Source: a virus. From it: 25,068 nt of DNA. Below are positions 1 through 25,068 of the stretch, in pieces. The stretch lies in the IMG/VR virus record IMGVR_UViG_3300042937_000497, positions 1 through 25,068 of that record, one strand, 5' to 3'. Each line of letters opens with the position of its first letter. Position 1 is the first letter of the stretch. Both the position numbers and the translations under genes were made by a program. The notes under the pieces were generated by a model. The model made no database searches. It was not told the origin of the DNA and worked only from the letters and a program-made list of their open reading frames with translations.

Positions 1-1
1 T

Positions 2-1549
2 ACAACTCCAACAGAAGTATCAGGAACAAAATATTGGAAACTTTCAGTACCAGGAACACGTACAAATTTAATAACAAACCCATCGTTTGGAACTAATACA
101 ACAAATTGGGCTTCTGCTCAAAGTCCTATCAGTGCTTCTTCAACTGTAAGTTATGTGGGAACAAATTCTCTGTTAGTACCAATGTCATCAACATCTGATA
201 CAAATGTGCTTTACACAACACCAAGTGTAACTACGGCTGGTAGATACGTATTTTCAATGTATTGTTACATTCCTGCTAGTTCAACTCTTGCAGGTAGAAT
301 TATTAGCGTAAACAGAGAAGGTGGCACTGCAACAGTTTCAACTGTGTTGCAAGTTAGTCCAACTCTTGTTGCTAATTCGTGGGTTCGTGTATCAGTAACA
401 TTAGATGTAGCAGTTGCTGGCAGTATAATTTTGGTAATTCGTCTTACTGGATCATTAAACACTGCTGTAACCCGCACTAATTTAATTGTAAACCCCTCTT
501 TTGAGGTCAATACGGTCGGGTGGTCTCAAAATGGCTCGACAAATACAAGAGTACCGGCAACCTGGGGCACAGGTAATTACGCATACCAAATAGTGCATAC
601 GGGCACAGGCTTAGGCGGCGCATACTCTGACTATGCGTCGTTTGTAGTTACTGCTGGCCAACAATATACGGCAAGTTTTTACGCCAAATCTATTTCAGGT
701 ACTTTACGTACGGTGCAAATTGCTATCTCTTGGTATAACGCTGTAGGTGCTCTCTTAAGCTCATCGACGGCTAATAAAACATTAACCACAAATAGCCAAA
801 GGTGGTCGGTCACGGCGACAGCACCAGCTACGGCGACGTCGGCGCTCATCTATGCTTACACGACGGGTACCGGTTCTATCGGTGACACGTGGCAAATGGA
901 CAGCGTGCTAGTTGAGGCCCATAACGTTTTAGGTGACTATTTTGACGGCTCAACTAACTCTGACACAAGTTGGACAGGGACAGCAAACAACTCAACTTCC
1001 ACATATGCAGCTCAAAAACTTTATTTTGATGCCGCCATGCTTGAGCAGAGTAATACTATTAACGACTACTTTGATGGTTCAATGACTAGTTACGCATCTT
1101 GGTCAGGAACAGCACATGCATCAACTTCTATTGGTGGTCCATCTTTAGGTACATACAAAAACACGTATCTTGCTATATTCCAAGAATCGGAAGTTGACGC
1201 ACAACAACACTTTAATTCCATGTTGTTAGAGCGTGCGGCAAACGGTAACTACTTTAACGGAGACACATCTTTTGGTGGGTGGCTTGTAGACGGAAATACT
1301 ATTTCTGACTACAGATGGTACAACCCAGCTGCCCCTAATAGCGCCTCAGCTGGTTTGGCAATTGAGAACTTCTCGGTGTACAACTCCAACTACCAAAAGA
1401 CAAGAGCAGTAGCAAATAGGTTTCTAACTAACTTGTTACCCGTAACACAACTTACAACTGGAACTGCTCCGGTGTATAGTAACGGCACTGTTCCAGATCC
1501 AGAGTGGACTATTACGTTTAACCACATACCAGGAGTCACATACCCATAA
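2..1549 (+). CDS. Modular tail fibre / receptor-binding-type protein, 5' end outside window
   Basis: The frame is open to the left edge, so this is the C-terminal part (about 515 residues) of a longer protein; the GTG at 155 is internal, because the residues before it already match the repeat. Two beta-sandwich modules can be seen, each opening with a NLIxNPSF signature (near 64-90 and 481-507) and spanning about 140 residues, as in carbohydrate-binding modules of the CBM4/9-like type common in phage tail proteins. The second module ends in a DSVLVE strand followed by a GDYFDGS-W-GTA segment. That segment recurs at about 930-1000 and 1060-1125, with a degenerate copy near 1245-1320. These repeats indicate a tail fibre or adhesin that contacts host glycans; the receptor is unknown. 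The region 481-960 is much richer in CpG than its flanks, suggesting module exchange. Confidence is high for a modular virion surface protein and moderate for sugar binding. Confidence 0.75.
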   Translation, partial: TTPTEVSGTKYWKLSVPGTRTNLITNPSFGTNTTNWASAQSPISASSTVSYVGTNSLLVPMSSTSDTNVLYTTPSVTTAGRYVFSMYCYIPASSTLAGRIISVNREGGTATVSTVLQVSPTLVANSWVRVSVTLDVAVAGSIILVIRLTGSLNTAVTRTNLIVNPSFEVNTVGWSQNGSTNTRVPATWGTGNYAYQIVHTGTGLGGAYSDYASFVVTAGQQYTASFYAKSISGTLRTVQIAISWYNAVGALLSSSTANKTLTTNSQRWSVTATAPATATSALIYAYTTGTGSIGDTWQMDSVLVEAHNVLGDYFDGSTNSDTSWTGTANNSTSTYAAQKLYFDAAMLEQSNTINDYFDGSMTSYASWSGTAHASTSIGGPSLGTYKNTYLAIFQESEVDAQQHFNSMLLERAANGNYFNGDTSFGGWLVDGNTISDYRWYNPAAPNSASAGLAIENFSVYNSNYQKTRAVANRFLTNLLPVTQLTTGTAPVYSNGTVPDPEWTITFNHIPGVTYP

Positions 1550-1803
1550 TGCTTTTATTGATCTGTTCCCTTGCTGTTTACAAAACCGTACAAACAATTG
1601 ACGCTCTTTTACCAAAAGAACCAATGCCATGGGTAAAGCTTTTAGCAAGCATCGTACTTGGTTACGGTGCTGCTGCAATTTGCCAACTTGATGACTTAAT
1701 AATTTCAGGTTTAGCTGTTACCGCGGTTGCGGGTGGGGTGCACACCCTATTAAGATTACTTACGCTAGCGGGTGATCTCGCTCAGCGTAAGAACCTACGA
1801 TAG
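1549..1803 (+). CDS. Small membrane protein, holin candidate
   Basis: An 84-residue protein whose ATG shares one base with the stop of the tail gene (TAATG), so it is probably translationally coupled. Hydrophobic stretches lie at about residues 1-15, 28-48 and 50-72, giving two or three membrane segments. They are followed by a short basic tail (QRKNLR). Size, membrane topology and position right after a tail fibre gene fit a phage holin, which would permeabilise the membrane at lysis. No endolysin is visible in this window and no family-specific motif was recognised, so holin is an inference; a small virion or host-takeover membrane protein is equally possible. Confidence 0.5.
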   Translation: MLLLICSLAVYKTVQTIDALLPKEPMPWVKLLASIVLGYGAAAICQLDDLIISGLAVTAVAGGVHTLLRLLTLAGDLAQRKNLR

Positions 1804-1811
1804 GAGAAACC

Positions 1812-2543
1812 GTGAGAGAAGCATATGGTGTTGTTGGTGCTGGTATTGCGCCACGCAAAGTTATTGAGGCGGGGCTAAACGACATTGGTGTTTCATCAGT
1901 ATTTATTATCCCCTGGTATGGAAAAATGACAGACGGTTTAGAAGTTGTCTACGACTGGGTGTTGGATAACGGAGCAATCTTTTCAATTGTTGCAAAAGAT
2001 GAAGTTAAAGAACCCCCCAAAGTTTTAGCAAGTAAAGCAACCTCAGTAATGGTCGTTCAGGATGTTGACGCACACATTGTGCGCACTCTTAAAGAGCGTG
2101 AAGTACAAGGTATGGTTCTTGTGTTATGGGACCAAGACAAAGAGAAATACTCTGTTGAAATTGCCTCAATGGCCATTGACCTCAAACTTCCTACCCTAGA
2201 ATTAACTAACGGGCTTGTTCCGATTATTTTAAATGATTCAGAAGAAACGGTTGTTGAAGATGAAATGCCAGATCTTGGTGAAGCATCGTATGACCGTGAA
2301 ACACTTGAGATGATGCCCTCAGCACTAGTTAAGCGCATGGCTAAAGATAAAGGGCTTACCCCAAGGTCAAAAGAAGAAGCCGTTGAGATGCTTTCCCCAG
2401 CTGATCAGAAGCTTGACGAAAAGAGTTTAATTGGTTCCGTTATCTTCTTGATGCGTGACGGCTCAGAGGTCGGGTTCAATGGAACTCAAGAGTTACTTCA
2501 AAAGATATTTGATGTGGTGTCAGAGCATACTAGTGCTTGGTGA
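1812..2543 (+). CDS. Unknown protein with alternating alpha/beta N-terminal half and possible SAP/HeH-like helix pair
   Basis: A 243-residue protein starting at GTG 1812, chosen because AGGAG lies just upstream (1803-1807). Residues 1-140 alternate hydrophobic strands and helices (VFIIPW, FSIVAK, MVVQDVD, MVLVLWDQD), which looks like a Rossmann-like fold, but no nucleotide-binding loop or catalytic motif stands out. Residues about 160-198 contain LEMMPSALVKRMAKDKGL followed by PRSKEEAVEML. This helix-turn-helix pattern resembles SAP/HeH/LEM-type motifs (L-x4-L-x2-A-x2-GL-P-x-S-K-x-E), which often bind nucleic acid. It is the last gene before the terminator at 2560-2585 and follows the holin candidate by 8 bases. 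Function is not recognised. Confidence 0.6.
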   Translation: MREAYGVVGAGIAPRKVIEAGLNDIGVSSVFIIPWYGKMTDGLEVVYDWVLDNGAIFSIVAKDEVKEPPKVLASKATSVMVVQDVDAHIVRTLKEREVQGMVLVLWDQDKEKYSVEIASMAIDLKLPTLELTNGLVPIILNDSEETVVEDEMPDLGEASYDRETLEMMPSALVKRMAKDKGLTPRSKEEAVEMLSPADQKLDEKSLIGSVIFLMRDGSEVGFNGTQELLQKIFDVVSEHTSAW

Positions 2544-2559
2544 ACTAACTACATAAAAG

Positions 2560-2585
2560 AAAAGGCCCCCTCACGGGGGCTTTTT
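2560..2585. terminator. Bidirectional rho-independent terminator between convergent genes
   Basis: An 11-bp stem (2560-2570 paired with 2575-2585) contains a GCCCCC/GGGGGC core and one G-T pair, closes on the four-base loop TCAC and is flanked by A-run on the left and T-run on the right. On the plus strand it gives a hairpin plus TTTTT after the gene ending at 2543. On the minus strand it gives a hairpin plus a T-rich tract after the gene ending at 2620. Its place between two convergent operons fits termination in both directions. Confidence 0.9.
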
Positions 2586-2619
2586 CATTTGCAATGGTAA
2601 CTACCATTTATTTAAGACT

Positions 2620-2733
2620 TCACTTCTTCTTGGCTACTGCTTTCTTTGCAGGAGCTGCTTTCTTCTTTGCGGGTCCCTTGCCATAGCCAGGGTCCTTCTT
2701 GTCCTTAAGACCACATCCACATGCTGTGCACAT
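2620..2733 (-). CDS. Small Cys- and Lys/Ala-rich protein (37 aa)
   Basis: A 37-residue ORF with ATG at 2733 (cat 2731-2733), TGA at 2620-2622, and a strong GGGAGG ribosome binding site 8-9 bases before the start. The N-terminus is MCTACGCGLK, with cysteines 2, 5 and 7, then DKKDPGYGKGP, then a tail built of AKK/PAKK steps like the C-terminal tails of histone H1-like bacterial proteins. The CxxCxC cluster could bind a metal and the tail could bind nucleic acid; both are inferences. It is the last gene of the five-gene minus-strand cassette, one base after the preceding gene and just before the terminator. Confidence 0.7.
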   Translation of the reverse strand: MCTACGCGLKDKKDPGYGKGPAKKKAAPAKKAVAKKK

Positions 2734-2734
2734 A

Positions 2735-2899
2735 CTACTTACCTCCCTTCTTAGACGCTTTCATATTGTCAATAAGATTAGGATAGGTGCGACCCGCAAC
2801 TTTAGCAGAGGCTTTTGCTTTTGCTTTTTGCTCAGGGGTTAGTTTCTTATCAGACTTAGTGGGATCTTTAGTTTCCCAAACTTTCTTTTTAGCAGCCAT
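2735..2899 (-). CDS. Small lysine-rich protein (54 aa)
   Basis: A 54-residue protein starting MAAKKKVWETKDPTKSDKKL, followed by a probable helix PEQKAKAKASAKV and a C-terminal NLIDNMKASKKGGK. About one residue in four or five is lysine. Its ATG shares a base with the stop of the upstream gene (TGATG), which argues for a real, coupled gene. There are no cysteines and no known domain. The composition suggests a nucleic-acid-binding or otherwise polyanion-binding peptide. It is one of three lysine-rich products in this cassette. Confidence 0.7.
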   Translation of the reverse strand: MAAKKKVWETKDPTKSDKKLTPEQKAKAKASAKVAGRTYPNLIDNMKASKKGGK

Positions 2900-3198
2900 C
2901 AGCAATCCCAAGCGCGCAAAGACTTGTTAATACGAGAGTTAGGGTCGTTGGCTGTCTTGGATGAAGTGTTCTTCTTTTTCATACCTTCCATGCGTGCACA
3001 GAAAGAATCACGACGTGCTGCTGATTTGTCAGACTTAGCCGCCTGTTCTTTCTTTACCGGTGGTTTAAGGTTGCTTCCAGGGTGTTCTTTTTCGTAAGAC
3101 TTGCGTCCCTTTTCATTAAGACCACCTTTTGGGTCTTTGCCTTCTGAACGTGACCATGCAGCTGTTTTCTTAGCCGGTGCTTTCTTTTTCTCTGCCAT
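2899..3198 (-). CDS. DUF6321-like lysine-rich protein
   Basis: A 99-residue protein with AAGGAG about 7 bases before ATG 3198. After a MAEKKKAPAKK leader it carries WSRSEGKDPKGGLNEKGR near residues 15-32, SFCARMEGMKKK in the middle, and a C-terminal INKSLRAWDC. This order (W-x-R-x-E-G-K-P-x-GGLN, FCARM-x-GM, LR-W-x-C) is what I recall for DUF6321 proteins of phages and bacteria, which have no assigned role. The conserved Cys in FCARM and the terminal Cys may be functional. It lies 10 bases after the methyltransferase gene in the same operon. Family assignment is from memory and moderately sure. Confidence 0.75.
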   Translation of the reverse strand: MAEKKKAPAKKTAAWSRSEGKDPKGGLNEKGRKSYEKEHPGSNLKPPVKKEQAAKSDKSAARRDSFCARMEGMKKKNTSSKTANDPNSRINKSLRAWDC

Positions 3199-3208
3199 GT
3201 TTGCTCCT

Positions 3209-3718
3209 TTATTTAAATTTGGCTAGGTAAGAACCTGTTACATTAAAAGCTTGACTGTCTACAATGTTACTAAACGTTTCTAAAACTTCTGAATGCGTCC
3301 AGTCGTCTTTGATGTGTGTTTCATAAGGGTTGCCTTCCGACTCCCCTTGTGGGTAGTGAATAATTGGAATTGATATAAGAGCGTAAGCTGCTTGGCTTTT
3401 AACTTTTTCCCAAAGAACAACGGCATCTTCTTTTGACATATGCTCAAGAATGTCTCCAAAGATAACTAAATCATAGGTGTAGCTAGTGTGTTCCCTAGCA
3501 TCCCGTACGTACAACCGATCATAAATTGAATGCAATTTAAATTGTTCTAGGTAAGGTTCCCAAATTTCTATAGCGTCAACTACGGTTTGCGGGAAACCTT
3601 CTTTAATCAACTTTCCATACGCCCCAGCTCCAGGGCCAACATCAAGGACCGTTTTTGGTGCAATCTCTGTAACTTTAGAAAGAACCCAACTTCTATTTTC
3701 TGCGTCAGAATAAGGCAT
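3209..3718 (-). CDS. Class I SAM-dependent methyltransferase
   Basis: A 169-residue single-domain protein. Motif I is VLDVGPGAG at about residues 24-32, the glycine-rich SAM-binding loop. An acidic strand end follows (VVDAIEIWEP, about 47-55), then DLVIFGDILEHM at about 83-94, the strand 4/motif IV region typical of small-molecule or polysaccharide-related class I methyltransferases (GD-x-LEH). There is no NPPY or PCQ motif, so it does not look like a standard N6-adenine or C5-cytosine DNA methyltransferase. The substrate is unknown. The gene starts 3 bases after the Dps-like gene and is clearly in its operon. Confidence 0.85.
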   Translation of the reverse strand: MPYSDAENRSWVLSKVTEIAPKTVLDVGPGAGAYGKLIKEGFPQTVVDAIEIWEPYLEQFKLHSIYDRLYVRDAREHTSYTYDLVIFGDILEHMSKEDAVVLWEKVKSQAAYALISIPIIHYPQGESEGNPYETHIKDDWTHSEVLETFSNIVDSQAFNVTGSYLAKFK

Positions 3719-3721
3719 GAG

Positions 3722-4156
3722 TTACTTGGTTGATGCTCGTAGTTGCCAAGACCATTTTTTATGCATGTCAATGCGGCCTGCAATAAAATCCGCAATACCT
3801 TGTTCGTTGGCTTTTGTTGCTTTATCAAAAGAATCATTTAAAGTTTTAATAACAGATTCATTTGCTGTTGCAAGCGCCTTTGCCATTGCTTTGGGAGATG
3901 GCTCAACATCCTTAAAAGTAACGGTAGTTAGTTCCATGTACTTTTTTAGACTGAATGGGGCGTAGTCATCAAGCTTACGAATGTTTTCTGCAATGGAGTC
4001 AATTGATCCGTAGGCATCTTCGTAGATGTCAGCAAAAAGAGAGTGGTACTGACTAAAGTCTTGGCCTTCTACGTTCCAGTGATATCCGTGGGCCATGAAA
4101 TAAAAAGTTACTACATCTGAAACAAGCACCTTAAGTGACTTGATTAATTCGTTCAT
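3722..4156 (-). CDS. dps: Dps/ferritin-like protein
   Basis: A 144-residue protein with a TAGGAG ribosome binding site shortly before ATG 4156. The HGYHWNVEG motif, then H38, then D53 and E57 (in IDSIAENIRKLD) match the inter-subunit ferroxidase ligands of Dps (His, His, Asp, Glu); by eye H26, H38, D53 and E57 are all present. Dps proteins form 12-subunit shells that oxidise Fe(II) with peroxide, and many also bind DNA. This copy starts only about 14 residues before the first helix core and lacks a lysine-rich tail, so direct DNA binding is doubtful unless the neighbouring lysine-rich proteins supply it. It is the first gene of the minus-strand cassette. Its role could be protection of DNA from Fenton damage during infection. 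Confidence 0.9.
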   Translation of the reverse strand: MNELIKSLKVLVSDVVTFYFMAHGYHWNVEGQDFSQYHSLFADIYEDAYGSIDSIAENIRKLDDYAPFSLKKYMELTTVTFKDVEPSPKAMAKALATANESVIKTLNDSFDKATKANEQGIADFIAGRIDMHKKWSWQLRASTK

Positions 4157-4172
4157 TAGGTCTCCTAAAAGG

Positions 4173-4221
4173 GCAAACGCCAGGGTAATAAGGATTGTAC
4201 CCCATTGACCCCGGCGTTTGC
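4173..4221. repeat. Inverted repeat, 14-bp arms, around a minus-strand -10
   Basis: The left arm GCAAACGCCAGGGT (4173-4186) matches the reverse complement of the right arm (4208-4221) at 13 of 14 positions. The 21-base interval carries TACAAT on the minus strand (4199-4194), a plausible -10 about 35-40 bases before the Dps start, with no good -35. This could be an operator for the Dps operon, or a hairpin in RNA started from the further upstream TATAAT (4288-4283). Confidence 0.6.
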
Positions 4222-4300
4222 TGACCTACAACCAGGTAGGAGAACCACCAACTTCCCGGTGCAAAGAGTGTACCAGCGTCAAATTATATTTGCAACGCCG

Positions 4301-4329
4301 TTGCTAAGTACCTCAAAAGTGTGTACAGT
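4301..4329 (+). promoter_or_regulatory. Sigma70-like promoter for the replication operon
   Basis: TTGCTA (4301-4306) and TACAGT (4324-4329) are separated by exactly 17 bp. The expected start site falls at about 4336-4339, on or beside the ATG at 4339, so the mRNA could be leaderless, as is common in actinobacteria. This also explains why no Shine-Dalgarno sequence precedes either GTG 4321 or ATG 4339. The -35 overlaps the 13-bp palindrome at 4292-4304, a candidate operator. Confidence 0.5.
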
Positions 4330-4338
4330 TTCCGACCC

Positions 4339-5565
4339 ATGACCACCAACCATTTCCAGGGGCCATTCTTGGCAGTTCCGCTTTGGGCGCATGAAATAAT
4401 ACGTGACTCTGGGCATTCTAGGGACATGCAAGTCCTATTATCTCTTATCGCTCTTATGGAGCGCCGTACCAAAGAAGTTAGTGCTTCCGTACAACAGATT
4501 GCTGATTACTCTGTACTCTCCAAAGAGACTGTCAAGCGTTCCCTTAGGTGGCTAGAAGAGTCAGGTGTGGTTACAATTGGACGCCGTAAAAAGCCGTCAG
4601 TGAATGTTTATACAATTAACTATGCACCAGCAGATGGGGTCAGCGGTGACCCCATTAGGGCTGTGGATAAGTGGGTAGATAGGGTCACTGGTGACCCTAT
4701 GATGGGGTCAGCCGTGACCCCATCAAAACCACGTTTGGCCCATACTGCTTGCGGATTACGTGACTCTTCTATAGAAGTATTAAATATAGATACTAATAAG
4801 GTAAAGAAAGCCGCAAGCGGCCTGGAGGAAGAAATGATCTTAGGTGGAGACCCAGAGGAGGCCGAAGTGGAGGTAGAAACAAAAGTTAAAAAGAAGAGTC
4901 AAAGGAACGTCAACAGTTTGGTCACCCAGTTTATAAGTGACCCACGTACGATTATGAGCCACAGTTATTCTTATAAGGAAATTATTATCTTACGTAAGAC
5001 CCTTAACACCCTTAGAGACTCGGGCCTTACGGAGTTCACCGTTTCACAAATGATCAAGCGATTCCTTGACGTTGAGCACTGGCGTAATTCAGAAACACCA
5101 GTTTTAGTTTTTACCAACAAGGCAGTACAGCAAAAACTCATGGACCAAGTTGACACCGAGGTTGTTACAGAAGACCCAGTTCTTGCTTTGATGATGAGCG
5201 ACTTTGAACGTGTCGGCATTAATTTGCCGTGGGATTATACAAACGATCAATTACTAAAGCGTGAAGTTATTCGTCATGGCATTGACATCTGCTACCGCTA
5301 CCCTGAAGTTGTGGCAGAACTAATTAAAATCCACAATGGTGTACCAAGTACAAACTTTACTGCAACCTTGCGTGCGCTAAACTCTCTTGTAAGAGTTTTA
5401 TCGGGCGAAGAAGATGGTGACTTAACCGAACTTCACGCTGCGGTGTCTTCTGTGAGTCTTCCACCAGAACTACACAAAACTTCAAAGAAAGACCTGCGCC
5501 CTGCGGCAGGGTCTCTACTTGAAGCCGTGTACAACTATCGGAGGAGTACCCATGGACGAAAGTGA
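4339..5565 (+). CDS. Replication initiator with N-terminal winged helix, lambda O-like architecture
   Basis: A 408-residue protein from ATG 4339; an in-frame GTG at 4321 is possible but lies upstream of the predicted -10. Residues about 30-95 form a winged helix-turn-helix: VQQIADYSVLSKETVKRSL is the recognition HTH and GVVTIGRRKK the wing. The next 30 residues (98-128) are encoded by three palindromes and contain DPIRAV, VTGDPM and VTPSKP. Acidic and lysine-rich linker sequence follows (about 165-195), then a helical C-terminal domain. It heads an operon containing a DnaC-like loader, helicase and primase, so it probably binds the origin inside its own gene and recruits the loader-helicase complex, as lambda O does with P and DnaB. 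The role is inferred from architecture and context rather than from a recognised family. Confidence 0.75.
   Translation: MTTNHFQGPFLAVPLWAHEIIRDSGHSRDMQVLLSLIALMERRTKEVSASVQQIADYSVLSKETVKRSLRWLEESGVVTIGRRKKPSVNVYTINYAPADGVSGDPIRAVDKWVDRVTGDPMMGSAVTPSKPRLAHTACGLRDSSIEVLNIDTNKVKKAASGLEEEMILGGDPEEAEVEVETKVKKKSQRNVNSLVTQFISDPRTIMSHSYSYKEIIILRKTLNTLRDSGLTEFTVSQMIKRFLDVEHWRNSETPVLVFTNKAVQQKLMDQVDTEVVTEDPVLALMMSDFERVGINLPWDYTNDQLLKREVIRHGIDICYRYPEVVAELIKIHNGVPSTNFTATLRALNSLVRVLSGEEDGDLTELHAAVSSVSLPPELHKTSKKDLRPAAGSLLEAVYNYRRSTHGRK
4634..4655. repeat. Origin palindrome 1
   Basis: Perfect 9-bp arms ATGGGGTCA and TGACCCCAT around the spacer GCGG. It lies in the initiator coding region just after the winged helix. 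The arms are identical to those of palindrome 3. Confidence 0.85.
4662..4670 (-). other. Perfect consensus DnaA box
   Basis: The plus strand reads TGTGGATAA, the exact reverse complement of the DnaA box consensus TTATCCACA. It sits between palindromes 1 and 2. A single 9-mer can occur by chance in 25 kb, but its position inside the palindrome cluster makes host DnaA binding plausible. Confidence 0.65.
4679..4700. repeat. Origin palindrome 2
   Basis: Perfect 9-bp arms ATAGGGTCA and TGACCCTAT around CTGG; the two innermost spacer bases on each side (C and G) also pair, so the symmetry extends to 10 bp. It differs from palindromes 1 and 3 by one compensated change (G to A with C to T), which keeps the symmetry and argues for selection on the DNA site. 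Confidence 0.85.
4702..4723. repeat. Origin palindrome 3
   Basis: Perfect arms ATGGGGTCA and TGACCCCAT around GCCG, extending to 10 bp with the flanking G4701 and C4724. It starts 23 bp after palindrome 2; palindrome 2 starts 45 bp after palindrome 1. Confidence 0.85.
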
Positions 5566-5908
5566 ACCTATGTATGTTTTTGAGAACATAAACGACATTT
5601 TGATCTTTGCTCAATGGGTGCATGAGAACTTTGAATCCCCCGAAGAGTACGAAGGCTGGTTTGAGCACTCCCTTGACTCAGCAGTTCCTTCAGAAGTTTT
5701 TTGTACTCGCCCACAAAAGAAAGTGGAAAAGATGCATGTCTGTGTAGAGTGCAAAGCCCAGTTCACAACAAAGTCAGGATTAAGCGTTCATCAAAATGTT
5801 GTTCACACACGCAAGTTGGATAACGCAGAATTCTGGGACATAATCAAAACTACTTACAACGATCACAACGAGGACCACAATGAGCCAAACATTTCAGACA
5901 CCGACTGA
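5552..5908 (+). CDS. C2H2 zinc-finger protein
   Basis: A 118-residue protein. ATG 5552 is chosen over upstream in-frame non-ATG starts because GGAGGAG (5540-5546) precedes it by 5-6 bases. Residues 64-85 form a textbook C2H2 finger: C64-x2-C67-x12-H80-x4-H85, with F71 and L77 at the usual hydrophobic core positions. The flanks are very acidic, with an N-terminal helix of Glu/Phe/Trp residues and a C-terminal NDHNEDHNEP tail rich in His, Asn and Asp. The gene overlaps the initiator gene by 14 bases and the loader gene by 29. A DNA- or protein-binding adaptor role in initiation is plausible; nothing catalytic is visible. Confidence 0.8.
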   Translation: MDESEPMYVFENINDILIFAQWVHENFESPEEYEGWFEHSLDSAVPSEVFCTRPQKKVEKMHVCVECKAQFTTKSGLSVHQNVVHTRKLDNAEFWDIIKTTYNDHNEDHNEPNISDTD

Positions 5909-6464
5909 TTGGAAGTCAGCAGCTTGGTGGCGTAACCGTTCTCCAGAAGAACGTGTATTTCATTCTAAAATACCTCGCAGATTCGCTGACTGCGAAGATA
6001 TCACTAACCCAAAGATTGCAAAATGGGTTATGGATTACAAACAAGGCGACAGCATTCTCATTCAGGGAAAGCCAGGAACTGGCAAATCAACAATGGCCCA
6101 GGCTGTACTTAGGGCGCTTGTTTTAGATAACCCTCTGTCAGGTCGCTTTGTCACATCCGATAGGTACATTGAGATGCTCAAAGACCAGTTTGATAACGAC
6201 AACCTTCTTCCAGAGATGTACTCAAGTCCATACTTGATTAAATACATCCAGGGGGTCTTTGACATTGTTGTCCTTGATGGTGTTGGCCAAGAACGTGAAA
6301 CAGAATTCTCAATCCATGAAATTGGTAGTTTGATTCGGCGTCGTCACGAAGACATGCGCACGACAATCATTACAACAACTCTTGGAGTCTCTGACTTTAC
6401 ACGTCGCTACGGTGACCGTGTTAAAAGTGCCGTGCTTGACATGGTGGAAGTCAAGGTTGTGTGA
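5880..6464 (+). CDS. DnaC-like helicase loader ATPase
   Basis: A 194-residue AAA+-type ATPase from ATG 5880, preceded by GAGGA. Walker A is GKPGTGKST at residues 63-71. Walker B is IVVLDGVG at 129-136, where the second acidic residue usual in DnaC/DnaA relatives is replaced by Gly. A sensor-like TTIITTT strand is near 160 and the C-terminal region is rich in Arg (DFTRRYGDR). Length and layout fit DnaC/IstB-like loaders that place the replicative helicase on origin DNA. It sits between the initiator region and the helicase gene, as expected for that role. Confidence 0.8.
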   Translation: MSQTFQTPTDWKSAAWWRNRSPEERVFHSKIPRRFADCEDITNPKIAKWVMDYKQGDSILIQGKPGTGKSTMAQAVLRALVLDNPLSGRFVTSDRYIEMLKDQFDNDNLLPEMYSSPYLIKYIQGVFDIVVLDGVGQERETEFSIHEIGSLIRRRHEDMRTTIITTTLGVSDFTRRYGDRVKSAVLDMVEVKVV

Positions 6465-6904
6465 TGGAGGCTGGAGACATTGGAGTTGGCTCACGCATTG
6501 GGCAAGCATGTGTTTTTGAGGGCGTACTAGCATCACCACCTGTAGGTGTTGCACTTGTTAAAGAGAAGTACCACATTCGCCGTGGCTCTTGGGACGATGC
6601 ATTAAAGCTTTGGACACCTAACGAACTTCCACTGAAGTCTTTAATTGACTCATCCGAAAGGATGGGTATTGCTACCGACATCATCACATTCCTTGACGCA
6701 GACGCAGTTGAACCGATGTACAGGTGGCTTGTAAGAAAAGGAATACACCTAGCGGTAGTTCACTATGACACACCCGAACTGTACGCTGAAGACCTTAAGT
6801 ACAATCGTGGCGTAAAGGTTGTCTACACACCCAACAAAGAAATTGCTTACACACTTGGCATGCGAGCCACAGTAGTTAGCCCTAAATCTGCCTGGAGACT
6901 CTGA
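6464..6904 (+). CDS. Unknown conserved-context alpha/beta protein
   Basis: A 146-residue protein whose ATG shares one base with the loader stop (TGATG) and whose stop shares a base with the helicase ATG. The N-terminal part is Gly/Val rich (DIGVGSRIGQACVFEGVL). The centre alternates strands and helices: DIITFLDAD, then MYRWLVRKGIHLAVVHYD, then KVVYTPNKEIA. This could be a small Rossmann- or HAD-like fold without a clear active site. Its position between loader and helicase suggests a replication accessory role; I do not recognise the family. Confidence 0.6.
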   Translation: MEAGDIGVGSRIGQACVFEGVLASPPVGVALVKEKYHIRRGSWDDALKLWTPNELPLKSLIDSSERMGIATDIITFLDADAVEPMYRWLVRKGIHLAVVHYDTPELYAEDLKYNRGVKVVYTPNKEIAYTLGMRATVVSPKSAWRL

Positions 6905-8157
6905 TGGCATCTAGCGAACTTTACTTAGTTTCAAAAATCATTCTTGAAAAAGAAACAAACATACCTATTCGTGCTGGACTAAAGCCAGACCACCTAACTG
7001 GTGAATGGCAGGGAGTGTGGCAATGGATTTTAGAGTTCCAACGTGCACACGGTTCTGTACCTACTGAGCGCGTGTTCATGCAACAGTTTGGTGGAATCAC
7101 CTTGCATGACGTTAAGGACGAACCATTCTCAAGATTGCTTGATGAAATCTTTGATGCTTACCGTAAGCGTTGCATGTTGGACGCCCTACAGCCAGCAATC
7201 AATGCACTTAACGATGATGACATTGACAAAGCAATGTCAACACTTGCATCAGGTTTGCAGAAAGCAAGTGTTGAAGCTTCTAGGTTGCGTGACGTAGACA
7301 TTATTCAAAACTACGAAAACCGTCTTAACCGCTATGAAGAGATGCGCCTACAACCAAACGCACTACGCGGAATCCCTACAGGATTTCATGGTCTTGACAA
7401 GATCACGCATGGCCTACGCCCACAGCAGTTCATTGTCTTTGCAGGTGAGCCTAAGCGTGGTAAATCTTTGTTTGCTTTGATCGTTGCTAACTCAGCGCAC
7501 ATCTACGGCAAGCGCCCTCTCTTCGTGTCCTTTGAAATGAGTATTGAAGAACAGGAGGCTCGCTACGACGCTTTGATTGCAAAAGTACCGTATGGCCGAA
7601 TCCTTGCTGGAGATCTCACGAACAAGGACATGGAGAAAATTCGTAAAGCATTATCCATCCGCAAGCACATGCAACCGTTTGTGTTCAGTGAGGACACCGC
7701 TTCTCTAACAACTGTTAGCGGGCTTGCTGGAAAAGTACAAGAGTATCAACCGGACCTGCTAGTCGTGGACGGCGTGTACTTAATGGATGACGAAGAGGGC
7801 GAAGCAAAAGGTTCACCTCAAGCACTCACCAATATCACTCGTTCACTAAAACGACTTGCACAAAGGTTTGACATCCCTGTAGTTGCCACAACCCAAGTAC
7901 TGTCTTGGAAACTAGGGAACAAGAAGACGCGTGCAGTAACAGCAGACGCAATTGGTTACACCTCCTCATTCGCTCAAGACGCCGACTTAATCCTTGGTGT
8001 TGAGCGCAACCCAGACATGGATGACCAAGCAATCATCAGAGTCGTACTTGCAAGGTCTTCGCCAAATGGTGAAGTACACATCAAGTGGGATTGGACAACA
8101 ATGGAGTTTGAGGAGGTATACGAGAATGGCGCAGACTTCGACCCCTCTTTCGACTGA
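6904..8157 (+). CDS. dnaB: DnaB-like replicative DNA helicase
   Basis: A 417-residue RecA-fold helicase. An N-terminal helical domain (1-125) has the WQWILEF and short-helix pattern of DnaB N-domains. GIPTGFHGLDKITHGL at about 157-171 is the classic entry into the DnaB ATPase core. Walker A is GEPKRGKS (181-188), Walker B LLVVDG (285-290), and VVATTQ (near 325) is the sensor strand. FVSFEMSIEEQEAR matches DnaB motif 1a. It should form a hexamer that unwinds DNA 5' to 3' at the phage fork, loaded by the product of 5880-6464. It overlaps the primase gene by 32 bases, helping equimolar coupling of helicase and primase. Confidence 0.92.
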   Translation: MASSELYLVSKIILEKETNIPIRAGLKPDHLTGEWQGVWQWILEFQRAHGSVPTERVFMQQFGGITLHDVKDEPFSRLLDEIFDAYRKRCMLDALQPAINALNDDDIDKAMSTLASGLQKASVEASRLRDVDIIQNYENRLNRYEEMRLQPNALRGIPTGFHGLDKITHGLRPQQFIVFAGEPKRGKSLFALIVANSAHIYGKRPLFVSFEMSIEEQEARYDALIAKVPYGRILAGDLTNKDMEKIRKALSIRKHMQPFVFSEDTASLTTVSGLAGKVQEYQPDLLVVDGVYLMDDEEGEAKGSPQALTNITRSLKRLAQRFDIPVVATTQVLSWKLGNKKTRAVTADAIGYTSSFAQDADLILGVERNPDMDDQAIIRVVLARSSPNGEVHIKWDWTTMEFEEVYENGADFDPSFD

Positions 8158-9043
8158 TGTTGCTCTAATCCTTGAAACAGCAGGAGTAGAGATATCTAAG
8201 ATTGGTGACAGGGAAATTACAGGCAAGTGCCCAGTCCACATCCACACAACTGGCCGTGCTGACAACTCTCCGTCATGGAGCATTAATTCCTCTAGTGGTT
8301 TATGGATCTGCTTCTCGTGTGGCGCCCGTGGAACCTTGTCGTCATTGCTCTACCAGCTAATTGGTGATAGCTCCATATCGGCACAGCAGTTTCTTATTAA
8401 TGCTGGAATGCAGCGGTTGACAGATGGGCCAAAGCCACTTGAACTAACTCCACTTGTAAACCCAGATGCGTTTTTAAAGTTTGATCGTGTATCTGATAAG
8501 CGTTGTTTATCTAAGAACTTAAACCCAGAACTGGTTTACAGGCATGGTGTTAGGTGGAACACATCTAATAAGACATGGGCCTTGCCGATTATTTCAGCTA
8601 CTGGGCAACTCAAAGGCTGGCAGGAGAAAAAACCAGGATGGGTTCGCAACTTTCCTGTTGGTGTAGAAAAGGGCAAAACCCTGTTTGGCATTGAAAGGTT
8701 CCGTGGACGAACAGCCGTTCTGGTAGAGTCTCCTTTAGACATTGTTAGGTTTGCAGATGTCTTTTTTAAACCAAGTGCTCTAGCTTCATTTGGTGCACAA
8801 GTTAGTAGGGCTCAAATGGATTTACTTTTACATGTTGCTGATTCAGTTGTTGTTGCAATGGACAACGACCAGGCAGGTGTTGAATCAAGCAAGAAGCTTT
8901 ACAAATTTATGGGCACCCCTCGCAAAGGCATTAAGTGGTGGAACTACAGCAACACCGAAGCTAAAGATATAGGCGACATGACAGACGAAGAGATTGAAGA
9001 AGGGCTACTAACAGCAACAGTAGTACCTCCCTGGATTGGCTAA
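8126..9043 (+). CDS. dnaG: DnaG-like primase
   Basis: A 305-residue protein. ATG 8126 is used because AGGAGG (8111-8116) lies 9 bases upstream; an in-frame start at 7994 would overlap the helicase by 160 bases. The zinc-binding domain has C35-x2-H38 and C62-x2-C65, with the WICFSCGARG loop typical of CHC2 primase fingers. The Toprim domain has E201 (VLVESPLDI) and D246/D248 (VAMDNDQAG), the metal-binding acidic triad. The protein is short compared with bacterial DnaG (about 600 residues) and lacks an obvious C-terminal helicase-interaction domain, as in many phage primases. It makes RNA primers for lagging-strand synthesis. Confidence 0.9.
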   Translation: MAQTSTPLSTDVALILETAGVEISKIGDREITGKCPVHIHTTGRADNSPSWSINSSSGLWICFSCGARGTLSSLLYQLIGDSSISAQQFLINAGMQRLTDGPKPLELTPLVNPDAFLKFDRVSDKRCLSKNLNPELVYRHGVRWNTSNKTWALPIISATGQLKGWQEKKPGWVRNFPVGVEKGKTLFGIERFRGRTAVLVESPLDIVRFADVFFKPSALASFGAQVSRAQMDLLLHVADSVVVAMDNDQAGVESSKKLYKFMGTPRKGIKWWNYSNTEAKDIGDMTDEEIEEGLLTATVVPPWIG

Positions 9044-10590
9044 TGTTTAACGGAAAGCTTTACCCATATCAAGAAGAATCAGTTGATCGTATGGTTGACC
9101 GTGGCCAGATGCTCTTAGGTCTTGTTATGGGCGCAGGTAAGACAGTCACAACTATCGCTTGCATTGAGCAGCTCATGGAAGCTAACGAAGTTGAAAAGTG
9201 CCTAGTCATAGTTCCGTCATCCCTCAAGTACCAGTGGAAACGCGAGATTGAACGTTTCACAAACTCACGAGTCATTGTCATTGATGGTACGCCCAAGGCC
9301 AGGGAAAAGGCATGGAGAGCAACCCTCTCAGCTAAGTACATTATTGTTAACCCTGAGACACTTATACGAGATTCGTCTCACTGTCTTAAAGTCAACTTCC
9401 AATCAGTTGTTGTTGACGAAGCAACAATCATTAAGTCCAGGGTCAGCAAACGCTCAAAGATGATTAAAAAGATTGGCAAAAGGGTGCATTATAGGTTTGC
9501 TCTAACTGGTCAGCCAATTGAAAACAGGCCAGAAGAGTTGTTCTCAATTATGGAGTTTGTTGACCCAGATGTACTTGGTCGGTTTGACCTGTTTGACAGG
9601 ACGTTTATTGTTAGGGACCACTACGGTAAAGCAACTAGGTACAGGAACTTAAAATCTTTGCACGAGTCAATGAGCGAATGTATGGTTCGTAAAACACGCG
9701 AGGACATCGCAGACCAACTGCCAAACATTATTCACCAAACCATCCCAGTTCCTTTTGATGCGGCAGGGGCCAGCCTTTACAGAACCATATCAACTGACCT
9801 TCTTAATGAACTTCAAAAGGTTCTTAATACCCATGGTGCTGGGTTTAACTTGTGGAAACACTATAACGACCCAGCTTCTAATGAGGCCCAAGGTCAGATT
9901 ATGTCTCGCCTAACCGTTTTGCGGATGTTATGCGATAACCCCCATTTAGTAACAAGGTCAGCTGCAGCATACGCCGACCCCAACAGACCTAACCAAGGCA
10001 GTGCTTATGCAGACGCAATTACTAAAAAAGGTTTTGTAACACCAAACCTTGGTTCTCCAAAACTAGATGCCGTGATGGATTACATCACTCAAGTCCTTGA
10101 TGAAGACCCAAAAAACAAGGTAGTTCTTTTTTCATTTTTTAAAGAAAACTTAAAGCTTTTAAAAGCAGCGACTGCCCGCATCACTAACAGTGTTCTTTTT
10201 ACAGGGGACATGTCATCAGAAGAGAAAGACCAAGCTAAGCAACAATTCTCCAATGACCCTAACACTCGGCTCTTCTTATCATCAGACGCTGGTGGTTACG
10301 GTGTTGACCTACCTATGGCCAACTACTTAATCTCTTATGACCTTCCCTGGAGTAGTGGAAAGCTTGAACAAAGAGAAGCTCGTATCATTAGGTTGTCTTC
10401 TCAGTTCTCTCATGTTACGATTGCCACGTTCGTCATGCAAGGCTCCATTGAAGAAAGACAATACGAGATGCTTCAGCAGAAGCGTTCAATCAATGAAGCT
10501 TTCGTTGACGGAAAACATCACGACATTCGTGGTGGATTTGACATCATGTTAGGTAGTCTTACGTCCTTCCTAAGAGAATCACAGGTTTAA
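9043..10590 (+). CDS. SNF2-like superfamily II helicase
   Basis: A 515-residue DNA-dependent ATPase. Q motif-like LYPYQEESVDRM opens the protein. Walker A is GAGKT at 30-34, Walker B DEAT at about 125-128 and motif III is TGQPIEN near 155-161. Domain 2 has motif V (SDAGGYGVDL) and motif VI (QREARIIRL). The gaps and the PIEN motif place it with SNF2/Rad54-like translocases rather than DEAD-box RNA helicases. Likely roles are clearing proteins from DNA or remodelling forks and recombination intermediates. Its ATG shares one base with the primase stop, so it is part of the replication operon. Confidence 0.9.
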   Translation: MFNGKLYPYQEESVDRMVDRGQMLLGLVMGAGKTVTTIACIEQLMEANEVEKCLVIVPSSLKYQWKREIERFTNSRVIVIDGTPKAREKAWRATLSAKYIIVNPETLIRDSSHCLKVNFQSVVVDEATIIKSRVSKRSKMIKKIGKRVHYRFALTGQPIENRPEELFSIMEFVDPDVLGRFDLFDRTFIVRDHYGKATRYRNLKSLHESMSECMVRKTREDIADQLPNIIHQTIPVPFDAAGASLYRTISTDLLNELQKVLNTHGAGFNLWKHYNDPASNEAQGQIMSRLTVLRMLCDNPHLVTRSAAAYADPNRPNQGSAYADAITKKGFVTPNLGSPKLDAVMDYITQVLDEDPKNKVVLFSFFKENLKLLKAATARITNSVLFTGDMSSEEKDQAKQQFSNDPNTRLFLSSDAGGYGVDLPMANYLISYDLPWSSGKLEQREARIIRLSSQFSHVTIATFVMQGSIEERQYEMLQQKRSINEAFVDGKHHDIRGGFDIMLGSLTSFLRESQV

Positions 10591-10591
10591 A

Positions 10592-11014
10592 ATGTCAGAC
10601 AAAGTTGATAAAGACACTATTAGTCGGTTAATTGAGGAATACAAAAACTCAAGGCACATGGCAGACAAAGTTCAAGCACGAGTTGATGAGTTTAAAAAAG
10701 AACTAACTCGTTTAGTAAAAGCACATGGCAAACCTGACGACAAAGGCCACCTATGGCTCCCTGGTTTAGAGAACCAGGTAAAGCATGAACGTCGCGTAAG
10801 CAAATCCTTTGATCTTCAGTCCGCAAAAGAATGGGCTAAAGAAATTGGAATTTGGGATGAAGTCAAAGAGGTAGTTGAAACTACCAGCGAAGACCAGATC
10901 TTAAAGTACGTGTGGTCACACCCAGAGCACGAGTCTACACTTGCCTCTTTCTATAGCGAGAAAGAGTCATGGGCATTTAAAGTAGTTGAGCAAAAGAGTT
11001 ATGACGATGAGTAA
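10592..11014 (+). CDS. Unknown coiled-coil protein in replication operon
   Basis: A 140-residue charged protein. Residues 5-50 form a long Lys/Glu-rich helix (LIEEYKNSRH, VQARVDEFKKELTRLVKAHG), a likely coiled coil. A compact middle has the sequence KGHLWLPGLENQVKHER, and an acidic helical C-terminus follows with WSHPEHEST. The coiled coil followed by a GHLWLP strand is somewhat like Gam-type nuclease inhibitors, but I cannot support that assignment. It begins one base after the SNF2-like gene and overlaps the next start by 8 bases. Confidence 0.6.
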   Translation: MSDKVDKDTISRLIEEYKNSRHMADKVQARVDEFKKELTRLVKAHGKPDDKGHLWLPGLENQVKHERRVSKSFDLQSAKEWAKEIGIWDEVKEVVETTSEDQILKYVWSHPEHESTLASFYSEKESWAFKVVEQKSYDDE

Positions 11015-11192
11015 TCTGTACAATCCATACACAAAGCCAAAAAAAGAAGAAAATCCTCATATGCCTGCCAAAGATCAGCTTATGATTGAAAACAAAATGC
11101 TGGCAAAAAAAGTACGTGATTTAAGAGCAGAAGTTGAACTACTCAAAGCGGTAATCCAAGATTTAGACGAAGAGTACTTTAATGAGTCGTGA
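11007..11192 (+). CDS. Small coiled-coil protein (61 aa)
   Basis: The ATG at 11007 is favoured over 11001 because AAAGAG (10993-10998) gives 8-base spacing only to the former. The N-terminus is Pro/Lys rich (NPYTKPKKEENP). Residues about 25-55 contain a leucine heptad pattern (MLAKKVRDLRAEVELLKAV) and the tail is acidic. It is a likely dimeric adaptor. Overlaps with both neighbours (8 and 11 bases) support a real gene. Confidence 0.55.
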   Translation: MSNLYNPYTKPKKEENPHMPAKDQLMIENKMLAKKVRDLRAEVELLKAVIQDLDEEYFNES

Positions 11193-11619
11193 CCCTCTTG
11201 ACTTTTTTAATAGTCTTCCAGATTTTCCTGGCAGGACACCTCCAAAGAATCGCAAGATTGTTTCAAAAGATCCTTTAGCTGAAGATAGGCTTAATGGCGC
11301 TAAGTCAAAGAGCATGAAGATTAACGGCGTTGACAGACAGTTTTTTACAGTAGGTGAATTAGCCAAGGCAGTTAACCGTAAGCCCGTTACAATCAGGTCA
11401 TGGGAATTAAACGGTTGGTTGCCAAAAGCCAAGTACCGAACACCAGCACCTAAGGGAACACAGATTCCTGGAAAAGTTGCAAAAGGACGTAGGCTTTACT
11501 CGCTAGAGCAAGTAGAGTTTCTACTAACCGCGCTGTTGCGGTTTGAGATAGACGACCCGGCCAAGGCCAACTGGGACGGCTTCAGACAGCACATAAAAAA
11601 CCAATGGCCCAACGATTAA
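11182..11619 (+). CDS. MerR-like helix-turn-helix DNA-binding protein
   Basis: A 145-residue protein. Residues 54-85 read FFTVGELAKAVNRKPVTIRSWELNGWLP, the MerR-type winged helix in which the second helix (VTIRSWE) reads DNA. The wing and RRLYSLEQVEFLL follow, the usual RxYS-x2-V/E-L continuation. The N-terminal 50 residues are a basic, Pro-rich extension. There is no C-terminal effector-binding domain or metal cysteines, so it is not a classical sensor but a phage HTH protein. It might regulate the operon or act in replication, as its position between recombination and SSB genes suggests. Confidence 0.8.
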   Translation: MSRDPLDFFNSLPDFPGRTPPKNRKIVSKDPLAEDRLNGAKSKSMKINGVDRQFFTVGELAKAVNRKPVTIRSWELNGWLPKAKYRTPAPKGTQIPGKVAKGRRLYSLEQVEFLLTALLRFEIDDPAKANWDGFRQHIKNQWPND

Positions 11620-11630
11620 GGAAAAACATT

Positions 11631-12335
11631 ATGAGCAGATATGAAGATGACGAAAACGAGATTGTTGAGGATGCACCAGTACGTGCACCCAAGACAGCCA
11701 AGTTGGTAGTTGAAGATATTGAAGAAGAGGAAGAGCGACCCGCTTCTGCCTCTAGGGTAATCCGTCGTGGTTGGGGTGCAGCAGATTCTGTCAAGCATGC
11801 CGACTCACCATACGCACAACGGTTGCGTGTAATGGAAGATCCCATTGTCATCAAGTTCCTTGAAGACGAACCCTACGCCTCTTACCGCCAGCACTGGGTA
11901 GAGCGTTCAGGTCAGAAGTCATTCACTTGCATTGCGGACATTGATCCTAAGGGTTGTCCTCTCTGTGACGCAGGTAGCCGTCCGTCAACACGCTTTGCAT
12001 TTAACGTAGTTTTGCTTAGCCCAGACAGCGACCCAACAATCAAGTCCTACGAAGTGGGCCCACGAGTAATTGACCAACTTAAGAACTTCCACAACGATCC
12101 CCGCCAGGGACCTTTGTCAAAGCACTTTTGGGCAGTCAGCCGTTCGGGCAAGGGCGCAACATCTGCTACCAACCATCAGTTGGTAAAGGACCGCGACCTT
12201 GAAGAATGGAATCTTACTGAGCCAACTGCGGAAGAACTCAAAGACTTCCGTAACAAGTCCTACACTCCGGACATCATTCAGATTCCTTCTCGCAAGGATC
12301 TCCAGCAGATTGCTCTTGAAGATCTGGACGACTGA
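11631..12335 (+). CDS. Single-stranded DNA-binding protein with gp32-like zinc site
   Basis: A 234-residue protein; ATG 11631 has AAGGAAA upstream, while the ATG at 11604 has none. The N-terminal 40 residues are acidic. The core carries H88-x11-C100-x8-C109-x2-C112, very close in spacing to the zinc site of T4 gp32 (H-x12-C-x9-C-x2-C). The C-terminus ends LQQIALEDLDD, the acidic tail with which SSBs contact partner proteins. It sits directly before the polymerase gene. The likely role is coating ssDNA at the fork and recruiting polymerase, recombinase or helicase. Confidence 0.8.
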   Translation: MSRYEDDENEIVEDAPVRAPKTAKLVVEDIEEEEERPASASRVIRRGWGAADSVKHADSPYAQRLRVMEDPIVIKFLEDEPYASYRQHWVERSGQKSFTCIADIDPKGCPLCDAGSRPSTRFAFNVVLLSPDSDPTIKSYEVGPRVIDQLKNFHNDPRQGPLSKHFWAVSRSGKGATSATNHQLVKDRDLEEWNLTEPTAEELKDFRNKSYTPDIIQIPSRKDLQQIALEDLDD

Positions 12336-12340
12336 TATCC

Positions 12341-14431
12341 GTGGCGCATGATGCGTTTGAGGTGGGGGGCAGAAATGCCCCCCACTTCGTATCTACAGTA
12401 GAAGAACTAGAAGAGATTGTTCGCGTAGTACAAGAGCATGGCGCTTTTGTATTTGACGTTGAAACATACGGTGCCATTGATCGTCACCCCGATGTTGAGA
12501 AGTGGATTGAAAAGGAATGGCAGGAGCATCTTGCTACTCTGAAAACAACTAACGATGATGTACTGGCTCGTGCTAGGGAAATTATTGTTGGTCGTTGGAA
12601 GAACATGCTTGCACTTGACCCACTTCGCAACAGCGTCTTTTGGATTGCTATTGCCACAGAGGGACGTTCATGGGCAATCCCCATGGGCCATCCTAATGGC
12701 GAGGTAATTGTTCCAGAAGAACGAGGTGACGGTTCTACAGTGCCTCCGCCTGGTTATAGGAAGTTCACAGCCAGTGGCAAAGAGTCCATGGCTAAAGCAA
12801 GGTATTTCAAGCCAGCAGTGTTTAGTCCTGCTCCAAAGCAGTTGACCCCTGCACAGGTGTTTGAGGCTTTGCGCCCATTGTTCTTTAGTGACATTGTTAA
12901 GATTGGACACAACGTAAAGTTTGACGCACGCTCAATTCGTAAATACTTTGGTGGGGATTTACCTGAGGGTCCTTTTCTTGACACGATGCTTATGCAGCAT
13001 ATTGTTAATGAGAACTTGATGGAGTACAACCTTGCGCATTTGATTTCTCATAACTTTGAGGGGTTCAGTGCTTACCATCGTGACGGCAAGCTAGGCGCAA
13101 TTATCACTGAGGTTTCTTTCTCAAAAGCCTTACATTACGTTCACTTAGACGCACGCTGGACTTGGCTTTTATACAAGGTGTTATATAAAAAGGTAACACA
13201 TGTGCCTGAACTGCTTCATTGCTTGCGCCAGGATATGCAGGTATTGCGGGTAATCATGGAGATGGAAGACACGGGTATCCCAGTCAACCAACGCGAGATG
13301 ACTGCCTTGGGTAAGCGTCTTGAGGTTAGGTTAAATGAAATACTTCTAGACCTTAATGATTACGCTCCCCCAGGGTTCAACCCCGACAGCTCAAAGCACA
13401 AACAACAGTTGCTATTTAATAAGAAGCGTGAGGGTGGCCTTGGACTCAAGTCGGTCAAAACAACCCCTGGTGGTAACGCTTCAGTAGACGAAGAAGCTTT
13501 ACATAAACTTGAGACTAAGCACCCAGTCGTACCGATGTTGCTTGAGTGGGCAGAAACAAAGAAGTTGGTTACAACTTACGTTGATGGTTTATTACCAAAA
13601 CTCCACAACGGCAGACTGCACCCATCGTTTCACCTACACAGGACTGCAACTGGCCGTCTGTCCTCAAGCAACCCCAACCTGCAGAACATTCCCCGTGACA
13701 GTACGGTGCGTAACCTATTTAGGGCACCAGCAGGGTATGAGCTACTAGTTGCTGACTACGACCAGATTGAGCTTCGGGTTATGTGTATGTTTTCCCATGA
13801 CCCTAAAATGAGCGAGTTCTTCCTTACAGGAGAAGACATTCACTCAGGAGCAGCGGCACTTGTGTTAGGCAAGGACGTTAGCGAAGTTACTGCAGAAGAA
13901 CGCCAACTTGGTAAAGGCGTTAACTTCTTGACCGCCTATGGCGGTGGCGCACAAAAGCTTGCCCGTACAACTGGCATAGATGAAGACCATGCTAAGCATG
14001 TCATTGATCAGTATTACCGACAGTTCTCGGGTATTACCAAGTGGAAGCAAGAAGTCATTGCCGAGGGTAGGTCCAAAGGTTACGTATCCACAATCTCAGG
14101 GAGACGCCGGCATTTGCCAGACCTTTGTTCATCAGATAACAACTTGAAAGCACGAGCAGAACGGCAAGCAGTAAACGCAGTTGTTCAAGGTTCAGCTGCT
14201 GACATCTGCAAGAAAGCAATGATTGACGTTTATGAAGCCCTATCAGGGCTTGAAGCAAACATGCTGGTACAAGTTCATGACGAATTGCTAGTTATGACAC
14301 GAACCGAGTTATCTGCTGATATATTCCCAGTAATGATAAACGCTATGGGAGACGGGGTTGTGTACGAAGGTATACCATTAAAGGTATCAGGCCACGCAGC
14401 ATCCAGTTGGGCCGAGGCAAAAGGTAAATAG
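12341..14431 (+). CDS. polA: Family A DNA polymerase (Pol I type) with 3'-5' exonuclease
   Basis: A 696-residue protein from GTG 12341, 5 bases after the SSB stop; no near in-frame ATG exists. The exonuclease domain has FDVET (D39, E41), KIGHNVKFDARS (187-198) and HYVHLDARWTW, the ExoI-III motifs, with an extra insert between them. Polymerase motif A is VADYDQIELR (about 470-479), motif B R521-x3-K525-x3-F529-x3-YG, and motif C VHDE (645-648). The residue equivalent to E. coli Phe762 is Phe (F529). No 5' nuclease domain is present, as is usual for phage enzymes. It is the replicative polymerase of this phage. Confidence 0.95.
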   Translation: MAHDAFEVGGRNAPHFVSTVEELEEIVRVVQEHGAFVFDVETYGAIDRHPDVEKWIEKEWQEHLATLKTTNDDVLARAREIIVGRWKNMLALDPLRNSVFWIAIATEGRSWAIPMGHPNGEVIVPEERGDGSTVPPPGYRKFTASGKESMAKARYFKPAVFSPAPKQLTPAQVFEALRPLFFSDIVKIGHNVKFDARSIRKYFGGDLPEGPFLDTMLMQHIVNENLMEYNLAHLISHNFEGFSAYHRDGKLGAIITEVSFSKALHYVHLDARWTWLLYKVLYKKVTHVPELLHCLRQDMQVLRVIMEMEDTGIPVNQREMTALGKRLEVRLNEILLDLNDYAPPGFNPDSSKHKQQLLFNKKREGGLGLKSVKTTPGGNASVDEEALHKLETKHPVVPMLLEWAETKKLVTTYVDGLLPKLHNGRLHPSFHLHRTATGRLSSSNPNLQNIPRDSTVRNLFRAPAGYELLVADYDQIELRVMCMFSHDPKMSEFFLTGEDIHSGAAALVLGKDVSEVTAEERQLGKGVNFLTAYGGGAQKLARTTGIDEDHAKHVIDQYYRQFSGITKWKQEVIAEGRSKGYVSTISGRRRHLPDLCSSDNNLKARAERQAVNAVVQGSAADICKKAMIDVYEALSGLEANMLVQVHDELLVMTRTELSADIFPVMINAMGDGVVYEGIPLKVSGHAASSWAEAKGK

Positions 14432-14432
14432 C

Positions 14433-14870
14433 ATGCCCCATACCCCCATAGATAAACGAAACTTCTATTTGTCCCTTTCAATTGCCGAAGGGCAAAAGAT
14501 TGCATCATCAGCTGGGTTTTCCGTACCTTCAACAGAAGTACAGGAAAGCGAAATCATGGACATTATTAGCAAGTGGGTAATCCTTGCCAGTATGGGCATT
14601 TTTGAGACAACTCAAAACTGTGCTGAATGGATGTTGGAAGTTGTTAAAGTACACAACGACCTAACTGAATCTGAGCTTGAAAACACAAAGAACGTAATAC
14701 TCTCTTTTGGAATGGCTTTAGTTTCCCATCTTGTAGATAACGATATGTTGTTGCTTCCAGAAAGAGTTGGGGGTAGCCTCGTTAAGGAAGACAGTTCTGC
14801 TATCTTTAGTTTCCTAACTTTTGCAACCGAAGACGACGACGACGAAGAGGAAGATTACGAAGATGAGTGA
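14433..14870 (+). CDS. Unknown helical protein with acidic tail
   Basis: A 145-residue protein beginning one base after the polymerase stop. The body is helical and mildly hydrophobic (WVILASMGIFETTQNCAEW, ILSFGMALVSHLVDND), not clearly a membrane protein. The last 14 residues are almost entirely Asp and Glu. Such tails often mediate binding to basic proteins or mimic DNA. No family is recognised. The stop overlaps the next gene by 8 bases. Confidence 0.6.
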   Translation: MPHTPIDKRNFYLSLSIAEGQKIASSAGFSVPSTEVQESEIMDIISKWVILASMGIFETTQNCAEWMLEVVKVHNDLTESELENTKNVILSFGMALVSHLVDNDMLLLPERVGGSLVKEDSSAIFSFLTFATEDDDDEEEDYEDE

Positions 14871-15273
14871 TTGGTGGTCACGTCAGTTATCAAACCAACA
14901 GCCTCGTACGGCTCCACGGCAGGAGGGGTATTCTTCACCTCCCATTACGCCTCCTGTACGTTTTGGTTCTATTCAAATCCCAGTACAGCATCAGTCACAA
15001 CCTCAACAACCACAGCAACGTGTACTTGATGAGAATCGTGCACCTACTGAGAATGTTTCTATGGGTGACGCAATCCGTTTGTGGAAGGGTGGCGAAGCCG
15101 CCAAAAAACAACCCGATATGTATTGTCCCGAATGTGGTAGTCAAAACATCTTTGTTCGTACAGCCAAAGGTGGCAACACCATGATTTCAGGTAGTAACCC
15201 AGCACCCCGTTGTTTTGAATGCGGTTGGAATGGTATTTACGATCAAGGTTCGCAGTCCTCTTGGGCTGTCTAA
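14863..15273 (+). CDS. Zinc-ribbon protein with Gln/Pro-rich linker
   Basis: A 136-residue protein starting inside the end of the previous gene, after GAGGAAG. Residues 1-60 are disordered and rich in Gln and Pro (SQPQQPQQR). Residues 88-120 form a zinc ribbon: C88-x2-C91 (YCPECGS) and C117-x2-C120 (RCFECGW). The architecture of a flexible arm plus ribbon resembles transcription- or replication-associated adaptor proteins. The target cannot be named from sequence. Confidence 0.7.
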   Translation: MSDWWSRQLSNQQPRTAPRQEGYSSPPITPPVRFGSIQIPVQHQSQPQQPQQRVLDENRAPTENVSMGDAIRLWKGGEAAKKQPDMYCPECGSQNIFVRTAKGGNTMISGSNPAPRCFECGWNGIYDQGSQSSWAV

Positions 15274-15286
15274 TTAGGAGCACAAA

Positions 15287-16303
15287 TTGAAAATTGAAGA
15301 GCATGAGACGCTTGCGTCTATTATTGCGTCCATCAACAAGAAGTACGGCGAAGACATCGTTGTCCAAGGTAACAGGGTTAAGGAAGAGCTACCACGTATT
15401 ACAACTGGCATCCTTGCTTATGACCTAATGCTTGGTGGTGGGTGGCCTATGAACCAATGGTCTGAGATTATTGGTGATGAGTCATCAGGTAAAACAGCAA
15501 TTGCTTACAAGACTATTGCGGCTAACCAAGCATTAGACCCTGAGTGGATTGCCATGTGGGTTGCTGCAGAAGAGTTTGTTCCTGAGTACGCCGCATCAAT
15601 TGGTGTTGACTTAGAGCGTCTCTGGGTTGTTGAAACCAACATCATGGAGCATGCTTATGATCTAATCATTAGAGCTATGCAAAACCGTGCCGTTGACTGC
15701 ATTGTTCTTGACTCACTCCCAGCACTTGTTCCTGGCGATGAGGATGAAAAGACCATGGCAGAGTTTCAAATGGGACTCGGTGCACGCCTTACTGGAAAGT
15801 TCTTCCGTAAGTCATCCAAAGCGCAAAAGCGTTCTATGGTTAACGAAGACCGTGGTTGTACTGGCCTCATCATTAACCAGTGGCGTGAAAAGATTGGCGT
15901 TATGTACGGCGACCCCCGCACCACACCAGGTGGTAAAGCCAAGAACTTCCATTACTTCTGCCGTGTTGAAGTTAAGCGTGATGAGTGGATCAAGGAAAAG
16001 GATGAGCCAGTAGGCCAGACTATCCGTGGTCGTACCATGAAGAATAAGACCTACCGCCCACAGCAAGTAGCACAGGTGGATTTCTACTTCACTGACTCAA
16101 ACGGTTTCTCTCTTGGTGAGTTTGACACCATAAAAGATATCGTTAACATCTGTATTGCTACAGAAATCATTACTCGTGGTGGCGCGTATTACAATTATGA
16201 CGGCCAAAAGTGGCAAGGCAAAGACGCCTTGTTACAGGGTGTGCGAGAAGACTTGGGGTTGCAGGCAATCCTTAAGCAGAAAGCCACAGAGAAGTTCCTA
16301 TGA
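15287..16303 (+). CDS. recA: RecA-like recombinase
   Basis: A 338-residue protein. TTG 15287 is the start, supported by TAGGAG (15275-15280) 6 bases upstream. ITTGILAYDLMLGGG is the RecA lead-in to Walker A GDESSGKT (63-70), Walker B is VDCIVLDSL (D142), and GLIINQWREKIGVMYGDP then TPGGKAKNF (about 195-225) match the L2 region, where RecA has a comparable INQ-R-KIGV-GxP-TPGG string. It catalyses strand exchange on ssDNA in recombination-dependent repair or replication. The gene ends overlapping the Hjc-like nuclease by 4 bases, linking strand exchange to junction cleavage. Confidence 0.93.
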   Translation: MKIEEHETLASIIASINKKYGEDIVVQGNRVKEELPRITTGILAYDLMLGGGWPMNQWSEIIGDESSGKTAIAYKTIAANQALDPEWIAMWVAAEEFVPEYAASIGVDLERLWVVETNIMEHAYDLIIRAMQNRAVDCIVLDSLPALVPGDEDEKTMAEFQMGLGARLTGKFFRKSSKAQKRSMVNEDRGCTGLIINQWREKIGVMYGDPRTTPGGKAKNFHYFCRVEVKRDEWIKEKDEPVGQTIRGRTMKNKTYRPQQVAQVDFYFTDSNGFSLGEFDTIKDIVNICIATEIITRGGAYYNYDGQKWQGKDALLQGVREDLGLQAILKQKATEKFL

Positions 16304-16641
16304 TTCTTGGTCGTGAAGACCCAAAAGATAAACAACGCCAAATAATGAAAGCCTCTAAAAAGCAGGAACTACGATCTGCTAAGGCTTACAATGGCAGTCG
16401 CAATGCAGGATCAGGTTCTGGGTGGATGCGTAAGAACGACGTGCGCACCCATGACATGCTCATAGAAAACAAATTGACGTATAACGAAAAGTCTTATTCA
16501 ATTAAGGCAAAAGAATTACAGGAGTTAACCCAACGTGCTGTACTTGAAGATAGGCTTCCTGTGTTGCAGTTCGATATTGGCGGGCGTAATTACGTCATCC
16601 TTAATGAAGCAGACTTTCAAATGATTATTGGAGAAGTATGA
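16300..16641 (+). CDS. PD-(D/E)XK endonuclease, Hjc-like Holliday junction resolvase candidate
   Basis: A 113-residue protein starting within the RecA stop (ATGA). SRNAGSGSGWMRKNDVRTHD precedes IENK: D47 and E56-x-K58 form the PD-(D/E)XK metal site, with a possible upstream Glu (E23). The pattern S-GSG-x6-DV-x6-L-I-E-x-K-x5-S-x-I-K is that of small Hjc-like resolvases in phages, usually with ECK rather than ENK. It likely cuts branched DNA made by recombination and replication. Confidence 0.75.
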   Translation: MILGREDPKDKQRQIMKASKKQELRSAKAYNGSRNAGSGSGWMRKNDVRTHDMLIENKLTYNEKSYSIKAKELQELTQRAVLEDRLPVLQFDIGGRNYVILNEADFQMIIGEV

Positions 16642-16814
16642 GTACCTCAAATACACACTCACCTAGTTATGAATCTTTACTAGAAGAACGCAATAAATGG
16701 AAAAAGATTGCCCATGATTTATACATGGCAGCAGCCCATATGAACAACTGCAAACCATGTAGGAATCGTTCAATCCCAGCAATGTACAACTACGAAGAGG
16801 CCAATAATGACTGA
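16638..16814 (+). CDS. Small protein with CxxC motif (58 aa)
   Basis: ATG 16638 overlaps the previous stop (ATGA), after GGAG 6 bases upstream. The 58 residues contain a short helix (YESLLEERNKWKKIAHDLY), then NNCKPCRNR, a CxxC pair, and end AMYNYEEANND. The gene shares two 12-base direct repeats with the following micro-gene. Function unknown; the CxxC may bind metal in a dimer. Confidence 0.6.
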   Translation: MSTSNTHSPSYESLLEERNKWKKIAHDLYMAAAHMNNCKPCRNRSIPAMYNYEEANND

Positions 16815-16947
16815 TAACCCTACTGAGATTGAAAAACTAACCAAAGATTGCGAACACCTAGCAAGGATAATTTCATCAATGTACAACTGGAAAAACAAGA
16901 GCGTTGAAGACATCATCGCTGCTTTTCCAAGGGAAACTAATGACTGA
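16807..16947 (+). CDS. Small helical protein (46 aa)
   Basis: ATG 16807 overlaps the end of the previous gene by 8 bases, and the stop overlaps the Cas4-like ATG in the same way. The sequence is an amphipathic helix (EIEKLTKDCEHLARIISSMYNW) followed by KSVEDIIAAF. The SSMYNW segment echoes PAMYNY in the previous protein, consistent with a common origin. Function unknown. Confidence 0.5.
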   Translation: MTDNPTEIEKLTKDCEHLARIISSMYNWKNKSVEDIIAAFPRETND

Positions 16948-17809
16948 TACACCATGGTACATGCAGGACTATAAAAAAGCCATGCGCTCTAAGGGTAGGT
17001 TAATCCCCCTTGTAGAAGCACAGATCATGAAGTCAAATGCCGAACGTAATTCCGGCAGGGACACCCAACACTTGCACCCAAGTGAGATGGCTAAAAAAGA
17101 ATGGTGCCCTCGTGCATCTGTTTACAAAATTACTGGCGTAGAAGGCAAAGCAGAGAACTTAGCTTTTAGTCGTCTCAACGTTTTTGAAGAGGGGCATGCG
17201 ATCCATGAAAAGTGGCAAACCTGGTTATGGAAAGCGGGAGTCCTCGCAGGTCTTTGGTATTGCAAAGCGTGTGATCATACTTGGAATGCAACTGCTCCTA
17301 GTTCCTGCCCTAGCTGCTCTTCTGTTCGTCTTAAGTACCGTGAGGTTCCTATACATAGCGATGAATACAGAATCTTGGGCCACGCCGATGGAGAAGTGGT
17401 TGATGCGGAAGGCCGAGCACTCATTGAAATCAAGAGTGTAGGTGTTGGCACAGTTCGTTTTGAAAAGCCAGGGTTGTTTGCAGATTACAGCAAAGGCGTA
17501 ATTACCTTAGATGAGATGTGGAAGAACATCAAAACTCCATTTGCATCTCACATACGCCAAGCAACTTTGTACATGTATTGCACTGGCATTGACACCATGG
17601 TGTTTATCTATGAGTGGAAACCCACACAGGAAATTAAAGAATTTACAATCAAGTACAACGAAGAAATTGCTGCTCCCATACTTGAAAACTGTAAGGTTGT
17701 TATCAAATCCCTTGAGGAAAACACAACCCCTGAACGCCCAGATTGGGCAACATCAACAACATGTAACGGCTGTAAATACTGCCCATATAAGAAAGTGTGT
17801 TGGGAATGA
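16940..17809 (+). CDS. Cas4/RecB-like Fe-S exonuclease
   Basis: A 289-residue protein; ATG 16940 is chosen because it repeats the coupled ATGACTGA junction. C56 (EWCPRAS) and the C-terminal C275-x2-C278-x2-C281-x5-C287 resemble the 4Fe-4S cluster ligands of Cas4/AddB nucleases. The nuclease core has H86 (EEGHAIHE), D150 in GHADGEV, E163-x-K165 in IEIKS, and HIRQATLYMY (the Q-x3-Y motif). Between H86 and D150 lies an extra four-cysteine zinc ribbon, C108-x2-C111 and C123-x2-C126. Such nucleases process DNA ends for recombination; no CRISPR genes or array are nearby, so this is the phage recombination type. Confidence 0.88.
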   Translation: MTDTPWYMQDYKKAMRSKGRLIPLVEAQIMKSNAERNSGRDTQHLHPSEMAKKEWCPRASVYKITGVEGKAENLAFSRLNVFEEGHAIHEKWQTWLWKAGVLAGLWYCKACDHTWNATAPSSCPSCSSVRLKYREVPIHSDEYRILGHADGEVVDAEGRALIEIKSVGVGTVRFEKPGLFADYSKGVITLDEMWKNIKTPFASHIRQATLYMYCTGIDTMVFIYEWKPTQEIKEFTIKYNEEIAAPILENCKVVIKSLEENTTPERPDWATSTTCNGCKYCPYKKVCWE

Positions 17810-18306
17810 CTCGTATTATTACTAGAGAAGCACCTGACCATCCTGCTATTACTAAGTTCAATAGCAAGTTTTCATTGCCACAACGGCCAGATGAGCAGAT
17901 ACCCACAATTCCCTTTGACTTAGACGACATGTCTGATTCAGAGCTTATGGAATCTTATGCAAAGTTTATGGCTTGGGTGTCTTATGCTAAAGCCGAATTA
18001 GTTAAATCAGAGATTGACGAAGATAAAGAATCCAATACTTGTCGTGTATTAGAAGCCAGAGTTCTTATTGAGCAATGGGGTGCTGATGCTAAGGGAGATA
18101 GGGTTACAATCGCTAAAGCTAGGCGAGATGTAGACACCCGAGTTGTAGACCAGCAAGAGAAGTACCAAGTTGCTCGTGCCTACAGGAAACTAATTGAAAC
18201 AATGTTTGAATCTTGCGAACGCGGCGCACAGTTGCTTTCACGGGAACTTAGTCGTAGGATTGGCCTACACAGTAAAGAACAACGTACATCACGATTTGGA
18301 GCATGA
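17806..18306 (+). CDS. Unknown helical protein
   Basis: A 166-residue protein, ATG 17806 overlapping the Cas4-like stop (ATGA). The N-terminal third is loop-rich with Pro (FSLPQRPDEQIPTIPFDLDD). The rest is charged helices: LMESYAKFMAWVSYAKAEL, VLEARVLIEQWG, then a long Arg-rich helix ending in LLSRELSRRIGL. It may act with the adjacent nuclease, but no family or active site is recognised. Confidence 0.6.
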   Translation: MTRIITREAPDHPAITKFNSKFSLPQRPDEQIPTIPFDLDDMSDSELMESYAKFMAWVSYAKAELVKSEIDEDKESNTCRVLEARVLIEQWGADAKGDRVTIAKARRDVDTRVVDQQEKYQVARAYRKLIETMFESCERGAQLLSRELSRRIGLHSKEQRTSRFGA

Positions 18307-18307
18307 C

Positions 18308-18478
18308 ATGTCAACATGGCAAGAAGAAGGCGCTAGAGCAGCCAGGGAAATGAATGAACGTGCACGTCAAGAGGGTAATGCTAGGGCCTCCGTTGGTCCT
18401 ATTAACGAAGTAAACCAGACTCTTAAAGAAATTAAAGCTTTATTAATTGAGATTAGAGAAGCAATTAAGAATGGCTAA
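18308..18478 (+). CDS. Small amphipathic-helix protein (56 aa)
   Basis: ATG 18308 follows GGAG by 6 bases. Residues 3-25 form an Arg/Glu-rich helix, and residues 34-54 (VNQTLKEIKALLIEIREAI) have regular heptad hydrophobics, probably a coiled coil. It overlaps the next gene by 8 bases. Function unknown. Confidence 0.55.
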   Translation: MSTWQEEGARAAREMNERARQEGNARASVGPINEVNQTLKEIKALLIEIREAIKNG

Positions 18479-18833
18479 TCGTGCTAAGCAGAAGGGTACT
18501 TCGTTTGAAACCCTTATAAGAACCTATCTTAATGATAACGGCTTCCCGGTAGCTCACCGAACCGTCTTAAAAGGTGGCGGTGACACTGGGGACATCAATG
18601 GCATTAGAAATAAAGTAAATCGCCAAGTTGCTTTACAATGCAAAAATCAAAAGGCATTCTCACTTAGTCAATGGCTAAACGACACGGTTGAACAAGCGGC
18701 TAATTTAAAGGGTGCCCTACCCGCTTTGGTTGTTAAACGGCCTGGTAAAGGGGAAAAAGCAGTTGGTGATTCATACGCTGTGCTTAGGTTATCTGACTTG
18801 GTTGAGTTACTAAAAGAGGCCGGTTACTCATAG
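18471..18833 (+). CDS. PD-(D/E)XK Holliday-junction-resolvase-like protein with Glu to Gln change
   Basis: A 120-residue protein from ATG 18471. GTSFETLIRTYL supplies an N-terminal Glu (E13), GGGDTGDING the Asp (D38/D41), and LQCKNQ the ExK position, here Q56-x-K58 instead of Glu. LSQWLNDTVEQAANL and PALVVKRPG follow, matching actinophage resolvase-like proteins (W-x3-x-E-A, VV-KR-G). It probably cleaves or binds branched DNA. The Gln variant occurs in some members of this fold but may lower activity. It ends the recombination part of the operon. Confidence 0.75.
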   Translation: MANRAKQKGTSFETLIRTYLNDNGFPVAHRTVLKGGGDTGDINGIRNKVNRQVALQCKNQKAFSLSQWLNDTVEQAANLKGALPALVVKRPGKGEKAVGDSYAVLRLSDLVELLKEAGYS

Positions 18834-18861
18834 TATTAAACAAGTACCAATTGTTTAATAC
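18833..18861. repeat. AT-rich perfect inverted repeat before the SpoVS gene
   Basis: Arms GTATTAAACAA (18833-18843) and TTGTTTAATAC (18851-18861) are perfect over 11 bp, around a 7-base loop. No U-run follows, so it is a poor terminator. It ends one base before the GGAG ribosome binding site (18862-18865) of the next gene, so it may be an operator, or an RNA hairpin that sets mRNA processing or translation. Confidence 0.7.
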
Positions 18862-18871
18862 GGAGTAAATC

Positions 18872-19156
18872 ATGTCAGAAGAACAACCAGTTGACGATAT
18901 CGTCAAAGTATCAGGAACCAGCAACCCCCAAAGTGTTGGGTCTATTGTTGCTCGCTCAGTAGTAGCAGGGCATTCACCCAAGATTCGTGCCATTGGAGCC
19001 AGTGCAGTTAACCAAGCTACCAAGGCTTGCGCAATTGCTCGTGGCTTTGTAGCGCCTCGTGGTATTGACTTATCATTTGTCATTGGCTTTGATGATATCC
19101 AAGGTGAAAACGGCGAAACCATTTCAGCTATTACATTTAAACCTGTAGCCCGCTAA
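18872..19156 (+). CDS. spoVS: SpoVS-family protein
   Basis: A 94-residue protein with CGGAG upstream. VKVSGTSNPQSVGSIVA at residues 11-27 and IRAIGASAVNQATKACAIAR then GFVAPRGIDL match Bacillus SpoVS almost segment by segment (KVS-x-SNP-SVAGA, IGAGA-NQAVKA-AIARGFVAP-G-DL). SpoVS is a small Alba-like-fold protein implicated in nucleic acid binding and in sporulation timing in Firmicutes. Here it stands alone between the replication operon and the structural genes, preceded by a hairpin. In a phage it may act as a nucleic-acid-binding regulator; it does not imply a sporulating host. Confidence 0.9.
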   Translation: MSEEQPVDDIVKVSGTSNPQSVGSIVARSVVAGHSPKIRAIGASAVNQATKACAIARGFVAPRGIDLSFVIGFDDIQGENGETISAITFKPVAR

Positions 19157-19161
19157 AAATC

Positions 19162-19195
19162 TTGCCACGCCACAAAGTGGTAATATCTATATAAC
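19162..19195 (+). promoter_or_regulatory. Candidate promoter for the structural-type module
   Basis: TTGCCA (19162-19167) is followed after 16 bp by TATCTA (19184-19189), within the AT-rich run TAATATCTATATAAC. It lies 30 bases before the start at 19220, whose ribosome binding site is GAGG (19210-19213). Location at the switch from replication genes to likely virion genes supports a late promoter. The -35 is acceptable and the exact -10 is uncertain. Confidence 0.45.
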
Positions 19196-19219
19196 TCTCT
19201 TATCTTTGTGAGGTAGCTA

Positions 19220-22200
19220 ATGGCCAGCAAGAAAAATATCAATACACCCAAGCGCCGAGGTAAAGGTCTAGCCCCAACCGAAGACCAACTCATGGCAGCA
19301 GAGGATCTTCGTGCTATTAAAGAAGCCAGTGGCGCTTACGTTCGTTCGGCCAAACAACTTGCAGCACCTGCAAAAGCTCAAGAAACAAAGAACTCTAAAA
19401 AAGAAAAAGAATCAAAAAGAATGGCACGTCAACGCGCAGGTTTTGACAAAGCTAATGAAGAAGGCATTTCTGTAGAAGAAGCACTCGCACAGTTGGACGC
19501 AGAAGGTCTTGCTGCACTTGACGACGATAATGGCCGAGTTAAGACAGACTCTCAAACAGATATTGACGAAGAAGGCAACATTGTAACAAGCACCTCTGAG
19601 CCCAAGGGGATTAACCCAGCATTGCGTGTTGAAAGAACCGTTGAAGCTCGCCGTGCTGGCGATCCAGATGCGCGAGCTTTAGAAGATGAATCAGTAGCTG
19701 GTCAAACTCAGTACACCAAACTTGCAAGTGACCTTTCTGGACTTGGTGCAGCACTTGACGCCCCAGGAACCGCTAGGCAAATCTCCCGTGATACGGATAC
19801 AGGTGAAGGTCGCCTTCCTCAACAAGGCACCCGCTCATTGCCATTTTATCTTGGAAGTACTGGTCACCGACGTACAAATGCTGAACTTGGTCGTGACGCC
19901 CCCCCTGCCACATTAGGGGAAGAACAAGCTCGTCAACAGGCTCTCCTTGGAACAAGTGAACGCGTTAACCCGCGCACAGGTCAAGTTGAGGTAAAAGAAG
20001 AAGAAGTCTCTGCAGGAACTGCAGACTGGGATCAACGCCCACGTCAATATGCAATTGGTGTACGTTCTGTCGCCGCAACTTCAGACACTGGTTTGCAACG
20101 TGAGCAAGCATTGCGTAAAGCTATTGGTGACATTGAAGGAATGGTTTCTTCGGGTACAGCAATCACTGGTATTGGGGGCGCTGAAGGCAACCCTCGTGAA
20201 ACAGCTATTGTTGAAACTGCAGGTAGAAGGCAAGTTCGTAAAACACGAAGGTCACAAACTGGCAATTTGGTTGAAACTGATGAAACAGACACAATGCCAA
20301 GGACCGCCTCAGTCCCTGTAAAAGCCACCCCAAGTGCTGAAGACCCCTTGACTCCAGGGTATGTTAACCCAACCTTTAGGGAACTCTTGAACAAGAACCA
20401 AATGGGAAGCACCATTTACGGAAGCCGTCGAGGCGGTAGCAACGTTCAAACTGGCCCAAATACCAAACAACGCATTGGTGATGAATCAATGGGTGGTGTT
20501 GTAGGCGCCTTTGGTTATACTACTTTTAGAGACCCAGTAACTGGAAAACAAGTTTCAATGCGAACAAAAGATGCTGATCGCCAAGCTGTTGAAACTCGTC
20601 CAATACTTGATGCTAATGGTCAACCCACTGGTAAAACAGAATTGGTAAACCCCTTGATGTCAAAGGGAGTTACTAAAACCGGTAAAGAAAAACTTGTAAA
20701 TACAAGGCCAGACGCTGATCCAACTACTGTTGACGAATCCGGCAAAACAATTCCCAATCCTTTGTACAAGCCTCAAACAACTGAAGGTTACGACATTGAA
20801 AGCACCTTTGATAACTACAAAGCTGACGTAGCACGAACTATTTTGGGAGAAAAACTAGCAAAGAACCCAGATATGCGTTCACTTGCTGGGCTTGGGTTAC
20901 CAAGATCATGGCGTAGGACAGATAAAGCCGCAATGGCAAACTTTCCACTGAGGGACAACCCAGAGCAAACAACTGGACTTGGACCACAATTTGCTGGCGT
21001 AAGGGTTCCTGCACCTACCCCTATTTATGGAACAGACGGAAAATTAATAAATATTGATACCACAGACCGTGATGCTGCAGCTCGTCTTTACAGCGATGCT
21101 AAGGGTGGACCTGGGATTAATGATGCCATTAAGAAATACGGCACAAAAGACATTACTGAAAACCGCATCATTCCCGAAATGATGCAAGACAGTAATGAAC
21201 GTCCTCAAGAAGAGGGTCAAAATATTCTTAAGGACGCTCGTAAACCCCAACCAACTATTGCTGGTAGCTCTGTTCCTGCCGTAGTTAAGGGTGAAACAAA
21301 ACTTATTGAAGGAAAGCTACCAACCGTAGCAGAAGCTTTAGATATTATGGTTCCAAAAGGAATTGAGCAAGTAGACGCACAAGTTACAAGTCAAAGAGTT
21401 CAACAAGGGGAAAACGGCGCGCTTCAAATTGGTACAGGCACCACACCTGTAATGACCCCTTCTGGCGCAGGCCGTGGCGCTACTATGGTTCCAGTCCAAA
21501 CTTCACGTGTAGTTGACTACAAAAACCCACCAACGGGTACAAAGAGTGGTATTGCTCGCGCAAAGGAATATCTTGTTTCTACTGGAAGAGCAACCGACCC
21601 CACTGACGCCCTAAAGCGCATTGGTTCATTCCTTACTCGCACAAGGCGAGGTGTTTCTAACATAAAGTATGCAGACACCCCCGCTCAAGTTGCAGAAGGA
21701 CTACCAACACGGCCTCAAGGAACTAAGTTAGCTTTTGACCCTGCCTTGCCAGCACCAGAAGTTGTTAAACAAACTTTAACTGAACGCCAAACTGCACAAC
21801 AAGCAGCCGATGCTGCTAAATCTGCAGAAATGGCATCTAGGCGTTCTGAAGCACAACGAGAAGCAGCCACTTCTCCAGCCCCAGCTCCATCTACATGGGC
21901 AATCATGTCTGGTGGGGAAGATGCTGCAGCACAAATTCCAAGGACACCAGAACGAATTGCAGCGTTAGCTAAAATTGATCAAATCAAGAGCTCTAGCCAA
22001 GCAGCAGTAAGTTTGGCTCGTCAACAAGGCGGAACTGGCACAGTTACAAATATACCAAGTCCTCTTGGCGCTAAGAGGGACCCATCACGTTCTGCTACTG
22101 GTGATACATCAAGCCCTCCCTTGACTCGCCGTCAGCGTAATCAAATGGCAAAACAAGCCGATCAAAGACGAGATGCTGCGGCTGTAGCTCGTACTCAACA

Positions 22201-22408
22201 AGGAGTTCAAGCAGACATTTCTGACGCAGCATTAAGCAGTGGTGTAAGCCCATTTGCACCAAAGCCACAATTGAGCGGAACTGAAGGCTACACAAATTCA
22301 TACGTTAACCCAACTTTTGCGCGGAGTAACCCACCAATGTCAACTGGGGGAAGGTTTAGAAACCCAAATAACACATCAGCAATGGGTGGCTCACAGTTTA
22401 ATCAATGA
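19220..22408 (+). CDS. Very large low-complexity protein, putative virion or morphogenesis component
   Basis: A 1062-residue protein with no recognised domain. The N-terminus is very basic (MASKKNINTPKRRGKG), followed by charged helices up to about residue 105. The rest is largely Pro, Gly, Thr, Arg and Gln rich, with few long hydrophobic segments, so it is mostly disordered. Ala/Gln/Arg-rich coiled-coil-like helices appear around 850-890 and 980-1010. The segment YVNPTF occurs twice (about 380 and 1027). Only short ordered islands such as TRTILGEKLAKNPDMRSLAGL-like stretches are seen. Its size and place at the head of a new transcription unit suggest an internal virion protein, a scaffold or an ejected protein. 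Confidence 0.65.
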   Translation: MASKKNINTPKRRGKGLAPTEDQLMAAEDLRAIKEASGAYVRSAKQLAAPAKAQETKNSKKEKESKRMARQRAGFDKANEEGISVEEALAQLDAEGLAALDDDNGRVKTDSQTDIDEEGNIVTSTSEPKGINPALRVERTVEARRAGDPDARALEDESVAGQTQYTKLASDLSGLGAALDAPGTARQISRDTDTGEGRLPQQGTRSLPFYLGSTGHRRTNAELGRDAPPATLGEEQARQQALLGTSERVNPRTGQVEVKEEEVSAGTADWDQRPRQYAIGVRSVAATSDTGLQREQALRKAIGDIEGMVSSGTAITGIGGAEGNPRETAIVETAGRRQVRKTRRSQTGNLVETDETDTMPRTASVPVKATPSAEDPLTPGYVNPTFRELLNKNQMGSTIYGSRRGGSNVQTGPNTKQRIGDESMGGVVGAFGYTTFRDPVTGKQVSMRTKDADRQAVETRPILDANGQPTGKTELVNPLMSKGVTKTGKEKLVNTRPDADPTTVDESGKTIPNPLYKPQTTEGYDIESTFDNYKADVARTILGEKLAKNPDMRSLAGLGLPRSWRRTDKAAMANFPLRDNPEQTTGLGPQFAGVRVPAPTPIYGTDGKLINIDTTDRDAAARLYSDAKGGPGINDAIKKYGTKDITENRIIPEMMQDSNERPQEEGQNILKDARKPQPTIAGSSVPAVVKGETKLIEGKLPTVAEALDIMVPKGIEQVDAQVTSQRVQQGENGALQIGTGTTPVMTPSGAGRGATMVPVQTSRVVDYKNPPTGTKSGIARAKEYLVSTGRATDPTDALKRIGSFLTRTRRGVSNIKYADTPAQVAEGLPTRPQGTKLAFDPALPAPEVVKQTLTERQTAQQAADAAKSAEMASRRSEAQREAATSPAPAPSTWAIMSGGEDAAAQIPRTPERIAALAKIDQIKSSSQAAVSLARQQGGTGTVTNIPSPLGAKRDPSRSATGDTSSPPLTRRQRNQMAKQADQRRDAAAVARTQQGVQADISDAALSSGVSPFAPKPQLSGTEGYTNSYVNPTFARSNPPMSTGGRFRNPNNTSAMGGSQFNQ

Positions 22409-22414
22409 TATATT
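22409..22414 (+). promoter_or_regulatory. -10-like element for a possible leaderless start
   Basis: TATATT lies 7 bases before ATG 22422, with no Shine-Dalgarno in between. This TANNNT-N7-ATG spacing is that of leaderless genes in actinobacteria. No clear -35 is seen. Confidence 0.35.
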
Positions 22415-22421
22415 AAACATT

Positions 22422-22601
22422 ATGCATAACACACGTATTTACACAGGTCAAAAATTAGGTATTCAACTACATAATGGTGAGCTTCACCAAATTGAAGACA
22501 AGCATTTGAATTTAGTTTTGATTGACAAAGATTCAGAAAAACTCCCTACAAGGATTTTAGATAAAAGCCCTATTACAGGGACTAAAATTTTAGAAGTGTA
22601 A
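22422..22601 (+). CDS. Small unknown protein (59 aa)
   Basis: ATG 22422, 13 bases after the 1062-residue protein. The sequence looks like a small beta-rich fold: RIYTGQKLGIQLHNGELHQ, then LNLVLIDKD and RILDKSPITGTKILEV. It resembles neither neighbour in composition, lacking the Pro/Gly bias. No ribosome binding site is visible; see the -10-like element directly upstream. Function unknown. Confidence 0.55.
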   Translation: MHNTRIYTGQKLGIQLHNGELHQIEDKHLNLVLIDKDSEKLPTRILDKSPITGTKILEV

Positions 22602-22612
22602 TGCTTTAAAAT

Positions 22613-22771
22613 ATGTCTCACCGTAAATCTTCACAAAACGACTGGCGCAAACTAGCCAACACACCAGATTACAATGAACACTTTGATGATTTATATGAAG
22701 AAGAAATTGTAAGAGATAGCAAGCAAAAGAAACGTGAGCAGGTGCGCTTTGGCCTCAAAGAAGATTACTGA
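22613..22771 (+). CDS. Small charged protein (52 aa)
   Basis: ATG 22613, 11 bases after the previous stop, with TAAAAT just before it and no ribosome binding site. It begins MSHRKSSQNDWRKLANTPDY, has an acidic patch (EHFDDLYEEEI) and then a basic helix (RDSKQKKREQVRFGLKEDY). The length of the ORF between dense genes and its 23-base overlap with the next gene support it moderately. Confidence 0.5.
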   Translation: MSHRKSSQNDWRKLANTPDYNEHFDDLYEEEIVRDSKQKKREQVRFGLKEDY

Positions 22772-22913
22772 AGACAAAAAGAAAAAGAAGAAGAAGCCTG
22801 TTAAAAAGCAGGCTGCTAACGTTATCCCTGCCATCCCACGCCCAATCCCCGCTACTGGTGGTGGGCAGGGTTCAATGCTAACTGGTACTGGTGGCGCTTC
22901 AAGTGCCCGCTAG
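22749..22913 (+). CDS. Small lysine-run protein (54 aa), TTG start
   Basis: TTG 22749 with AGGTG 4-8 bases upstream. The product begins MASKKITEDKKKKKKKPVKKQ, echoing the MASKK start of the 1062-residue protein. It then has VIPAIPRPIPATGGG and a Gly/Ser tail. The lysine block could bind nucleic acid or another polyanion such as packaged DNA. It overlaps the previous gene by 23 bases and the following one by up to 23. Confidence 0.5.
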   Translation: MASKKITEDKKKKKKKPVKKQAANVIPAIPRPIPATGGGQGSMLTGTGGASSAR

Positions 22914-23403
22914 TCAGCAAGCTTTTACTCACTGGGGCGGTAGCTATGACCCTAACGCAGGTGCTGTAACCTCAGCATCCATGGGTCCTGCCCCTGTTTT
23001 TCGTAACAGCAAGGATGCCCAGTTAGCTTCATTTGGTGCTGGCCCAGATACACAGTATCCAGACGGATACCTTGGCACTATGTCGTCTAATAGGCGCCAA
23101 GACAAGATAGTTAACGCAGTACACCGCATGAACAAGGTGCCTTATACCCGTGGTGTTCATAAGGGTGAACGCATTAACCAGGGCGACTACATGTGGCCAG
23201 ACGAGTTTAATCTTTACACAGGATTACAACTTGAATCTCAAGGTAAGAAGTTTGCGCCCCCAGGAGCAGAACCAGTACGTTTGACCAATGATGGTAAGGC
23301 TGGCCCAAGAGGCATCCCTCGTGGCTTAGACAGGCCACAGCAAGAGATCATTGACCGTCAGCGTCAGTCAATGCTCAAAACACTAGCCCCACCCTGGAAG
23401 TGA
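22891..23403 (+). CDS. Unknown Gly/Pro-rich small protein, putative structural
   Basis: A 170-residue frame from GTG 22891; GTG 22903 is an alternative, and neither has a strong ribosome binding site. It has Gly, Pro, Tyr and Asn-rich segments (WGGSYDPNAGAVTSASMGP, DTQYPDGYLGTMSSNRR) and a C-terminal RQRQSMLKTLAPPWK. One helix (RQDKIVNAVHRM) lies near 68-79. It stands in a series of similar short proteins; a minor virion role is inferred from context only. Confidence 0.6.
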   Translation: MALQVPASQQAFTHWGGSYDPNAGAVTSASMGPAPVFRNSKDAQLASFGAGPDTQYPDGYLGTMSSNRRQDKIVNAVHRMNKVPYTRGVHKGERINQGDYMWPDEFNLYTGLQLESQGKKFAPPGAEPVRLTNDGKAGPRGIPRGLDRPQQEIIDRQRQSMLKTLAPPWK

Positions 23404-23405
23404 CC

Positions 23406-23642
23406 ATGAACGAAGACATTATTGATGTAAGCGATAAAGGCATTAACACCATCTCAAGTGAAGGTGTTACCCCAGGCATCCCTATGTCAGGGTTTCACTG
23501 GATAAACCGATCAACTGGCAAAGATGTAATGGGTCGTATGATGGCCTTAGGTAAGCGCAATATGGAGTTCCGTAGGGCTGAGGCAGAGAAGTCAGGTTAC
23601 GACTTTCTGGAGTGCCCAGGCTCAGAATGTCCTCATAAATAA
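23406..23642 (+). CDS. Small protein with C-terminal Cys/His cluster (78 aa)
   Basis: ATG 23406 is favoured over GTG 23400, since GGAAG (23396-23400) then has proper spacing. The body contains FHWINRSTGKDVMGRMMALGKRNMEFRR-like basic helix segments, and the end reads ECPGSECPHK with two Cys and a His, a possible metal site. The pattern G-x-HW-x-N-R-TG may be an ordered motif. Function unknown. Confidence 0.6.
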   Translation: MNEDIIDVSDKGINTISSEGVTPGIPMSGFHWINRSTGKDVMGRMMALGKRNMEFRRAEAEKSGYDFLECPGSECPHK

Positions 23643-23643
23643 C

Positions 23644-23652
23644 TGATAGAAT
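23644..23652 (+). promoter_or_regulatory. Extended -10 promoter candidate
   Basis: TGA followed directly by TAGAAT gives a TGN-TANNNT extended -10, about 34 bases before ATG 23686, in one of the few true intergenic gaps here (43 bases). No -35 was found, which is usual for extended -10 promoters. Confidence 0.35.
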
Positions 23653-23685
23653 CATTGTAATTAAACTTAAGTGAAGGAGCCTCTT

Positions 23686-24012
23686 ATGGCGTATAACATC
23701 CCAAGCGTCCATGGTCGCAATAATGGGTTTGCACCCCCCACAGCTGGAGACCGCGCAACATCTATGTATGGTGGGCTACCAGAAGGTAATGGTCCTTCGT
23801 CACCCCCAGGCGCCTATGCAATGACAAAACGCGCTTATGACGCAATTGGTGACGCTAACGCACTTAATGACACCTCAGAAGAAGGCAAAAAAACTCAACG
23901 TGATATTCAAGACCACAACTCTAGGACTGCTGCTATCCGTGACAAGTTCAATAAGACTGGTGAGCTTCCGGCCAATAGTTCTAACGCACGTTACCCAGAG
24001 TCAGGACTCTGA
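23686..24012 (+). CDS. Small Gly/Pro-rich protein with MAYNI-S-GRN N-terminus
   Basis: A 108-residue protein with GAAGGAG 6 bases before ATG 23686. It begins MAYNIPSVHGRNNGFAPP, whose pattern MA[YF]NIxS[VI]xGRN recurs at the start of the next gene. A Gly/Pro/Ser-rich middle follows, then a helix (AYAMTKRAYDAIGDANAL) and a charged Asn-rich C-terminus. Probably a minor virion or assembly protein; inferred from neighbours and composition. Confidence 0.65.
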   Translation: MAYNIPSVHGRNNGFAPPTAGDRATSMYGGLPEGNGPSSPPGAYAMTKRAYDAIGDANALNDTSEEGKKTQRDIQDHNSRTAAIRDKFNKTGELPANSSNARYPESGL

Positions 24013-24014
24013 TC

Positions 24015-24632
24015 ATGGCATTTAATATCAGAAGCATTATGGGCCGTAATACCCGACAACCACAACAGGGTTTTGGTGCTCAAGGTCAACAAGCACTCCC
24101 ACCGTTACCAGGAGGTCCTCCCCCTCGTTCACCACGTGCTGGTTTTGACCGCAGCAAACCCCTCCCCCCTCCTCCTACGCTTGGAAAATCGTCTCCTGCC
24201 CCTGAAATTCCACGCACTCGATCAGGGCGCGTTGACGTTCCTTATGAACAACGGGACCGTAGCCATTTGAGCGCCATGGCAGACGACCAGTTAGTACAAC
24301 ACTGGCAACAAACATCAACCGACCCAACTACTCAACAAAAAGGTATGGGTGGTCCTGATGTAAATGACTCTAGAGTGCAAGATGCCATGTATGAATTAAA
24401 CAAAAGAAAAATTGACCCTTTTCAAACTACTGGGCCTTCATCTAAAGGTAACAAATTTGATGACACTGGTAAAATGGACGCAAAGTTTTACCAAGCCAAT
24501 AAAGACCCTAAAACAGGGTACATTATTAATAAAGGCAAAGAAGGTGCAGGCGGAAGCATGGAAAAAGCAACAGGCAAGGGACGCGTTGACCCTCGTCGCA
24601 ATTCCCCTCCACCCCTTCCCCCTAGGAAATAA
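24015..24632 (+). CDS. Proline-rich protein with MAFNI-S-GRN N-terminus and PPLPPRK end
   Basis: A 205-residue protein 2 bases after the preceding gene. The N-terminal MAFNIRSIMGRN matches the previous protein. Residues 25-65 are Pro-rich (ALPPLPGGPPPRSP, KPLPPPPTLG). A short helical segment (SAMADDQLVQHWQQ, then VQDAMYELNKRKI) follows, and the C-terminus is NSPPPLPPRK. The extended polyproline segments suggest binding to partner proteins. No enzymatic motif is seen. Confidence 0.65.
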   Translation: MAFNIRSIMGRNTRQPQQGFGAQGQQALPPLPGGPPPRSPRAGFDRSKPLPPPPTLGKSSPAPEIPRTRSGRVDVPYEQRDRSHLSAMADDQLVQHWQQTSTDPTTQQKGMGGPDVNDSRVQDAMYELNKRKIDPFQTTGPSSKGNKFDDTGKMDAKFYQANKDPKTGYIINKGKEGAGGSMEKATGKGRVDPRRNSPPPLPPRK

Positions 24633-24835
24633 TGGTAGTTCCTCGTAATCGTGGTAAATGGTCAAATGGCCAACCCATTGCTCCAGGTTCTCGCATTCCC
24701 GTAAGCCGTGAAGCCTTAGCTGGTGATCAAGCTGGTGAACATATTAACAACATGACAAATGCTATCTCTGATCGTGTGCACCAGATTTTTGATCCCAAGC
24801 CTGCGCGCCCACGGTTACCTATTAAGGACGTCTAA
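24632..24835 (+). CDS. Small basic protein (67 aa)
   Basis: ATG 24632 shares a base with the preceding stop (TAATG). It begins MVVPRNRGKWSNGQPI, has a helix around AGEHINNMTNAISDRVHQIF, and ends PKPARPRLPIKDV. Overlapping start and conserved context support it as a gene. Function unknown, probably of the same virion or assembly group. Confidence 0.6.
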   Translation: MVVPRNRGKWSNGQPIAPGSRIPVSREALAGDQAGEHINNMTNAISDRVHQIFDPKPARPRLPIKDV

Positions 24836-24838
24836 CTA

Positions 24839-25068
24839 ATGGCCAGACCCTGGCAAACACGTCAAGAGATGATGGTTGACCAAGCATTACAGGCGGCCAT
24901 TAGCGATCCTGAGACCATTAGGCAAACACGCCCAGCGGTACCTCAGCAACTCTTTCCTGAGCGCATGGGATTTGGTAGGCAAGAACATACTATAATGTCT
25001 GTTATGAACATTGACCGTTATGTACCTTCACGCCGCTCATGGGTGTCTGGCATGCCGGTTATGAGTTC
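24839..25068 (+). CDS. Unknown protein, 3' end outside window
   Basis: ATG 24839, 3 bases after the preceding stop; the frame stays open to the right edge (76 codons visible). It begins MARPWQTRQEMMVDQALQAA, a basic then helical stretch, followed by Pro/Arg-rich sequence (RPAVPQQLFPERMGFGRQ) and VPSRRSWVSGMPVM. No family recognised. Confidence 0.6.
   Translation, partial: MARPWQTRQEMMVDQALQAAISDPETIRQTRPAVPQQLFPERMGFGRQEHTIMSVMNIDRYVPSRRSWVSGMPVMS

Follow-up and report, generated by a model that had tools for sequence, protein, structure and literature searches.

The window, a 25,068-bp stretch of viral DNA (IMG/VR record IMGVR_UViG_3300042937_000497), very probably contains a theta-type replication origin inside its own replication initiator gene, laid out much like lambda ori and served by an initiator with a CRP-like winged helix. 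An origin within the initiator gene that is bound by the winged helix was the original prediction, and it is the reading that best accounts for the data: the putative binding sites are conserved beyond codon constraint, are restricted to a single place, co-vary with the recognition helix, and have been swapped jointly with the winged helix in some relatives.

The initiator gene (4339 to 5565, forward strand) predicts a 408 aa protein that matches PHROG 270, replication initiation protein (E 7e-11). The reading frame is assigned from ATG 4339 and is also open from GTG 4321; relatives begin at MTTN or the equivalent. In the AF2 model, a confidently predicted N-terminal winged-helix domain (residues 9-98, 4363 to 4632) is followed by a disordered linker (residues 100-188, 4636 to 4902, pLDDT <50) and a C-terminal helical domain (4906 to 5562), all on the forward strand, the last being conserved and separable from the N-terminal domain. 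The winged helix appears to be CRP-like, matching Pfam HTH_Crp_2 with E 2e-5 and 24.7 bits, which is under the cut-off of 27, and 15 of 21 relatives match this family at E ≤0.01. The nearest solved structures by sequence are CRP/CAP (E 0.004), and a fold search with the domain returned generic winged helices only, none with E <0.001. Alignment of relatives places the recognition helix, SKETVKRSLR, at 4519 to 4548 (forward strand).

The neighbouring genes, also on the forward strand, include a DnaC-like helicase loader (5880 to 6464, PHROG 50, E 2e-22), a DnaB-like replicative helicase (6904 to 8157, PF03796, E 1e-34) and a DNA primase ORF with a provisional start (7994 to 9043, Toprim_2 E 2e-8, PHROG 47 E 3e-31), and beyond these come genes for an SNF2-type helicase, PolA and a RecA-like protein. 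Between the initiator and the loader is a gene for a small C2H2 zinc-finger-like protein (5552 to 5908, Pfam zf-C2H2 E 6e-4, under the cut-off), which relatives retain in this locus, even where identity falls to 24-38%.

The DNA encoding the disordered stretch holds three palindromes, an AT-rich element and a small hairpin. The palindromes are ATGGGGTCAGCGGTGACCCCAT (site 1, 4634 to 4655, arm ATGGGGTCA), which is kept in relatives, ATAGGGTCACTGGTGACCCTAT (site 2, 4679 to 4700, arm ATAGGGTCA), located 45 bp from site 1, and ATGGGGTCAGCCGTGACCCCAT (site 3, 4702 to 4723, arm ATGGGGTCA), located 23 bp from site 2 and in another reading frame than site 2. On re-check the predicted coordinates and sequences proved exact, each site being a perfect 9+9-bp palindrome with the arm AT[A/G]GGGTCA and an N4 centre, and the AF2 domain order agrees with the earlier claim that they encode a linker after the winged helix. 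When 20,000 copies of the gene were resampled by codon, 182 of them contained a single GGGTCA-N4-TGACCC and none contained more, compared with three in the real gene. The A/G difference between the arms, which had been described as compensated in both arms, is real, but strict compensation does not hold since L010/L062 (87% identical) pairs an ATG arm with a TAT arm, and the outer arm base is a tolerated A/G position.

The presumed DNA unwinding element at 4768 to 4804 has 7 G/C in 37 positions. Taken alone it is marginal (P 0.04 when compared with synonymous shuffles); the window has several other stretches that are equally or more AT-rich. What supports the element is that its position is conserved: in relatives, the AT-rich minimum follows the sites in an equivalent position in 24 of 24 initiators, and in 16 of them it differs from synonymous shuffles at P ≤0.05. 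In several relatives (L013, L085, L129) the element is rich in TAG/TAA triplets, reminiscent of DnaA-trios.

Beyond the AT-rich element is a small GC hairpin, GCCGC-AA-GCGGC (4810 to 4821), that had been missed in the original prediction. The window hairpin is short and, judged by energy alone, weak, but most relatives also carry a GC hairpin soon after the AT-rich element, with stems that change on both sides (GCCGC/GCGGC, ACCGC/GCGGT, GTCGC/GCGAC, GCTCCC/GGGAGC and GTCCCC/GGGGAC); a scan found no clear hairpin at this place in a few relatives, e.g. L045. In L083-L085 and L171-L182 a perfect 15-16-bp stem, ACAAAGGGAAATGTC...GACATTTCCCTTTGT, with compensated pairs follows the AT-rich element inside the coding region.

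Two other elements of the prediction fared less well. A perfect DnaA box does occur at 4662 to 4670 on the reverse strand (TGTGGATAA on the forward strand) and is the only one in the window, where 0.18 are expected by chance, but among relatives only near-identical ones and L062 retain it here, and it is probably not a core element. A DnaA-dependent origin with one or more conserved DnaA boxes was thus set aside. A GC-skew switch at the sites, proposed as a check, was absent from the four long relatives in which it was sought.

A scan of viral contigs for two copies of GGGTCA-N4-TGACCC within 2-32 nt, using sequence only and blind to the protein, recovered 55 contigs, and a scrambled-arm control recovered one. 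In all but a few of the 55 the palindromes are located in the linker just after the winged helix, in initiators of very different sequence. All 35 copies in the 12 long relatives (65-94 kb) are inside the initiator linker, with none elsewhere. This restriction bears on the possibility that the palindromes are operators through which the winged helix autoregulates its own operon, by roadblock or repression, with no direct role at the replication start. The winged helix does resemble CRP and ArsR/MarR-type regulators, a kind of protein that typically uses palindromic operators. However, the sites are well inside the coding region and are accompanied by an AT-rich element and a hairpin, and PHROG assigns the protein to replication initiators, its gene being next to those for a loader and DnaB. 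Regulation as the sole function is therefore unlikely, though autoregulation could occur alongside an origin role.

Among bacterial genome contigs the tandem palindrome gave 18 matches, two or three of which look like initiators. MAGs of Planctomycetota/Thermoguttaceae (L099, L101, L102, L105, L108, L111) contain dispersed palindromes, CGGGGTCA-N4-TGACCCCG, apparently a separate repeat family. The sole match of the scrambled control (L117, 678 to 735) is a tandem ACTGGG-N4-CCCAGT in an initiator-like linker with SLGKPS repeats, possibly another initiator-site pair with a different word. No isolate phage with the origin of the window was found in phage records, tblastn yielding one distant Parageobacillus phage only, and the initiator of an Arthrobacter phage is without such palindromes. 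The isolate Parageobacillus phage JGon-2020a (L300) has an ORF from about position 918 with the helix SPSTVKRSL and linker palindromes GGTTCT-N3-AGAACC, and might serve as a laboratory system. No paper on the GGGTCA palindrome motif was found in the open literature, a search in which subscription journals were mostly outside coverage.

Relatives of the same gene family with changed recognition helices were obtained by a protein-based search in which the sites were not used, and the aligned sequences indicate that recognition helix and half-site change together. SKETVKRSL (TVKR) pairs with GGGTCA, and, within the same syntenic family, L136 has the helix SRETVIRSV (TVIR) and three GTGTCA sites, and L133/L134 have SPKTVQRSL (KTVQR) and AGGTCA. 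Across 17 relatives, each variant word occurs in its own genome only and at that place only. Sites are uneven in the S[PQ]STVKRSI clade, as are the half-sites of the L084 clade, which was counted against the preferred reading.

On the basis of L136, initiators associated with other tandem GTGTCA palindromes were expected to have a residue other than lysine at that helix position. A fresh scan for these palindromes returned 93 contigs, mainly with TV[I/M]R initiators. The position is I, M, V or Q in 22 of 28 non-redundant GTGTCA initiators and K in the other 6, compared with K in 18/18 GGGTCA initiators (Fisher 5e-8, which overstates the association because the pairing is phylogenetically clustered). 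When the helix is left out of the tree, site type may have changed as few as four times, leaving one to four independent pairs. GTGTCA is paired with K or Q helices in the exceptions L215, L242, L250, L224 and L252, and a scan for AGGTCA found no new Q-helix initiator beyond L133/L134, its one other match (L276) having K. The nested cases, L136 and L133/L134, are the cleanest evidence, and the broader association serves as support only.

Searching with just the C-terminal domain identified L344-L346, which share this domain (39% identity) but have a different winged helix. In L345 the initiator is also followed by the loader (59%) and DnaB (74%). The linkers of L344-L346 contain no GGGTCA palindrome. 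They have instead the direct repeat ACGGGCGGACA in three copies spaced 22 and 23 bp apart, and beyond these some shorter repeats and two hairpins. Winged helix and repeats appear to have been swapped jointly with the rest unchanged, which suggests that origin specificity moves in cassette form.

These substitutions also bear on whether the palindromes function as hairpins in DNA or RNA, be it a single-strand initiation site, a cruciform or a translational element, rather than as duplex sites read by a protein. The region folds as a single strand far better than shuffles (z -7.0), as hairpins would. Yet in relatives the sequence of the arms is constrained and not only their symmetry, the N4 centres vary, the arm sequence follows the recognition helix in the nested cases, and a relative with the swapped winged helix has direct repeats at the same spacing. 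A hairpin function in place of protein binding is accordingly very unlikely.

Across 28 clusters of relatives the palindrome word lies in the two usable reading frames, i.e. those lacking an in-frame TGA, about equally often (42 and 39 times), and these encode different peptides, GV..DP or GS..TP. Given peptide and codon usage, the chance of a perfect 9+9 palindrome is P 1.4e-4, 5.8e-4 and 3.5e-4 for the three window sites. Different peptides from the same DNA word, together with palindromes that are improbable given those peptides, argue for selection on the DNA. That the linker peptide (GVxxDP / GSxxTP) is the target of selection and the palindromes a by-product is on these grounds extremely improbable, as the linker is moreover predicted to be disordered, even though similar peptides recur in unrelated initiators. 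Conservation of the palindromes beyond codon constraint, originally proposed as a check on relatives, is borne out by the resampling, the protein-blind scan and the use of two frames.

In relatives, site-to-site distances are mostly 22-24, 33-34 or 45-46 bp. The best period for the GGGTCA set is 11.3 bp (R 0.87, with a P value inflated by shared ancestry), but it becomes 13.6 when only the longer spacings of both sets are taken, which makes the exact period provisional. Such regular spacing fits dimers bound on one face of the DNA. For the preferred reading, an origin bound by its own initiator, we infer the following course. The N-terminal CRP-like winged helix would bind the three N4 palindromes as dimers via SKETVKRSL, and dimers at regular spacing would strain the adjoining AT-rich element, which would then melt. 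The C-terminal domain and the DnaC-like loader, encoded two genes on, would load the phage DnaB at the melted element, and the small hairpin beyond it may mark the far edge of the origin.

The lambda ori is likewise inside the initiator gene, O, in the linker between the DNA-binding and partner-binding domains; its iterons are inverted repeats bound by dimers, an AT-rich element adjoins them, and a helicase-loading protein is encoded downstream (PMC6022878, PMC7466680). Lambda gene O taken through the same steps gave four iterons in all three frames with spacings of 20, 24 and 23, then an AT-rich minimum (P 0.02) and, by eye, an imperfect inverted repeat. With this control, the comparison with lambda ori made in the original prediction holds for the layout. 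The window sites are also inverted repeats in an initiator linker, with spacing near 20-24 bp, an AT-rich element beside them and a helicase loader encoded downstream of the initiator. However, the half-site GGGTCA with its N4 centre is not a lambda iteron, and there are three sites at 45 and 23 bp. Neither the window protein nor the aligned relatives match Phage_rep_O (PF04492), and by profile the window protein falls outside the lambda O family although its layout is lambda-like. L194 encodes a protein (10478 to 11230) that does match Phage_rep_O (E 3e-23) and has the helix RRNVIRAI with GTGTCA-N4-TGACAC repeats in the linker, linking lambda-type initiators to the same class of site.

Origin boxes inside the rep gene are also a feature of the RepA_N initiators (pSK41, pTZ2162) and of PLE RepA. 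In pSK41, the N-terminal winged helix binds boxes central in its own gene, and the origin DNA encodes the linker (PMC5703833, PMC7145576). The N-terminal domain and origin differ as a unit between pPR9 and pSK41 (PMC5703833), which is similar to the swap in L344-L346. RepA_N (PF06970) is absent from the Pfam matches of the window protein up to E 0.01, and fold matches of its winged helix to 4pt7/4pql are weak. RepA_N iterons converge on a poly-A tract. The window phage differs further in carrying its own DnaB and loader. The CRP/FNR DNA-binding domain is the best sequence match of the window winged helix, though the window protein has no cyclic-nucleotide domain, acts in a predicted replication initiator role and has a different half-site. 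The window recognition helix shares the CRP pattern S-x-E-T-V-x-R. By profile, the protein belongs to the same functional class as the HTH_36 and PHROG 270/391/428 phage initiators, for which the open literature searched gave no account of comparable binding sites.

Taken together, these relationships raise the possibility, at somewhat less than even confidence, of a large unrecognised class of phage initiators comprising CRP-like, HTH_36 and some lambda O proteins. Its members would follow one plan, with regularly spaced N4 palindromes in the linker, a winged helix and sites that move as a cassette, and a simple helix code of K with GGGTCA, I or M with GTGTCA and Q with AGGTCA, this code being part of the same tentative joint claim. 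The pairing of helix and site is testable with a few point mutations. To our knowledge, the origins of most phages are unmapped. If the claim is true, origins would be predictable from protein sequence alone. As the sites, the probable reading surface and the natural swaps are all visible in sequence here, predictions can be made for the origins of uncultured phages. Cassette-like origin specificity would also bear on phage compatibility and on the building of orthogonal replicons.
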